64,000 nucleotides of DNA, taken from the NCBI GenBank assembly GCA_025782575.1, contig JALGYY010000017.1:237892-301891 (forward strand). Direction: 5' to 3'. Position 1 is the stretch's first letter. Each line of letters opens with the position of its first letter. The notes under the pieces are model-generated. The model worked only from the letters and a program-made list of their open reading frames with translations. It was not told where the DNA came from and did not search any database. This stretch comes from a bacterium (GTDB lineage: Bacteria > Orphanbacterota > Orphanbacteria > Orphanbacterales > Orphanbacteraceae). The position numbers and the translations under genes were made by a program. Positions 1 to 64,000 of the stretch are shown here, in pieces.

Positions 1-97
1 TGAATTGCCTCGGTAGATTTTCGCAATTTTATCAGTTCAATTTCACAAGTGTCAAGATACCGACCACCTCCGGCGATCCCGTCCGAATCGGTCTCCG

Positions 98-2230
98 TCA
101 GCTTTTAAGAGGTTCGATCGTCGTCTCCCCTCGATCATCCGACGGCGCATCGATATTCAGCTCCCGATCGTAGTCGATGGCATAGGCGGGGGGATCCCCT
201 CCGGGCCCCTGCAGGTAGTGGTCCATCCAGCGCATCAGGCGAACGCTGTAGTCGAACCGAGCCGCTGCCCGCGTGTTGCCGTGCGCTTCTTCCGGATAGT
301 ACACAAGTCGTACCGGAGCCGACCCTCTCCACTTGAGATGGCGATAGAGTTCGAGTGACTGACTTGGATTGACCCGGGTATCTTTTTCACCGTGCATGAT
401 GAGCAGTGGTGTTTTCGAGCGGTCAGCATAGTAGACCGGACTCCGCTCCATTACGTAGTCGTAATCTTCCCAGGGTAACTTGAGATCATGGACCATATAA
501 ATCTCGTTAGGGATATCGGTTTCTCCCCACTTCGAAGCCCTGTTCGACACACCTATGTTCATGACCGCGGCGGCGAATCGATCGGAATAGTAAGTGGCGG
601 CCCATGCCGAAGCGTAGCCACCGTAAGACCCGCCGGTAATCCCCACGCGATCCCCGTCGACAATTCCTTTATTCATCAGATGATCCACTGCGTCCACATA
701 GTCGTCGAACTCCGCTCCGGCGGCGTCTCCCTGGCTCAGTTTGGAAAACGCGACACCCCGGCCCGTACTTCCCCTGTAATTGGGAAAGAAAACGGCATAA
801 CCCCGCGCAGCCGCTGTCTGCCCGGGTCGGGCATAGCTTGTGGACCAGCCGTTCCGGTAGTGTGATTCGGGACCGCCATGAATGACAAGAACCAGCGGGT
901 ACTTCTCGCCAGGACGCTCTTGAAGCGGCCTTATCAGAATCCCCTCGAGGTCGAGACCGTCTCTCGCTTTATAGGAGACAACTTCCTGGGTGGCGAGTTC
1001 GACCTGATCAAGCCAGGGGTTACTGTTCGTGAGGCGCCGGGGGGGATCACGGCCCACATCATAAAGATAGACCTCCCGGGGATGCCGTGGAGTTTCGGCA
1101 ATCAGAGCGGCCCGTCCCCCGTTCTTCGAGAGCGAAAAGCCCCGCACAATCGGCCCGCCCGTGTGGACAAGCTGTGTCCGGTCTCCTCCCGATCGATTCA
1201 CCTCGCCGATCGTCGTCCAGACACCCTCATCGACAACGAAGAGCAGATGGTCATCGCCGCGCCATCCGACAAACGCAATGTGTCCCTCAATACCGGGCAG
1301 GAGATCGACCAGATCACCGCCGGAAGCTGAAGCGACGGTCAATCGACCTTCACGTGGGTCATGAGCATCTTCCCCTGTGATCGCCATGACATGTTCGGAG
1401 TCCGTGCTCCAGCGAAGGGCACCCAGTTTCCCGGGATTATCAATGCGGGTCAGGATCTCTCCTGTTTCGACATCAAGGAGATGTATTTTTCGCTTCATGT
1501 ATCGATCATCGATATGGGGAGTCGGTGCGAGCCCCACGACCAGAGTGGTGCCGTCTGGGCTCCAGCGCAAGCCGGACGCCGAGCCCTCGTGATCAAGAGG
1601 TTCCGGATGTAAACCGCCTGAATCCATCGAACCGATCCAGATCTGAACGCGCTTCTTGGTCTCTTCATAAACCTTGGCGTTAAAACCCTTGTCCTTATAT
1701 TTCTCAGTTTTCTCATCCTCGGGAATCGTCGCAAGGAACGCGATCCGCTCCCCGTTCGGACTCAGCGCGAACTCCTTGATATCCTCATCCCAGCAGACAA
1801 CCAGGTTCGATTCGCCACCGTCTATGGGGATCAGATGGACTCCCTTCTTCTGACAGTCACCCCGTTTGGCGAGAAAGGCGACTCCCGCTCCGTCCGCCGA
1901 CCAGGCAATACGGCTCACCTGGACATCCCCCCCCACGAATGTGCGGTCATTCCCTTCGCCATCCACAATATGGAGTTCGGTCCATGCTTTGCCGTCCTCA
2001 TCCGCAAGCGGCTCCCGCGGAACGCGCAGCACGTATGCCACCCACTCCCCGCCGGGCGCGATGGCGACTTCTACCACATCGCGCAGTCCGGCGACCTGTC
2101 GAAGGTTCATCCCATCTGCCAGGCAGCAAGAGTAATAGATGGTTGAGGCGGCGAGCAGGAGAAAAAGAGAACTCGACGCTCTGTTGATCAGAAGGGTGAA
2201 TGCGCTTCGATTCATCGAAAGCCATTTCAT
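98..2230 (-). CDS. Exported S9-family (prolyl oligopeptidase/acylaminoacyl peptidase) serine peptidase
   Basis: This is a 710-residue serine peptidase of the S9 family, which cleaves short peptides. The N-terminus has a hydrophobic segment (about residues 17-35) that looks like a signal peptide or lipoprotein-like leader. A seven-bladed propeller region follows (about 40-420), and then an alpha/beta-hydrolase domain. The catalytic triad is readable: Ser535 in GGSYGGY, Asp617 in GEKDTRV and His650 in EEAHGN. I chose the ATG at 2230 because GGGAGGA lies just upstream; a GTG six codons earlier includes this ribosome-binding site and is unlikely to be used. It is the last gene of a minus-strand group with trkA and trkH. 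No functional link to potassium transport is evident, so it is probably only co-transcribed. Confidence 0.93.
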   Translation of the reverse strand: MKWLSMNRSAFTLLINRASSSLFLLLAASTIYYSCCLADGMNLRQVAGLRDVVEVAIAPGGEWVAYVLRVPREPLADEDGKAWTELHIVDGEGNDRTFVGGDVQVSRIAWSADGAGVAFLAKRGDCQKKGVHLIPIDGGESNLVVCWDEDIKEFALSPNGERIAFLATIPEDEKTEKYKDKGFNAKVYEETKKRVQIWIGSMDSGGLHPEPLDHEGSASGLRWSPDGTTLVVGLAPTPHIDDRYMKRKIHLLDVETGEILTRIDNPGKLGALRWSTDSEHVMAITGEDAHDPREGRLTVASASGGDLVDLLPGIEGHIAFVGWRGDDHLLFVVDEGVWTTIGEVNRSGGDRTQLVHTGGPIVRGFSLSKNGGRAALIAETPRHPREVYLYDVGRDPPRRLTNSNPWLDQVELATQEVVSYKARDGLDLEGILIRPLQERPGEKYPLVLVIHGGPESHYRNGWSTSYARPGQTAAARGYAVFFPNYRGSTGRGVAFSKLSQGDAAGAEFDDYVDAVDHLMNKGIVDGDRVGITGGSYGGYASAWAATYYSDRFAAAVMNIGVSNRASKWGETDIPNEIYMVHDLKLPWEDYDYVMERSPVYYADRSKTPLLIMHGEKDTRVNPSQSLELYRHLKWRGSAPVRLVYYPEEAHGNTRAAARFDYSVRLMRWMDHYLQGPGGDPPAYAIDYDRELNIDAPSDDRGETTIEPLKS

Positions 2231-2274
2231 TTTGCGAATTCCTCCCACACGACTGAACCAGTCGTTACTGAATC

Positions 2275-3714
2275 TTACTTACGCCAGAATGAGGGGAAGA
2301 AGAGCACGAAGACCGTAAAGATCTCGAGCCTCCCGAGGAGCATGAACCATGTCAGTATGAGTTTCCCCACCATCGGAATCCGCACATAGTGATCGGTCGG
2401 GCCGACGTCCCCGAAGCCGGGCCCGATGTTGCTGAGACATGCGACCACCGATGCGCCGGCCGTCACGAAATCGAGTCCCAGTAGGGACATCACAAACGAA
2501 CCGACGACGAAAAGCCCCATGTAGAGGGCGAAGAATCCGAGGATGGACTGCATCACCTCGTCAGGCACTGCTTTCCTGTCGACTTTCAGAATGCGCACAC
2601 CCCTCGGATGGATATGGTGAAAGAGTTGGTGATACGCGTGCTTCACGATCAGTAGAATACGCACGACCTTCATGCCACCACCTGTCGATCCCGCACAACC
2701 ACCGAGGAACATGAGGAAAAGGAGGATGTACTGGCTGAGTACGGGCCAGAGTTCGTAGTCGGCAGTCGTGAATCCAGTGGTAGTCGTGATCGCAAGTACC
2801 TGGAAAATCGTATCTACCGCATTGTTCCCGACGCCATCGTAACGCGCCAGATTACCAATGAAAATAATGATAAAGGCTACGAGAAGGACCGTGACGAAAA
2901 ACCGGAATTCGTGACTTTTCCAATAAGATCCGACCCGGCCTCGGAGAGCGTAAAAATGAAGAGAGAAGTTGACGCCCGCGAAGAGCATGAAGGTCGTAAC
3001 TACCAGATGGATATAAGGACTGTTCCATGCACCGATGCTCTCGTTACGGGTGGAAAAACCCCCTGTGGCAAGGGTGGCGAAAGAATGGCATACCGACTCA
3101 TAAAAACTCATTCCCCCCACCATGAGCAAGATGGTCTCCGCGAGTGTAAGGAGGAAATACACACCCCATAAAACCTTCGCGGTATCTTGAATTCGGGGAT
3201 AAAGGCGATCGGCTGTCGGCCCCGGCACTTCTGCCTGGAAAAGCTGCATCCCCCCGACCCCGAGGAAGGGAAGGATGGCGAGGGTGAGCACAATAATCCC
3301 CATACCGCCGATCCAATGAGTGGTGGCCCGCCAGAATAAAACGCTTTCCGGCACGACATCCAGGTTGGCGATCACCGTGGCCCCGGTAGTCGAGAAACCG
3401 GACATGGATTCGAAATACGCGTCGATCGGATTTCCCAGCGTGCCCGAAAAAAGGAAGGGAAGAGCGCCGAAAACGGCGAATGCGAGCCAGCCGAGCGTGA
3501 CGATTCCGAAACCCTCGCGATAGCTCAGACGGATAGGTGCGCGGATCCCCCAGAACAGGCTCGCACCTGCAATGAGGGAAATGACTGACGAAATGACGAA
3601 GGCCATGACGGCACTGTCACGATAATAAAGAGAGAACGGAATCGGAGTGAGCAGCATCACTCCGAGAAAGAGTAGCAATGCTCCGAGAGTCTTGAAGGTA
3701 GCTCTGGTATTCAT
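2275..3714 (-). CDS. trkH: TrkH/KtrB-family potassium uptake channel subunit
   Basis: This 479-residue integral membrane protein has many hydrophobic helices and the repeated pore-loop segments of the Trk/Ktr superfamily, for example SMSGFSTTGATV near residue 105, ATGGFSTR near 217, TTTTGFTTAD near 312 and a fourth loop near residue 430. It is the potassium-conducting subunit in the inner membrane. It lies 30 bases downstream of trkA on the same strand, so the RCK regulator and the channel are made together, as in many bacteria. The start ATG at 3714 directly precedes the first membrane helix. The ribosome-binding site is weak, which fits translational coupling to trkA. Length and pattern are normal for TrkH. 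Confidence 0.95.
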   Translation of the reverse strand: MNTRATFKTLGALLLFLGVMLLTPIPFSLYYRDSAVMAFVISSVISLIAGASLFWGIRAPIRLSYREGFGIVTLGWLAFAVFGALPFLFSGTLGNPIDAYFESMSGFSTTGATVIANLDVVPESVLFWRATTHWIGGMGIIVLTLAILPFLGVGGMQLFQAEVPGPTADRLYPRIQDTAKVLWGVYFLLTLAETILLMVGGMSFYESVCHSFATLATGGFSTRNESIGAWNSPYIHLVVTTFMLFAGVNFSLHFYALRGRVGSYWKSHEFRFFVTVLLVAFIIIFIGNLARYDGVGNNAVDTIFQVLAITTTTGFTTADYELWPVLSQYILLFLMFLGGCAGSTGGGMKVVRILLIVKHAYHQLFHHIHPRGVRILKVDRKAVPDEVMQSILGFFALYMGLFVVGSFVMSLLGLDFVTAGASVVACLSNIGPGFGDVGPTDHYVRIPMVGKLILTWFMLLGRLEIFTVFVLFFPSFWRK

Positions 3715-3744
3715 CCGCTAACAGCCCTAAGTTCGAGGAGTTCT

Positions 3745-5088
3745 CTACGTAAAGAACTGTTCTACTTTCTTCACCGCATCGGGGAGAGTGAAGATGATGA
3801 CGTGATCGCCTGCCTGGAGGCGGTCGTCTCCGCTCGGTATGTGCACATCGTCACCGCGAACAAGAGCGCCGATGATCGCACCCGAGGGAAACTTCAGGTC
3901 GACCAGCTTCTTGCTCGAGTGCGGGCTGCCCGATGGGATGATCAGTTCGAGCACTTCGGCGTTGCTCTGCTCTACAGGAGCGACTTTGAGAACTTCTCCA
4001 CGCCGCACGAATTTCAGTACGGCACTCGCCGTAGCAAGCCGGGGGCTGATTGTGGCATCCACACCGAGCGAGGGAGCAAGCGACAAAAGTTCCGGTTGAT
4101 CGACCAGCGCGATCACCCGCCGCGCTCCGCTTTTCTTCGCAAGAAGGGAACAGAGAATATTGGACTGGTCGTCGTTCGTCACCGCAATGAAGGCGTCCGC
4201 TTCTTCGATACCTTCGTTGCGAAGTGTATCGATATCCGTTCCTTCCGTACAGAGCACCAGAGCATGGTCGAGGCGGTCGGCGATTTCGCGGCACCGTTCT
4301 TCGTTCCGCTCGATAATCTTCACGTCACAGCCGGTCGCGTCCAGCCGGCGCCCGAGTTCGAAGCCGATTCTCCCCCCTCCCATGATGAACACTTTTTTCG
4401 TCTGCTGCTTCTGAAAACCGAAAAGATATCGAATCGCCTCGAGGTCTTCCTTGTTGCAGACGAAGAAGACCGTATCGCCCACCTCGATCCGGTCATCCCC
4501 ACCGGGAATGATCGTTTCGTCGTTCCGGGTGATCGCGGCCAGAACGAGCCGGTACATTCCTCTGATGTCACCAAGCTCGCGCAAACTGATCCCCGCGAGA
4601 GGGCTGCTGCTCCGAATGGGATAGCCGAGAAACACGACACGTCCATCAGCGAACTCCGCCACTTCGGTAGCACTCGAATAACGGACTACACTGAATATTT
4701 CCTCTGCTACGACGATCTGGGGATTGATCAGGAGATCGATTCCGAATTTATCCGCACTCAGCTTGCCGCCGTCTTTGGAGTATTGCAGGCTCTTGACGCG
4801 GGCGATCTTTCGGGGAACACGATATTCTTCGGCAAGAAGACAAGCGACGAGATTAACCTCGTCCTGATTGGTTACGGCGATAAAGAGATCCGCTTTTTCG
4901 ATGCCGGCATCTTCAAGGACGGATGCATCCGCCCCGTTTCCATGAACCACGAGGGCATTGACCTTGTCGCCAAGGAGCCGCTCCCTTTCCCGGTCGCGCT
5001 CGATGACGGTAATGTCATGCCCTTCTTTAGAAAGTCGGTCGGCAATATGATAGCCCACCTCTCCCGCGCCGACGATAATCCCTCTCAT
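3745..5088 (-). CDS. trkA: TrkA, NAD-binding RCK regulator of Trk potassium uptake
   Basis: This is a 447-residue cytoplasmic protein with two tandem RCK units, each an N-terminal Rossmann domain plus a C-terminal RCK_C domain. The nucleotide-binding loops are GAGEVGYH at residues 5-12 and GGGRIGFELG in the second half. It gates TrkH in response to nucleotides. The open reading frame extends 58 codons upstream, but that extension is arginine-rich and unlike TrkA. The ATG at 5088 puts the Rossmann strand at the very N-terminus (MRGIIVGAGEVG) and has a GGCGGAG ribosome-binding site, so I start there. A long open frame on the opposite strand (3802-5169) is a codon-bias shadow. Confidence 0.96.
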   Translation of the reverse strand: MRGIIVGAGEVGYHIADRLSKEGHDITVIERDRERERLLGDKVNALVVHGNGADASVLEDAGIEKADLFIAVTNQDEVNLVACLLAEEYRVPRKIARVKSLQYSKDGGKLSADKFGIDLLINPQIVVAEEIFSVVRYSSATEVAEFADGRVVFLGYPIRSSSPLAGISLRELGDIRGMYRLVLAAITRNDETIIPGGDDRIEVGDTVFFVCNKEDLEAIRYLFGFQKQQTKKVFIMGGGRIGFELGRRLDATGCDVKIIERNEERCREIADRLDHALVLCTEGTDIDTLRNEGIEEADAFIAVTNDDQSNILCSLLAKKSGARRVIALVDQPELLSLAPSLGVDATISPRLATASAVLKFVRRGEVLKVAPVEQSNAEVLELIIPSGSPHSSKKLVDLKFPSGAIIGALVRGDDVHIPSGDDRLQAGDHVIIFTLPDAVKKVEQFFT

Positions 5089-5335
5089 GGTTCGATGATT
5101 TTCTCCGCCGGCTCGGCGCCCCGAACCGGGCCAGATCCAGTTCTTCAGCGGCCCGCGGATGCAGCATAGACGCCTGCCCGGCCTCCAGGCAAGGAGATTC
5201 GCCCACTCACCCTGTCTGCCCCGGACACCCTCTTGATCCCACAGTGAATTGGTCCTTTTCAATCGAACTGAACCTCGGTAACCTCATGAAAACTCATCCG
5301 GTATGGGAATAATACGAATAGCGGGGCCTGGTTCG

Positions 5336-7114
5336 ATGAACTTCGAAATGATTTATGTACTCGCCTTGATGGCCGTAGGCGTAGTGCTTTTCGCTATCGA
5401 AAAACTGCGAGTAGACGTGGTCGCCCTCCTGATCGTGGTGGCGATTCTCGGCGCCGGAATCCTCTCCCCCGAGGAGGGTCTTCGAGGCTTCAGCAACAAC
5501 GCGACCCTCACCATCGGCGCGATGTTCGTATTGAGCGCGGGATTATTCAAATCAGGGGCGGTGAATTTCTTCGGAGTCTACCTCGCCCGGATCGCCCGAA
5601 AGAATTTCTGGATGGCCCTTGCGGCAGTCATGATCTCCATCGGCATTATCTCAGCGTTCATCAACAACACGGCTGCTGTGGCGATTTTCATGCCGATCGT
5701 ATTGGGGGTTGCGCGAGAGCTTCGCATGAGCTCATCGAGACTGCTCATGCCGCTCTCGTTCGCTTCGATGCTCGGCGGCACCTGCACTCTGATCGGGACA
5801 TCCACTAATATTCTCGTCAGCTCGATCGCTGAGTCGCACGGCCAGACCCCGTTCGGCATGTTCGAATTCTCCATGCTCGGTCTTGTTTTCTTTGTGATCG
5901 GCTTCCTATACATGCTTCTGGTCGGGGCTCGCATGATCCCGGAGCGGCGCCCCCCGGGCGACCTGGTGGACGCCTTCGGCATGAACCACTACCTGACCGA
6001 GGTCGTTCTTCTCCCCGAATGTGCCTCCGTAGGACTATCGCTCGCTGCATCGCCTCTGGTCAATGATCTCGACATCGATGTGCTCGAGGTGAGACGGGAA
6101 GAGCGGCAGTTCCTCCTGCCCACACCGTATCTCATTCTCAAGGCGGGCGATGTCCTCCGTGTACGAGGGGACATCGAGAAGATTCGTCTACTCCAGAAAA
6201 ACGAAGGGATCGAACTTCGGACGGATCTCGATATTCGTGAAGGGGACTTGTCGAGCGAGGAGGTGGTTCTGGTAGAAGCGGTGATCGCCCCCAATTCACC
6301 TTTCCAGGGGCGATCAGTTGAAAGTGTGCGGTTCAGGAATCTGCTCGGAGCAACCGTCCTCGCCATCCGCCACCGGAACGAGCTCGTTCATGAAAACCTT
6401 CGTACCGCCAAGCTGACCGCCGGCGACGCGCTGCTCCTGGAGATTCGCCGAAACAGGCTTGAAGCTCTCAAGGCCCGAGACGATTTCGTTCTTGTCTCCG
6501 AATTCGACGTGGAGACCTTCCGGCAGTCGAAAGTGGTGCCGTCCATCCTGATCGTAGCCGGAGTTGTTCTGGTCGCGTCGCTCGGCATACTGCCGATCGT
6601 CGTCAGCGCCCTGGTGGGATGTGTCCTCATGATTCTGACACGATGCCTGGATGCGGAAGAGGCATACGCGGCGGTCGACTGGAAGGTGATCGTTCTGCTT
6701 GCGGGGGTGCTTTCGCTCGGCACCGCGCTCGAGAAGACGGGCGCAGCAGCACTCCTGTCTGACGGCCTGATCTCTGTGGTCGGCCAATGGGGGCCGGTCG
6801 CACTGGTAAGCGCGTTTTTCCTCCTCACCTCGCTTCTGACCGCCGTCATGTCGAACGGCGCGACGGCAGCGCTCCTCGCTCCCGTAGCGATCACAACAGC
6901 GGAACTTCTCGGCGTGAGTGCGAGACCATTTCTGATGGCGGTTACATTCGCGGCATCAGTCAGTTTCATGACTCCGGTGGGATATCAGACAAACACGATC
7001 ATCTATGGTCCGGGGCAGTACCGCTTCGCGGACTTCATCAGAGTCGGAACACCGCTGAACCTCATCCTATGGATCGTAGCGACCATCATGATTCCCCGCA
7101 TCTGGCCGTTCTAG
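5336..7114 (+). CDS. SLC13/DASS-family anion permease with central RCK_C domains
   Basis: This inner-membrane transporter of about 592 residues belongs to the SLC13 (ion transporter) group. Hydrophobic helices flank a soluble central region (about residues 215-390) with two RCK_C-type units, around ILKAGDVLRVRGD and LTAGDALLLEIRR. Family signature segments are NNTAAVAIFMP near residue 115 and SNGATAALLAPVAI near 505. Such proteins carry sulfate, phosphate or dicarboxylates; the sequence does not tell which. It is divergent from trkA. An in-frame ATG at 5303 would add 11 residues. I prefer 5336 because the first helix starts there, but neither start has a strong ribosome-binding site. Sulfate is an attractive guess given the sulfate-reduction operon in this window, but that is inference. 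Confidence 0.88.
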   Translation: MNFEMIYVLALMAVGVVLFAIEKLRVDVVALLIVVAILGAGILSPEEGLRGFSNNATLTIGAMFVLSAGLFKSGAVNFFGVYLARIARKNFWMALAAVMISIGIISAFINNTAAVAIFMPIVLGVARELRMSSSRLLMPLSFASMLGGTCTLIGTSTNILVSSIAESHGQTPFGMFEFSMLGLVFFVIGFLYMLLVGARMIPERRPPGDLVDAFGMNHYLTEVVLLPECASVGLSLAASPLVNDLDIDVLEVRREERQFLLPTPYLILKAGDVLRVRGDIEKIRLLQKNEGIELRTDLDIREGDLSSEEVVLVEAVIAPNSPFQGRSVESVRFRNLLGATVLAIRHRNELVHENLRTAKLTAGDALLLEIRRNRLEALKARDDFVLVSEFDVETFRQSKVVPSILIVAGVVLVASLGILPIVVSALVGCVLMILTRCLDAEEAYAAVDWKVIVLLAGVLSLGTALEKTGAAALLSDGLISVVGQWGPVALVSAFFLLTSLLTAVMSNGATAALLAPVAITTAELLGVSARPFLMAVTFAASVSFMTPVGYQTNTIIYGPGQYRFADFIRVGTPLNLILWIVATIMIPRIWPF

Positions 7115-7143
7115 CCCGATATCTCGCCGGCTATCTACGTTGA

Positions 7144-7455
7144 TCACATAAATCCAAGCTCTAACTTGGCCGCCTCCGTCATCTTGTCAGGGGTCCAGGG
7201 CGGATCCCATACAATAGTTACTTTGGCCGATGTAACACCTTCGACACTGAGAGCGGTCTGCTCGACTCGCAAGGGAAGACTCTGCGCTTCAGGACAATTG
7301 GGGCTCGTCAACGTCATGGTAATCGCCACCGCACCGTCTTCGGCGACATCAACATTGTAGATCAGTCCCAGCTCATAAATGTTGATAGGGATTTCAGGAT
7401 CATAGACGGTCTGGACCACGCGGATCACCTTCTCTTTGATCTCTTCGGTAGTCAT
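7144..7455 (-). CDS. sufT: SufT-like MIP18/DUF59 Fe-S assembly factor
   Basis: This 103-residue protein is of the MIP18 (DUF59) family. Hallmarks are DPEIPINIYELGLIY near residues 19-33 and TSPNCP near 50-55. Members help mature iron-sulfur proteins, and this form commonly ends SUF operons in bacteria that lack ISC. It is the last gene of the suf operon, 27 bases after sufU. The stop is only 29 bases from the convergent permease gene, with no clear terminator hairpin between them. Confidence 0.93.
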   Translation of the reverse strand: MTTEEIKEKVIRVVQTVYDPEIPINIYELGLIYNVDVAEDGAVAITMTLTSPNCPEAQSLPLRVEQTALSVEGVTSAKVTIVWDPPWTPDKMTEAAKLELGFM

Positions 7456-7482
7456 GGCTCTTTTCTCCCCGGGGGCTCCCGT

Positions 7483-7935
7483 CTATTCGGTAGTGACCGC
7501 GCCATCCTTATTTTGAAGCGCGGAATGAATGGTGTGCCAGGGCAATGTCGCGCACTTGACTCGCACAGGGAACTGCCGGACCCCGGCAAAAACGACTAGT
7601 TTGCCGAGTCCTTCCGCGTCTCCCTCGACTGACGGATCCCCGGTCAGCATTTCATGGAACAACTGAAAGAGCTTCTCGGCCTCCTGGATCGTCTTACCCG
7701 CGAGAATCTGGGTCATCATGGAAGCGGATGCCGTGGAGATCGCGCATCCCTCACCTTGAAAGGAGACTTCCTTGACTACATCCCCTTCAAGCTGAAGAAA
7801 AATCGTGAGCTTGTCCCCGCATAGGGGATTGTGCCCGACAGCCTGCCGGTCCGCCCCTTCTATTCGATGAAAATTCCGCGGGTTCTTGCCGTGGTCGAGA
7901 ATGACCTCCTGATAGAGGTCGCGTAGGTCGGACAT
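7483..7935 (-). CDS. sufU: SufU, IscU-like Fe-S scaffold / SufS sulfur acceptor
   Basis: This 150-residue protein begins MSDLRDLYQEVILDHGKNPRN, typical of SufU. The three conserved cysteines are visible in NPLCGD, GEGCAIS and VKCATLPW. SufU accepts persulfide sulfur from SufS, or acts as a scaffold, in bacteria with this operon type. The frame is open 44 codons further upstream, but that part overlaps sufS. The ATG at 7935 shares one base with the sufS stop (TGATG), a usual sign of translational coupling. Confidence 0.96.
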   Translation of the reverse strand: MSDLRDLYQEVILDHGKNPRNFHRIEGADRQAVGHNPLCGDKLTIFLQLEGDVVKEVSFQGEGCAISTASASMMTQILAGKTIQEAEKLFQLFHEMLTGDPSVEGDAEGLGKLVVFAGVRQFPVRVKCATLPWHTIHSALQNKDGAVTTE

Positions 7936-9242
7936 CAGCAAAACACCTCGAGTACCGTTCGAATTCCGCGGGCCAGGCGATCCAGCTCTTCTTTCGTATT
8001 GTAGCAGGCTATGGACGCCCGTGCCGTAGCGGGAACGCCGAAGCGATGCATCACGGGCTGCGTGCAATGATGGCCGGTCCGAATCGCGATTCCCTCCTTG
8101 TCGAGAATCGTGCCTATGTCGTGAGGATGAATGCCGTCGATCACGAACGAAATCACCGCCGATTTCTCTTTCGCCCTTCCGATGATCCTGATCTCGGGGA
8201 ACTCCCCGAGAAGCCCCTCGCCATAGCTGAGCAATTCATGCTCGTAGCCCCCGACGAGATCGAGATCCAGATGGGAGAGATAGTCGACCGCCGTCCCGAG
8301 CCCGATGCCGCCGGCAATGTCAGGCGTGCCCGCCTCGAATTTATGCGGGAGATCAGCGTAGGTCGTTCCCTCGAACGAGACCGTACGGATCATATCCCCG
8401 CCCCCCTGCCAGGGAGGCATCTTCTCCAGGATTTCCCGACGACCGTAAAGAACACCAACCCCTGTAGGCCCGAACATTTTATGGCCCGAAAACGCGTAGA
8501 AGTCGCAGCCGATATCGCGGACATCGATTTTCTTGTGAGCGATCGCCTGCGCGCCGTCGATCAGAACTACCGCACCCTCTTCATGAGCTCTGCGTGTGAT
8601 TTCCTTTACCGGATTCACGGTGCCCAGTGAATTCGACTGGTGAGTAACCGCAACGAGTTTCGTTCGGGGACCGAGGAGTTTCTCGTACTCCTCGAAGATA
8701 AACTCCCCGTCATCGTCGATCGGTACGACCATGAGTTTCGCCCCTGTACGCTCACAGAGAAGTTGCCAGGGAACAATATTGGAGTGATGCTCCATGTGGG
8801 AAATGAGGATCTCGTCCCCCTCCCCGACAGCCATCTGCCCGAAAGAGTTCGCCACCAGATTGATCGCCTCAGTGGTGCCCCGCAGAAAGATGATCTCCTC
8901 CGTCTCCTTCGCGTTGATAAGAGTGCGCAATTTGACTCGGGACTCTTCGTACGCCGCCGTAGCTCGCTCGCTGAGCGCATAAACTCCGCGATGAATATTG
9001 GAGTAACAGCCTGTGTAGAAAACATTGAGCGCTTCGAGAACACAGCTCGGCTTCTGAGCACTCGCCGCGCTGTCGAGAAACGTCAGCGGATGCCCGTTGA
9101 TGATTGTCTTCAGTATAGGGAAGTCTCTCCGGACCCTCGCCACGTCGAAGGTTTGCTGAGGCTCACGGGACACGAGATCAGCCTGCTTCCCGGTGCCGGG
9201 GAGCCGGTCATCATTGCGAGTCGACGGGGAGACGGGTTTCAT
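7935..9242 (-). CDS. sufS: SufS cysteine desulfurase (PLP-dependent)
   Basis: This fold-type I PLP enzyme of 435 residues releases sulfur from cysteine for Fe-S cluster building. The PLP lysine lies in SGHKMFGP and the catalytic Cys393 in RTGHHCTQP. The N-terminal part has RRDFPILKTIINGHPLTFLDSAASAQKP, standard for group II desulfurases. Two ATGs lie two codons apart (9248 and 9242). AAAGGA sits six bases before the second, which also makes an ATGA overlap with the sufD stop, so I take 9242. It works with SufU, encoded next. Confidence 0.97.
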   Translation of the reverse strand: MKPVSPSTRNDDRLPGTGKQADLVSREPQQTFDVARVRRDFPILKTIINGHPLTFLDSAASAQKPSCVLEALNVFYTGCYSNIHRGVYALSERATAAYEESRVKLRTLINAKETEEIIFLRGTTEAINLVANSFGQMAVGEGDEILISHMEHHSNIVPWQLLCERTGAKLMVVPIDDDGEFIFEEYEKLLGPRTKLVAVTHQSNSLGTVNPVKEITRRAHEEGAVVLIDGAQAIAHKKIDVRDIGCDFYAFSGHKMFGPTGVGVLYGRREILEKMPPWQGGGDMIRTVSFEGTTYADLPHKFEAGTPDIAGGIGLGTAVDYLSHLDLDLVGGYEHELLSYGEGLLGEFPEIRIIGRAKEKSAVISFVIDGIHPHDIGTILDKEGIAIRTGHHCTQPVMHRFGVPATARASIACYNTKEELDRLARGIRTVLEVFC

Positions 9243-10579
9243 CGCCATTCCTTTAGTGCCGATCCCCCCGGCAGCCGGTCGTAGAGGAGACTTTCCACAC
9301 GAGACCTCATGGGTTCGAACTCCAGCCGCTCCACTATTTCACCTGCGAACGCGTTGATGAGAATGCTGCGGGCCGTATCTTTATCGATTCCCCGCGCCTG
9401 CAGATAGAAGAGCGACTCCCGGTCGAGTTGACCGATGGTCGCCCCATGAGTACACTTGACGTCATCGGCGTAGATCTCGAGCTGAGGCTTTGTATTGATC
9501 GTGGCATGATCCGAAAGCAATAGATTCCTGTTCGTCTGCACGGCATCCGTCTTTTGCGCGTCTCTTCGGACTAGAATCTTACCGTTGAACACACCCTTCG
9601 ACTTTCCGCTCAGAATGCCTTTGTAGTTCTCCCTGCTTTCGCAGTTCGGAGAGACGTGATCCACAAACGTGTGGTGGTCGATCAGCTGGTCGTTGTCTCC
9701 CAGATAGAGTCCATCCATGATGCTGTGAATCCCCTCACCCTCGAGGGCGAGGTTTACGTCATTCCGTGCGATTCTGGAACCGAACGAAATGGAATAGGTG
9801 GAGAGGCGGCTCGCTCGCTCCTGCTTGGCGTGCAGACGACCGATATGATAGGCCTTCTCGCTTTCCAGCTGGAGCTTGTAGTGGCGGAGAGCGGCATTCT
9901 CACCGAGCACGATTTCAGTAAGGGTATTGGTCCAGTAGGTCGCTTCTCTGTCGCCGGCGTACGACTCCAGAATCGTCAGATCCGCCCCCTCCTCGAGAAT
10001 CCACAGATTGCGAGGATAAGAGACTGTCTCCCGATCGCCCGGATCGGTCAGATAAAGAATGTGAACCGGCTTTTGGAGAATCACATTTCGCGGAACATGG
10101 ACAAATAGCCCCTCTTCGAGAAACGCGGTATTCAGAGCCGCAAGCCCTTCCGATTCAATGGGCGCATACTGCGCCAGGTGAGGCTCAACCAGCTCCCTGT
10201 AGGAGTGAAGCGCTTCGCTGAGAGGAACCACCACCACTCCCTCCGGCAAATCACCCGCGGCGCTCACGCTCTCCAGGCAACCGTTCCGTACGACGATCTC
10301 TACCGCCGTCGAATCTCCGTAGAGATAGGGATCGGGATCAAGCTTGTTCTTGTTGTCACCGGCAATCGCGATGTGTTGGAACGAGCCGCGCGCGAGGGGT
10401 GCCAGATTAGTAAAGCGGTAATCCTCCATCTTCGGTGTGGGGATACCGATTTCGGCAAACCGACTGATCGCCGATTCGCGCACGGCGTCGAACCAGCCGG
10501 ACCCATTGGCGCTCCGAGCGAGCTTCCACTGCTCGAACTGGCCTACAAGATGGGGTGCGCTCTCTTTCTCCTTGGTCAT
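9239..10579 (-). CDS. sufD: SufD, Fe-S cluster assembly scaffold subunit
   Basis: This is a 446-residue member of the SufB/SufD family. The C-terminal right-handed beta-helix is recognisable, including DHHTFVDHVSPNCESRENYKG and LQARGIDKDTARSILINAFAGEIVERL. SufD pairs with SufB in the SufBC2D scaffold complex. It lies between sufC and sufS and overlaps sufS by four bases. Unlike SufB it lacks the long N-terminal insert, as expected. Confidence 0.95.
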   Translation of the reverse strand: MTKEKESAPHLVGQFEQWKLARSANGSGWFDAVRESAISRFAEIGIPTPKMEDYRFTNLAPLARGSFQHIAIAGDNKNKLDPDPYLYGDSTAVEIVVRNGCLESVSAAGDLPEGVVVVPLSEALHSYRELVEPHLAQYAPIESEGLAALNTAFLEEGLFVHVPRNVILQKPVHILYLTDPGDRETVSYPRNLWILEEGADLTILESYAGDREATYWTNTLTEIVLGENAALRHYKLQLESEKAYHIGRLHAKQERASRLSTYSISFGSRIARNDVNLALEGEGIHSIMDGLYLGDNDQLIDHHTFVDHVSPNCESRENYKGILSGKSKGVFNGKILVRRDAQKTDAVQTNRNLLLSDHATINTKPQLEIYADDVKCTHGATIGQLDRESLFYLQARGIDKDTARSILINAFAGEIVERLEFEPMRSRVESLLYDRLPGGSALKEWR

Positions 10580-10611
10580 CTGATCGTCGATCCTTTCCTC
10601 TCCGGAGTCTC

Positions 10612-11382
10612 TCAGCTGACGGCAGGGCTTGTGTCACCCGCCTGCTCTTTTACCCAGGAGTAACCCCGCTTCTCGAGCTCGAGGGCGAGTTCTTTCCCAC
10701 CTGATTTTACGATCCGCCCGTCCGAAAGTACGTGCACTCGGTCCGGGACGATATACTCGAGAAGCCTTTGGTAGTGCGTGACCACCAGAATCGCCCTGGC
10801 GGGATCGCGAAGTCTGTTCACTCCGTCAGCGACAATGCGCAACGCATCGATATCCAGGCCCGAATCGGTCTCATCCAGAATGGCGAGCTTCGGATCCAGC
10901 ATGGCCATCTGGAAAATCTCGTTCTTCTTCTTCTCACCGCCGGAAAAACCTTCGTTTACCGAACGATGAAGAAGCGACTGATCCATGTTGAGGTCACTCA
11001 TCTTCTTCTTCGCCAATGCAAGAAAGTCCATTGCATCAAGCGCCGACCGGCCATGATACTTGTTCATCGCATTCATCGCAGCCTTCAGAAAGTACAATGT
11101 GCTGACACCGGGGATTTCGACCGGGTATTGAAACGCCAGAAAGATCCCCTCACACGCCCGATCTTCGGGCGCCAGATCGAGCAGATTCTTACCCTCGTAA
11201 GTCACTTCCCCGCCGGTCACTTCATATTCCTCACGGCCGGCGAGCGCCTGGGCGAGCGTACTCTTCCCCGAGCCGTTCGGCCCCATGAGGGCGTGTACTT
11301 CGCCGGCTCGAATGGTCAGATTGATCCCTTTCAGGATCTCCTTGTCACCGATCCGAGCCTTCAATTCCTTGATTTCGAGCAT
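10612..11382 (-). CDS. sufC: SufC, ABC-type ATPase of the SUF complex
   Basis: This is a 256-residue cytoplasmic ABC ATPase. Walker A is GPNGSGKST near residues 35-43, the signature is GFSGGEKKKNEI, and Walker B leads into LAILDETDSGLDIDAL. The final helix differs from transporter ATPases in the SufC manner. It powers the SufBC2D scaffold. The start ATG has GGAGAAAG just upstream. It sits 36 bases after sufB and 32 before sufD. Confidence 0.97.
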   Translation of the reverse strand: MLEIKELKARIGDKEILKGINLTIRAGEVHALMGPNGSGKSTLAQALAGREEYEVTGGEVTYEGKNLLDLAPEDRACEGIFLAFQYPVEIPGVSTLYFLKAAMNAMNKYHGRSALDAMDFLALAKKKMSDLNMDQSLLHRSVNEGFSGGEKKKNEIFQMAMLDPKLAILDETDSGLDIDALRIVADGVNRLRDPARAILVVTHYQRLLEYIVPDRVHVLSDGRIVKSGGKELALELEKRGYSWVKEQAGDTSPAVS

Positions 11383-11418
11383 CTTTCTCCTTGTATCTTT
11401 CTACCGTACGAGCGGGCT

Positions 11419-12861
11419 TTAACCCACACTCCCTTCCAGGCTGACGGCAAGGAGTTTCTGCGCCTCCACGGCGAACTCCATGGGTAATTCCCGAAACACT
11501 TCCTTGCAGAATCCGTTGACAATCATGTTCACAGCGTCTTCCAACGCGATTCCGCGAGAATGGCAATAAAATATCTGATCTTCTCCGATTTTGGTGGTCG
11601 ACGCTTCGTGTTCTACCTGGCTCGACGGGTTTCTCACATCGATGTACGGGAACGTGTGGGCCCCGCAATCATTCCCGATCAACATGGAGTCGCACTGAGA
11701 AAAATTACGCGAGTTCGTCGCCCCCTTCATGATCTGCACGAGACCGCGATAGCTGTTTTGACCACGGCCGGCTGAAATCCCCTTCGAGACAATCGTACTT
11801 TTGGTGTTCTTCCCGATATGGATCATTTTGGTTCCGGTATCGGCCTGCTGATAGTTGTTCGTCAACGCTACGGAGTAGAACTCCCCGACCGAGTTATCTC
11901 CCTGGAGAATGCAGCTGGGATATTTCCACGTAATTGCCGATCCTGTCTCCACCTGGGTCCACGAAATTTTTGAATTCCGACCACGACAGGCACCACGCTT
12001 GGTAACGAAATTATAGATTCCACCGACACCTTCTTTGTTGCCCGGGTACCAGTTTTGAATCGTGGAATACTTGATCTCCGCATCATCGAGGGCGACCAGT
12101 TCCACAACCGCGGCGTGGAGCTGATTTTCGTCTCGCATGGGGGCGGTACACCCCTCCAGATAGCTGACATGCGAGCCTTCTTCGGCGACGATGAGCGTTC
12201 GCTCGAACTGGCCCGTATTCGCTTCGTTGATCCTGAAGTAGGTTGAAAGCTCCATCGGGCATCGGACACCCTTCGGAATGAAGCAGAACGAGCCGTCGGT
12301 AAAGACCGCTGAGTTCAGCGCAGCAAAGAAGTTATCTGAATACGGCACGACCGATCCCAGGTACTTCCGGACGAGGTCGGGATGATCCTTAACGGCTTCA
12401 CTGAAAGGGCAGAATATCACGCCGTCTTCGTGGAGCTTTTCCCGAAAGGTAGTCGCCACGGAAACACTATCGAAGACCGCATCGACAGCCACGCCCGCGA
12501 GAGCCTTCTGCTCTTCCAACGGAATGCCGAGCTTGTTGAACGTTTCGATCAACTCCGGATCGACCTCGTCCATGCTCGCAAGCTTCTCTTTAGGTGCGGC
12601 GTAATAGTAGGCATCCTGATAGTCGATCGGCCCGTACTTCAGCATCGGCCATTTCGGCTCTTCCAGAGTGAGCCAATGCCGGTACGCCTTCAGTCGCCAT
12701 TCGAGAAGCCACTCGGGCTCCTCCTTCTTCGCCGAGATGAAACGAACGATTTCTTCGTTCAATCCTTTGGGGGCGCGGTCCGATTCGATGTCGGTAACGA
12801 ACCCCCACTTGTACTCCTGTTTCTCTACAATAGATTGGAGTTCATCATCCGATGTCTTCAT
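11419..12861 (-). CDS. sufB: SufB, Fe-S cluster assembly scaffold subunit
   Basis: This 480-residue protein has the full SufB pattern: an N-terminal KYKWGF-like start ([12 protein letters not shown]), the EGCTAP segment, [28 protein letters not shown], and the C-terminal [23 protein letters not shown] with a conserved histidine and acidic residues. It is the main scaffold of SufBC2D. It starts two bases after the rrf2 stop, so regulator and scaffold are coupled. Confidence 0.97.
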
Positions 12862-12863
12862 CC

Positions 12864-13334
12864 TTACTCCCCTTCAATCGAAACGAGCTGAACCTCGGGA
12901 CCACAGCGCTCTGTTTCCGTCGCGGATACCGGCCGGATCATGTCAGCCAGTGTAATGTCGCTGAGGGCGTTCGCCACAGCCTGATTGATAACCTGCCAGT
13001 TGGCCTGCACCGGACAGCGAAGCACCTGATCACATTCGCCTGTCGCGTTTTCAATGCATTCGGTCATGGCGATCGGCCCTTCCATCGCTCCGATGATCTC
13101 CACAATGGCGATGTCCTCCGGAGAGCGGGTCAAAGCGTACCCTCCCTTGGTTCCCCGCTGTGACTGCAGGATGCCGGCCCGGGTGAGGGTCTTCAGAATC
13201 TTGCTCACCGTCGGAAATGGTAGAATCGCCCCATTCGCGATCTCACGGGCCGTGAGCGATTCTCCGGATTCACCCTTAGCAAGATAGCTGAGGAGAACCA
13301 TGCTGTAATCCGATAACTTGCTTACACGCAACAT
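12864..13334 (-). CDS. Rrf2-family regulator of the suf operon (SufR/IscR-like)
   Basis: This is a 156-residue winged-helix repressor of the Rrf2 family. The N-terminus ([19 protein letters not shown]) and the wing RGTKGGYAL are typical. Three cysteines, Cys93, Cys101 and Cys107 (spacing C-x7-C-x5-C), match the Fe-S-binding loop of IscR-like proteins, though IscR itself has C-x5-C-x5-C. It should sense Fe-S status and repress its own operon. The ATG at 13334 matches the family N-terminus; the upstream frame extension overlaps the operator. As first gene of the operon it is placed for autoregulation through the palindrome at 13356-13380. Confidence 0.93.
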
Positions 13335-13355
13335 GTTAGATCTTTCGCCCAGTAA

Positions 13356-13380
13356 ATAGAGGACCATATTGGTCCTCTAT
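13356..13380 (-). promoter_or_regulatory. 25-bp palindromic operator of the suf operon (IscR type-1-like)
   Basis: The sequence shows a perfect inverted repeat: ATAGAGGACC, five bases, GGTCCTCTAT. The 25-bp layout ATA-S-x-x-GAC ... GTC-x-x-S-TAT has the same spacing as the known IscR type-1 site, with changes at the inner positions. It lies just downstream of the predicted -10 element, about where transcription starts, and 22 bases before the rrf2 start codon. A bound Rrf2 dimer would block the promoter. The palindrome is seen directly; the factor is inferred. Confidence 0.85.
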
Positions 13381-13384
13381 CAAA

Positions 13385-13413
13385 AGTATAGGAATCCCGC
13401 ACGATTCAGGCAA
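13385..13413 (-). promoter_or_regulatory. sigma70-type promoter of the suf operon
   Basis: Read on the minus strand, the -35 hexamer is TTGCCT (13413-13408) and the -10 is TATACT (13390-13385), separated by 17 bases. The expected start near 13378 falls inside the palindromic operator. Confidence 0.8.
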
Positions 13414-13467
13414 GCAGAATCAGGTCGAATTTCGGTGTTTTTTCGCTGCTAAGTTGGAGTGCGATCC

Positions 13468-13500
13468 GGAACGGTCTCGAGATCGGCGGTCTACCGTTCC
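13468..13500 (-). terminator. Hairpin at the 3' end of gnd, without U-tract
   Basis: Eight-base complementary arms (GGAACGGT / ACCGTTCC) flank a 17-base loop and overlap the gnd stop codon. No run of T follows on the minus strand, so it may be a 3'-end stabiliser or a Rho-dependent end rather than a true intrinsic terminator. Confidence 0.3.
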
Positions 13501-14912
13501 TCGCCCAGCCAGTCCGTGTGGAACGGTCCTTTACCAGGTTTGTCCGTACGCTCGTAGGTATGGGCGCCGAAGGCGTCTCTCTGAGCCTGCGTCAGGTTCT
13601 GTGGCAGCAACGCTGTCCGGGATGCATCGAACCAGGCGAGGGACGCGCCGAGTGCCGGCACCGGAATGCCGAGATGGAGCGCGGTCTTTACGGAGTACCG
13701 CCATCCCTCTTCAGCAGCCAGGAGTGTGGCGAGGAAAGGTTCCTCGAAAATCAGATTATCCAGTTGAGGAGTTCGCGTGAAAGCCTCGCGAATCGGGTCC
13801 AGAATTCGGGCACGAATGATACATCCCGCCTTCCAGATCCGCGCGATTTCAGAAAGATCGACATCCCAACCGAATTCCGAAGAAGCCGCGCGAATGAGCT
13901 CCAGTCCTTGCGCGTACGCACAGATCTTCGAGGCATAAAGCGCCTCTCTAACCGATCGGATCAGCTGATCCTTTTTGATCCCCCCTGTGCGATCGGCCGC
14001 GCGCGGGGGGACGATCGTCTCCGCATGGACCCTCTCCGCTTTCCTGCTCGAAAGAATTCTGGCATCCAGGGCGGCTGCGATGGTAGGTACCGACACGCCA
14101 AGCTCCAGTGCAGTCTGTACGGTCCAGCGGCCGGTCCCTTTCTGACCTGCTCTGTCGACCACCATCTCGACGAGCGGTCTCCCCGTCTCATCGTCGGTCA
14201 CGGCAAATATGTCCGCCGTTAGCTCCAGCAGGAACGACTCGAGCTCTCCTCCGTTCCATTCGGCGAAAAGAACAGCCAGCTCCGGTGCTTCGAGTCCGCC
14301 GCCGACTCGCAGAAGATGATACGCCTCGGCCAGGAGCTGCATATCACCGTACTCGATCCCGTTGTGCACCATCTTGACGAAATGCCCCGCACCGTCCGGA
14401 CCGATCCACCCGACGCAAGGTCCGGCATCGGAGACGGCGGCGATCTTCTCCAGAACCGGATGGAGGTGCTGATAGGCATCACGGTCCCCGCCGGGCATGA
14501 TCGACGGCCCGTGCCTGGCCCCCTCTTCGCCGCCTGAGATTCCTACGCCGAAGTAGAGAATCCCCTTCTCCCGAAGCGCCGCCTCTCTCTCCCGCGTCCG
14601 TTCGAAGTGCGAGTTTCCGCCGTCAAACAGAATGTCCCCTTCATCGAGAAGCGGAGCGATCCTCTTGATGACCTGGTCGACCGGATCACCCGACTTGATC
14701 ATCATCATGATTCGCCGCGGCTTTTCGACAGCTTTGACAAGCTCCTCGAATGACTTCGTTCCGACGAAGTTCCGACCGCCATTCTCTTCGAGAAATCGAT
14801 CGGTCACTTCCTCTTCCAGATTCCAGACCGCAAGAGAGAAACCGTTGTCATCCATGTTGAGCGCGAGGTTCCGCCCCATGACTCCCAGCCCGATAAGCCC
14901 GAGATCCGCCAT
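13491..14912 (-). CDS. gnd: 6-phosphogluconate dehydrogenase (decarboxylating)
   Basis: This 473-residue enzyme oxidises and decarboxylates 6-phosphogluconate to ribulose 5-phosphate, making NADPH. The Rossmann start is LGLIGLGVMGRNLALNM; substrate-binding segments include GGNSHFERT, GVGISGGEEGARHGPSIMPGG and HFVKMVHNGIEYGDMQL, and a C-terminal tail ends in GPFHTDWLGEER. Length is that of the long decarboxylating form. It is the last gene of the pentose-phosphate operon, two bases after tkt. Confidence 0.97.
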   Translation of the reverse strand: MADLGLIGLGVMGRNLALNMDDNGFSLAVWNLEEEVTDRFLEENGGRNFVGTKSFEELVKAVEKPRRIMMMIKSGDPVDQVIKRIAPLLDEGDILFDGGNSHFERTREREAALREKGILYFGVGISGGEEGARHGPSIMPGGDRDAYQHLHPVLEKIAAVSDAGPCVGWIGPDGAGHFVKMVHNGIEYGDMQLLAEAYHLLRVGGGLEAPELAVLFAEWNGGELESFLLELTADIFAVTDDETGRPLVEMVVDRAGQKGTGRWTVQTALELGVSVPTIAAALDARILSSRKAERVHAETIVPPRAADRTGGIKKDQLIRSVREALYASKICAYAQGLELIRAASSEFGWDVDLSEIARIWKAGCIIRARILDPIREAFTRTPQLDNLIFEEPFLATLLAAEEGWRYSVKTALHLGIPVPALGASLAWFDASRTALLPQNLTQAQRDAFGAHTYERTDKPGKGPFHTDWLGEER

Positions 14913-14914
14913 GT

Positions 14915-16939
14915 CTACTCTCCCCTCCCTGCGAGCTTCCGTACCGCATCCACGATCGGTTTGGCAACGAGGCCGTACTTTTCACGAACAAGAGGGCCCG
15001 GCGCCGATGCTCCGAAACGATCGACCCCGATCGCGATCCCGGTCAAGCCGATCCAGCGCTCCCACCCGAGCGTGACGCCTGCCTCTACTGAGACGCGCGC
15101 GTCAATTTCGGGCGGCATAACTGCGTCGCGATACGCCTGATCCTGGTCGGCAAACAGTTCCCACGACGGAAGAGAAACGACGCGCACACCGAAACCCTCA
15201 TTTTCCAGTTCTTCGCGAGCCTCGAGCGCCGGCGCCACTTCCGAACCTGTAGCGATGATAATCGCCTGCGGCGCCTTCCCCGATGCTTCGGCAAGCACAT
15301 AACCGCCGCGAGCCAGGTTCCTCGCTCGGGGGTGTCTCTTTCGATCGATAACAGGCAAGCCCTGGCGCGAAAGAATAAGAGCGACCGGGCGATCCCGATT
15401 CTGAACCGCCCACCGCCAGGCTTCTACCGATTCCCCCCCGTCGGCCGGCCGGAATACCACAAGCCCCGGTATCGTGCGGAGTGACATGACATGCTCTACC
15501 GGCTGGTGAGTCGGCCCGTCCTCCCCGACTTCGATAGAATCATGGGTCCATACATATCGAACGGGGAGCTTGTTCATGGCGGCCAGTCTTACCGAACCGC
15601 GCATGTAGTCGGAGAAGCAGAGGAAAGTCGCCACAAACGGCTGTGCGCCCCCATGGTACGCCATGCCGTTAGCGATCCCTCCCATGGCGTGCTCTCTCAC
15701 TCCGAAATGCAGGTTGCGGCCTTCTCCCGTTTGAGCGTCGAACGATTTTTCGTTCGGAAGCCTGGTCTTTGTCGAAGAGGAAAGATCGGCATCCCCCCCG
15801 ATCAGCCATGGGACGCGGGCTGCAATCGCGTGAAGCGCGGCTCCCGCCGCAGATCGGGTAGCGACTTTCTCCCCCGGCTCCCATGACGGAAGGTCATCGT
15901 CCCAACCGTCAGGAAGATTTCCTGCGAGAGCCTCTTTCCACTGAAGAGCCAGATCCGGATGGGCCTTTTCGTATCGCTCGAACAGTCCGTTCCATATTTT
16001 TTCAGCGGCCGCGCCCCGAGTGACAGCCTCCCCCATATGATCCCGAACATCGTCGGGAACATGAAACGGATCTCCGGATTCCCACCCGAGCGCCTCTTTA
16101 GTGAGAGCGATCTCCTCATCGCCGAGCGGACTCCCATGGGCGCTCGACTTCCCGCCCCGGTTGGGCGATCCGAAACCGATCGTCGTCTTGATGAGCAGGA
16201 TACTCGGCCGTGACGGATCCTCTTTCGCTTCACGGATCGCTCGATCGACACCGTCGACGTCATGGTCTCCATCCTTTACCTCGAGCGTCTGCCAGCCGTA
16301 TGCATCGAATCTTGCTTTCACATCTTCGCCGCTGAATGAGAGAGAAGTCGGTCCGTCGAGGGTGATATCATTCGAGTCGTAAAGCAGAATCAATTTGCCT
16401 AGACCCAGATGGCCGGCATAAGAAACAGCCTCGGACGAAATCCCTTCCATAAGGTCACCATCACCGACCAGTACATAAGTGTAATGATTGACCAGATCGA
16501 ATTCCTTACGATTGAATCGATAAGCGAGATGTCTCTCGGTAATCGCCATTCCGACGCCGTTGGCTATCCCCTGGCCGAGGGGGCCGGTGGTGCATTCCAC
16601 ACCGGGAGTCATGTGCGCTTCCGGGTGCCCGGGTGTTCTGCTCCCCCATTGCCGGAACGACCGGATGTCATCCATCGAAAGATCATATCCGGTCAGATGG
16701 AGAAGCGAATAGAGCAGCATGCTGCCATGTCCGGCTGAAAGCACAAACCGATCCCGGTCGGGCCAATCCGGATTGCGGGGGTGATGCTTCAGGTGCCTCG
16801 CCCAAAGCGCGTAGGCCATGGGAGCGGCGCCGAGAGGAAGTCCGGGATGGCCCGAATTCGCCTTCTGAATCGCATCGATCGAGAGAGTTCGAATCGTATT
16901 GACGCTTTTCTGAACGAGGGACGGATCGGTCTCTTTCAC
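14915..16939 (-). CDS. tkt: Transketolase
   Basis: This is a 674-residue thiamine-diphosphate enzyme of the non-oxidative pentose-phosphate pathway. The N-terminal half has [21 protein letters not shown] and the ThDP-binding motif [13 protein letters not shown]. The middle has [15 protein letters not shown], and the C-terminal third has [12 protein letters not shown]. The start codon is GTG at 16939, preceded by AAGGAG at good spacing. It is 48 bases downstream of pgl. Confidence 0.97.
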
Positions 16940-16987
16940 TGCATGCTCCTTCCCGAATTGGATTCGGGTATCTATGCTTTGATTCTG

Positions 16988-17689
16988 TTAATCATCTTTG
17001 AGCCGCGATGCGGCCGCCGGGTCGAGTATCCAGGTGCCGTGACGGGCAAGCCGTGCGGGAACAGATTCGATCTCCCCTTCAGCACGGAGAGCAAGTGCCA
17101 CCGGTTCGGCCTTGGCTTCACCTGTAGCCAGCATCACCACCTCTTCCGCCTGCTTTACGATTCGAGGAGTGATCGAAACCCGCCGCGCCGGTTCAGCATC
17201 GGTTTCAACTGCGATTATGCGGCGCCTGGTTTCAGCAAGCCCCTGGTGTCCGGGAAAAAGTGAAGCGGTGTGACCGTCCGCCCCCATGCCGAGGAGCAGG
17301 AGATCAGGCTTCTCAGGAAAGAGGAGATCGTAGTCATCCGCCGCTACTTCGTGCGGGCTTTCGCCTCGAATCCGAATTACATGAGAGTCCGGAATCCCGA
17401 GCGGCTTCAGAAGGCTTTCGAGGGCCATTCCATAGTTACTCTGGTTATGATCGGGAGGGACCATTCTTTCATCTCCGAAATAGAAGACCACTCGCGCCCA
17501 GGGGAGGTCCAGAGCGGCCAGCTCCTCATAGAGTCTTCGAGGGGTGGATCCTCCTGCAAGAACGAGGGAACAGCGGCCGGATTGATCGATCCGCGATTGA
17601 ATCAGGCGAACCACGAGACGCGCTCCCTCGCGCCCCCAGAGTTCCGGTCCATCGGAAATGATCACGTTTCCCGGCACGACGTCAGACAC
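16988..17689 (-). CDS. pgl: 6-phosphogluconolactonase
   Basis: This 233-residue enzyme belongs to the NagB/DevB sugar-isomerase-like fold. Visible motifs are LAGGSTPRRLYEELA near residues 43-57, FYFGDERMVPPDHNQSNYGMA, LLLGMGADGHTASLFPG near 135 and RVSITPRIVKQAEEVVML. It hydrolyses 6-phosphogluconolactone, the product of Zwf. The start is GTG at 17689, which lies inside the end of zwf (8-base overlap), so the two are translationally coupled. Confidence 0.96.
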   Translation of the reverse strand: MSDVVPGNVIISDGPELWGREGARLVVRLIQSRIDQSGRCSLVLAGGSTPRRLYEELAALDLPWARVVFYFGDERMVPPDHNQSNYGMALESLLKPLGIPDSHVIRIRGESPHEVAADDYDLLFPEKPDLLLLGMGADGHTASLFPGHQGLAETRRRIIAVETDAEPARRVSITPRIVKQAEEVVMLATGEAKAEPVALALRAEGEIESVPARLARHGTWILDPAAASRLKDD

Positions 17690-19220
17690 CCGACCGATGC
17701 CAGACCCGGCCGTCTCCGTTGATCAGCCTCTCCGCTTCCACCGGCCCGCCCGAACCCGGCGCATAAGATGCCATGGGGAAACTCCCCTCCTCCAGCGCAT
17801 TCAGAATGGGCTGAATGAACTGCCAGGATGCCTCCACGCCGTCCCGGCGCGCGAACAGCGTAGCATCACCACGCATGCCGTCCAGGAGTAGTCTCTCATA
17901 CGCCTCGGCGATCGGCTTCTGAAACGCGCTTTCGTAATTCATGTTCATCACCACCGACCCCACATGGATATCATCGCCGGGCACTTTAGAGGCGAAGCGA
18001 AGCGAAATCCCTTCGTTCGGCTGGATCCGCAGACTGAGAATGTTCGGCTCGATCCGGTTACAAACCTCTTCGCGCCCCATCAGGCAGATCGGAAGGGACT
18101 GAAAATGAAATGTAACCTCCGTTACCTTGCGATCGAGATTCTTGCCTGCGCGAAGGTAGAACGGCACCCCCTGCCAGCGCCAGTTATCGATATGCATTTT
18201 CATCGATACACAGGTCGGCGTAATAGAATCGGGTTTCACCCCATCGATCTCCCGGTACCCATCAAACTGGGCCTGCACCAGGTTTTTGTCGACGTCATAG
18301 GGAGAAAACAGTCTAAGAGCGCGAAAGACCTTAACCTTCTCATCACGGATATCATCCGCCTGAAAGGAATTGGGAGGCTCCATCGCACAGAGCGCCAACA
18401 CCTGGAGCAAATGGTTCTGGACGATATCGCGCAGCACGCCCGTGCCATCATAGAAATCCCCTCGACCTTCGATGCCGATCGACTCCGATGCTTCGATCTG
18501 CACATGGTCAACATATTTTCGATTCCAGAGAGGTTCGAAAATCGCGTTGGCGAACCGGAAAACAAGAATATTCTGAACGGTCTCTTTTCCCAGATAGTGA
18601 TCGATGCGATAGGTCTGTGACTCGTCGAGATGATGGGCGATCAAGCTGTTCAACTCCTCGGCGCTCGAAAGATCGTGGCCTATCGGCTTCTCGATAATCA
18701 CACGGGTCCAGGGAGAACTTCCGGCCGGATGGATGAGATCAGCCTCATGCAGTTGCTTCAGCAATACTGGAAAAGCAGATGGCGGTGTAGCCATATAGAA
18801 AAGACGGTTGCCTTTTGTAATGTCCGGAGTTTCGAGGCTCGCCAACCGCTCGACGAGGGGCTTCAGCGGCGCTTCGCGAGAGCCGGATGAAACGTAGTGG
18901 ATGCGATCGGAAAAACGAGACCATGTCGCCGAATCGAGAGGCTTCGTCCGCACGTGCTTTGCAGCTGTGTCGCGAAGTTTCTCCAGAATATCGGCTCGGT
19001 CGATTGGCTTCCGTCCCACCCCGACTATGGAGAAGCCGCTCGGGAGCCGCCCCCCCCGGTCGAGTTCATATAGCGCGGGAATGAGCTTTCGATGGGCCAG
19101 GTCTCCCGTGATCCCGAATATGATAAGGGCACAAGGATCGGGAACACGATCGGTAAACAGGGACAGATCAGGTGTGACTGTAGCCGCAATACCGGGGGCC
19201 TTATCGGGAGAGCCGCTCAT
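17682..19220 (-). CDS. zwf: Glucose-6-phosphate 1-dehydrogenase
   Basis: This 512-residue enzyme carries out the first oxidative step of the pentose-phosphate pathway. Signature pieces are the dinucleotide loop FGITGDLAHRKLIPALY and the active-site segment RIDHYLGKETVQNILVFRFAN. The C-terminal half has FYLRAGKNLDRKVTEV and AYERLLLDGMRGDATLF. I place the start at the ATG at 19220, which makes a TGATG overlap with the tal-pgi stop; an upstream in-frame start seven codons earlier lies within tal-pgi. The 3' end overlaps pgl. Confidence 0.97.
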   Translation of the reverse strand: MSGSPDKAPGIAATVTPDLSLFTDRVPDPCALIIFGITGDLAHRKLIPALYELDRGGRLPSGFSIVGVGRKPIDRADILEKLRDTAAKHVRTKPLDSATWSRFSDRIHYVSSGSREAPLKPLVERLASLETPDITKGNRLFYMATPPSAFPVLLKQLHEADLIHPAGSSPWTRVIIEKPIGHDLSSAEELNSLIAHHLDESQTYRIDHYLGKETVQNILVFRFANAIFEPLWNRKYVDHVQIEASESIGIEGRGDFYDGTGVLRDIVQNHLLQVLALCAMEPPNSFQADDIRDEKVKVFRALRLFSPYDVDKNLVQAQFDGYREIDGVKPDSITPTCVSMKMHIDNWRWQGVPFYLRAGKNLDRKVTEVTFHFQSLPICLMGREEVCNRIEPNILSLRIQPNEGISLRFASKVPGDDIHVGSVVMNMNYESAFQKPIAEAYERLLLDGMRGDATLFARRDGVEASWQFIQPILNALEEGSFPMASYAPGSGGPVEAERLINGDGRVWHRSGV

Positions 19221-22006
19221 CAGGCGCCACCGGTTTTCCATGTAGCCAATGTCCGAAGCCCTTCCATCAGGTCTCCCCGAAGATCGATCCGAATGACACG
19301 CCGCCCGTGTGCGATGAGGGATGCCAGATCCCCTTCCGCCTGCGCCCGGACGAGGGTACCGAAGCTGTAGTCCCAGCCGGGTATGGAAAGGTCATCTTCA
19401 ATGGATCGAGTAATCTGCACGAACACTCCCGTGTTCGCTCCCCCTTTGTGCAACTGCCCGGTGGAATGAAGGAATCGGGGGCCGATACCGACAGTCGAGG
19501 CTAACCCCGGTCCGGGAGCCCAGGCCGAGCGAATCGCATCGAGAGCGGCGGCGACTTCTTCTCCGGGGGGCATGTAAGCCAGGATAGCCAGAAAATCCCC
19601 ATCACTCGCCCGCTCGATATGAGCGGAGAGCGCGTCCTCAATCCGGTCGATTCCTTGAAGGATCAATCCTTTGTCCGCTAAGAGAGTCATCGAGTCTTCG
19701 CTGAGAGCCGGCACTTCTTCGGGCAGCGCTCCGGTCGATCGATAGACTTCCAGCACCTCGTTCGTCCGGTCCTTACTCTCCTTCACATTCGGCTCATCGA
19801 AGGGATCGATACCAAGAATCGAACCGGCCACGGCGGTGGCGAACTCCCATCGGAAGAACTCACCAGCGAGATCGTATCGATCTTCGAGTTCAATACGCGC
19901 CACCGGTTGGCCCGCCTTTTCGAGAGCCGCCACTTTTCGATCGAGATCGTCATTCGACCCATCCCGAAGTCGCGAGTAAACAAAGAGACGGTCCGATCCA
20001 TACTCATCCGGCTTGCCTGTCGGCTCGCCGTCAACCGGGACGATGCCCATTCCCTCTTTTCCGGTGCTCTCCGCGACAAGCTGCTCGATCCAGCTCCCGA
20101 GAGGGGCGATTTCGGGCGAGAAGAAAAGCGTCAGCTTGTCCCGTCCGGCAAGGGCCCCTTCTCCGAGGAACACCCCGAGACGGGCCCCCGGATTCTCCGA
20201 AGTCTTGATGCATGAGCCGCATGAATGTGACATCCGCACGCCCCTGTCAAGAAAACGGGCCACATCGATTCCAAGAAGCGCGGCCGGAACGAGACCGAAG
20301 AAGGAAAGAGCGGAATAACGGCCGCCTATATCCGGCGCGTTGACAAATACATCACGAAAACTCGCGGCTCGCGCCGACTTTTCGAGTTGGGTTCCTGGAT
20401 CGGTGACGGCAACGAATCGCCGCTCCCCTCCCAACCGATCGGCAAAGTAATGACGAAAAGCACGCACTTCCGTCGTCGTACCTGATTTGGATGCGACGAG
20501 AACGAGGCTGCGGTCGAGGTCAATCGCCTCTGCCGCGCCTCGTACACCATCGGGGTCTGTCGAGTCGAGAACCTGCACATCGATAGCGTCTTCCCCGACA
20601 CCGAACACGAGTCGCAGAACTTCGGGACAGAGGCTGGAGCCCCCCATCCCCAATAGAAGGACGTGCCGGAAGCCCTCCCGCTGAGCCGCCCCCGCGAATT
20701 CTTTCAATCGGGCGACTTCGCGCCGCATGGACGCCGGGGAATCGAGCCATCCGAGACGATTAGCGATCACCCGTCCATGATCTTCGCCCTCTTTCCAGAC
20801 CGTAGGATCGCGCTCCCAGATTCGGGGGATCACTCGGTCACCGGAGATCTGTAATAGTCGGGCGTCGATCGCCTCTGTTAGAGGTCCGTGGGAAAACCGA
20901 CCGGATCGGGAATCTCCTCCCTCGACCGCTTCCCGCCGAGCTGTGATGCTGGACATCAATTGACTGAAAGAACGTGAAAATCCAGCGACTCCCGCAAGTT
21001 GGAGTTCCTCACCTACTTCATCCAGGTGAATTCCGATCTCCTCAAGGTCTTTCACCACCTGTACCGCCGCCTCCAAGTCTTCGACAAGAAGGGATCTCAC
21101 TTTTCCGTGGTCAGCAAACGCGGCGAGCGTCTTCGGAGGGACTGTATTTACAGTATCCGGTCCGATCAGATTCTCGACATAGAGCACATCGCTATACGAA
21201 GGATCTTTGGTACTGGTACTAGCCCAGAGCATCCGTTGAACGGTAGCCCCTTTGGAGGCGAGCTCCTTCCATCTTTCGTCACTGAAGATTTCGAGATGCC
21301 TCTGGTAGGCGAGCTTGCAGCTCGCGACCGCCGCCCGGCCCCGTAAATCCGAATCCTCGGGGAGGCGGCCATCCACGGCGACATCGATCCGGCTGACAAA
21401 GAAGCTCGCCACCGAGGCGATCCCTTCGAGACTTCCGCCGGCCAAGGCTCTCCGCTTCAACCCATCGAGATAAGCGCGCGCCACATGCTCATACTGGGCC
21501 AGCGAAAAGATAAGCGTGATATTGATGCAGATCCCCTCTTCGATGAGGGCGGCGATAGCCGGAATCCCTTCGGCCGTCGCGGGTACTTTGATCATGACGT
21601 TGGGCCGGTCGACAGCGGCGTGGAGACGCCGGGCATCGGCCAGCGTTCCCTCAGTATCACGGGCAAGATCAGGCGAGACTTCGATGCTCACGTATCCATC
21701 CAGCCGATCACTTTTATCGTAAATCGGTCGGAGTTTGTCTGCCGCAGCCTGAATATCCGCGACAGCCAGGGACTCGTAAATCTCCTCGGTAGACCGCCCG
21801 GCAAGCGCAAGCTCGCGAAACGGAGTATCGTAGGCGGCGCTGCTCCCGATGGCCTTTTCGAATATGCTCGGGTTCGAGGTGATGCCGACCACACCCGACT
21901 CACGGATCAAACGGTCCAGCTCACCGGATTGGATCATTCCTCGTTCGATATTGTCGTACCAGATGCTTTGCCCGGCCTGAGCCAGCTCGTCGAAGACCTG
22001 GGACAT
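19220..22006 (-). CDS. tal-pgi: Bifunctional transaldolase / glucose-6-phosphate isomerase fusion
   Basis: This is a 928-residue fusion. Residues 1-370 are a transaldolase ([16 protein letters not shown]; Schiff-base lysine in [24 protein letters not shown]). Residues 400-928 are a phosphoglucose isomerase ([50 protein letters not shown], and a C-terminal [15 protein letters not shown]). The fusion links erythrose 4-phosphate recycling to glucose 6-phosphate, the substrate of Zwf encoded next. Such fusions are known in several phyla. GGGAGGATTTGC precedes the ATG, and a 144-base gap separates it from the MmgE/PrpD gene, so an internal promoter is possible. Confidence 0.96.
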
Positions 22007-22111
22007 GCAAATCCTCCCTGGGCCGGTCAGCCCGATGATCGTTTGAACACTTCACCTGCGCGGGGTGCCGGTATGTGGATCGTACATGCCGATCGATTAC
22101 ACAGGCCTGAC

Positions 22112-22134
22112 GGGGCGCCCCCGAACGACGCCCC
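22112..22134 (-). terminator. GC-rich hairpin between the MmgE/PrpD gene and tal-pgi
   Basis: GGGGCG and CGCCCC arms are separated by 11 bases in the 144-base gap after the MmgE/PrpD stop. No T-run follows, so termination is uncertain. The rest of the gap holds no recognisable promoter. Confidence 0.25.
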
Positions 22135-22150
22135 TGTCCCAGGTGCGGAG

Positions 22151-23527
22151 CTACTTGTCCTTCACACAAAGATCCATGAGATCCGCTATCCGGTCCATCT
22201 GATCGAGGGCATGAACCGCCTTCTTGATCACGGCCTGCCGCTCCTGTGTAAATGACGGTGCGGCCAGCGCACCGAACTTGTCGTCCAGATCCTGCTTTCC
22301 CATGGGATCGCGCGGATCTCCCTTGGGAACATCGATCCGGCGCTCATGCGAGTCACCGGCCATCGTTTCGATCGTGACCTTGACCGGCTGAATCTTGGGA
22401 AAGAGCTTTTCGAACTCCTCGTTCGCTACGACTTTGATCTTGGGAAGCTGCTCGCGCAGCTTGGGATCGAAAATTTTCTCGTTCTTGAACTGTTCGGGCG
22501 TCACTTTTCCGTCGGCAATCGCCGCCGCAATACAATATGGCAGAGAGTGATCAGCCGTCTCCTTCGACTGGGGATCGTACTTGGACGGATCGCTCAAAAT
22601 ATCCGCCGCCCGGGCGATCGTCTCGATCCTCACTTCCTTCACGTCATCTGCCTGCAGCCCATGCTCTCTGAGCAGCCAGAGCGTCGCTGTAATCGGCGTG
22701 TGGGTCAACGCCTCGGTGGGGAATGCTTTCATCCCGCACTCCGTAATCAGATACCTGTCGCCAAGGCCGCCAACCAGCGCATTTTCGTCCCAATCCGGTC
22801 CAAGGCAATGGAACATTCCCTCTTTGCCGTCCAGAACGTTTTCAGGTCCGGTGTAACCGCGAGCGGCAAGCAGTGCCCCTTCGACTCCCGATCGTGTCGC
22901 CATGGGGTCGACGGTATTTTTCATCATCGTAAGCTTGCCCGCTACAGCCGCGCCCAACGTAAAGTGGTGGCTCGCCGAAATACCGATGGCATGTTGCATC
23001 TGATCCGCATTCAAGCCGAGCAGCCGGCCGGCCGCTATGGGAGAAGCGTACGCCGTGAGCGTCGCATGATGCCAACCCCGCTCACGAATCCCCGGCAACG
23101 CAAACAGGCAGAGACGCATCTCGATTTCGTACGCGAGAACGATGCCGAGAAGAACGTCCTTACCGGAAAGACCCTCCCGTTCCCCGATCGCAATGGCGGC
23201 AGGAATGATATCGCTCGGATGGGACGGATCCTGCTTCCAGTAGATATCGTTGTAATCCATTGCGCGTATCATGAGTGCATTCAGAAACGCGGCTTCTTCA
23301 GCATGTGTCTTTCGCCCGGAAACGAAGACCGAACAATTTCCCTTCGCTTCCTTTTCGGCAATGTGATCCTCATAGATCCGGCAATCTTCCGTAAGGGCTC
23401 CACCAAAAGCGCAACCGATCGAGTCATAAAGAAATCGCTTCGCCGCTGCGATCGCGTCGGCCGGAAGGTCCTCATAACAAAGCTTCGTAGACCACTCCGC
23501 AAGTGTTCTGCTGAGAAACTGGGACAT
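22151..23527 (-). CDS. MmgE/PrpD-family dehydratase-like protein
   Basis: This 458-residue protein is of the MmgE/PrpD family, which includes 2-methylcitrate dehydratase and cis-aconitate decarboxylase. Typical segments are RFLYDSIGCAFGGA near residues 31-44, NALMIRAMDYNDIYWK with the conserved D-x-D/N active-site region, HPSDIIPAAIAIGER, LTAYASPIAAGRLLGL, HFTLGAAVAGKLTMMKN and FPTEALTHTPITATLWLL. The reaction is not fixed by the sequence. It lies eight bases downstream of the HD-like gene and belongs to the unit begun by the aconitase gene. Together with that aconitase it could dehydrate and rehydrate a tricarboxylate such as 2-methylcitrate; no prpB or prpC is in the window. Confidence 0.9.
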   Translation of the reverse strand: MSQFLSRTLAEWSTKLCYEDLPADAIAAAKRFLYDSIGCAFGGALTEDCRIYEDHIAEKEAKGNCSVFVSGRKTHAEEAAFLNALMIRAMDYNDIYWKQDPSHPSDIIPAAIAIGEREGLSGKDVLLGIVLAYEIEMRLCLFALPGIRERGWHHATLTAYASPIAAGRLLGLNADQMQHAIGISASHHFTLGAAVAGKLTMMKNTVDPMATRSGVEGALLAARGYTGPENVLDGKEGMFHCLGPDWDENALVGGLGDRYLITECGMKAFPTEALTHTPITATLWLLREHGLQADDVKEVRIETIARAADILSDPSKYDPQSKETADHSLPYCIAAAIADGKVTPEQFKNEKIFDPKLREQLPKIKVVANEEFEKLFPKIQPVKVTIETMAGDSHERRIDVPKGDPRDPMGKQDLDDKFGALAAPSFTQERQAVIKKAVHALDQMDRIADLMDLCVKDK

Positions 23528-23535
23528 GGTCTCTC

Positions 23536-24075
23536 CTATCCTTTGAACTTCACGAGATCGAAATCAGTAAAATCAGCGTGATGAAAGATGATCGACTCGG
23601 GGAACCGCTGCACATGGTCTCCCTCTTTCGAATGCGTGGCGATCACGTGCATGACCGCATCGGGAAGGCCGTGTCTGTAGCTCATTCCCACACCGCTGAA
23701 GGGATGACGAAGATACTCGCCTCCCTGGCCCTTTACGATCTCTCCGTCTTTCTTGACAAACTCGAGCAGCTTGGCGACATCCGCGAGCAGAGCGCCAGAC
23801 ACGAGCGTATCGTGGTCGACCTTGCAACGGCTCCCATATGATTCAACGAGAACGTTTTCCATGGCGATACACATCTTGCAGACCGTTCGGACATGTTCCA
23901 GAAACATGATGTTGATCTTGCCCGCCAGCAACGTAAACGGGATCTTCATGAGTTCTTCAGGCGTCCAACCACCGGTCACCATGCAGTCTTCCCAGACGTC
24001 CAGCGTCTTTTCGCGCAACTCTTCGTTCCCGATCGATTCCAATTCCGGAAGGAGCTTCCGGAGTTCTTCGCGCAT
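23536..24075 (-). CDS. HD-domain-like protein with altered metal motif
   Basis: This 179-residue protein has the helical layout of an HD phosphohydrolase: His61 in FLEHVRTV, the doublet position in ALLADVAKLLEF, His124 in RHPFSGVG, a helix with VIATHS and a late Asp168 in FHHADFTDFD. The canonical His-Asp pair reads Ala98-Asp99, so one usual metal ligand is missing. A nearby His88-Asp89 (KVDHDT) may or may not compensate. It lies 17 bases after the aconitase gene and 8 before the MmgE/PrpD gene, so it may regulate or support that short pathway. GGAGG precedes the ATG. The function is unknown. Confidence 0.75.
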   Translation of the reverse strand: MREELRKLLPELESIGNEELREKTLDVWEDCMVTGGWTPEELMKIPFTLLAGKINIMFLEHVRTVCKMCIAMENVLVESYGSRCKVDHDTLVSGALLADVAKLLEFVKKDGEIVKGQGGEYLRHPFSGVGMSYRHGLPDAVMHVIATHSKEGDHVQRFPESIIFHHADFTDFDLVKFKG

Positions 24076-24092
24076 GATCCAATCCTCCGTAG

Positions 24093-26036
24093 TTATTTGG
24101 CGAGCCGGCCGCGAAGTACCGCCTCAAAACCGCCGAGGGCGACGAGTTCCTGGGGCACTTCGCTGAGCGGCGAGAACGAGTACGACTTACTGTCTGCCAT
24201 GATCTGTGATAGTTCAAAATTGATTACTGCCTCGATACCGGTCGAGATCGTAAGGTCCTCATGATCTGCAAAGCGATCGCGAAGGTCGGTAACGAGATCC
24301 GGACATTCGATTACGATGAACCCGTTATTGAATGCGTTCCGCTTGTAGGTTTGAGAGAAAGATCCGGCGATTACGAGCTGAATTCCCCGATGCTGAATGG
24401 CCGTTGCGGCCTGCTCCCGGGAAGAGCCGGTACCGAAGTTCCAGCCACCTACTATGATGTCACCCTGTTCTGCTACGCTCTGAAAATCGGGATCATAATT
24501 CTGAAATGCTACTTTCCCCATCTCCTCGGGGGTCATATCGTCCCGGTAAGTGTAGTCCTTGCCATATATACCGTCCGTGTTCAGATTGTCTTCGGGAATG
24601 AGAAGGAGTCGCCCGCTCAGTTTGATCGGGAAGCCCTCGCGAATTGAGATTGACTCTGGAAGAGATGCCGGCGCCCGGTTCACCGTGACGGTCCCCTTGA
24701 TGGAGGATGATTCTCCGAGGTCGGGCGCCGTAATATAACCGGCGGCAGCCGAAGCGGCCACGACGGCGGGAGAGGCCAGATACGCTTCTGCGTCGGCATG
24801 CCCCATACGCCCTTTGAAGTTCCTGTTCGTGGCGGAAATCCCGACTTCACCTTTTTCCAGTGTACCGACGCCAAGACCGATACAAGGACCACAGCCAGGC
24901 GGAAGGGGTCTTGCACCTGCGTCTGTAAGCGTCTTCCAGTATCCCAGCTCCTTCGCTTTTGCTTCTATCTCGGCGGACGCGGCTGCAAGATACATCTCGA
25001 CGCCAGGCGCTACTTTCTTTCCGTCCAGCACCTGTGCCGCTTCGGCAATGTCCTCGAGTCTGCTGTTCACACAGGAGAGCAGATACGCTTTTTGAACCGC
25101 AACTCTCTTCTCAGCGATTACAGTAAGGGGTGTAATCATCTTCACGCTGTTCGGGCCGGCCACATGGGGTACGAGGGAAGTGAGATCGAGTACGAATTCC
25201 TTTGCATAAAATGCATCATCGTCCGGCATCGGGACATCTTCTTCGCATGCGGCGATCAGTTCGTCCGTGAGACGCGGCGACCGGTCTCCCCGCTCACGGA
25301 ACCGGAGAGCCCGTGCAACGAGAAATTCTCTCGTTACCTCATCGTACGGGAAGTGACCGACCAGCGCGCCCCACTCCGTAGTCATATTGGAAATCGCCAT
25401 CCGATGATCCATGCTGAGATGGTGCACACCATCTCCTTCGAACTCGATGGCGCAGTTCAGCGCTTCGTCTTGGCTGAAGTGCCCGATCAGCGTGATAATG
25501 ATGTCCTTCCCCGTCACGCCGGGCCCGAGCCTTCCCTCCAGACGAACTTTCACAACCGGAGGGATCTGCCACCATGTCTGCCCGGTTGCCCAGATCGCGG
25601 CCGCATCCGTACGTACGACCGGCGTCCCTACCGCACCGAGTGCACCGTACAGATTGGAGTGGCTGTCCGAGCCGACGACGAATGTCCCCGGAAGAACGAA
25701 CCCTTCTTCGGCCATGATCTGATGGCCGATGCCACTCTTCGCCGGGAAAAACGCGATTCCCTCTTCTTCGGCGAATTTCTGGATGCCGGCATACTTCGCC
25801 AGATTTTCCGGGCTTTCGTTCTGCACATCATGGTCGAGAGGAATTACCGGCTGGGAGGAGTCGAACAGATGCTTGGCTCCGATGGATCGATACTTGAGGA
25901 TCACCGCGCTCGAATTGTCATGAGTCATCACATGTTTCGGCCGAACGGTAACGAAATCACCGGCATGGACCTCTTTCCCGTCCGGCAGATCAACGGCGTA
26001 TTTTTGAACGATTTTCTCGATCCGATTCTGTCCCAT
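24093..26036 (-). CDS. Aconitase-superfamily hydratase, homoaconitase (Lys4)-like
   Basis: This is a 647-residue [4Fe-4S] hydro-lyase. It has the segments DFVTVRPKHVMTHDNSSAV, LDHDVQN, VGSDSHSNLYGALG, RTDAAAIWATGQTWW and NMTTEWGALVG, which resemble fungal homoaconitase (Lys4) more than AcnA or AcnB. Cluster cysteines are in LLSCVNSR and in PPGCGPCIGLGVG. The C-terminal swivel domain has FGTGSSREQAATA, with Gln-Ala in the place where aconitases usually read His-Ala. I start at the ATG at 26036, which has GAGGAGA at good spacing; the frame is open 16 codons further up. No lysine-pathway gene is nearby. Substrate may be citrate, homocitrate or a methylated analogue; the MmgE/PrpD neighbour favours a dehydratase/hydratase pair. 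Confidence 0.88.
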   Translation of the reverse strand: MGQNRIEKIVQKYAVDLPDGKEVHAGDFVTVRPKHVMTHDNSSAVILKYRSIGAKHLFDSSQPVIPLDHDVQNESPENLAKYAGIQKFAEEEGIAFFPAKSGIGHQIMAEEGFVLPGTFVVGSDSHSNLYGALGAVGTPVVRTDAAAIWATGQTWWQIPPVVKVRLEGRLGPGVTGKDIIITLIGHFSQDEALNCAIEFEGDGVHHLSMDHRMAISNMTTEWGALVGHFPYDEVTREFLVARALRFRERGDRSPRLTDELIAACEEDVPMPDDDAFYAKEFVLDLTSLVPHVAGPNSVKMITPLTVIAEKRVAVQKAYLLSCVNSRLEDIAEAAQVLDGKKVAPGVEMYLAAASAEIEAKAKELGYWKTLTDAGARPLPPGCGPCIGLGVGTLEKGEVGISATNRNFKGRMGHADAEAYLASPAVVAASAAAGYITAPDLGESSSIKGTVTVNRAPASLPESISIREGFPIKLSGRLLLIPEDNLNTDGIYGKDYTYRDDMTPEEMGKVAFQNYDPDFQSVAEQGDIIVGGWNFGTGSSREQAATAIQHRGIQLVIAGSFSQTYKRNAFNNGFIVIECPDLVTDLRDRFADHEDLTISTGIEAVINFELSQIMADSKSYSFSPLSEVPQELVALGGFEAVLRGRLAK

Positions 26037-26118
26037 CTGCAGTCTCCTCGCACTGTATGGACGGCTAGGATTGGCCCGGCTCACGACCGGTGGAGGGGCC
26101 CGGCGAGTCCTCGCCTAA

Positions 26119-26146
26119 ATAGTAGAGGATTCGGCCCGCCGGACAA
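26119..26146 (-). promoter_or_regulatory. Possible promoter of the aconitase-HD-MmgE/PrpD unit
   Basis: On the minus strand TTGTCC (26146-26141) and TACTAT (26124-26119) are separated by 16 bases, just after the phosphofructokinase stop and about 80 bases before the aconitase start. The match is fair, not strong. Confidence 0.4.
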
Positions 26147-26169
26147 TCGAAGAACGCAAAAAAACACTG

Positions 26170-27507
26170 TCAAACGGACTCGACCATCTGAATCGGCTGA
26201 CCGGTCGCCTCGAGTACCGTCCGCCAGAGCTCGCCGTTCGGATCGACCAGGTTTCGACTCCCGACGGCGGCCTGAATCGGGACGTGAATAAATGCCTCTC
26301 CACGGAGCCCGACAACGCAATCGGTACGTCCTCCCATGGCCGCGTGGACGGCGTGTTGCGCGAGTTGAACGCAAAGCACACTATCCGCAGCGTGAGCGGG
26401 GGCGGATCGAATCAGATAGGTGGGATCGATGTATTTGATGACAGGTTTCATGTCTCCCCTGTCGTAATGCCGCTGAATCGCCTCGCGGAGAAAGACACCA
26501 ATGTCACTGAGCCGCACATTACCGGAGGCATCGGTCGCCTCGGACCCCTTTTCGGTGACGAGCAACTCCTGGCCGGCCCCCTCCGCCACTACGATCAGGG
26601 CGTGCTTTCTCTTTTCCAGCCGTTTGTCCAGCGCCGCAAAGAAACCATTCTCCCCGTGGAGCCCGAACTTCACCTCGGGAATGAAGACGAAATTCGCCTC
26701 CCCGCTCGCGAGCGCCGCCATGGCGGCAATGTAGCCGGAGTGACGTCCCATGAGGCGAATGATCGCGATTCCGTTCCAGGCGCTTACCGCTTCGGCATGG
26801 GCACTCGTCACCGCATCGCGAGCGATGGAAAACGCAGTCTCGAAGCCGAAGGTTCTCCCCACATGCATGAGATCGTTGTCGATCGTCTTCGGGATCCCGA
26901 CGACAGCGAGTTTGTATGATCGATTCCTGGCTTCCGCCGCGATCTGAAGAGCACCGCGCTGCGTCCCATCTCCGCCGATAGTGAAGAGAATGTCGACTTT
27001 TTCTCTCTGGAGAGTGTCCATCATGTCGGAAGGATCCTGGGAGCCCCGGGAACTTCCCAAAAAGCTCCCTCCTCTCCGATGAATCGGTGAGACCTTTTCC
27101 GGAGTAAGCTCGATCGGCGGCTCACCCCCGGTCGCCATGCCCTGGAAACCGTACCGGAAGCCGAGTATTTTCTTCACGCCGTAGTGATGGTAGAGCTCCA
27201 TCACGAGGCCGCGAATGACATCGTTCGTCCCCGGGCAGAGCCCTCCGCAGGTAACGATCGCCGCCCAGACTTTATCGGGCTCGAAATGGATCATCTCCCG
27301 CGGTCCGGCAACCTCAAAGCAGGGAGGCTCCCCTCCCCGGTCCCGAAACTGCCTCCATGATTCGGCTCGCGGATCGGCGATCAGCTCACTCCCCTCGCTC
27401 ACGAAACAGGCGATCTGATCTCCCGGCCGGCTCGAGAAGGCGAGAGGGGACTCTACTTCGCACGGGCCCAAACAACTGATAGCGAACGGATTTACGCTTT
27501 CCGCCAT
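26170..27507 (-). CDS. pfkA: 6-phosphofructokinase, plant/spirochaete-like long form
   Basis: This 445-residue phosphofructokinase has an N-terminal extension of about 90 residues before the nucleotide fold (VWAAIVTCGGLCPGTNDVIRG). GGDGTQRGA has the Gly at the position that favours ATP over pyrophosphate, while PKTIDNDL has the Lys seen in plant-type and pyrophosphate-type enzymes. MGRHSGYIA is also present. The phosphoryl donor is therefore most likely ATP, but not certain. The start is the ATG at 27507 with a strong GAGGAGGA site. The frame is open 43 codons further upstream, but that part overlaps the likely promoter of the divergent sigma gene. A T-run follows the stop without a clear stem. 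Confidence 0.93.
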   Translation of the reverse strand: MAESVNPFAISCLGPCEVESPLAFSSRPGDQIACFVSEGSELIADPRAESWRQFRDRGGEPPCFEVAGPREMIHFEPDKVWAAIVTCGGLCPGTNDVIRGLVMELYHHYGVKKILGFRYGFQGMATGGEPPIELTPEKVSPIHRRGGSFLGSSRGSQDPSDMMDTLQREKVDILFTIGGDGTQRGALQIAAEARNRSYKLAVVGIPKTIDNDLMHVGRTFGFETAFSIARDAVTSAHAEAVSAWNGIAIIRLMGRHSGYIAAMAALASGEANFVFIPEVKFGLHGENGFFAALDKRLEKRKHALIVVAEGAGQELLVTEKGSEATDASGNVRLSDIGVFLREAIQRHYDRGDMKPVIKYIDPTYLIRSAPAHAADSVLCVQLAQHAVHAAMGGRTDCVVGLRGEAFIHVPIQAAVGSRNLVDPNGELWRTVLEATGQPIQMVESV

Positions 27508-27595
27508 GATTCGATCCTCCTCGGTCCGGTCGGTGCCCCCATCAGGAGAGTGCTCCCAGCCGGCAGGAGCATACCATCTTGTCCGTCCGAAATCT

Positions 27596-27603
27596 GCTAC
27601 ACT
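27596..27603 (+). promoter_or_regulatory. Possible extended -10 element of the sigma-factor gene
   Basis: TGCTACACT-type extended -10 (TG, one base, TACACT at 27598-27603), about 50 bases before the sigma-factor ATG. No convincing -35 at standard spacing. Confidence 0.35.
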
Positions 27604-27654
27604 CGATTTTGTCGGGAGACCCGGAGAACTCCACAAACGAAGGTATTGGACCGC

Positions 27655-28191
27655 ATGGAAGCTAGCCGAGAGGCCGATATCTGGCTCGATCGATTGCGAG
27701 ACAGACTGATCGCGATCGCCTGCCGGAGGCTCCCCTCCGATTCCGTCGAAGATGTGGTACAGGACGCCATGAGAATCGTCTTCGAGCGCGGACTGGCTGA
27801 GCGACAGGGAGAGACGGAAACCGTAGATGGTTACCCACCGGTGGCCTGGTGTTTCCAGGTGCTCCGCAATGTGATCGGTAACTACTACCAGAAGGCGCGA
27901 ACACTGAGCAGGGAGACGGTGCTGGATGATGCTCTCGCTACCCCGTCAGGCCGCACTCCTCTGGAAATGCTGGAGTCATCCGACCTGGCCCGGACCATCA
28001 AGGAGGCTGTCGGTCTGCTGGAGGAAGGTGATCCCAGATGCGGCCGTTATCTCAGGCTTCTGATGGGCGGCAGCACTCCGTCTGAGATCGCGGGAGACGA
28101 ACGGCTCAAGGCGGATGTTCTCTACAGGCGGGTTTACAGGTGCCGCGCGAAACTGCGTGGCCTCCTGGAAGACAAGGGGATTCTCGTATGA
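27655..28191 (+). CDS. ECF-like RNA polymerase sigma factor
   Basis: This is a 178-residue protein with a sigma region-2 helix set (IACRRLPSDSVEDVVQDAMRIVFERG, then WCFQVLRNVIGNYYQKAR) and a C-terminal region-4-like HTH (MGGSTPSEIAGDERLKADVLYRRVYRCRAKLRGLL). It should recruit RNA polymerase to a small regulon. The ATG at 27655 gives a normal ECF N-terminus; the frame is open further upstream without family resemblance. Its stop overlaps the next start in ATGA, and the next gene encodes a one-helix membrane protein that fits an anti-sigma factor. The downstream genes suggest a cell-envelope or general stress role, but nothing fixes it. Confidence 0.85.
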   Translation: MEASREADIWLDRLRDRLIAIACRRLPSDSVEDVVQDAMRIVFERGLAERQGETETVDGYPPVAWCFQVLRNVIGNYYQKARTLSRETVLDDALATPSGRTPLEMLESSDLARTIKEAVGLLEEGDPRCGRYLRLLMGGSTPSEIAGDERLKADVLYRRVYRCRAKLRGLLEDKGILV

Positions 28192-28832
28192 ACGAGCAAA
28201 CGTCGAACGACGGCAGACGGGAACGGACAGCCGCCTATCTGGCGGGTGAACTCTCCAACGAGGAAAGGCGCCGATTCGAGGATAAAACACTGTCATCGGA
28301 TGATCTGGCCTCCGAGCTTTACTCGGAAATCAACCTGGTGGAATCTTTTCGAGAGATTGCCGGCGACGGAAAAAGATCGAGATCAGTGGGACGACCGACC
28401 ATTCCCCGACCCGTGCGATCGAAAAGACGGCTGGTTCATATCGCCGTTCCTGTTGCGGCCGCGATACTGGTGGCCGTCCTGCTCCCCCGACTGACCGGGG
28501 ATGGTGAAAGAGGCGAGGCGCCCGTATTCCGGGGCCATCGGAATCCGGGACAGCCGATCGCCCCCGCCGGGATCATCGAGAATCCACCCGATTCGTTTGT
28601 CTGGTTTGCCGACCCGAATGCCCATTCGTATCAATTCGAACTCTTCGATTCCAAGATGGGATTGCTCCACGAAGAGACCACGGTGGATACCATGCTCGTT
28701 CTGGGTGAGGGTTCCCCGAAAGTGGCCGAGCTGCGACAGGGAGTCTGGAGAGTTTCTAGCCTAGACGAAAATGGGGATCTGCTCACCCGGGGTGAAGCGA
28801 CACCGTTCCGCTATTCTCCCGCCGAGCCATGA
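28188..28832 (+). CDS. Putative anti-sigma factor, single-pass membrane protein
   Basis: This 214-residue protein has an N-terminal cytoplasmic part with RTAAYLAGELSNEERRRFEDK, resembling anti-sigma domains. A basic stretch follows, then one transmembrane helix (about residues 84-102) and a periplasmic domain of about 110 residues rich in beta-strand-like segments (DSFVWFADPNAHSYQFELFDS). The zinc anti-sigma motif HxxxCxxC is absent. The role is inferred from its position directly after the sigma gene (four-base overlap) and the topology. It overlaps queE by four bases at its end. Confidence 0.7.
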   Translation: MNEQTSNDGRRERTAAYLAGELSNEERRRFEDKTLSSDDLASELYSEINLVESFREIAGDGKRSRSVGRPTIPRPVRSKRRLVHIAVPVAAAILVAVLLPRLTGDGERGEAPVFRGHRNPGQPIAPAGIIENPPDSFVWFADPNAHSYQFELFDSKMGLLHEETTVDTMLVLGEGSPKVAELRQGVWRVSSLDENGDLLTRGEATPFRYSPAEP

Positions 28833-29623
28833 CGGGGGCGGGAAGTGAAAGAACAGCCCCGCTTGTCGAGGTCTTCCGCTCCTATCAGGGGGAGGGGATC
28901 CACGTCGGCAGGCGACAGATTTTCGTCCGCTTTTTCGGGTGCCACAGAAACTGTGTCTACTGTGATACGCCGGAATCGGTGACAGCCCGGAACCCCCAAG
29001 GTGCGCCGGCCAGTTGCCGAGTGGAAAACCAGCCCGGATCGAACCAGTTTCAGGAGATTCCCAATCCGGTCCGGATGGAGAGACTCCTCTCCGTCATCGA
29101 TGAGCTCCAGATAGTTGAGACCGCCCCGTGTGAAATAGCTCTCACCGGAGGGGAACCTCTTCTGCACGTGCCATTTCTAGAAACTCTGCTTCCGGAATTC
29201 CGATGTCGTGGCTGGCGTTCTTATCTCGAGACGACGGGCGACCTCCCCGGCCGGATCCAACCGCTGATTTCCAATCTGGATGTGGTCGCCGCCGACCTTA
29301 AACTGCCGAGTGCTACAGGAGAACGGGAGCGGTGGGAGAAACACGCCGCGTTCTTCCGAGAGTGCCGGGAGGGGAACGTTTCGTTCTTTGTCAAAGTTGT
29401 AGTAAGCAGTCGAACAAGCAACGAGGAGATCAGACACGCAGCTGCCGTCATCGCCGATGTTTCGCCGACGGTCCCGCTGGTTCTCCAGCCTCTGACGGCG
29501 GCTCCCGGAGCCGGATCTTCTCCAGCTCCCGCGCAACTGATCGCCTGGCTCGACCAGGCCTCACGCGTTCTCACCGATGTACGCATCATCCCGCAATGTC
29601 ATGCCGCAACCGGCAATCGCTAG
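28829..29623 (+). CDS. queE: 7-carboxy-7-deazaguanine synthase (QueE-like radical SAM)
   Basis: This 264-residue radical SAM enzyme has the QueE-type N-terminus VEVFRSYQGEGIHVGRRQIFVRFFGCHRNCVYCDTPE, with cluster cysteines Cys38, Cys42 and Cys45 (C-x3-C-x2-C). It also has ALTGGEPLLH and YLETTGDLP. QueE makes carboxydeazaguanine in the path to queuosine or other deazapurines. An insert follows the Cys loop (about residues 48-75), longer than in many QueE proteins. No other queuosine genes are in the window. The start overlaps the anti-sigma stop by four bases (ATGA). Confidence 0.88.
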   Translation: MTGAGSERTAPLVEVFRSYQGEGIHVGRRQIFVRFFGCHRNCVYCDTPESVTARNPQGAPASCRVENQPGSNQFQEIPNPVRMERLLSVIDELQIVETAPCEIALTGGEPLLHVPFLETLLPEFRCRGWRSYLETTGDLPGRIQPLISNLDVVAADLKLPSATGERERWEKHAAFFRECREGNVSFFVKVVVSSRTSNEEIRHAAAVIADVSPTVPLVLQPLTAAPGAGSSPAPAQLIAWLDQASRVLTDVRIIPQCHAATGNR

Positions 29624-29707
29624 CCCGGACTTCTCACCAGCATTCTGCTGCGGCCTCGAATAGCAGGCTGGCAGACAGGCGTGCTTAGTGATACGCTCCA
29701 CTTCGTC

Positions 29708-30376
29708 ATGTTGAATCGAATTCAAAGCACAATAGATTTCCGGCTTCGCACGTACGCCATGGCTGCGATTTTGTCTGCCATGCTATTGACGCTCCACACA
29801 GGCTGCGGGAACGGCGGAGGCCGGACAGACCCCGATACCGGCGGATCGGGCAGACCCACGGCGGAATCGTTGACACTTCAAGGCTGGATTCGATATGAGG
29901 AGGGCGCATTTGAAGAAGGTCAGTCCCTCTTCGAAAAGGCGATTGAACAGGATGACGGCTACGGCGACGCTCACAATGGAGCGGGATGGTCCCAGCTTCG
30001 AATCGGATCCCTGGCATCGGCCGTTCAATCGTTTCATGACGCAAGTGATGCCGGTATGAAGACGGCCGATCCCCCGGCAGGACGGGCCGTGGCGCTCCGG
30101 GACATCGAGCCGGTTGACTGGCAGGCGACGTTCGATGCGGCAACGATCGCGCTCAACCGCGATCGCCGGTATGTGTTCAGCCATGACACTCTGTTCAACT
30201 GGCGTGGTCTCCGTCTGATTCTCGCCCATTCCGCTTTCGGGCTCGCCCAGTATGATCTCGCAAATGCGCAGGTCGACTCACTGGGCGGTAACATACAGAA
30301 TCCCTTCGAAGATGACTTCACACGGAATCTCCTTGCCGAGCTGGAGCGATTAGGCACGTCGATCAGGAGCCGATAG
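29708..30376 (+). CDS. TPR-containing lipoprotein
   Basis: This protein has about 222 residues and a lipoprotein signal (AMAAILSAMLLTLHTGC, lipobox LHTGC). Then come a Gly/Asp-rich spacer and two or more TPR-like helical hairpins (LTLQGWIRYEEGAFEEGQSLFEKAIEQD; AHNGAGWSQLRIGSLASAVQSFHDA). It is probably anchored in the outer or inner membrane facing the periplasm. Function unknown. No clear ribosome-binding site marks the start; the ATG at 29759 is the alternative. Confidence 0.7.
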   Translation: MLNRIQSTIDFRLRTYAMAAILSAMLLTLHTGCGNGGGRTDPDTGGSGRPTAESLTLQGWIRYEEGAFEEGQSLFEKAIEQDDGYGDAHNGAGWSQLRIGSLASAVQSFHDASDAGMKTADPPAGRAVALRDIEPVDWQATFDAATIALNRDRRYVFSHDTLFNWRGLRLILAHSAFGLAQYDLANAQVDSLGGNIQNPFEDDFTRNLLAELERLGTSIRSR

Positions 30377-30395
30377 AGTTTTTTGGTCCTTTGTG

Positions 30396-30425
30396 TTGAC
30401 ACGCGCCGCTATCCTGAACTATACT
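30396..30425 (+). promoter_or_regulatory. Strong sigma70-type promoter of the sulfur-reduction operon
   Basis: A consensus -35 TTGACA (30396-30401) and -10 TATACT (30420-30425) are separated by 18 bases. Transcription should start near 30432, only about three bases before the leader-peptide ATG. Confidence 0.88.
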
Positions 30426-30434
30426 CAAGACATC

Positions 30435-30497
30435 ATGAATCTCAGCCATACCATCTGTTGTTGTTGTCTTTGTCTCCGTCCCGGGGAAAAGGGGTAG
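30435..30497 (+). CDS. Cysteine-rich leader peptide of a transcription attenuator
   Basis: This is a 20-codon open frame reading MNLSHTICCCCLCLRPGEKG and ending in TAG. It has four consecutive TGT cysteine codons at 30456-30467 and a fifth at 30471-30473. It starts about three bases after the predicted transcription start, so it is almost leaderless, and it has no ribosome-binding site. It lies upstream of genes for sulfite and sulfate reduction, whose end product feeds cysteine. This is the layout of amino-acid attenuation: scarce Cys-tRNA stalls the ribosome at the Cys run. The frame and codons are seen directly; translation is inferred. Confidence 0.85.
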   Translation: MNLSHTICCCCLCLRPGEKG

Positions 30498-30546
30498 GCT
30501 GCATCTGATTCATTGACTTATTTACTTTTTTCAGAGATCAGCCCAC
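30494..30546 (+). promoter_or_regulatory. Antiterminator helix of the cysteine attenuator
   Basis: GGCTG (30497-30501) and TCTGA (30504-30508) can pair with CAGCC (30539-30543) and TCAGA (30531-30535), giving two five-base helices around a small internal loop. Two more pairs are possible beyond an A/C mismatch, out to base 30546. The 5' arm overlaps the leader stop codon, so a ribosome that finishes the leader covers it, whereas one stalled on the Cys codons leaves it free. The 3' arm shares bases 30543-30546 with the terminator stem, making the two folds exclusive. Confidence 0.72.
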
Positions 30547-30571
30547 TGCCGGCCCGGCGGTGGCTTTTTTT
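30543..30571 (+). terminator. Intrinsic terminator (attenuator) before the siroheme gene
   Basis: CCACTGCC (30543-30550) pairs with GGCGGTGG (30556-30563), with one G-T wobble and a five-base loop extendable by G-C pairs. Seven T residues follow at 30565-30571. It sits between the leader peptide and the first structural gene. Confidence 0.85.
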
Positions 30572-30590
30572 GTTTTGGGGGATGATCCTG

Positions 30591-31274
30591 ATGGGCGAGA
30601 GCCAAGTTAACGGACCGGCAACTGCGCTGCCGCTTCCCATCTTTCTTATTCTGGAGGGGCGAAGGGTGCTGCTTGTGGGGCATGACCTTGAGGCCGCGGA
30701 AAAAGCCCGTCTGCTGCAGGAATCCGGCGCGATCCTGACCATTGTAACGGGAGACAGGAGAGATCGGCCCGAGGCTCTGCTGAAAGGATTACCGGCCGAT
30801 CATGTAGTTGACATAAAAAACAGACCGTTCCGCGCACAGGATGTGAATGGAATGGACCTTGTCATCGCCACTCCATCGATCGGGAATGTGCAGTCCGAAG
30901 TTGCGGATGCTTCCAGACGCGCCGGCGTCATCTGCAACACAATGGATCGACCCGAATCATGTGACTTCTTCTTTCCCGCGGTACACAGGAGCGGCGAATT
31001 ACAGATCGCCGTTTCCACAAACGGACAGTTTCCCCTGCTCGCCGCCCGTCTCAGGGATCGGCTGGGCAGCACTCTCTCGAGACGTGCCGGTGAGGCATTG
31101 ACCTTACTGGGAGCAGCCCGGCGGAAAATGAGGCAGAGTCGTCTCCGTTCTGTCCGGGGCAATACCCGCTCGCTCGCGACCCTGCTTTCGAACGAAGTTC
31201 TTGAAGCTTTCCAAACGGGAGACATTCCCATACTCAAGAAAAGGATCAGAGAATGGCTCTCCTCGGCACATTGA
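30591..31274 (+). CDS. Siroheme synthase N-domain: precorrin-2 dehydrogenase / ferrochelatase
   Basis: This 227-residue protein matches the Met8p/CysG N-terminal module. A Rossmann fold (LPIFLILEGRRVLLVGHDLEAAEKARLL) is followed by the conserved CNTMDRPESCDFFFPAVHRSGELQIAVSTNGQFPLLAARLRDRL. It oxidises precorrin-2 and inserts iron to make siroheme, the cofactor of the sulfite reductase encoded two genes on. I start at the ATG at 30591, eight bases after GGGGGA. The open frame extends up through the terminator and is not coding there. It overlaps the next gene by 22 bases. Confidence 0.93.
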   Translation: MGESQVNGPATALPLPIFLILEGRRVLLVGHDLEAAEKARLLQESGAILTIVTGDRRDRPEALLKGLPADHVVDIKNRPFRAQDVNGMDLVIATPSIGNVQSEVADASRRAGVICNTMDRPESCDFFFPAVHRSGELQIAVSTNGQFPLLAARLRDRLGSTLSRRAGEALTLLGAARRKMRQSRLRSVRGNTRSLATLLSNEVLEAFQTGDIPILKKRIREWLSSAH

Positions 31275-32098
31275 CTGAAAATCGACATATTCGCCCGGTA
31301 CCGGACAGTAGAGGCTCAGGGTCGGGCGGCTCCGTGTTCCTTCTCGGCGCCGGTCCGGGCGATCCTTCTTTACTCACGATTCGGGGAGCGAAGATTCTCG
31401 CCCGTTCCGAAATCGTGTTCTACGACGCGCTGATCCCACCTTCGTTCCTGGCGGTCATCCCTGAAAGCGCCCGGTTGATCCCGGTCGGGCGCCGGAAGGG
31501 ACATGTTCTTCTCGGACAGTCCGAGTTGCACCGCCGTCTCGTCCGTGCTTCGAGATCCTACCGGACAGTGGTCAGGCTGAAAGGGGGGGATCCGACATTC
31601 TTCGGGCGAGTCGGTGAAGAGGTGCAGGCTCTTCAGGAAGCTGGTGTAGCGGTACAGATCATCCCTGGTGTGACGGCAGCGTCTGCCGCAGCATCACTTC
31701 TCGGTGTTTCACTCACCGAGAGAGGCCTCTCATCATCCTGTGTGTTTATTACCGCCCACGGTTCTACGATCGATGGCAGTGGAAGATGGAACAGAGCCGA
31801 AGTCATTCGGGCATCGCAGGGGGCCGACACGATTGCGATCTATATGGGCGCCACGATCGCGTCGAAAGTCGGCGAGGCGCTGATCGAATCGGGCCGAAGC
31901 GAAAGAGATCCGGCGGCGATCGTCGCCAAGGCGTTCATGGCGGGAGAATCATGGCGGGTTCTGTCGCTTCGCGAACTTGCCATGAAAGGAATTGAGGAAT
32001 CGATCACCCGGCCCGCCCTCTTGCTTTCAGGGCCGACTCTCGGGCGGCTCATTCCCCATTACGCAGAGGAATGCTGCGAGGAAGGATCAGTCGCATGA
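31253..32098 (+). CDS. cobA: Uroporphyrinogen-III C-methyltransferase (SUMT)
   Basis: This is a 281-residue SAM-dependent methyltransferase. Family motifs are VFLLGAGPGDPSLLTIRGAKIL, YDALIPPSFL, VRLKGGDPTFFGRVGEE, IIPGVTAASAAASLLGVSLTERG and TIAIYMGA. It makes precorrin-2 from uroporphyrinogen III for the siroheme enzyme encoded just upstream; CysG is thus split into two proteins here. About 28 extra residues precede the fold. AAGGAT lies before the ATG, inside the end of the upstream gene. Confidence 0.96.
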   Translation: MALLGTLTENRHIRPVPDSRGSGSGGSVFLLGAGPGDPSLLTIRGAKILARSEIVFYDALIPPSFLAVIPESARLIPVGRRKGHVLLGQSELHRRLVRASRSYRTVVRLKGGDPTFFGRVGEEVQALQEAGVAVQIIPGVTAASAAASLLGVSLTERGLSSSCVFITAHGSTIDGSGRWNRAEVIRASQGADTIAIYMGATIASKVGEALIESGRSERDPAAIVAKAFMAGESWRVLSLRELAMKGIEESITRPALLLSGPTLGRLIPHYAEECCEEGSVA

Positions 32099-34383
32099 GC
32101 GATTCCGATCGATTCGGGGACAATCTCAAGGTCTGGCAGGGGGAATCGCCTCATCAGGACGAACTCGATATCATGCGGCGCCAGATCGGGCGTGCCGAAG
32201 AGGGGACTTTGGCGCCTGAAAAATTCAAAGCCTATCGTCTGACCCGGGGGACTTACGGCCAGCGCCAGGCCGGCGTGCAGATGATCCGTGTCCGTATACC
32301 GAACGGCATCCTGAATTCGGATCAGCTTCTGGCCTTCGCAGAGATTGCCGAGAACCATGGCCATGGCATCGCTCACGTCACCACCCGCCAGGACGTCCAG
32401 TATCATCATATACCGCTCGATGAGGTGCCGCGCGTACTCGAGATCCTGGCTGGTGCCGGCCTTCACACGCGAGAGGCCTGCGGCAATTCCGTCCGCAACA
32501 TCACCTGCTGCCCGTACTCGGGAGTCTGCCCGGGCGAACCTTTTCCCGTAACTCTCTACGCTCAGGCAGTCGCTCGATTTCTGCTCCGCCATCCGGCTGC
32601 GCAGCTCATGGGCAGAAAATTCAAGATCGCATTTTCGGGTTGTGATGATGACTGTGCGTCAGGAGCGATTCATGACATCGGCGCGATCGCACAGGTACGC
32701 CGCCATGGGAATCAGGAAGAGCGCGGATTCCGCATGCTCGTAGGAGGCGGCCTTGGCGCCACACCCTACATTGCTGAAGTGCTGGACGAGTTTCTTCCTG
32801 CCGAAGAGCTTCTTTCATCGTGCGACGCCATCGTCCGTCTCTTCGCGAACCACGGAGAGCGGCGTGTCCGCGCTCGTGCAAGGCTCAAGTTCCTGGTGGC
32901 ACGTCTCGGGATCACTGAGTTTCAGAGACTCTACCATGAGGAACGTGAGCGAATTCGAGATGCAAACGGAGCGTCACACATCATTGAAGATTACTTGACC
33001 CCTGAGGAGCAACGCGACCTGGCCGTCAGCCGGGAGAAACTGACTGTCCGTGTCGAGGAGGTCGAGGAACTACGTGCAGGACCTGACTACGGTGTAGCAT
33101 CCGGCTTTAACGATTGGGTCCGCCGGAATACCCGGCATGAGAAGCGCGGGAACTATCGATCGGTCACGGTGGCACTCCCTCTCGGAGATATTGACGGTAC
33201 CGGTCTCCGATGTCTCGCCCGGATTCTGGATCGATTCGGGTCCGGGGAAATGCGTACGACTATCAGACAGAACCTGGTGATCCACTCGGTAAAAGAGGAC
33301 GACCTGAAAGATGCTCATGCCGCACTTCAAGCCGCGGGGCTCGCCGATCCGGTCGCAGGAACGGCAACCGATATTGTTTCCTGTCCGGGAACAGATACAT
33401 GCGGAATCGGAATTACATCTTCACGGGGACTTGCGGTGGCGATCGAGAAGGAGTTGGGTAACTCGGGGATCCCGGCCGCTTTGTTATCGGGGATTTCGAT
33501 CAATCTCTCCGGCTGCCCGAACGGTTGCAGCCAGCACCATGTTGCAGGGATCGGGCTTCACGGTGTCGCCCGCAAAGTAAACGGAGTCCCTGCGCCTTAC
33601 TATCAGCTTCATCTGGGCGGAGAAATCAGATCCGAAAACAGCCTAGCCGCCAAAGGGACGATCCGTATTCCCGCCTCCCATACGCCGCAGGCGATCCGGA
33701 TTCTCATTGAACGTTATCTGGAGGAACGAACACGACATGAGCCTCTCCCCCACTGGCTCAGACAGCTCGATCTGAAACGCGTAGAAGAATGGCTCGGTGA
33801 TCTTCTCGAACCTGAGTCACTGAATCCGGAGCTCAGTGCCTTTGTTGACTGGAATCGAACAGAGCCGTTCAGCACGGCGGCGATCGGGCAGGGAGAGTGC
33901 GCGGGTGCCGGTGTCGACCTCGGTCCCGACCTGTTTGAGGATAGTGCTGCAGGACTGAGAGAGGCAAGGTTCTACGTTCAGCATGGCCAATGGGTCGATG
34001 CGCTCGCAGAGGCGCGACGAGCTCTGATCGCGGCCGGCCGGATTACACTCGAGCAAGGGGCCGGGAAGCGTTGCAGTACGGACTGGGAGGTGATCTGCGA
34101 GTTTCGGGCGAGGCTGATCGATCGCGGACATGCATCGGATGGGTGGAACGATCTCCTCGCCGAAGGTGACGAACTCCTGTGTGACAAAGATGTGCCGGCC
34201 GACCGTCTCGAATCATGGCTCGGAGGGATCGATCGATTTCTCGAAGAGGCGCGGAAACTTCAGAAGAACTTGCAGGTGGCGAAAAATGTCCCGGGGGCAC
34301 CGGGTCTTCCCGGTCTGTTTCCCCGTGCACTGGCAGGCCGATCGGTCGGCAGCAGCCGTTCTCTCAGAAAGCGGGATAGCTGA
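32095..34383 (+). CDS. Ferredoxin-type assimilatory sulfite (or nitrite) reductase with C-terminal extension
   Basis: This is a 762-residue siroheme [4Fe-4S] reductase with two fused half-domains. Coupled-cluster cysteines are Cys430 and Cys436 (CPGTDTC) and Cys474 and Cys478 (CPNGC). The N-half has HVTTRQDVQYHHI and RNITCCPYSGVCPGE. The C-terminal extension, roughly residues 590-762, is helical (EARFYVQHGQWVDALAEARRAL), HEPN-like, and not needed for catalysis in the family. No flavoprotein subunit is encoded, so ferredoxin is the likely donor. Sulfite is favoured over nitrite because cysH and a Cys attenuator share the operon. The start ATG overlaps the cobA stop (ATGA). Confidence 0.92.
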   Translation: MSDSDRFGDNLKVWQGESPHQDELDIMRRQIGRAEEGTLAPEKFKAYRLTRGTYGQRQAGVQMIRVRIPNGILNSDQLLAFAEIAENHGHGIAHVTTRQDVQYHHIPLDEVPRVLEILAGAGLHTREACGNSVRNITCCPYSGVCPGEPFPVTLYAQAVARFLLRHPAAQLMGRKFKIAFSGCDDDCASGAIHDIGAIAQVRRHGNQEERGFRMLVGGGLGATPYIAEVLDEFLPAEELLSSCDAIVRLFANHGERRVRARARLKFLVARLGITEFQRLYHEERERIRDANGASHIIEDYLTPEEQRDLAVSREKLTVRVEEVEELRAGPDYGVASGFNDWVRRNTRHEKRGNYRSVTVALPLGDIDGTGLRCLARILDRFGSGEMRTTIRQNLVIHSVKEDDLKDAHAALQAAGLADPVAGTATDIVSCPGTDTCGIGITSSRGLAVAIEKELGNSGIPAALLSGISINLSGCPNGCSQHHVAGIGLHGVARKVNGVPAPYYQLHLGGEIRSENSLAAKGTIRIPASHTPQAIRILIERYLEERTRHEPLPHWLRQLDLKRVEEWLGDLLEPESLNPELSAFVDWNRTEPFSTAAIGQGECAGAGVDLGPDLFEDSAAGLREARFYVQHGQWVDALAEARRALIAAGRITLEQGAGKRCSTDWEVICEFRARLIDRGHASDGWNDLLAEGDELLCDKDVPADRLESWLGGIDRFLEEARKLQKNLQVAKNVPGAPGLPGLFPRALAGRSVGSSRSLRKRDS

Positions 34384-35126
34384 TGTCCCGCGCCCCGGCA
34401 TCGCAGCCCGAATTGTCTGCAGTCGATTCCTCCCCGCTTGATGAGTTTGAGCAGGCGACTCCCGGGCAGGCACTTCGCCTCGCTCTTAGACGCTTCGGTA
34501 ATCGTGCGGCGCTGGTCACCGCATTCGGCGCCGAAGGAATGGTTCTGATCGACCTGGCCGCCCGGTTCGCTCCCGGCCTGCGATTGATCACGATCGACAC
34601 GGGCCGACTGCCTGAATCAACTTATGTATTGATGGAGGAGACACGGCGTCGGTACGGAGTCAGTATCGAACTCTACTTTCCCGAGACCCGTGCCGTGGAG
34701 GAACTCTCCCTTCGACACGGACTCTATTCGTTTCGGAATTCGATCGAGGCAAGGCGGGAATGTTGCAACTTGAGAAAAGTTGAGCCACTCCGGAGAGCGC
34801 TCGCCACGGTGGATTGCTGGATTACCGGGCTCCGGCGAGATCAATCGGTTTCTCGCCATGATATCTCCCGCGCCGAAGTTGACGAAACGCACGGGAATAT
34901 CATCAAGCTGAACCCGCTTGCGGAATGGTCCGATCGCGAAGTGTGGGCGGAGATCAGGAAGAACGGCACCCCCTACAACCCGCTGCATGATCAGGGGTAC
35001 CCGTCTATCGGCTGCGCCCCCTGCACACGCCCCGTCCGGGCGGGCGAAGGCCCCCGATCCGGGCGGTGGTGGTGGGAGACCGCGGGCAGCAGAGAGTGCG
35101 GGCTTCATCTACATCCGTCGCAATAG
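34383..35126 (+). CDS. cysH: CysH: adenylylsulfate-type (Fe-S) phosphosulfate reductase
   Basis: This 247-residue enzyme reduces activated sulfate to sulfite. LVTAFGAEGMVLIDLAAR and LITIDTGRLPESTY form the PP-loop-like nucleotide site. Cys127-Cys128 (RECCNLRK) and Cys211/Cys214 (GCAPC) are the CC...CxxC set that binds a [4Fe-4S] cluster in reductases preferring APS. The tail ends in ECGLH, carrying the catalytic cysteine. It closes the operon, with a TGATG overlap to the sulfite reductase. Sulfate adenylyltransferase is not in the window and must be elsewhere. Confidence 0.95.
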   Translation: MSRAPASQPELSAVDSSPLDEFEQATPGQALRLALRRFGNRAALVTAFGAEGMVLIDLAARFAPGLRLITIDTGRLPESTYVLMEETRRRYGVSIELYFPETRAVEELSLRHGLYSFRNSIEARRECCNLRKVEPLRRALATVDCWITGLRRDQSVSRHDISRAEVDETHGNIIKLNPLAEWSDREVWAEIRKNGTPYNPLHDQGYPSIGCAPCTRPVRAGEGPRSGRWWWETAGSRECGLHLHPSQ

Positions 35127-35144
35127 GGTTTCTTTCTCCCCATC

Positions 35145-35173
35145 TTGTCGCACCGGGATTGAACCGGTATAAT
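35145..35173 (+). promoter_or_regulatory. sigma70-type promoter of the VCBS-repeat protein gene
   Basis: TTGTCG (35145-35150), 17 bases, then a perfect TATAAT (35168-35173). It lies 65 bases before the start codon of the next gene. Confidence 0.75.
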
Positions 35174-35237
35174 CTCCCAAAATTACTTCCTCATTTCCGG
35201 CTCTGCCATCCCCCGTATCAGAGAAGGGCACTTTCAT

Positions 35238-38200
35238 ATGAGCGGACGTTTCTGGTTTGCCAATATGACAACAAAGTGGATTGGCGTAGGGCTAGGAATC
35301 GTAGCTGTCTTGCCTGCCATGCTGTCCGAGGTTCATGCGGAAAGCTCCCTTATTCCCACTTTCCTTCAGCAGATGAACCCCTTCCCAGTTACGCAGGATG
35401 GTGAGCTACTTCGAGAGGCCTTTAGCGGTGGTTGGCACCAGATGAAACCTCACTTTGTTGACCTCGATGATGATGGCGACTACGACATGCTCATAGTCCG
35501 GGAATTTCCCGATAACCGCCTGACGTACCTGCGAAATGACGGGACCCCCCAAGTCCCTCAATTCGTTATCGCTGCTGATCCCTTGCCAGGCGTTACTTGC
35601 CTCTCGTGGATCGACCCTGTAGACATCGATGGCGACGGTGACATCGATATCATGGCAGATGGCCTAGGTGGCGTTGTTTGGTTTGAGAACGTCGGGTCAA
35701 TTCACAAGCCCAAATACGAAAGGGTTGAAGATCATCCGGGTCTCGATTCACTTGAGGTAGCGGCTCTATCCACGTATCCACGATTCCATGACATGGATGC
35801 GGATGGAGATCTTGATTATCTCTGGATCAAACCCTTGGGGGGCGAGGGAGTCTACCACGAGAATATCGGTAGTTCAGAAAACCCGGAGTTCCTCTCCTCT
35901 GATCAGGGTTGGGGGGGATTTGATACATTCTTTGACCCTGGCGATGACAAGTTATCTGGGAAACGTGTTTCCACGGATGAGTACCATGGCAACTCATCGC
36001 TGACGGTGGGCGACCTGAATGGAGATTCGTTCCCTGACTTGCTGGTTGGTGACCTTCAGAATCAGGGGCTCTGGTACTTTCGAAATGAACCGGACTCCAT
36101 CAACCCATTCTTCACGCAGGTGACGCGAAACGTCCTGCCGGATTCTCCCGGCAGCCGGAGCTTCACCGGATTGGTTGATTTAGATGGCGACGGGGTATTG
36201 GAACTATTCGCTTGTCCTGAAGATCGTAGTGGCATCGACGCGTTTCGGTACTACGAGCGAGATCGCAACACAGACGAGGGTTTCGTGCTGGCCGACCCCA
36301 ACTACTTCAAGTCAATCGACATTGGAACGTTCTCAAGACCGACCTTCATCGACTATGATGCAGATGGAGACAACGACATCGTCATCGGTGGGGATGACGG
36401 CTTTTCTGAAGAAGGGCAGATAGCCGTCTATGAGAATATTGGGGATGGCCTCGGCACCGCCTTCCAGTTTGTCCCCGTAGAGGAAACACCTTTTGTTGCC
36501 GTGCAAGAAGTTGCTAGCAACCTCGGCCCAGTCCGATTCACGTTTGGCGATCTAGACGGTGATGACGACCTCGATTTCTTGCTTGGCACGCACAACAAAA
36601 TCCTCCGTTACGAGAATATCGGATCCAACTTGAATCCCTCATACATACTCTGTACCGAGGGTTGCATCACTCCGTCTCCCAATGCAGATACGAGACTTGC
36701 TCCGGAACTAGCGGACATGGACGGGGACGGCGACCTGGATCTCTACATTGGGGAGTTTGGAAACTCATGGACACCGAATCTTTTTTACTACCGGAATGAT
36801 GGGGGGAGCTCCTTCTTTGATCCGGTTCTACTTTCAGACAACGCTAACAACGAAATAGTGGACCTAGGTTTCAGCCGGTTCGAGGTTCCCGACAAACAAC
36901 TGGTGCCTGCTGTAGTGGACGTCAACAACGACATGCTGCCAGATCTTCTCCTCGGTAGCGCGAGAGGGACGATTCTCTACTGCAAGAACCTAGGTCGGCT
37001 GGACAAACCACAGTTCGAAGTCGTTGATACGATATTCGCAGGAATCGACCCAGGTTTTGCATCTTCCCCCGCGGTTGGCGATATCGATGGTGATGGCGAT
37101 TGGGATCTTATCGTAGGAGAGGGCGCTGGAGGAGTTACACTCTATAGAAACATAATGGCGAATCTCCGCGCAGATCGATTGCCCGATGGTAGTGTTCAAT
37201 TGTCCTGGACGGCGGGCAATGGTGAGGCAATTCAGAGCTTTAATATCCTACGTAGAGATACAGGCAGCGATACCTACGAGGTTCTGACAAACGTGGCGAT
37301 CGACCCGGCAACTTCGACGCAAGCGTGGGCTGACGATTCCGCCGACCCCGCTGAGGCTTACTTTTACAATATCGCGGCGATTACCCCCGATACAATCCTG
37401 ACGGGCACCTCGCCGGCCCAGGTCATTCCGGGGGAATTTGCACTGTCCGGATACACCCTTGAAACTGATAGCCACTTCGTCACCTTATACTGGTCACTCC
37501 AATTCGCAAGGCCGGACATCGCCTTTCGCGTGGAACGTACAGGGTTTACCAGCAACACGATGCTAAACATCTCAGCTGCTAATGGCCGAGAATTCCTCGT
37601 TGTGGATTCGACCGCTCTTGTTGGAAACACATACTCCTATACTCTGCATGCATCGGACTCCGAGTCCCTTGACACGCTCCTGCTCACCGATTCGATTGCG
37701 GTCCCCCTCCCAACAGTGACCATCAAGAACTTGGACTCCCGATCTGACGGTCAGGGACGGAGAATCACGTGGCAGTTGGAGCGGGAGGTCAATGGATTGA
37801 GCTTCGACTTGATTCGCGTCGATGACAAAGAAACGACGGTCATCAATACCGATCCAATAGTAGGAATGAAGACCTTCGAGACTATCGATGATGGTCTCGA
37901 GAATCTGGGAAAGAGCCCAACCTATACTGTTGTCGCATTCTATTCGCTTCGTAGCCAACGAACGGCCTACCCCACTGACCTGTTGAGGGAAAACAGCTCC
38001 TTGACAAAACCGACTCTCTTTTGGCTTCATCAGCTTCGTCCGAATCCAATCGTGTTCGATGGTGGCTTCTTATACAGGATTGCGTTTGATTTTCCCGCAA
38101 CATCCGATCTGGAGCTAATCGTCTACGATATTGCGGGACGGGTTGTAAATGAATTATACAACGGGAATCGGTTGTTTGGCGTCGACCAAGAGGTGTTCTG

Positions 38201-38306
38201 GGATGGGCGAAGTAAATCGGGGGAGATCGTATCTGCCGGAATCTATTTTATCCGGGCATCTTCTCAGTGGGGCAGCCAGGTCCAGAAGCTGATTGTACTC
38301 AGATAA
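35238..38306 (+). CDS. Secreted VCBS/FG-GAP repeat protein with C-terminal sorting domain
   Basis: This is a 1022-residue exported protein. Residues 1-35 form a signal peptide. About ten calcium-loop repeats of the D-x-D-G-D-x-D-l type (VDLDDDGDYDMLIV, VDIDGDGDIDIMAD, ADMDGDGDLDLYIG and others) run from about residue 74 to 630 and should fold as an FG-GAP beta-propeller. Fibronectin-like strands follow. The last 80 residues read RPNPIV...YDIAGRVV...FWDGRSKSGEIVSAGIYFIRAS, a FlgD/T9SS-like sorting or Ig-like domain. It is probably surface-bound or released. Base composition is visibly lower in GC and codon use differs from its neighbours, suggesting recent acquisition or a special expression class. 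Confidence 0.85.
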   Translation: MSGRFWFANMTTKWIGVGLGIVAVLPAMLSEVHAESSLIPTFLQQMNPFPVTQDGELLREAFSGGWHQMKPHFVDLDDDGDYDMLIVREFPDNRLTYLRNDGTPQVPQFVIAADPLPGVTCLSWIDPVDIDGDGDIDIMADGLGGVVWFENVGSIHKPKYERVEDHPGLDSLEVAALSTYPRFHDMDADGDLDYLWIKPLGGEGVYHENIGSSENPEFLSSDQGWGGFDTFFDPGDDKLSGKRVSTDEYHGNSSLTVGDLNGDSFPDLLVGDLQNQGLWYFRNEPDSINPFFTQVTRNVLPDSPGSRSFTGLVDLDGDGVLELFACPEDRSGIDAFRYYERDRNTDEGFVLADPNYFKSIDIGTFSRPTFIDYDADGDNDIVIGGDDGFSEEGQIAVYENIGDGLGTAFQFVPVEETPFVAVQEVASNLGPVRFTFGDLDGDDDLDFLLGTHNKILRYENIGSNLNPSYILCTEGCITPSPNADTRLAPELADMDGDGDLDLYIGEFGNSWTPNLFYYRNDGGSSFFDPVLLSDNANNEIVDLGFSRFEVPDKQLVPAVVDVNNDMLPDLLLGSARGTILYCKNLGRLDKPQFEVVDTIFAGIDPGFASSPAVGDIDGDGDWDLIVGEGAGGVTLYRNIMANLRADRLPDGSVQLSWTAGNGEAIQSFNILRRDTGSDTYEVLTNVAIDPATSTQAWADDSADPAEAYFYNIAAITPDTILTGTSPAQVIPGEFALSGYTLETDSHFVTLYWSLQFARPDIAFRVERTGFTSNTMLNISAANGREFLVVDSTALVGNTYSYTLHASDSESLDTLLLTDSIAVPLPTVTIKNLDSRSDGQGRRITWQLEREVNGLSFDLIRVDDKETTVINTDPIVGMKTFETIDDGLENLGKSPTYTVVAFYSLRSQRTAYPTDLLRENSSLTKPTLFWLHQLRPNPIVFDGGFLYRIAFDFPATSDLELIVYDIAGRVVNELYNGNRLFGVDQEVFWDGRSKSGEIVSAGIYFIRASSQWGSQVQKLIVLR

Positions 38307-38381
38307 TACGGGCGTCGTCCAGGCACGCACAGCGCCGACAACTCAAGAAGGGTCGTGATCTTCCGCGACTGATCGCCGCGG

Positions 38382-39689
38382 CTATTCCACGGTCACCGAC
38401 ACCTGCATTTCGTCGATCGTATAGACGGGCAGGAATTCCTCGCCTGAGAGTTCGGGATGCCCCGCATCAATAACGAATGACGGCGGAAGTGCGCGGAACA
38501 GAAACGCCGCATCGAGGTCGAACTGCTCCGTTCCGCTCTCGATCGCCATGCGATATTCCGTTTCATCGTACTGAAGAGGGGTCAGTGTCAGGTTGATGTC
38601 GAGTGTCGCTACTTCAGTCCGTTCTCCCTTCAGAACCGAGTAGAACCGCTTGAACTGAGGATCCCGCGTGCCGTTGTAGTCGAGTTCCCGATCCTCGTCA
38701 AACATCCCGCTCTCGAAAACAGATTCACCGCCTGCGCTGACCACGAGACGGATCCAGCAGTCACGATTGAATCCGACACCGCTCGGCATGTTGTGGCCTG
38801 TCAGATTCCGCACTCCCACAATTACGGAGAGGCTCTCCCCTTCGGCGAAGCGCTCGGCGGTCAGCCCCTCGATCGCCCCCGCTGTCGTCATGAGCGATTC
38901 GACAGCGGCTCTCTGCCGTTCCTTCATGGGAAAGTCGGTAATCGCAAGGTCGACGCCGACGAATTCATGCCTGGTCAGGGATCTAATCGGGCCGCCTACC
39001 GCGGCTTCCCCCTGGTATGTCGGCATGTGGCACTCCTGGCACTCGCGCCCCATCGCACTGAATGATCCGAGCCACTCCGTCCACGTCACCTCGAGCGGTT
39101 CCCCCTCGATGAAGATATCGTGGCAGTTCCGGCAGGCCGTGGAATTCTGGAAGAAGGTCCTTTTCTCGGACAGATGAAACGAATTTCGTACCGGATCAGC
39201 GATCGGACCGTACTTGATCACGCCGGGATTGAACGTCATGTACGACGAGGAGTCACTCCCGATGAGACCGTCATTCGCCTCCCCCGGATCGATCGTTACG
39301 TGGCAGACATCACATGTGATTCCCTCTTGAATCACGGCCGGCTGCGTGGCCGGATCGACGACACCGATCGCCTCACCCGTGAGGAATCCGATCGGCGAGT
39401 GGCACTGGATACAGAATTCGGGTTGCTCCTGACCCTGATCCATGATCGCCCGTTCGTTCAGGGCAAAAAACAGAGGATCGGTAAACGCATAGGCATGCAT
39501 CGACCCGCTCCACTCTTCGAAATGGACAGGATGGCAGTCCTTGCACTCTTCAGCCGACTGAAAATCCGAAACCTTGAACTCGGCTCCGTCTCCGCCGCCG
39601 TCATCAACGGGAGATCCATCGTCACCACAACCGGCAAGGATAAGGGCGGCACCGGCGATAACGAGCAGTCGTCTTAATTGGCGGGTCAT
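38382..39689 (-). CDS. Pentahaem c-type cytochrome lipoprotein
   Basis: This is a 435-residue lipoprotein (RRLLVIAGAALILAGC) with five CxxCH haem sites: CKDCH, CIQCH, CDVCH, CRNCH and CQECH, all in the first half, as in cytochrome c554-like and related multihaem families. The C-terminal half is beta-rich (AEGESLSVIVGVRNLTGHNMPSGVGFNRDCWIRL). It is likely a periplasmic or surface electron carrier. TAGGAGGAGGCGCTCG precedes the ATG at 39689. It is 13 bases downstream of the YVTN-type gene, so the two form one unit. Confidence 0.88.
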   Translation of the reverse strand: MTRQLRRLLVIAGAALILAGCGDDGSPVDDGGGDGAEFKVSDFQSAEECKDCHPVHFEEWSGSMHAYAFTDPLFFALNERAIMDQGQEQPEFCIQCHSPIGFLTGEAIGVVDPATQPAVIQEGITCDVCHVTIDPGEANDGLIGSDSSSYMTFNPGVIKYGPIADPVRNSFHLSEKRTFFQNSTACRNCHDIFIEGEPLEVTWTEWLGSFSAMGRECQECHMPTYQGEAAVGGPIRSLTRHEFVGVDLAITDFPMKERQRAAVESLMTTAGAIEGLTAERFAEGESLSVIVGVRNLTGHNMPSGVGFNRDCWIRLVVSAGGESVFESGMFDEDRELDYNGTRDPQFKRFYSVLKGERTEVATLDINLTLTPLQYDETEYRMAIESGTEQFDLDAAFLFRALPPSFVIDAGHPELSGEEFLPVYTIDEMQVSVTVE

Positions 39690-39702
39690 CGAGCGCCTCC
39701 TC

Positions 39703-41451
39703 CTAGTTTCCGAGTCCGGGGATGATGGAAATTCCCGTCGGGTCTTCCTCCACCTCGACCACATTGTCCACAAAAAATGTATTCAGATTGATAAATGCGA
39801 CAAAACCGGGAATGCCTCCCCCTTCGGTCGGATGGTGGGGCGGCACCTCCTGCGCCGTATTCTCGTTCGTGACATAAGCGTATGTCCCATCTTCTGAAAT
39901 GTCGATTCCGTGGCACTGGGCAAACTGGGGGTCGGTAATATGGAGCACCAGCGCCAGCGAATCGGTGGAAATGACCGAAACCGTGCTGTTCAACTGGTTC
40001 GCGGTTACCACATAGTCGCCTCGGGGGGACGCTTCGAGCTGGAACGGTCCTACCACCTCGCCTGGATTCCTCTGCAGACTGATCCGCTTGATCACCGCAC
40101 CGGCTGCGATATCGATCACCTGGACCTCGTGACTCGAGTGGCAGGAGACGTACGCGTAGCGGTCGTCCCGATCGATCGCGATCTGGAGGGGCTCATTCGT
40201 TTCCCCCTCATCCTTCATCAGGGGAATCGTCTGCACTACAGACAAATCATCCAGTGAGATGACCGTCACATTGTCCGACTTGCTGTTCCCTACATAAAGC
40301 ATATACGGCGGGGCGTGCGTGATGCGCATGCCGTGCGGCGCACTCCCCACAGTGAGAACCTGTGTCACCTCCATGGTTTCCGTGTCGACAACCTGCACAC
40401 TCTGAGTCCCCCCACCAGTATCCCAGTTCGAGATAAATGCCCTTGTGCCGTCGTCGGTCACAATTACGTGAGCGGGGAGCGGCCCGACTTGCGTTTTGGC
40501 TACGAACGTATAGTCCTCGGCGGAGAACTTCCAGAGTTCGCCGATCGAGGGGGTGGCCTGGATCAATGTCACATAGAAAAACTCGGCAGCATTGTCGCTG
40601 ATAAGAAAGTGGGGCACTTCGAGGTGATGATCTGAAATGCCGACCGGAATGACTCGTATCGTAAGCCCTGTTTCGCGGTCGAGCACCGTAATGGCATCGG
40701 TACCCTGATTCGTGTTGAAAATCCGATCCGTCACATTCTGAAAGGGCATCTCGTCCGCCCCGTTTCTTGCACCCCCGTCGATCCACTTGCGTATCAGGCT
40801 CAAGGTTCCATCGTCCAGGGGGGGAGATCCCTTCGGCATGCGGAGACTCGAATCGTCCTCGCGCTCGAGGAAAAAGATCACCGGACTTTTGTCGGCGTTT
40901 ACCGGTACAACCACAGAACCATTAACCGAGCCGGCTAACACACCCTCATAAGAACCGAGCCGTAAGTTCTGTTGCGCGGTGGCGTCGTTATGACAGCCCG
41001 AAAGGGCGCAGTTATTCGTGAAAATCGGTTGGATGTGATCGGTGTAGTTCAATGCATTCAGGATGAACATCGAGACTTCGCTCGATTCGAAACGGTTACC
41101 GGCAACGTCGGTCACCCGGGCCAGCGCGGTATGAGCCCCTTCGGGGAGCTCGTCCGTCGGAAGCGGGAACGTCAGGCTGCCGTCCCATCCTGCCGGGAAG
41201 CCGATCGAGTCCACCATCGTAACGGCGTCGTCGAAAACAAGTTCGATTCTACGGATTTCGTCGGCGGCCACGCGATCGACATTCACTTGTATGCGGATAT
41301 CGAACAGGCCCGCAATTGTCGAACCGCTGGTCGGCGAGACGATGCGAATCGTCGCCACGTCGCCAGGACCGGTCGTGCCGCTGTCCCCACAACCGAAGCA
41401 TAAGACTGCAAACAGAAAACCGGCCAGTATGAGAGGTCGTATTCGTTCCAA
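39703..41451 (-). CDS. Lipoprotein with Ig-like, single-haem (CxxxxCH) and YVTN beta-propeller domains
   Basis: This 582-residue protein starts at a TTG codon (41451) with AAAGGA eight bases before. A lipobox (AVLCFGC) is followed by an Ig-like domain (about residues 35-130). A cytochrome-like segment comes next with NNCALSGCHND, a C-x4-CH variant of the haem site common in FCB-group proteins. A beta-propeller with YVTN-type repeats fills residues 250-580 (GTRAFISNWDTGG; YMLYVGNSKSDNVTVISLDD; YAYVTNENTAQ). It is probably a surface partner of the pentahaem protein encoded next. Substrate or partner unknown. Confidence 0.82.
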   Translation of the reverse strand: MERIRPLILAGFLFAVLCFGCGDSGTTGPGDVATIRIVSPTSGSTIAGLFDIRIQVNVDRVAADEIRRIELVFDDAVTMVDSIGFPAGWDGSLTFPLPTDELPEGAHTALARVTDVAGNRFESSEVSMFILNALNYTDHIQPIFTNNCALSGCHNDATAQQNLRLGSYEGVLAGSVNGSVVVPVNADKSPVIFFLEREDDSSLRMPKGSPPLDDGTLSLIRKWIDGGARNGADEMPFQNVTDRIFNTNQGTDAITVLDRETGLTIRVIPVGISDHHLEVPHFLISDNAAEFFYVTLIQATPSIGELWKFSAEDYTFVAKTQVGPLPAHVIVTDDGTRAFISNWDTGGGTQSVQVVDTETMEVTQVLTVGSAPHGMRITHAPPYMLYVGNSKSDNVTVISLDDLSVVQTIPLMKDEGETNEPLQIAIDRDDRYAYVSCHSSHEVQVIDIAAGAVIKRISLQRNPGEVVGPFQLEASPRGDYVVTANQLNSTVSVISTDSLALVLHITDPQFAQCHGIDISEDGTYAYVTNENTAQEVPPHHPTEGGGIPGFVAFINLNTFFVDNVVEVEEDPTGISIIPGLGN

Positions 41452-41502
41452 TCTATTTTCCTTTGCCGGGGGGACAAGGTAAGCGGGAGCGTTTCAACCA
41501 GT

Positions 41503-44500
41503 TTAGTGTCCAACCGGGCGGCCGTCAATCCCTGCGATCAGGATCTCCTCCTCATCTTCTTCTGCGATGGCCCGGCCGAAGTGTCCTCCCATCCATTCGG
41601 AAAAACCGGTGAGCGCTGAATAGAGGACGGGGACGATGATGAGCGTCAGAAAAGTCGCCACCACCAGTCCGAATATCACGGCAACACCCATGGGACCCCA
41701 CCATTCTGAGCTCTCCCCCCCGAACAGGAACTTGCCGCTCCTGAAATCGAAGCTGAAACCTGTTGAAAGGGGGATGAGCCCGAGCACTGTCGTAATCGCG
41801 GTCAGTATTACGGGACGGAATCGAATCGCCCCCGCCTCGATAATCGCGTCGAGCTTGGCGAGGCCACGGGATCGCAGTTTCTGGATATAGTCGATCAGGA
41901 CAATGGCGTTATTCACGACAACGCCCGCAAGCGATATGACACCGACACCAGTCATGATAATACCGAATGGCAGCTGGGTGATCATGAGGCCGAAGAAGAC
42001 GCCGATGAGCGAAAGAATGACCGATGCCAGTATCACTATCGGGAGCACGACGGAATTGAACTGTGTAATGAGGACAAGAAGTATCAGCAGAATCGCCGTA
42101 CCGAACGCTTTTGTGAGGAACTCGGAAGCCTCATCCTGATCTTCGGTCTCACCGGAAAATCGAATGGCGTAGCCGATCGGGAGCTCGAAATCCTCTAGCC
42201 TTGAAACCACATCGGCGAGGACTTCACCGGAGAGGCGGCCTTCCGCATTGGCCGTCACTGAAACGACCCGGTCCTGATCTTTCCGAACGATCGTCCCGAG
42301 CCCCCCTGCCATTTCAAACAGACAGAAGTTGGCGATCGGAACGTGATAGCCGTCATCGTGGACCACCGTCACCTGATCCAGATGCTCGAACCGGTCCCGA
42401 TCACTTTCCCGGTATCGGACGGTAATGTCATACTCATCTTCACCGATTCGGAATTTACTCGCCTCCGTTCCCTTGATGGCGGTCTGGATCGTCGAAGCGA
42501 TCTGGGCCGTGGAAAAGCCATAAAGTGCCGCCCGCTCACGATCGATTCGAACGCGGATCTCGGGGCGCCCCTCGTCAAAATCACTATCGAGATCGACAAG
42601 CCCGGGGATGTCCTTGATGCGCTGTTCGATCCTTTGCGCCAGAACGCCGAGAACTTCAAAGTCCTCACCCAGAATCTCGACGTCCACAGGTGCTCCGGTG
42701 GGTGGCCCGTTTTCCGGCTTGATTACATCCACGCGTCCGCCGGCGACATGCTGGAACGCCTCCCGGAATTTCTCGAGCGTCTCGAAAGTGTTTACCGAGC
42801 GATCTTCCCGATCGAGGAACTCGACAGTGATCCGCGACAGATGAGGCGTTCCTCCGCCGCCGCCGTAAAAAATGTCCGTCATGCTCCCGACGTTCGAGAC
42901 ATAGTGCTTGATATCCGGAAAATCGGGCACCCTCGATTCGATTTCGCGCACCATTTTGTCGGATACTTCGAGACGGGTACCGAGGGGTGCGGTTACATCA
43001 ATGTAAGCGTAATTCGGCTCGATGTCGGGGAAGAACTCGACTCCCTTCCCGAAAATGCCGTAGAGAATCATGGTAGCCACCAGCGCCACAACAACCCCGA
43101 CAAGCGAGAGCACTCGATGGCCGAGGGCGTACTTGAGCTGCTTTCTGTATCCCTTGAGTGCCCGCTTCACCATGCGATCCACAAATCGCCCCTTGTCATC
43201 GGGTTTCTTCAGGAGGAGGGAACAGAGTGTGGGATTGATGACAAGTGCGACGAACAATGAAGAGGTGAGGGTAATGATCAACGTAATCGGCAGATACTTC
43301 ATGAATTCGCCGACGATTCCGGGCCAGAAGATCATCGGGCCGAATGCGCAGAGCGTGGTGATAGTTGAGGCGATAACCGGAATCGCCACTTCATTAGTCG
43401 CGGTCGAAGCAGCTTCCCCTCTCGTGAGACCCTCTCCCCTCATCCTGAAGATATTTTCGACAATCACAATTGCGTTATCGACCAGCATACCGAGTGCAAG
43501 AATGAGACTGAAGAGAACTACCATGTTCATCGTGTAACCAAGCATGGAGAGCACAATGAAAGTCATGAGCATGGAGAAGGGAATCGCCACAGCGACGAAG
43601 AGCGAGTTTCGGAATCCGAGAAACAGGAACAGCACGAGCACGACTAATATGAGGCCGGAGAGAATGTTATTCTCCAGCTCGTTCACCATGTTCCGGATTT
43701 CCTTTGACTGATCCGCGACAACTGTAACGATTGTGGTCGGCGGAAATGAATCCTCCATCTCCCGTACGGCCAGCTTCACCTCATCGGCGATCCGGATGAT
43801 GTTCTCGCCCGATCTCTTGCTGATCGCAAGCGTAATACAATCGACACCGTTCTGGCGGGCCATGGTAGAGCGCTCTTTGATTCCGAAGCGGACTTCCGCA
43901 ACATCACGCACATAAACGGGAACGCCTCGTGTGGTCGTAATCACGAGGTCACCCACAATATCGGGTGTCTCGAACTCTCCCGGGATTCGGACGGTATAGC
44001 TGACCGATCCCCCGTCGATACTTCCTCCCGGCATGGTCAGATTTTCAGTCTGAATCGTCTCGATCACGTCCCCTAGAGCCAGGTTGTGAGATCGCAGACG
44101 GACCGGGTCGACATCGACCTGTACTTCTCTTTCCAGCTCACCGGAAAGGTCGACAGTCAGGATGCCCTGGATCTTCTCGATTTCCTCTTTTAGCCGATCG
44201 GCGACTTCTTTCAGATGGAGAAGCCCGTACTCCCCGGAGAGATTGAGGAGCAGAATGGGAAAGTCGTCGAAATTCACCTCCGTAATTATCGGTTCTTCCA
44301 CGTCGTCAGGAATCTCGGCCTTCGCCTGATTCACTTTATCCCGCACTCGTTGGAGCGCCGATTCGATATCCATGCTCGGCTCGAACTCGACTTCGATCGT
44401 AACGAGCCCCTCGGCCGTAGTAGATCGCAATTCCTTCACTTGCCGGATTTCCGCGAGCTTGGATTCAACCTTCTTGGTGACGAGAGACTCGAGATCCTTC

Positions 44501-44667
44501 GGGGCCACACCGAAGTAGGGAATGCTGACTACGATAATCGGAATCGTGATGGACGGACTTGATTCCTTCGGAAGGGAATTGTAGGAAACAACACCCAGGA
44601 TAATCAGGAGCACGCAGAGCGACAGGACCGCTGTCTTGTTTCGTAATGCAAAATCTGTAATCGTCAT
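41503..44667 (-). CDS. RND-family inner-membrane efflux pump (HAE1/AcrB-like)
   Basis: This 1054-residue RND transporter has 12 predicted membrane helices and two large periplasmic loops. Typical pieces are NKTAVLSLCVLLIILGVVSYNSLPKE at the start, the helix-4 segment LGMLVDNAIVIVENIFRMRGEG, which holds a proton-relay acidic residue, and PIVILASVILSLIGVFFGL plus GVVVNNAIVLIDYIQKLRSRG in the second half. It should pump drugs, lipophiles or metabolites using the proton gradient. Stop and start are arranged with the adaptor and TolC genes as one operon, transcribed tolC-adaptor-pump. Confidence 0.96.
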   Translation of the reverse strand: MTITDFALRNKTAVLSLCVLLIILGVVSYNSLPKESSPSITIPIIVVSIPYFGVAPKDLESLVTKKVESKLAEIRQVKELRSTTAEGLVTIEVEFEPSMDIESALQRVRDKVNQAKAEIPDDVEEPIITEVNFDDFPILLLNLSGEYGLLHLKEVADRLKEEIEKIQGILTVDLSGELEREVQVDVDPVRLRSHNLALGDVIETIQTENLTMPGGSIDGGSVSYTVRIPGEFETPDIVGDLVITTTRGVPVYVRDVAEVRFGIKERSTMARQNGVDCITLAISKRSGENIIRIADEVKLAVREMEDSFPPTTIVTVVADQSKEIRNMVNELENNILSGLILVVLVLFLFLGFRNSLFVAVAIPFSMLMTFIVLSMLGYTMNMVVLFSLILALGMLVDNAIVIVENIFRMRGEGLTRGEAASTATNEVAIPVIASTITTLCAFGPMIFWPGIVGEFMKYLPITLIITLTSSLFVALVINPTLCSLLLKKPDDKGRFVDRMVKRALKGYRKQLKYALGHRVLSLVGVVVALVATMILYGIFGKGVEFFPDIEPNYAYIDVTAPLGTRLEVSDKMVREIESRVPDFPDIKHYVSNVGSMTDIFYGGGGGTPHLSRITVEFLDREDRSVNTFETLEKFREAFQHVAGGRVDVIKPENGPPTGAPVDVEILGEDFEVLGVLAQRIEQRIKDIPGLVDLDSDFDEGRPEIRVRIDRERAALYGFSTAQIASTIQTAIKGTEASKFRIGEDEYDITVRYRESDRDRFEHLDQVTVVHDDGYHVPIANFCLFEMAGGLGTIVRKDQDRVVSVTANAEGRLSGEVLADVVSRLEDFELPIGYAIRFSGETEDQDEASEFLTKAFGTAILLILLVLITQFNSVVLPIVILASVILSLIGVFFGLMITQLPFGIIMTGVGVISLAGVVVNNAIVLIDYIQKLRSRGLAKLDAIIEAGAIRFRPVILTAITTVLGLIPLSTGFSFDFRSGKFLFGGESSEWWGPMGVAVIFGLVVATFLTLIIVPVLYSALTGFSEWMGGHFGRAIAEEDEEEILIAGIDGRPVGH

Positions 44668-44676
44668 CAGGTATTC

Positions 44677-45753
44677 CTACGGAAGGACCTCCAACGATTC
44701 ACCGCTCACGAGATCGCGGGCACCCGTAGTAACAAGCATCAGGCCCTCTTCCAGGCCGGACCCGATTACCGCCAGTTCCTCATGTACCGTGATGACTTCA
44801 ACAAGGCGTGATTCCGCCACCCCATTGACATTCAGAAATACAGCCGGGCCGTTCTCAGTAATAACGACGGCATCCTGAGGAACCACGATTGCCTCCGAGT
44901 AGCGCTCTTTGATGAGCTTCGCACGGACAGTCATTCCCGGCCGGAGAGCGCGGCCCTCATTGGTCAGCCTGATCTCCGCGGTGACCGTACGTGTCAATTG
45001 ATCAACTTCGGCGCTCACAAACGTAACAACTCCCTCGAAAACACGGCCCGCATACTGATCGGCACGCACCCACGCATCATCTCCCGCTTTAACGCGGGCA
45101 AAGTGGATTTCGGGAATCGGCACCTCCACTTTCACTACGTCCGTCTGCACAAGCCGGGCAAATGGCGCCCCAGGAGCGGCGTAGTTTCCTACATCGATGA
45201 ACCGGGAATCGACGAGCCCGGAAAACGGGGCGCGTACACTCGCGTGATCGAGCTGATATCGGGCGCTTGCCATCCGGGCGCGGGCCATTTCCAACTCGTT
45301 TCGGAGGCTGGCAAGATCGAGATCGGAAATCGCTCCCTGATCGACGAGCGGCGCGCTTCTCTCATACGTCTGTTTGGCTATTTCGTAGCCGGCCTTCGCC
45401 TCGTCGAATCCGGCTTGATAGAGAGAGGCATCGAGCCGGGCGACAACCGCACCCTTCTTGACAGCGGTCCCTTTGTCGGCAAGAACGGTTTCAAGAACGC
45501 CCCCTACCTCAAACACGAGAGTCGCCTCATTTGCGCCACGGACTGTTCCGATCAGGTCGAAGTAGTCAACGAAAGAGTGCCGCTCGACCGCTTCCACATT
45601 CACCGCAATCGTCCTTTGAGGTTTCCCGGTTGCTTCCTCTGATGCCTTTCCGTCACTACCGCATCCGGCCAAGAATAGAACCTGCAGAAGAGCGGGGAGC
45701 GCCACCAAAGCAAACGCAAAACACTGACTTCTCTTCATTCTTGTCTTTACCAT
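44677..45753 (-). CDS. RND periplasmic adaptor (HlyD/MFP family) lipoprotein
   Basis: This 358-residue adaptor has a lipoprotein signal (LLQVLFLAGC). A barrel-sandwich half-motif (VFEVGGVLETVLADKGTAVKKGAVVARLD) is followed by a coiled-coil hairpin (about residues 110-175). The second lipoyl half (HASVRAPFSGLVDSRFIDVGNYAAPG) and the beta-barrel come after. It joins the pump to TolC across the periplasm. I start at the ATG at 45753, with GGGAAGA upstream; it overlaps the tolC-like stop by seven bases. The ATG at 45738 is an alternative. Confidence 0.94.
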   Translation of the reverse strand: MVKTRMKRSQCFAFALVALPALLQVLFLAGCGSDGKASEEATGKPQRTIAVNVEAVERHSFVDYFDLIGTVRGANEATLVFEVGGVLETVLADKGTAVKKGAVVARLDASLYQAGFDEAKAGYEIAKQTYERSAPLVDQGAISDLDLASLRNELEMARARMASARYQLDHASVRAPFSGLVDSRFIDVGNYAAPGAPFARLVQTDVVKVEVPIPEIHFARVKAGDDAWVRADQYAGRVFEGVVTFVSAEVDQLTRTVTAEIRLTNEGRALRPGMTVRAKLIKERYSEAIVVPQDAVVITENGPAVFLNVNGVAESRLVEVITVHEELAVIGSGLEEGLMLVTTGARDLVSGESLEVLP

Positions 45754-47135
45754 TGCTCTTCCCAATCGGCTCCCACAGCCAGCTCCCACTCCGCCTGGGC
45801 GACAAGCGCCTGGTTCACCGCCCGGATCGCGTTCACCCGCGACTCGGTCAGTGCGTCTTTGGCGTCCAGAAGCTCGAGCTGAGAAAGGAGTCCGTTCTCG
45901 TAGCTCGTCTCAGCGATCTCATAGGCTTGTTCCGCCAGCTTCAATGACTTGCGAAACGCGTATACACGGTCGTCAGCCGCCTCCAGATTCAGAACCGCCG
46001 AGCGCACCTCACGCTTCACCTCTTCATCCATCAACTCAAGTCGAAGTTCGGCGATCCTCAAATCGGCACGGGCCTGACCGATGCGCGCCGTAGTGGCGCC
46101 ACTCGTCCAGAATGGGAATCCCACTTCAAGCGAAAGTGAGGAAAAGGTGCTTCTCTCCCTCGCGGAGAATTCAAGATCATTCGAAGCACCCTGAAATCCG
46201 TACGAACCGAGCAGATAGAGATTGGGCAAGCGGTCACCCCTGGAAGCACGCAGCACCTGTTTCCTGACATTAACATTGTGGAGGGTGGCGAGCCGGTCCG
46301 GGCGATGCTCTTTCGCTTCCCCTCTGCGCACCTGGAGCCGCTCCAATGGTATGGGGGAGTACCGAAACTCGCCGGTAATTTCGATGTCGCCCCCTACCGG
46401 GAGGGCGAGAAGAACCTGGAGCCTGTTGAGCGCCTGCTTGTACCGGTTCTCGCCTTCGATCCGAGGCGTCTCCTGATTGGCCAGTTCCACTTCGGCACGC
46501 AAGACCTCGAAACGGGAGGCAAGCCCCTGCTCTCCTCGGATCGTCGTCGTTTCAAAGTGCCTTCTCGCCTGTTCCTGGCTCGCCCGGTAAATCGCCAGCT
46601 CATCCCTCGCCAGAAGAGCGGAATAGAAGAGAATCTTTGCCTGATGAACAATACTCCGGCGGCTCGCTTCGGCCGAGTTTCTCGTCAATTGGTCAAAGCT
46701 TCGGGCTGCACGCACAGCTGCCCCGACCTTTCCGCCAAGCCAGATCGGCTGCCGGAGATCGATGGTCGCTCGATAATCGTAGTCGGTCCCGATCTCGACT
46801 CCGTCCGATTCGGGCATCGCCGGATCCATAGCTCCCTCACCACCGAGCGTATCACCTGATTCGGTCAGGCCGCTGAAGAAGTCATCACCGAAATAGAATT
46901 TCTGAAGCTGGAAGTTTCGGTTGAATGTTCCGTTCAAAGTGAGTTGGGGGAACGCCCCCGCCCACGCCTCCCTCACCTGCTGTCCGGCACGCTCCTCTTC
47001 CGTTTTTGCGATGAGAAGATCGCGATTCGCCTCGAGCGCCCGATTGACACATCGCTTCAAGTCATAGGTACCCGGTGCGGCCACTCCTGGATTCGCGGCG
47101 ACCAGACCAAGAAGCAGGATAATCAAGGATTTCAA
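45747..47135 (-). CDS. TolC-family outer-membrane efflux protein
   Basis: This is a 462-residue exported protein with a signal peptide (LIILLLGLVAANPGVAA) and two OEP repeats rich in long coiled helices (YDLKRCVNRALEANRDLLIAKTEEERAGQQVREAWAGAFPQLTLNGTF; ARADLRIAELRLELMDEEVKREVRSAVLNLEAADDRVYAF). It is the exit channel of the tripartite pump. The start codon appears to be TTG at 47135, with AGGAG ten bases before. It is the first gene of the operon. Confidence 0.94.
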   Translation of the reverse strand: MKSLIILLLGLVAANPGVAAPGTYDLKRCVNRALEANRDLLIAKTEEERAGQQVREAWAGAFPQLTLNGTFNRNFQLQKFYFGDDFFSGLTESGDTLGGEGAMDPAMPESDGVEIGTDYDYRATIDLRQPIWLGGKVGAAVRAARSFDQLTRNSAEASRRSIVHQAKILFYSALLARDELAIYRASQEQARRHFETTTIRGEQGLASRFEVLRAEVELANQETPRIEGENRYKQALNRLQVLLALPVGGDIEITGEFRYSPIPLERLQVRRGEAKEHRPDRLATLHNVNVRKQVLRASRGDRLPNLYLLGSYGFQGASNDLEFSARERSTFSSLSLEVGFPFWTSGATTARIGQARADLRIAELRLELMDEEVKREVRSAVLNLEAADDRVYAFRKSLKLAEQAYEIAETSYENGLLSQLELLDAKDALTESRVNAIRAVNQALVAQAEWELAVGADWEEQW

Positions 47136-47176
47136 ACCAACCGGACTCCTGAGGGGTTTGCTGTCAGAATTTGTTC

Positions 47177-47190
47177 GGCAGCGAACTGCC
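47177..47190 (-). other. UUCG-tetraloop hairpin in the tolC operon 5' leader
   Basis: On the minus strand GGCAG, TTCG, CTGCC forms a five-base stem closed by the very stable UUCG tetraloop, in the leader between the predicted start of transcription (near 47197) and the TTG start. No T-run follows, so it is more likely a stability or structure element than a terminator. Confidence 0.5.
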
Positions 47191-47203
47191 AGGTAATCGA
47201 ACC

Positions 47204-47233
47204 AATATACCCTTTACCCCGGGGATCTGCCAA
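47204..47233 (-). promoter_or_regulatory. sigma70-type promoter of the tolC-adaptor-RND operon
   Basis: Minus strand TTGGCA (47233-47228), 18 bases, TATATT (47209-47204). It lies about 70 bases before the tolC-like start and is divergent from the promoter at 47295. Confidence 0.7.
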
Positions 47234-47294
47234 CGAGGGATCTTCCAACTCGGCCCGAATTCTCACCAGGTGTCCCGGGGCGTCGATCGTACCC

Positions 47295-47323
47295 TTGGAG
47301 TCACCCTCCCGGGCCTATATAAT
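47295..47323 (+). promoter_or_regulatory. sigma70-type promoter of the small HTH gene and zincin gene
   Basis: TTGGAG (47295-47300), 17 bases, then a perfect TATAAT (47318-47323), about 40 bases before the start codon at 47364. Confidence 0.72.
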
Positions 47324-47363
47324 GGTAGCGGCGAGTAGGATCCTGCAGCAGGAGGCTTAATTC

Positions 47364-47804
47364 ATGCCCGAAAACAGACCTACCTATCAGGAAGGCCACC
47401 TGATTGTAGCGGCCATCCGGGTACTCGAGAACCAGCACGGCCGGCCACCATCGGTCGAGGAAATCGCCGGTCTGATCGGCCACTCGGTCGAAATCTCCCA
47501 TATGTTCATTCGCGGCCTGGAAGCCTCGGCGATTTTGCGGGTCATGCAGACTCCCTTCGAGACAGCCGTGGAAATCGTAAATCACCTGGCGCTCGAAGAG
47601 CTGTCAGCAGAAGAAAAAAAAGTAGCGTTCGGTGATGACCTTGAAGAGTTTAAGGAAAAGAAACGGAAGGAGCAGGAAGCAATGGAAGCTTTCTTCGCTT
47701 CCGGCGGCGTGGACGAGGAGAAGAAGAAGAAGCTCGACAAGCTGGCCGACGATTTCGAGGCGTTCAGGAACTCCAGGAAACCGCCGCCCGGCGGAGACAA
47801 GTAG
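47364..47804 (+). CDS. Small winged-helix-like protein with charged C-terminal coil
   Basis: This 146-residue protein starts with a helix-turn-helix-like unit (LIVAAIRVLENQHGRPPSVEEIAGLIGHSVEISHMFIRGLEASAILRV), similar to winged-helix regulators. A long lysine/glutamate-rich segment follows (about residues 85-146) that could be a coiled coil, ending in a proline/glycine tail. I do not recognise a named family. It could be a regulator. It is 16 bases upstream of the outer-membrane zincin gene, so the two are likely co-expressed. GGAGGC precedes the ATG. Confidence 0.72.
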   Translation: MPENRPTYQEGHLIVAAIRVLENQHGRPPSVEEIAGLIGHSVEISHMFIRGLEASAILRVMQTPFETAVEIVNHLALEELSAEEKKVAFGDDLEEFKEKKRKEQEAMEAFFASGGVDEEKKKKLDKLADDFEAFRNSRKPPPGGDK

Positions 47805-47820
47805 CCGGAGGAGAACGAAC

Positions 47821-50613
47821 ATGAGGGGGGTCCGTTTGATTCTCCCCGTCCTTCTGCTTATGCCGCTCTCCGCTCCTGCCGAGCTGCATTGGGGCGGGAA
47901 TCACCATGGCGCCGACTGGCAGGTTCTCGAATCCGACCATTTCCGTGTGTTCTATCCTGCAATTGTCGAAGAGACTGCGAACGAGGCGCTCCGCTTCGCC
48001 GAAGATGCCTGGCGTCCGGTCACCGACCTGGTAGGTGGCGCCCCGCCCGGACGGATCGACATTATTCTACGCGACTTCAGCGACCGCTCCTCCGGTCTGG
48101 CCCGCTCCATCTGGCCCCGCATCGAGATCGAGCCGTTCCCCCTCGACCGAAAAAGCGAATACTCTTCGTTTCTCCGGCAGGTGATCTTCCATGAGTTCAC
48201 ACATGTGGCGATGTACTACGCCGTCGGCGGACAGCGGCTCGAACTTGTTCGGGCGCCGCTTGCGCTTGTTAATCTACCGGACTGGTGGGTGGAAGGACTT
48301 GCTTCGGCAGCGGAGAAGGATCGTCCCGAAGGCCGGGAAGAGGAGCTCGTGCGGGCGGCGTCGAGAAGCGGCGAGCTCCCGCGCCTTCACCGGCTCGACT
48401 CCATTGATCAGGGTGACCTGCTCGACATCCTGCTTGTTTACCGGCTCGGCGAATCCAAAGTGCGTTGGCTATTCAATCGATTCGGGGATGATGTGGTCGC
48501 GGACATCCATCATGCCATGCGCCCCATCCCCTGGTCATTCAACCATGCTTTGAAGAGAGTGACCGGGCTGAGCGAGAAGGACCTCGATCGTCTCTGGAAA
48601 GAAGATCTCAATCAGGCTTACGGGAAGAGAGCTCCTGATTCTTATCGGCTCCAACCGGGCGTTTCCCTCCCCGGGCGGATCGAGCGGCCCCTCGCCGCCG
48701 CGGAGGGATCGGACGGCCTCTGGGCGATCGTGGCTGTTGTCGACGAAGATGTCTGGTTTCCGGAGCTGATGATATGGGATGAGAAAAGCGAAACTGTACG
48801 CTCAATCGAGACTGATCCGGTCTGGCCGGCGGTTTCGTGGTCTGACGATGGCTCACAGCTATTGTATTCCCGCCGAGTGGCGGCGCCCGGCGGCTCCTTC
48901 CTATACGATTTGTTCGTCTGGGACCGAAAGACGGGACAATCGCGGCGCCTGACAACCGGTGCCTCTGCTCTCGAAGGTGCCTGGATTCCGGGCAGCGAGC
49001 AGGTGGCATCCATTTCCTATGACCGGAAGACCGGCCGGCCGGCACTTCTATTGGTTGATCGGTCGACTGGCCTGATGGATCGCATCGCCCCCCCCTCACC
49101 GGAGAGGCAGGCGGTCATACTCTATGAGTGTGCACCCTCCCCGGAAGGGGATGCCGTTCTGGTAAGCGCCCTCACGGCGGAAGGGACGCGGGATCTTTTC
49201 TTGTACCATCTTGGGCGGCGCGAGTGGAGTCGCCTGACACGGGACCCCGAGCCCGAACATGACCCTTTCTGGCTCAGCAGGGAGACTGCCGCCGCTCTCG
49301 TCTATCGAGAAGGACGCCCGATGATCATCGCGATCGATCGAAAGTCCCGCGCCAAAACCGTCGCCTTCGAGAATCCGGAACAGGATTGGGTGATCGATCC
49401 GTTCCGAGGACCGGACGGTCAGGTTCGGGCGGTAGTCGCGAGCGGACGCTACGGGTCCATGATCGCGGACTTTCCTGGCCGGGAAGCGGCGCTCCCTCCC
49501 CCCCCACCTCCCGAATGGAACCGGACTTCGGTGCTAGACTCTCGTACTGGAGACCGGCCCGGGGAGAAACCGGCTCACCTCTCCCCGTATTACGGTCTTC
49601 GGGAGATTCGATTTCGCCCTGAAATCGGCGTGGACAACTGGTCGAGCGACGGAGTGGCCATCACCGTCTCTGATCTTCTCGCCGATCCTGTCGACCTTCA
49701 TCAGATCGCACTTGCGGGTGACGCGAGATACGACGGCATCGACAGGGGTCTCAGGGTGAGCTACAAAAACCGTGCATTCCTTCCTACGCTCGAGGTCGGA
49801 GGAGAGTGGCGGGAGACGGCGATTCCGACGGCACCCTGGAACGACGAGCGGCGGGCCGCTACGATCAGCGCTGCTGTTCCTTTCCGAAGAAGATCCACAC
49901 GATCGCAGTATGATTTCGCTCTTACATTTACCCATGAACGGATCGACAGGACATTCCTCGCCGGCCCATTTGAGGAGATTCGCAGCACGGTTTTGAGCAC
50001 GACAATTGCCCGAAGCCGCACCCTTCCAAGATACCGGTCGAGCTGGGCTCTCCGCTGGGACAGAGGGGTTGACCTCGGCTCACCATCAATGATCCCCGAA
50101 CGCTGGAACGGAAGCGTCTCACTCCGCCGTGCCTTCTTCAGGAGCGACTGGTTCGCCGGGCTCAGCGCCACTGGAGCAATCGAGACCGGCGCCGAGAAGC
50201 GTGATCTGCTCCTGCTTCCCTCGAACATCGACAGGCCCATCCGGGCGGCCGCCGGTACCGCAGTCGCCCGATACGAACTGGAAATCCGGTTCCCCTGGTC
50301 CGAAGATCTCCGGGCAGGGTTCGGCCCCTTCTACTTCGAGCGGCTCACCCAGTCGATCCGCTATGCCGAGGGACGGGCGTGGAACGAAACGGAAGCTCGA
50401 GGAACGGTCCGGTCCCTGACGGCAGAACTTGATCTTACGTTGTTCACAGGCAGGCTCATTCCATTTATCGGCACGGAATCAGTCAGGCTCTTCTCAGGGA
50501 TTGCTCGGGAGCTTGTGGAGGGTGCGACCGCCGAATGGTACTTCGGATTCGGCACATCTTACTTCTCCGAACGCTGGACTTCGAGCCGGGTATCAGGCGC
50601 GACGGAACACTGA
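47821..50613 (+). CDS. Outer-membrane zincin / beta-propeller / beta-barrel fusion protein
   Basis: This is a 930-residue exported protein with a signal peptide (LILPVLLLMPLSAPA). Residues 25-260 form a gluzincin-like metallopeptidase with His124-x3-His128 (HEFTH) and the likely third ligand Glu158 (VEGLA). Residues 270-560 look like a TolB-type propeller (repeats such as PAVSWSDDGSQLLYSRR). A run of six prolines (near residue 560) leads to a C-terminal segment of about 330 residues with alternating beta-strand patterns ending in SYFSERWTS, like an outer-membrane barrel. The open frame runs further upstream over the small HTH gene, but the signal peptide sets the ATG at 47821, after GGAGGAGAACGAAC. 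Confidence 0.83.
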   Translation: MRGVRLILPVLLLMPLSAPAELHWGGNHHGADWQVLESDHFRVFYPAIVEETANEALRFAEDAWRPVTDLVGGAPPGRIDIILRDFSDRSSGLARSIWPRIEIEPFPLDRKSEYSSFLRQVIFHEFTHVAMYYAVGGQRLELVRAPLALVNLPDWWVEGLASAAEKDRPEGREEELVRAASRSGELPRLHRLDSIDQGDLLDILLVYRLGESKVRWLFNRFGDDVVADIHHAMRPIPWSFNHALKRVTGLSEKDLDRLWKEDLNQAYGKRAPDSYRLQPGVSLPGRIERPLAAAEGSDGLWAIVAVVDEDVWFPELMIWDEKSETVRSIETDPVWPAVSWSDDGSQLLYSRRVAAPGGSFLYDLFVWDRKTGQSRRLTTGASALEGAWIPGSEQVASISYDRKTGRPALLLVDRSTGLMDRIAPPSPERQAVILYECAPSPEGDAVLVSALTAEGTRDLFLYHLGRREWSRLTRDPEPEHDPFWLSRETAAALVYREGRPMIIAIDRKSRAKTVAFENPEQDWVIDPFRGPDGQVRAVVASGRYGSMIADFPGREAALPPPPPPEWNRTSVLDSRTGDRPGEKPAHLSPYYGLREIRFRPEIGVDNWSSDGVAITVSDLLADPVDLHQIALAGDARYDGIDRGLRVSYKNRAFLPTLEVGGEWRETAIPTAPWNDERRAATISAAVPFRRRSTRSQYDFALTFTHERIDRTFLAGPFEEIRSTVLSTTIARSRTLPRYRSSWALRWDRGVDLGSPSMIPERWNGSVSLRRAFFRSDWFAGLSATGAIETGAEKRDLLLLPSNIDRPIRAAAGTAVARYELEIRFPWSEDLRAGFGPFYFERLTQSIRYAEGRAWNETEARGTVRSLTAELDLTLFTGRLIPFIGTESVRLFSGIARELVEGATAEWYFGFGTSYFSERWTSSRVSGATEH

Positions 50614-50642
50614 TTACGGGCGATTACAGTCATGAGTACCGC

Positions 50643-51332
50643 CTAGTAAGGAATCCCGATCGCCCTCGCGAGAAACTCCATCAGCGGTCCGGCCGTTCGG
50701 CACGATCGGGAGAATGAGGTCAACAGATCGGTCGATCCGATTTCTCTGTCCGTCAGATTCTTCACGCCGATGAAATCCTTGCGCTTCAGATCATCGATAT
50801 ATGGATTATCTGGATCGAAGCCGCGGGGAGGACGCTTCAGCGAATCGCCGGCGAGATCGAACTCCTGGCGAAACGCCTTTCTATGAGCGGCCTTTTTCCA
50901 ACCGACCGGATTTTCAACGATCAACTCGCGGATTTTCCTGGCCGTTTTTCCGTCGGGGCGCCAGATTCCGACTCCGACGAATGATCCACCCGGCTCCAGG
51001 TGCAAGTAGAACCCGGGTGCGTGGGCATCCTTGGCGCTCTCATGTCGGAGGTGGATTCCCACGTGAGTCTTGTACGGGCTCTTGTCTTTGGAGAAGCGGA
51101 CATCCCGGTAGATGCGAAAGAGAGAGCCTCCCGAAGGGCGAGCGTCAGCCAGAAAGTGAGTACTGATTTTCTCGAGGGGAACGGAAAAATCGTTGATAAA
51201 TTGAAGGGCGGGATCACGTAATTCGCTTTCGTAGCGCGGTTTGTTTTTTTGAAACCATTCGCGATCGTTGTTCCTTTTGAGCTGCTTCAGATATCGAAGG
51301 AACTCCGGCCCAAAGTACGCTCTCTTTTTCAT
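50643..51332 (-). CDS. DUF2461-family protein
   Basis: This is a 229-residue cytoplasmic protein of the DUF2461 family (LRYLKQLKRNNDREWFQKNKPRYE; DVRFSKDKSPYKTHVGIHLRHES; HLEPGGSFVGVGIWRPDG). Family members are widespread and of unknown function. The gene is convergent with the zincin gene and alone on its strand. AGAGGAAG precedes the ATG. Confidence 0.9.
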   Translation of the reverse strand: MKKRAYFGPEFLRYLKQLKRNNDREWFQKNKPRYESELRDPALQFINDFSVPLEKISTHFLADARPSGGSLFRIYRDVRFSKDKSPYKTHVGIHLRHESAKDAHAPGFYLHLEPGGSFVGVGIWRPDGKTARKIRELIVENPVGWKKAAHRKAFRQEFDLAGDSLKRPPRGFDPDNPYIDDLKRKDFIGVKNLTDREIGSTDLLTSFSRSCRTAGPLMEFLARAIGIPY

Positions 51333-51486
51333 GCGACTTCCTCTGTTTGTGATCCCCGGGCAGGTCCCACGGAGACTATGACAGGGATCGCCTCGATCAA
51401 CAAGTGAATGAAGAGGAGCGACGCTGGCTCTGTCGGTCCGGCGTGTGCTACGCTTCTTTTCGTCTCACCAAACCAGAGAGGGAATC

Positions 51487-52515
51487 ATGCCGATTCATAA
51501 CTTCAACCAGCCGAGTGGGGAAATCCGGTTTCTCACAATCAACTCGAATGCCCTTGCCGGGAATCTGCTGGGAGATCCGGCGACCCGATCGGTGGCGATC
51601 TACCTGCCGGAAGGGTATGACTCGAATTCAGAGGCGTACCCCCTCTTCGTCGACCTTGTAGGATTCACGGGAAGCGGGCTTTCTCATATCGGGTGGAAAT
51701 CCTTCGGAGAAAGCGTTCCCCAGCGACTCGATCGCCTGGTGAAGGAAGGGAAAATGGGACCGGTGATCGCCGCCTTTCCGGACTGCTTCACATCGCTCGG
51801 AGGCAACCAGTATATCAACTCGGCTGCCATGGGTAACTGGGCGGATTTTCTGGTGGATGAAATGATCCCCGCCATTGAGCGGGAATTCCGCGTTCTGCCG
51901 GGATCGGGGAAGAGAGCGGTTTTCGGCAAGTCGAGCGGAGGATACGGCGCGATCGCCCATGGCCTGCGGTACGGCCGGGCCTGGGGAGCTGTCGCCTGTC
52001 ATTCAGGCGACATGGCATTCGACCTCGTCTATCGATCCGATTTCCCGAAGGCGCTCAATCGTCTTGCCTCTTTCGACCGTGATATCAAGTCATTCCTGGA
52101 TTATCTGGAGAAGCAACCGAAATTGTCCGGCGATGATTTCCACGTTCTGATGGCACTTGCCATGGCGGCAACATACGATCCGGATCCGGAAGCTTATAAA
52201 GGGATCCGCCTGCCTGTCGATTTAATGACATGCGAACTGGATCCCGACCGATGGGCCGCGTGGAAATCTCACGACCCATTGGAACTCGTCCGGAAAACGG
52301 AGTGTATCGAAAACCTCCGCTCGCTCAAGGGAATCTGGATCGATTGCGGATCGCGCGACCAGTATCATCTTCACTATGGATCTCGCATTTTCTGCGCAGA
52401 GCTGGAAGCGGCGGCAATCTCGCACAAATACGAGGAGTTTGACGACAACCACTCGTCCGTCGACTATCGGATGAACCGATCCCTTCCCTATCTTTACAAG
52501 TCGATCGCCGGCTGA
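51487..52515 (+). CDS. Alpha/beta-hydrolase esterase (esterase D / putative esterase family)
   Basis: This 342-residue protein has the nucleophile elbow GKSSGG with Ser149. An N-terminal beta-region has VAIYLPEGYDSNSEAYPLFVDLVGF, and the likely acid and base are in DCGSRDQYHLHYG and DDNHSSVDYRM. It resembles carboxylesterases such as FrsA-, Fes- or S-formylglutathione-hydrolase-like enzymes. No signal peptide is present, so it is cytoplasmic. AGAGAGGGAATC precedes the ATG. An extended -10-like element (TGC then TACGCT at 51449-51454) lies just upstream. Confidence 0.88.
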   Translation: MPIHNFNQPSGEIRFLTINSNALAGNLLGDPATRSVAIYLPEGYDSNSEAYPLFVDLVGFTGSGLSHIGWKSFGESVPQRLDRLVKEGKMGPVIAAFPDCFTSLGGNQYINSAAMGNWADFLVDEMIPAIEREFRVLPGSGKRAVFGKSSGGYGAIAHGLRYGRAWGAVACHSGDMAFDLVYRSDFPKALNRLASFDRDIKSFLDYLEKQPKLSGDDFHVLMALAMAATYDPDPEAYKGIRLPVDLMTCELDPDRWAAWKSHDPLELVRKTECIENLRSLKGIWIDCGSRDQYHLHYGSRIFCAELEAAAISHKYEEFDDNHSSVDYRMNRSLPYLYKSIAG

Positions 52516-52522
52516 CGGCGGG

Positions 52523-53497
52523 TTAGAGATGGAGCTCCACCACGTCCTGATCCTGAAGTGTATGGTCCTGATGTACCTGGATTCCCTGGAAAGGTCCCTC
52601 CCGCCAGAGCCGTGCGAATCGTAGATTCTTAGCGAAGTCCTTGTGAACCTGCCTGCAGAAGTCACCCAATCGGGCACCGACCGGCAATACGTAAGGTCGA
52701 CTTTTGTCGATGTGTTTACCCGGGATTTTTGTATAGACACGTATGATCCGAAGGAGCCGGAAGAGGAGCGCGGGAGTCGCGTCCAGGCCGAGGTCTTCTT
52801 CCGCTGAGACGGCGTGGAGCTGAAAACCGCCTACCATGGCCGGCGGCTTTCCCGCCAGATCCCGTTTGTTGCCCAGAACGATAGCGCGCCTCGTCCACTC
52901 ACTAACGAGCTCATCTTCGGCTGTCTCTTCCGGCACCGCGACTAGGCCGACACTTTCCAGTCGACCGATCAGCCGCTCCGCCTGCGACTCGGGAGGCTCG
53001 GTTCGTGAAAGATCAATCACGAGAAGCAAGGCATGCGCCCCCCGTCCGACATTGGGAAGCCACGCCTCCTGGTACTCATCCGAATAGGGAGGGGAGTCGA
53101 CCAGCTGAATCTGCACATCTTCGAAGTGGACCATACCCGGGTGCGGTTTCAGCGTTGTAAACGGGTAATCGCCGATTTCGCCGTCTACCCCCGTCAGCAT
53201 GAAAAAAAGAGATGTCTTCCCGACGTTCGTCTCCCCCACCAGAGCGACCTGTCCCGCCCCCTCCCTCGGCACATGATCGACACCGGGCCCCCTGTTTCCG
53301 CTCTTTCTGTCGCGCTCCTCCTCATGAGTCAGCTGAGCGATACGACGTTTGATATCTCCCTGGAGCTTCTCCGTCCCTTTGTGCTTGGGAATAGCGGATA
53401 ACATGCCCCGGAGACAGTTCAGATTTTCCCGGGGCGTTCCGGCCGACTTGAATTTCTCTTCCGCGTCATAGTATGCGGGCGTCAGGTTCGCGGGCAT
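52523..53497 (-). CDS. DRG/OBG-like GTPase with C-terminal TGS domain
   Basis: This is a 324-residue GTPase. The helical N-terminus (LRGMLSAIPKHKGTEKLQGDIKRRIAQL) is typical of the DRG/archaeal Obg-like group. The G domain has GETNVGKTS (P-loop), VDSPPY where most relatives read D-x-P-G, and GNKRD (guanine specificity). The last 70 residues form a TGS domain (YTKIPGKHIDKSRPYVLPVGARLGDFCRQVHKDF). Relatives act in ribosome-linked stress control. The start ATG at 53497 has GGAGGAG directly before it; a start six codons earlier is less likely. Confidence 0.9.
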   Translation of the reverse strand: MPANLTPAYYDAEEKFKSAGTPRENLNCLRGMLSAIPKHKGTEKLQGDIKRRIAQLTHEEERDRKSGNRGPGVDHVPREGAGQVALVGETNVGKTSLFFMLTGVDGEIGDYPFTTLKPHPGMVHFEDVQIQLVDSPPYSDEYQEAWLPNVGRGAHALLLVIDLSRTEPPESQAERLIGRLESVGLVAVPEETAEDELVSEWTRRAIVLGNKRDLAGKPPAMVGGFQLHAVSAEEDLGLDATPALLFRLLRIIRVYTKIPGKHIDKSRPYVLPVGARLGDFCRQVHKDFAKNLRFARLWREGPFQGIQVHQDHTLQDQDVVELHL

Positions 53498-53513
53498 ATC
53501 TCCTCCCGATTCC

Positions 53514-53519
53514 ATTATA
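53514..53519 (-). promoter_or_regulatory. -10 element of the DRG-like GTPase gene
   Basis: A perfect TATAAT on the minus strand lies 16 bases before the ATG, with no convincing -35 hexamer. The transcript would have a leader of about ten bases that still contains the ribosome-binding site. Confidence 0.45.
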
Positions 53520-53604
53520 GGCCATCAGGGGTGAGGGAGGGGAGATCGACATGGCTGGCGCATCGGGCCGGGAACAGGTATCGTAAGATAAAGGGGGGTT
53601 CGTG

Positions 53605-54249
53605 ATGGAAGAAGAAAGAGCCGAGCAGGTCAGGACCGGTCCCCCGTGGGAAGATCGAGAAGCCCACGGACCTCTGGTTGCATTCGCCAAAACCATGGAG
53701 GAGTCATCTACCAAAGCACCGTCCTTCTTCCAGAATCTCCGGCCCACCGGGAATGTGATGGACGCGGCTCTGTACGGGATCGGAATCGTACTGATCACGG
53801 CACTGGTGCAACTCATCTGGTCAGCCATCATCGTTCCGATTCCCTTTTTTCTATTCGGCAAACTTGGCGGCGTGAGCTTCCCCGAAGTCGCCACCCTCGC
53901 CGCGATTTCATGGGCGAGATTCCTCTTCACTCCGGTCATTGCCGTCATTGCGTTCATGCTCCTTGCAGGCGCTTTTCATCTCGGACTCTCCCTTCTCGGT
54001 CATTCCAAATACGCGTTTGAGACATCTTTCAGGATCATGTGTTATTCCACTGCACCTCTTCTACTGTCACTAGTTCCTTTCTGTGGCGACTTCGCCGGTA
54101 AGATATGGATGATTGTTCTTCTCGTCATCGGTATCAAGACCATCCATGAAACATCGCTTGCCGTAGCAATCGGAATCGTGATTCTTCCCCTTCTGATTCT
54201 CTTCGGCTGTTGCGGCATGATGCTGGGGGTTCCGATCATTTTTGGATGA
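53605..54249 (+). CDS. Yip1-domain membrane protein
   Basis: This 214-residue inner-membrane protein has a hydrophilic N-terminus of 45 residues and five hydrophobic segments arranged as in the YIP1 family (ILITALVQLIWSAIIVPIPFFLFG; SFRIMCYSTAPLLLSLVPFCGDFAGKIWMIVLLVIGIKTIHETS). The segment with YSTAP and the helix ending in HETS are the family pattern. Function in bacteria is unknown. GGGGGG precedes the ATG; a GTG one codon earlier is possible. DUF2752 follows after six bases. Confidence 0.85.
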   Translation: MEEERAEQVRTGPPWEDREAHGPLVAFAKTMEESSTKAPSFFQNLRPTGNVMDAALYGIGIVLITALVQLIWSAIIVPIPFFLFGKLGGVSFPEVATLAAISWARFLFTPVIAVIAFMLLAGAFHLGLSLLGHSKYAFETSFRIMCYSTAPLLLSLVPFCGDFAGKIWMIVLLVIGIKTIHETSLAVAIGIVILPLLILFGCCGMMLGVPIIFG

Positions 54250-54255
54250 TAGGTT

Positions 54256-54654
54256 GTGAGACGTTCGGACGAGCTTGACACCGGGATCCTTTTTGGAATC
54301 ATCACTCTCGCGATTCTTGCAGGAACACAAATCGCCGCCCTCTCAGGGATTACCTTGCGGACCTGTCCGTTCCTGGTGATCACGGGACATCCCTGTCCGA
54401 CGTGCTTCGGAACGCGGGCGATCACTCTGATCGCAGAAGGCCGGATCGCGGATGCACTCCAGCTCCAACCCCTTGTGACTGCTGCCGCGCTGGCCGGCCT
54501 TCTCGCCGGAGCCTACTCTCTATTGGTCCGGTCACTACCTGACAGTGGGCGCCCCGTCCGCCCCCTCTTCCCGATTCGGCGCCTTCTTCTCTGGACCCTA
54601 CCCCTTCTCTTCCTGGCGAACTGGGCGTATCTCCTGTTTCGTCCTGCACTGTAA
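54256..54654 (+). CDS. DUF2752 membrane protein
   Basis: This 132-residue protein begins at a GTG codon. It has three hydrophobic helices and the DUF2752 signature CPFLVITGHPCPTCFGTRA (residues 37-55) with its conserved cysteines. Yip1 and DUF2752 proteins are often found side by side; the pair may form a small membrane complex of unknown role. Confidence 0.88.
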   Translation: MRRSDELDTGILFGIITLAILAGTQIAALSGITLRTCPFLVITGHPCPTCFGTRAITLIAEGRIADALQLQPLVTAAALAGLLAGAYSLLVRSLPDSGRPVRPLFPIRRLLLWTLPLLFLANWAYLLFRPAL

Positions 54655-54745
54655 AGATCGATCCCTCTGTCCGTTTCATGTGATCAACTCGAGCGATGCA
54701 AAACGAAAGTATGCAAGCGGCTCATATGAAAGTTCGAGATATGTG

Positions 54746-54751
54746 TATAAT
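54746..54751 (+). promoter_or_regulatory. Possible -10 element upstream of the 1217-residue secreted protein
   Basis: A perfect TATAAT in a locally AT-richer part of the 244-base gap 54655-54898, but no -35 match at 16-18 bases. Downstream, GGCCTG, CGCGC, CAGGCC (54850-54866) can form a six-base hairpin in the leader. Nothing else recognisable is in the gap. Confidence 0.35.
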
Positions 54752-54898
54752 AGATTCGTACGATATCTGACCGACAAGAATTGCCGTCCAGCGAATCGAT
54801 TCTTCCGGGCGAGAGCTCCTGCGGGACAGTGCCGCCCATCCTGACGTCCGGCCTGCGCGCCAGGCCGCTCGTCCGCACCCGGCGAGGGAGGAATGCTC

Positions 54899-57800
54899 AT
54901 GCTGATCGAACGGAATAAAGGCCGCAGTTTCCGAATCATTCTTATTGGAGCAACAGCCGCGCTTCTCGGAATCATTCTCCTCCCGACCGGTAACCTCTTC
55001 GCCACCGAAGCCACCCCCGTTCCGATGACTCCCGATCAGGGCAGGTGGGCGGAACTCATCGACGAAACGGTCCTGACAAAACAGACCGCACCCGGTGACA
55101 CCGCATGGATCCGTGTCTATGACGATGGTGACGCCAGTTGCGATGCCACGGGCAATCCGGCGGACGGCGGCCAGGGAATCGGTGCGCCTGGCTATGCCAC
55201 ATGGTGCTGGGAAGGAGGAGATTTCGGAGGGGGAGTTTTTGACACATGTGCCGCATCGACTGCCCCGTTTAACCCCGGCTGCTTCGATCATTACGACGTC
55301 TTCAGCTCTCTGATCAACAAGTGGCACAACGACACGTTTCTAGCATTCGACGAAGGGGATGGAGACGGGAATTTCACCCCCGACTCGACGCCATGGTGCG
55401 GTGAGTTCGGCGACACACTGATCTGGAGCAACGCATGGGGTTACGGCCCGATCTACAACTTCGGGCTGGTTCTGAATCTCGGCTCAATTTTCGCAGGGGG
55501 CACGAATGTAACCGGATTCAATGCGACAGCCGGCTACACTCTCGGCGGCGTGCATATGTATGATGTTGAAATCAATTACGACTACTGCTATCTGGAATAT
55601 GCCGTAAGCAATGATGTCAACACCGCGGTCTGGATGGAAATGGCCCGATACAACGGGACATCAAACATCGACGGCGGATGTACGGGAACGGGAGGAGCGA
55701 ACTACGGCTGCGCCCGATACGAACCGTTCAATGAAATTGCCCCGGGAGTAAACAACAACTCGACAGACCTGCTCATCCGGTGGCGTTTCGCCTCGGACAG
55801 TGCGTGGGATGATGAAGACGGCAACGGCGGCGTCCACACAGACGGCGCCTGGCGCATCGATCACGTCCGATCGGGAAGCGTCGCCGTCGGTGTGAACTAT
55901 CCGGCCACACCCGGGACTGTCACCCTCTGCGACGGTATCGGCGAACCTCGCTGCTATGATTTCGAGGGAGGATTCGGATCAGACTGGACGATCCCCTCTC
56001 TACCACAGGCACAGATCGGCGGCTTCTGGAGCAGTGGGGTATGGGTTAACGGAATCCCCAAGACAGTCGACTGGTGGCATCTCGAGCTTGATCCTCCATA
56101 CGAAAACAAGGGGAACCTCTGCTGGTACACCAACAACTGGATGTGGGCCGCCAAAGACTTGAACCACGGTCAGAATCTGGAAGACGGCTACCACTATCGT
56201 CTAGTGACTCCTGTTTTCGACACCAGTGAAAACAATATCTGGTGGGATCCGAACAATGACGGACCAGGGCCGGACAATCGTTGGAATGGAGTCGTCCTCG
56301 AGCAGGATGAATACCTCTGCATCCTGTCGAATGTCGGCGACGTCACCGACCAGCAGGTTCGCGTCTTCAACGGCACAAGCAACGTTTGGAGCCGGTGGGG
56401 CGGGGATAACTATGTGACGGTCGGTGGCTGCCAGTTCTGGAATCTGGACAAACAAACGAACTGGTCCTCCCAGGTGACGGCCTCGACGGACTCGATTCAG
56501 TTCTCCTGGGAATTCCTCGATCGCTGCGACTATAACGCTTCGGCCGAACTCCCCTGCATGGGTTTCCACAGGAGAGCGCAGTATCTGATTGATAATGTGA
56601 GCATCGGTTTATATGAATCGAGCGTGACTCAATGGAGTCTGGACCTGGCAAGCAGCTTCCAGGACACATACGCGCGAGACGTGGATATGCACTCGGCGCT
56701 CAAGGAAAACAGCGAACTGTTCCCCGCGGATATCTGGGAGGATGAAGATTCTCTCGCCATCAACGTTTCCGATTTTGACGGACTGAAAGGTGGAGGCGTC
56801 AAAATTCATTGGCGGATCTCAACTGACTGCGGCAACACATGGGACAAGGACAACGGACGACTTCTTGGAGCAAACGATTTCCCTGCTGAAGTCTATAACC
56901 AGAAGATTTTGAATCTCTCTGTGCCGGACGATGAAATTAACTGCCCGGGAACACCGTGCGAGTTCAACGGCACCTATAGAACACGGCTGACGATCAACGA
57001 CAATTCCGCCTACCTCGGAGGGGGTGCGACGGAATGGCCCGAGGGAACGATTATCGAGTATTTCTTCTCCGCCGAGGACAGCACAAATGTAATCGATACG
57101 TTTCCGAACCGGCTCTCATCCTCCCGGACCGACCCTGATCTCATAGATACGAACATCGGATTTGACCGCAGGTTATCGTGGCCGTTCGATGTGTCAGTCC
57201 TTCCCTGCCCGACAATTAAGAGACCCCTTCCGCCAGGCCAGCTGGGAAAGAGAATACTGCTCGTCAATAACTTCCCCAATCGGTCCTATGATATCGAGCA
57301 GGATCCAAATGGCGTCGATCCCGGCATACTTGCGTTTCCACTTACTTCTCAACGGTACAGGGAGACTCTCGATCGAGCCGGATTGATCTATGACGTCTAT
57401 GACAACAATTCCAGTCTGCTCAGCCGGGGATCACTCACGGGTATCTACTCCCAGCCGACGGATCATGACGGGTACGGCGGCGTCATCAAAAGGGACCCCA
57501 ACAACAACGGCCAGATCGTCAGCCGCCGTTACGACGCTGTGATCTGGTTCTTCGGGACGATGAACAGCCTGACCGTTCTTGATTCGAGCCAGATCGAGAT
57601 CACCCGGTTCATCGACCGAGCCGATGTGATTTTCCCCGGAGTCGCGGGAGCGTCCCTTCTGGTGGTGGGGGACAAACTCTGTGAAGATGACGGCCTGAGC
57701 GATCCCGCCTGGGTAAACGGAAGCGGCTTGCAGACAACGAACGCCGCCGATTTCTGGATTAACACACTCGGCCTGCAGCCCGTTGCAGGCGGTTGCGCGG

Positions 57801-58552
57801 CGAACAGCGGCGTTATTGCGTCAAGGTACCGATTTATCGGTCAACCCGGGACGATTCTGCAGAATATCACGCACGCCGTGATCGCTCAGGGAGGTTGTGA
57901 CATTCAACCGGTCCTCCCGACTAACGTGCTCCGAAAGACACAGGATTCTCGACCGATTGCGCGCGAATCGAATGACATCGTTCCCCGTGGGGGCGGGTCC
58001 GACACCATTGCCGAATCGCCGGACCTTACGAGCGTAGCGACAGAAGAGGAGCATCCGCGAGCGGTGCCGAACAAGACTGCGGCCACGAACGGCTTTACGT
58101 TTGCGTTCACAGCTTCATTCGAGATGTTCTCCCATGCCCAGGAGGCGGACTGTGTCATGCAGGCGGTTCTCATGAGAATGGGGGTCGGCATTCCGAGCCC
58201 CAAGAACCCGGCGAGTTGCGTGATCGATGTCAATGTCGGTGACAGTACGCTCCCCCCCGTCTCCTCCGCCATACTCGGCCGGCCGAGACCGAATCCTTTC
58301 AACCCGGCCGTTTCCATCCCCGTTTCCATCCCCGCCGGAGTTACAGCAAGCGTCGAAGTCTTCGATGTCTCCGGTCGCCGAATCCTCGTTCTTCGTGACG
58401 AGATCACAGGGGGGGCGGAAGATCTGCGGAACGAGATTCTGAGCTGGGACGGTAAGGACGAGACGGGGAAAGAGGCGCCGAGTGGCATCTATTTCATCAG
58501 ACTTTCAACGGATCGGGAAAAAACAGCCGCCAAGGTGGTTCTGATCCGATAG
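54899..58552 (+). CDS. Large secreted protein with FlgD/T9SS-like C-terminal domain
   Basis: This 1217-residue exported protein has an N-terminal signal (IILIGATAALLGIILLPTGNLFA). Long beta-rich regions contain aromatic and acidic segments resembling jelly-roll or carbohydrate-binding domains, repeated at about residues 160-300 and 360-560. A Rossmann-like segment is present (about residues 790-960; LGKRILLVNNFPNRSYDIEQDPN). The C-terminal domain reads RPNPFNPAVSIPVSIPAG...EVFDVSGRRI...WDGKDETGKEAPSGIYFIRLS. It is not a recognised enzyme. I start at the ATG at 54899 because GGGAGGA is at proper spacing from it, and too close to the ATG at 54893. The CHAT protease gene follows after 19 bases. 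Confidence 0.82.
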   Translation: MLIERNKGRSFRIILIGATAALLGIILLPTGNLFATEATPVPMTPDQGRWAELIDETVLTKQTAPGDTAWIRVYDDGDASCDATGNPADGGQGIGAPGYATWCWEGGDFGGGVFDTCAASTAPFNPGCFDHYDVFSSLINKWHNDTFLAFDEGDGDGNFTPDSTPWCGEFGDTLIWSNAWGYGPIYNFGLVLNLGSIFAGGTNVTGFNATAGYTLGGVHMYDVEINYDYCYLEYAVSNDVNTAVWMEMARYNGTSNIDGGCTGTGGANYGCARYEPFNEIAPGVNNNSTDLLIRWRFASDSAWDDEDGNGGVHTDGAWRIDHVRSGSVAVGVNYPATPGTVTLCDGIGEPRCYDFEGGFGSDWTIPSLPQAQIGGFWSSGVWVNGIPKTVDWWHLELDPPYENKGNLCWYTNNWMWAAKDLNHGQNLEDGYHYRLVTPVFDTSENNIWWDPNNDGPGPDNRWNGVVLEQDEYLCILSNVGDVTDQQVRVFNGTSNVWSRWGGDNYVTVGGCQFWNLDKQTNWSSQVTASTDSIQFSWEFLDRCDYNASAELPCMGFHRRAQYLIDNVSIGLYESSVTQWSLDLASSFQDTYARDVDMHSALKENSELFPADIWEDEDSLAINVSDFDGLKGGGVKIHWRISTDCGNTWDKDNGRLLGANDFPAEVYNQKILNLSVPDDEINCPGTPCEFNGTYRTRLTINDNSAYLGGGATEWPEGTIIEYFFSAEDSTNVIDTFPNRLSSSRTDPDLIDTNIGFDRRLSWPFDVSVLPCPTIKRPLPPGQLGKRILLVNNFPNRSYDIEQDPNGVDPGILAFPLTSQRYRETLDRAGLIYDVYDNNSSLLSRGSLTGIYSQPTDHDGYGGVIKRDPNNNGQIVSRRYDAVIWFFGTMNSLTVLDSSQIEITRFIDRADVIFPGVAGASLLVVGDKLCEDDGLSDPAWVNGSGLQTTNAADFWINTLGLQPVAGGCAANSGVIASRYRFIGQPGTILQNITHAVIAQGGCDIQPVLPTNVLRKTQDSRPIARESNDIVPRGGGSDTIAESPDLTSVATEEEHPRAVPNKTAATNGFTFAFTASFEMFSHAQEADCVMQAVLMRMGVGIPSPKNPASCVIDVNVGDSTLPPVSSAILGRPRPNPFNPAVSIPVSIPAGVTASVEVFDVSGRRILVLRDEITGGAEDLRNEILSWDGKDETGKEAPSGIYFIRLSTDREKTAAKVVLIR

Positions 58553-58571
58553 TTAGCGTTATGGTGAATAG

Positions 58572-61500
58572 ATGAAGATCCGGGGAACAACTTACTGGCT
58601 GCAGAGCTCGTTCGTGTCTCTCTCTGTTCTTTTCACTCTCATCGGAACCCATCCAGGCTCGGTCTCTTCAGCGGAACCGACGCCCGCCTATCTTGATGCC
58701 GTCCGGGAGTATCACGGTTATGAATGGACTTCGGCGCTCCCCCTCCTTCGAGCTCTTCTTGATTCAATCGTTACGGATGAGATTCTGGAAAAGACCGCAA
58801 GAGCGTACTGGGAGACCGAGCGGGAGGATGAGGGAAGCCAGGAGTTCCGCTCATGGGTAAAAGGGGACTCCCTGCCCCCTCCACTCTCCTTTGCGTTCGG
58901 TGAACTCTTCGGCCGGTCAAAACAGTCCCTTCCCTTCTTGCGATCGGCAGTAAGACGGGCGCCTGAAAACGGACGCTACGCCAAAAAGTTGGTCAACGTC
59001 TCCGTCCGAACAGGTGAGACCGCTGCTACAGCGATGTTTCTGGAAAGTCTTCCCGAGAGCTCACTCGCCCGCGCGTACGGAACGGCATATCTCGCCAGGA
59101 AGACCGGGGATGGGGAGCGCGCGATCGATCTGCTGGAGAAGATCTTTCGGTATGCCTCGGACACTCTCTACGTGGTCGGATCTCTCGCGGGAGCGAGCTA
59201 TGATCTCGGTCGCTATCAGGATGCTCTCGAATGGTATGAGATCGGCGCTCACTATCTGAAAAACAAAGGGGACTGGGAGAACGAGGCGTACTTCCTCGGC
59301 ACCATGGGACGGACCCTCAGCAAGCTGGAACGATATGAAGACGCACTTGTCGCATACGAAATCGCCAATGCGCGCTTTCGCGCGCTCGGCATGGCGAGGA
59401 AAGAGATCGAGTATCTGGTCAATGCGGGAGAGGATGCTGTCCGTCTCGCACGATTCAGAGAAGCGGACAGCATGTTCGTCGAAGCGATTCAGCTGTCCAG
59501 AGAGAATGGCTTCCCGGAAGACGAGCAATTCGTGCTCACAAGCCAGGCGGTCAGCCTGATCTCGCAGGATCGGGCGAGCGACGCGGTACCACTCCTGTTG
59601 GACGCCCTCGCCGGCGATGGGAACGGCGCCGACCGCCGGAGGGCCCTGATCACACTGGGCGGTGCGTATCGGAAGATCGGCCGGTTCGCGTCCGCCGACT
59701 CTCTCTATCGGATTGCCCTGCGTGACGCCGAACAGGGTAACGATATTGGTCATATGAGCGCAGCTCTCGCCGGTCTCGGCTCTGTATCGCAGGATGCGGG
59801 CCGTCTGGCGGAGGCGGAAGAGTGGTACGTTCGATCCATCCTGGCAGCGGAGAGCGCGGGGGATCTGGTGAACGTCCGACTGCACAAGGGCCAGCTCGCC
59901 CGAACCAAACTTTGGCAGGGGCGGTACCAGGATGCCCTCGATCTTCATATGGAGATCCTCCCCGCTGATCGAGACAGCGGCGACAGAATGGCTCTCGCCA
60001 CGAGACTCTCCAACATCGCCGATGTATACGATTTTCTGGGGAATTATCCCGAAGCGCTCCGCTATCGCTCCGAAGCACTCGACTCGACACGATCGATCGG
60101 GGATCGCTCCGGAGAGGCGATCGAACTGGCCAATATCGGTTTACTCCATCTGAAGGCCAGGAGCTTCAAGACTGCAGCCATACGCTTGGATGAGGCGATC
60201 GCTCTAGCGAGAGAGGAAGGGGATCGGAATACCGAGAGTCGTCTCCTTGTATATATGGGACAGCTCAGTATCGAGACGGGAGAGTCGGAGTCAGCAATCA
60301 AGACATTAAACAAGGCGATCGATCTGGCGCAGGAGGCCGGGAATCGTTACGCCCTCTCAGACGCGCTTCTGCTCAGAGGTCGCGCTCTCAGCCTGTCGGA
60401 CCGCCCCGCAAAGGCCAGGAAGGATTTTGACCAAGCGCTTCGAATCGCCAATGAGATGGGGGAGCCGTACACCGAATGGCTCGCCCATCTCCGGCTTGGC
60501 GAGGATGCCCGCAGGCAAGGGAATATTGAAGAAGCGATCCGCCACTTCAAAGAGAGTATCCTGGCGTCCGATCGAACGAGGTCGGGGATTCGAGAAGATC
60601 GTTTACGCATCTCATTTCAGGAGAACAAGACCCGGTCATATGACAGCGTCGTCCAGCTGCTGATTGCAGAGGGTCGTCCGGAAGAGGCGTTTACTTACGC
60701 CACCCGGGGAAAAGCGATGGCGCTACTCGATCTTATGAGAGGAGCCCGGCTTTCCGGGTCATCACCTGAGGAGACCGAACCGATCACGCTCCAGACAGCG
60801 GCCGATCTGGTGGCGGGCGACGATACAGTTCTGCTCGCGTACTGGCTCGGAAACGAAGCGAGTCATCTATGGTACATCGATCGCTCGGGATGGTCCCACT
60901 ACGCTCTCCCACCGGAGGAAGTAATCAGTGAGAGCGTCCGATTCCTTCTAGAACGAATTGAATCGCGAGCCGAGTGGCGGGCGCCGGCGCGCGCACTCGG
61001 CGACATGCTTCTCCCCCCGCTCATCGGCCGTCTGCATGAAGACACTCAACTCCTCCTCTCGCCTGACGGAATCCTCCATCGCCTCCCGTGGGAACTGCTC
61101 TCCGCAGGTGAAGACGACCTGCTGTCGGCGACATCGGTTGTTTCCGTTCCCTCCCTCGCTGTATTACGAGAGATCCGGGCGCGGCAGACCAACCGGAGCT
61201 GGGACCTCACTTTTTTCGGATTCGGCGACCCGGAACTCGGCCCGGAGTCGGAGTTGGATCCGATTCCCCATGCCAGGCGAGAAGTGGAGACGATCGAATC
61301 TCTGTTTCCGTCCGGAAAGGCACGTTCAGTCTATGGTGTCGATGCGACCGAGCAGGCCGCCATGAGTGACGACGCCATCCGCGCCCGTTACCTGCATTTC
61401 GCCACCCACGCATTGATCGAACCGGACCGCCCTCTTAAGTCCGCCATTATGCTCGCCCCTGACCAAAACGGTTCTACGGATGGACGGCTTGAAGTCGAGG

Positions 61501-61826
61501 AACTCGAAACGGCCAACTACAGGGCGGAACTGGTGGTTCTCTCCGGCTGCGAAACGGGCCTCGGTAAACAAGCGCGCGGTGAGGGGATGATCGGTTTCAC
61601 TAGACTTTTTCTCGCCGGCGGTGTGAAAGAACTTGTCGTCTCGCTCTGGAGTGTCAACGATGTATCGACATCGCTCTTCATGAAGGAATTTTACGAGGAG
61701 CTCCTTACAGACGGGCGGCCCGCCCACGCTCTTCAAAAAGCGAAGAGAACAATGGCGGGGGGACCGAATGAGAAATTACAACACCCTTACTACTGGGCGC
61801 CGTTCGTCGCCATCGGAGGCTCGTAA
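58572..61826 (+). CDS. Exported TPR-CHAT cysteine protease
   Basis: This is a 1084-residue protein with a signal peptide (LQSSFVSLSVLFTLIGTHPGSVSS). A long array of TPR-like helical hairpins runs from about residue 130 to 690 (ALEWYEIGAHYLKNKGDWENEAYFLGTMGRTLSKLERYEDALVAYEIA). A C-terminal CHAT domain spans about residues 740-1084. The caspase-like dyad is readable as His946 in LHFATHA (with His942 nearby) and Cys993 in LSGCETGLGK. CHAT domains are proteases of the gasdermin and Craspase type, usually cytoplasmic; a signal peptide makes this one periplasmic or extracellular. It is probably co-transcribed with the secreted protein upstream, a candidate substrate or partner. Confidence 0.9.
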   Translation: MKIRGTTYWLQSSFVSLSVLFTLIGTHPGSVSSAEPTPAYLDAVREYHGYEWTSALPLLRALLDSIVTDEILEKTARAYWETEREDEGSQEFRSWVKGDSLPPPLSFAFGELFGRSKQSLPFLRSAVRRAPENGRYAKKLVNVSVRTGETAATAMFLESLPESSLARAYGTAYLARKTGDGERAIDLLEKIFRYASDTLYVVGSLAGASYDLGRYQDALEWYEIGAHYLKNKGDWENEAYFLGTMGRTLSKLERYEDALVAYEIANARFRALGMARKEIEYLVNAGEDAVRLARFREADSMFVEAIQLSRENGFPEDEQFVLTSQAVSLISQDRASDAVPLLLDALAGDGNGADRRRALITLGGAYRKIGRFASADSLYRIALRDAEQGNDIGHMSAALAGLGSVSQDAGRLAEAEEWYVRSILAAESAGDLVNVRLHKGQLARTKLWQGRYQDALDLHMEILPADRDSGDRMALATRLSNIADVYDFLGNYPEALRYRSEALDSTRSIGDRSGEAIELANIGLLHLKARSFKTAAIRLDEAIALAREEGDRNTESRLLVYMGQLSIETGESESAIKTLNKAIDLAQEAGNRYALSDALLLRGRALSLSDRPAKARKDFDQALRIANEMGEPYTEWLAHLRLGEDARRQGNIEEAIRHFKESILASDRTRSGIREDRLRISFQENKTRSYDSVVQLLIAEGRPEEAFTYATRGKAMALLDLMRGARLSGSSPEETEPITLQTAADLVAGDDTVLLAYWLGNEASHLWYIDRSGWSHYALPPEEVISESVRFLLERIESRAEWRAPARALGDMLLPPLIGRLHEDTQLLLSPDGILHRLPWELLSAGEDDLLSATSVVSVPSLAVLREIRARQTNRSWDLTFFGFGDPELGPESELDPIPHARREVETIESLFPSGKARSVYGVDATEQAAMSDDAIRARYLHFATHALIEPDRPLKSAIMLAPDQNGSTDGRLEVEELETANYRAELVVLSGCETGLGKQARGEGMIGFTRLFLAGGVKELVVSLWSVNDVSTSLFMKEFYEELLTDGRPAHALQKAKRTMAGGPNEKLQHPYYWAPFVAIGGS

Positions 61827-61833
61827 CAAGCTG

Positions 61834-62097
61834 ATGAAAGACAGGATGGAATACAGAGACCTCGTGAAGATCGCGACCTTGAGCCACGGTACCGAAGCTC
61901 TCGTCGTCAAGAGCCTTCTCGCGAGCCATGGAATCCACGTGGTAACCAGATCATCCCTCGTACAATCCGTTCACCCCATCTCGGTAGACGGCATCGGCAA
62001 GGTAATCCTGCTCGTCCCGCAAGAGGACGCCGAACGCGCGAGAGAGATCATTGATGAGAAGGGCCAGCCGACACTGAAGACAGGCGATGATGGCTAG
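61834..62097 (+). CDS. DUF2007-like putative signal-transducing protein
   Basis: This 87-residue protein has the DUF2007 pattern VKIATLSHGTEALVVKSLLASHGIHV...GKVILLVPQEDAERAREII, a small alpha/beta domain of unknown function. It starts eight bases after the CHAT gene. The ATG at 61834 is 13 bases after GGAGG; the ATG at 61846 (MEYRDLVKIA) is an equally good start. Confidence 0.75.
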   Translation: MKDRMEYRDLVKIATLSHGTEALVVKSLLASHGIHVVTRSSLVQSVHPISVDGIGKVILLVPQEDAERAREIIDEKGQPTLKTGDDG

Positions 62098-62164
62098 GCA
62101 AGTCTGGATATCGGGTGAAATGAAATCATAGATCCGGAGCTGATCATAGCCCGCGGGGCTGCAG

Positions 62165-62797
62165 CTACTCTCCGACCGTATCCGCAAGCAGCGGGAATCG
62201 GAATCGTTCAATTTCCTGAACCAGTTTTTCCAGGTCCTTCTTCCATCCCGGGCCTTTATAGTCGTGCTCTTCTATGGGCTGCATGATGATCGGTGTCTTC
62301 ACGCTCTTGACCCACTTCTCATATTCCGGCTGGAGAGCGCGGACCATCTTTTCCACGCGATCGTTGAACTCGCTCTCCGCTCTGTTCCGGATTCGCTCGA
62401 CGAGCAATTCGATCGGTCCGTAAAGATAAATAATCACGTCGAACGGCTCGGCCGCACGGACCAACTGACCTGAAAGCTGCCGATAAAGTTCATAATCGGT
62501 TTCGCTCAGCAGGCCCTCGTTTCTCCAATATGGCGTGAACAGCTCGACATCCTCCTCCGGAATGCGATCGACCACTACCATCTTCCGGCGATTCACGTTT
62601 TCGATATCAAGTAGTTTGTTTGATAGAAAAGTGATCTCGCAGTGAAAAGCAGTCTCTTTCTTGCCATTTATGAAATCGGAGAAATAAGGGTTCGCCTTTT
62701 CATCCTCCAGAATAAGGACGCCGTCATAGTACCGGGCCACTTCTCTAGCGATCGTTGACTTCCCGGTGCCGCAGTTACCAGCGAATCCGACCAGCAT
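62165..62797 (-). CDS. Deoxynucleoside-kinase-like P-loop kinase
   Basis: This is a 210-residue kinase with Walker A GNCGTGKST at residues 7-15. The second motif is VVDRIPEEDVELF, in the place of the DRS/ERS motif of deoxynucleoside kinases, and the arginine-rich lid is LVERIRNRAESEF. Length and layout fit the dNK/dGK-dAK family that phosphorylates deoxynucleosides. The start ATG at 62797 is followed directly by the P-loop strand MLVGFAGN and preceded by GAGGGA; the frame is open 77 codons further up without family resemblance. The exact substrate is not clear. Confidence 0.85.
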   Translation of the reverse strand: MLVGFAGNCGTGKSTIAREVARYYDGVLILEDEKANPYFSDFINGKKETAFHCEITFLSNKLLDIENVNRRKMVVVDRIPEEDVELFTPYWRNEGLLSETDYELYRQLSGQLVRAAEPFDVIIYLYGPIELLVERIRNRAESEFNDRVEKMVRALQPEYEKWVKSVKTPIIMQPIEEHDYKGPGWKKDLEKLVQEIERFRFPLLADTVGE

Positions 62798-62833
62798 GCT
62801 TCCCTCGTGGTGAGTGTTCGGAGAACCGCCGCC

Positions 62834-62862
62834 ATTGTAGCCGGAGCTCCGCCGATCGGCAA
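62834..62862 (-). promoter_or_regulatory. sigma70-type promoter of the deoxynucleoside-kinase-like gene
   Basis: Minus strand TTGCCG (62862-62857), 17 bases, TACAAT (62839-62834), about 37 bases before the ATG. Confidence 0.65.
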
Positions 62863-62894
62863 GCCCTCGTGACAACAGACCTCCTCTCTCTGCT

Positions 62895-62900
62895 ACAATG
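62895..62900 (+). promoter_or_regulatory. -10 element of the M19 dipeptidase gene
   Basis: TACAAT preceded by TGC (extended -10), 29 bases before the ATG at 62930. The nearest -35-like GTGACA (62869-62874) is 20 bases upstream, too far for a standard promoter. Confidence 0.5.
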
Positions 62901-62929
62901 GCATCAAACTGACAAGCTGGAGGTGAATA

Positions 62930-64000
62930 TGATCGCGGTGAAACCGGAATCACTCGAGAGAGCTCGCAAGCTGCATGCCCGGAACATCCTGCTCGATTCC
63001 CACGTGGACACGACGCAGCACCTGGCAAAGAGGGACCTTTCCATTCGAAACGAGAACGGCCATCTCGATATTCCCCGCCTGCATGAAGGTGGTGTAAGCG
63101 CCGTTATTTTCGCTATCTGGGCGGCGAAGCCGAAAAACCCGGGAGACGGGGTTCGCGCGGCTCGCGAGCAGATCGAGTCGATTCGGGAGCTGATGAAGAA
63201 GCATGACGCTGATCTGAGGCCCGCCACCACCGCAAAGGAAATACGTGAAGTACGCGATTCGGGCCGGATCGCCGTGCCGATCGCGATCGAAGGGGGGTAT
63301 CTGATCGAAGACTCTCTCGAGATTCTCCGTCAATACCGGGAAGCGGGAGCGGTTTACCTGACACTGACCCATGGGTTCCATACAACCTGGGCTGATTCAG
63401 CCGGCGTAATGGAAGACCTTGCCCCCCACCATGGCGGCCTGACGGAGTTCGGGAAAGAAGTAATTCGTGAATTGAACCGGATCGGTATGCTGGTCGACGT
63501 AAGCCACGTGAGCGATGATACCTTGAAGGACGTTCTCGACATCGCCGAGGCCCCCATTGTCGCCACCCACTCCTCATGCCGCGCCGTGAACGATCATCGC
63601 CGCAATCTCCCGGATGACCTCATGAAAGAGATCGCAGCGACAGGGGGTGTGGTGCAGATCAACTTCTCGGCGCCGTTTATCGATCCCGAATTCCCCACAA
63701 TCGATCCGGCCGAATACATGCGGTGGTGGGAGGCGGGCGGGATCGGCCCCCTGACTGACTATGAGTCGCCACTCGAAAATCTGATCGATCATTTCGACCA
63801 CGCGATCAGGCTGATCGGTCCGGAACATGTGGGAATCGGCAGCGATTTTGACGGAGTCGCGGCACTTCCCCACGGGATGGGGGAATGCTCACAGCTTCCG
63901 TATCTCACGGCATCTCTGTTCGAGCGGGGTTACGGAGAGAAAGAGCTGGCGCCACTGCTGGGTGAGAATTTTCTACGGGTCATGACTGCTTGCGGGAGGT
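62930..64000 (+). CDS. Membrane dipeptidase (M19, renal dipeptidase family), 3'-truncated by the window
   Basis: An open frame of 357 codons runs off the window end. Metal-binding and family motifs are in order: DSHVDTTQHL near residue 23 (the H-x-D pair), IAIEGGYLI (bridging Glu), LTHGFHTTW, LVDVSHVSDDT and VATHSSCRAVNDHRRNL (His ligands), and HVGIGSDFDGV (Asp). The enzyme is a dinuclear zinc dipeptidase that hydrolyses dipeptides, including some with D-residues. No signal peptide is present at the N-terminus (MIAVKPESLERARKLHARN), so it is probably cytoplasmic. GGAGGTGAAT lies before the ATG. It is divergent from the kinase gene. Confidence 0.95.

Follow-up and report, generated by a model that had tools for sequence, protein, structure and literature searches.

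The leader that precedes a four-gene operon for sulfite reduction in the window, by which we mean the whole 64,000-nucleotide stretch of DNA analyzed here, very probably attenuates transcription in a ribosome-mediated way, with charged Cys-tRNA as the signal. Upstream of the operon, a sigma-70-like promoter, a 20-codon ORF, and an intrinsic terminator with a T7 tract follow one another in that order (Table 1). Our reading rests on the anatomy of the sequence, on thermodynamic models, and on a comparable leader that precedes cysK-cysE in two relatives. The anatomy and the relatives' leaders thereby support a preliminary description of this DNA, which had proposed that the operon is controlled by Cys-tRNA-responsive attenuation; from them we infer the transcription start, the translation of the leader, the stalling of ribosomes within it, and a read-through that depends on cysteine.

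Table 1. Features of the window leader, of the operon behind it, and of the leaders found in two relatives (positions are those of the window unless a locus is named).
Feature	Position	Strand	Remarks
Sigma-70-like promoter	30396..30425	+	TTGACA 30396-30401, 18-nt spacer, TATACT 30420-30425
Segment 1	30433..30452	+	Protector partner of segment 2, including the leader start codon; minimum-energy fold of the untranslated leader
Leader peptide ORF	30435..30497	+	MNLSHTICCCCLCLRPGEKG, then stop; nearly leaderless; 20 codons; ATG 30435, TAG 30495-30497
Regulatory codons	30456..30473	+	TGT TGT TGT TGT CTT TGT (Cys-Cys-Cys-Cys-Leu-Cys), read from the sequence
Segment 2	30493..30516	+	Leader stop codon region; partner of segment 1; 30493-30508 is the antiterminator 5′ arm
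Segment 3	30531..30547	+	Antiterminator 3′ arm; 30541-30547 also in the terminator 5′ arm
Intrinsic terminator and T7 tract	30541..30571	+	Stem 30541-30564 with a one-base bulge, or 30543-30563; T7 30565-30571
Precorrin-2 dehydrogenase / siroheme synthase N-terminal domain	30591..31274	+	TIGR01470 over cut-off; alternative start 30582
Uroporphyrinogen-III C-methyltransferase	31253..32098	+	TIGR01469 and NF004790 over cut-off
Sulfite/nitrite reductase hemoprotein, NirA/SiR-like	32095..34383	+	NIR_SIR PF01077 twice over cut-off; alternative start 32071
CysH, APS/PAPS reductase	34383..35126	+	NF002537 and TIGR02055 over cut-off
G005 leader region	L012 1480-1700 (G005:C54)		Poly-Cys leader, terminator, then cysK, cysE
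G006 leader region	L013/L079 (G006:C62)	reverse	Poly-Cys leader, terminator, then cysK, cysE

The promoter matches the consensus at 11 of 12 positions and ranks first among the sigma-70-like sites of the surrounding 20 kb. Judged from the spacing to the −10 element, transcription is predicted to start at ~30431–30433, only ~2–4 nt before the leader ATG, which leaves no space for a Shine–Dalgarno sequence; with the ATG 9 nt past the −10 hexamer, the Cys-run ORF is of the leaderless type if this predicted start holds. The gene upstream of the leader region (29681–30376, + strand) is unrelated and encodes a putative lipoprotein with repeat-like helices and without an NCBIfam match. On the same strand as the leader, it ends 20 nt short of the −35 hexamer; no terminator was seen between the two, and its transcription may continue into the leader.

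All five Cys codons of the leader (30456–30467 and 30471–30473) are TGT, and the neighboring genes prefer TGC (47 TGC versus 26 TGT). With five Cys in 20 codons, the ORF is enriched for the amino acid that the downstream pathway serves; given a local Cys frequency of 1.4%, at least five Cys per 20 codons has a probability of p = 7e-6. Four consecutive Cys codons (TGYTGYTGYTGY) give 14 matches at 12 places in the 4.88-Mb genome, and when all 14 were read, only the window leader turned out to be a short ORF followed by a terminator.

That terminator, situated between the leader ORF and the first gene, is equaled in 1.7% of dinucleotide shuffles (a fraction of 0.017). Competing with it is an antiterminator helix in which GGCTG (30497–30501) pairs with CAGCC (30539–30543) and TCTGA (30504–30508) with TCAGA (30531–30535); past an A-C mismatch, the helix continues for three more pairs (30495–30545, 30494–30546, and 30493–30547). 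Its 3′ arm has 30541–30543 in common with the base of the terminator, and the extension takes terminator 5′-arm bases up to 30547, whereas its 5′ arm overlaps the leader stop codon and would be covered by a ribosome halted there. The preliminary description had already placed the promoter, the 20-codon ORF with its Cys-Cys-Cys-Cys-Leu-Cys run in TGT codons, the terminator with seven T, and the alternative helix with its overlap of the stop codon and its bases shared with the terminator stem; we find all of them where it put them, the helix being three pairs longer. What it had overlooked is a protector helix between 30433–30452 and 30493–30516, in which the first six codons are paired. This helix would give termination without translation and completes the four-segment layout of the trp/his type. 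The energy of the duplex between segments 1 and 2 is reached in 0.3 to 1.4% of shuffles. When the stretch between the Cys run and segment 3 was shuffled, a protector of equal quality arose in 0.4% of shuffles, an equally good antiterminator in 5%, and the two together in 0.1%; taken on its own, the antiterminator region is matched by 11% of dinucleotide shuffles and is not significant.

In the mechanism that we propose, transcription would begin just ahead of the leader ATG and a ribosome would trail the polymerase. With ample Cys-tRNA, the ribosome would reach the stop codon and cover segment 2, leaving segments 3 and 4 to form the terminator. With scarce Cys-tRNA, a stall on the Cys run would break the protector between segments 1 and 2 and free segment 2 for segment 3, and their pairing would let the polymerase continue into the genes for siroheme synthesis, sulfite reductase, and CysH. 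If the leader were not translated at all, the protector would form, so that termination would be the default.

Thermodynamic modeling with ribosomes at defined positions agrees with this scheme. The pair 30541–30564 at the terminator base, next to the T-tract, has a probability of 0.98 in the untranslated leader and 0.96 when the ribosome occupies the stop codon, as against 0.002, 0.02, and 0.32 for ribosomes stalled at the first Cys codon, the fourth, and the last, respectively. When the modeled ribosome was advanced codon by codon, the switch between terminator and antiterminator fell within the Cys run in all three leaders (window, G005, and G006), and in the window leader the terminator base re-formed as the ribosome passed the run. 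The pairings of the window leader are in this sense mutually exclusive in the models. At equilibrium, however, the antiterminator need not displace the upper part of the terminator stem (mid-stem probabilities of 0.5 to 0.99 during stalls), and this modeled coexistence is a weakness of the window example. As a control, the same equilibrium calculation on Escherichia coli trpL and hisL gave no switching at all, because real attenuation is decided during transcription. Since these two proven attenuators fail the equilibrium test, the test carries little weight against the window leader and cannot refute it.

Our sample of the phylum comprised seven genomes from one family and five genera, the window's own genome included, and sulfite reductase (E < 1e-40) and CysH (E < 1e-15) were found in no other of the seven. 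Two species from another genus of the same family, G005 and G006, instead carry a poly-Cys leader and a terminator directly ahead of cysK-cysE, genes that we named from their translated sequences and their order. The leader peptides, MRTFARGIGCCCCCRRARAAGGRGLI in G005 and MRTFARGIGCCCCCCRARAAGGRASI in G006, have the common form MRTFARGIGCCCCC(C)RR/RA.., and both terminators are GC-rich, with a T7 tract in G005 and a weaker TTTTCT in G006. No indel separates the two leaders, and both frame and Cys run are kept; the run lengthens from five to six between G005 and G006 by an Arg-to-Cys change, and the stop codon keeps its position, as TGA in one species and as TAG in the other. The antiterminator of these leaders spans the whole terminator 5′ arm and is stronger than that of the window, where the overlap is modest rather than complete. 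In the models, their terminator forms with a probability of 1.0 in untranslated RNA and of at least 0.97 once a ribosome sits at the stop codon, compared with 0.03 and 0.00 for a stall at the first Cys, a sharper switch than in the window leader.

The window and cysK-cysE leaders also resemble each other in sequence. Aligned from the −35 element to the T-tract, the window leader and that of G005 score above all 1000 dinucleotide shuffles, and the same is true of G006; in the part after the stop codon alone, the alignment with G005 scores above 2000 shuffles, but that with G006 does not (14%). An 11-mer in the antiterminator arm region, ATCTGATTCAT, occurs at 30502–30512 of the window and at 1546–1556 of L012 (G005) and is absent from the G006 leader. 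Part of this likeness is explained by shared function (promoter, Cys codons, and T-tract), so a common origin is a possibility and not a result. We would tentatively entertain, without thinking it likely, that one ancestral Cys attenuator of the family was inherited by, or moved between, operons of the cysteine pathway. If so, that ancestral attenuator would today precede the sulfite reduction operon in one genus and cysK-cysE in the other.

The operon behind the window leader fits a cysteine signal in its predicted functions. Sulfite is reduced to sulfide with the help of siroheme, and sulfide feeds cysteine synthesis. The best NCBIfam matches of the hemoprotein, NF007126 and NF010029, fall below their cut-offs; with these specific subfamily cut-offs missed, we favor sulfite over nitrite as its substrate because of the siroheme and CysH neighbors. 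Both CC motifs can be read in the CysH sequence, which suggests the iron–sulfur APS reductase type. Directly after cysH lies a gene for a large protein with DxDxDGD-type repeats and a C-terminal secretion-type sorting domain (35238–38306, + strand; TIGR04183 at cut-off). On the opposite strand, a protein with several CxxCH heme-binding motifs (38382–39773) adjoins a beta-propeller-like protein that also contains CxxCH (39703–41451), and from their sequences the two look like an electron-transfer pair.

Searches beyond these three leaders yielded no further example. No poly-Cys leader with a terminator was found at the only three sulfite reductase relatives, all of them distant (35–45% identity), that a search of genome contigs located, nor was a Cys leader with a terminator seen within ~1.5 kb upstream of the 29 CysH loci and 28 cysK loci that were read in other phyla. 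Matches to the pattern TGY4-N80-110-T6 in 386 genomes were numerous, many of them expected by chance in AT-rich genomes, and none in the minority that we read was an attenuator. Within the phylum genomes, the pattern TGY3-NNN-TGY produced no further leader, and no Cys leader precedes the cysS genes or the other cysK copies. A long one-frame stretch of CCCWS-like repeats on the reverse strand of L009, from ~1306, is no leader but probably represents the antisense strand of a gene for a glutamine-rich repeat protein. As positive controls we looked within the phylum for trp and poly-His leaders and found none; amino-acid attenuation is thus not visibly common there.

Several other explanations of the window leader deserve consideration. 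Stalling might act on translation, as in mycobacteria, by changing how accessible the first gene's ribosome-binding site is, instead of affecting termination. The poly-Cys ORF is indeed nearly leaderless, a start type shared with mycobacteria, but an intrinsic terminator with T7, which has bases in common with the alternative helix, separates the leader from the operon, and the ribosome-binding site in question (~30577) lies beyond this terminator in no predicted helix; we regard translational control as unlikely here. The signal could also be the CCCCLC peptide itself, stalling or binding according to metal or redox state rather than reporting Cys-tRNA. Clustered cysteines can in general bind metals, and the downstream enzymes contain siroheme and iron–sulfur clusters. 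Against this, the Cys codons of G005 and G006 occur in an unrelated peptide context, where cysK-cysE shares only the theme of cysteine synthesis, and the modeled switch occurs at the first Cys codons, presumably before the cysteines could exit the ribosome tunnel, so that we give the peptide very little credence as the sensor.

It is similarly improbable that we are looking at an ordinary terminator or a constitutive leader to which the Cys ORF and the alternative helix belong by coincidence. Terminator-like sites occur in this region at about twice the frequency expected by chance (30 versus 16.8), and the antiterminator, as noted, is not significant alone (11% of shuffles). The terminator nevertheless lies between a consensus promoter and the operon that it would silence, the Cys content (p = 7e-6) and the combination of protector and antiterminator (p = 0.001) are both hard to obtain by chance, and a second poly-Cys leader with a terminator precedes cysK-cysE in the relatives. 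Finally, sulfur genes are controlled by riboswitches in other bacteria, and a metabolite riboswitch, for example of the SAM type, might govern the terminator with the ORF as an incidental passenger. This we consider hardly credible: no Rfam family, and no covariance model of a known sulfur riboswitch, matches the leader even at E up to 1, and the ORF fills most of the segment between promoter and terminator.

Attenuation by Cys-tRNA in the window leader would matter for several reasons. Cysteine is under-represented among the known amino-acid attenuators, and cysteine-sensing versions are rare. Such a mechanism implies that transcription and translation are coupled in this lineage, and together with the cysK-cysE leaders it suggests that cysteine is sensed via Cys-tRNA at different steps of the pathway in different genera. 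A design this short and nearly leaderless also lends itself to reporter assays.

The closest parallels in layout are E. coli trpL and hisL, which combine protector, antiterminator, and terminator with a leader peptide containing a run of the relevant amino acid. The window leader has the same four segments and an amino-acid-run peptide but differs in its amino acid, Cys, and in being nearly leaderless, whereas trpL and hisL, from a proteobacterium, are preceded by a normal 5′ untranslated region. In 2005, Seliverstov et al. predicted candidate Cys leaders in Actinobacteria, upstream of cys operons and of cbs, with the mode of action stated to be unknown (PMC1262725). These, too, have Cys runs in short ORFs, but no terminators or conserved hairpins were found in them (PMC1262725), whereas the window leader has both a terminator and helices. 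The preliminary description had further mentioned poly-Cys leaderless ORFs with an attenuating role in mycobacteria. This agrees with Canestrari et al. (2020), cited in two later papers for leaderless poly-Cys ORFs that respond to cysteine, although the passages concerned term the system translational attenuation (PMC9094748, PMC13236596). As described there, the mycobacterial ORFs share with the window a leaderless or nearly leaderless start, a Cys run, and a cysteine operon, but the T7 terminator sets the window leader apart from a terminator-free, translational mode. A further published proposal is uORFC-8-2 of the Rhodobacterales, located ahead of cysS, a motif with two tandem Cys codons and an intrinsic terminator for which transcription attenuation has been predicted (PMC8632094). 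In both cases a short ORF with tandem Cys codons is followed by an intrinsic terminator and attenuation by Cys-tRNA is proposed; by position and Cys count alone, however, the window leader falls outside that group, having five Cys codons rather than two, a sulfite reduction operon rather than cysS, and a host from a different phylum. The attenuator class is thus known, and with uORFC-8-2 a Cys transcription attenuator has already been proposed in print; what is new, relative to the open-licence literature, is the full complement of parts, placed before sulfite reduction genes and before cysK-cysE, in another, little-known phylum.
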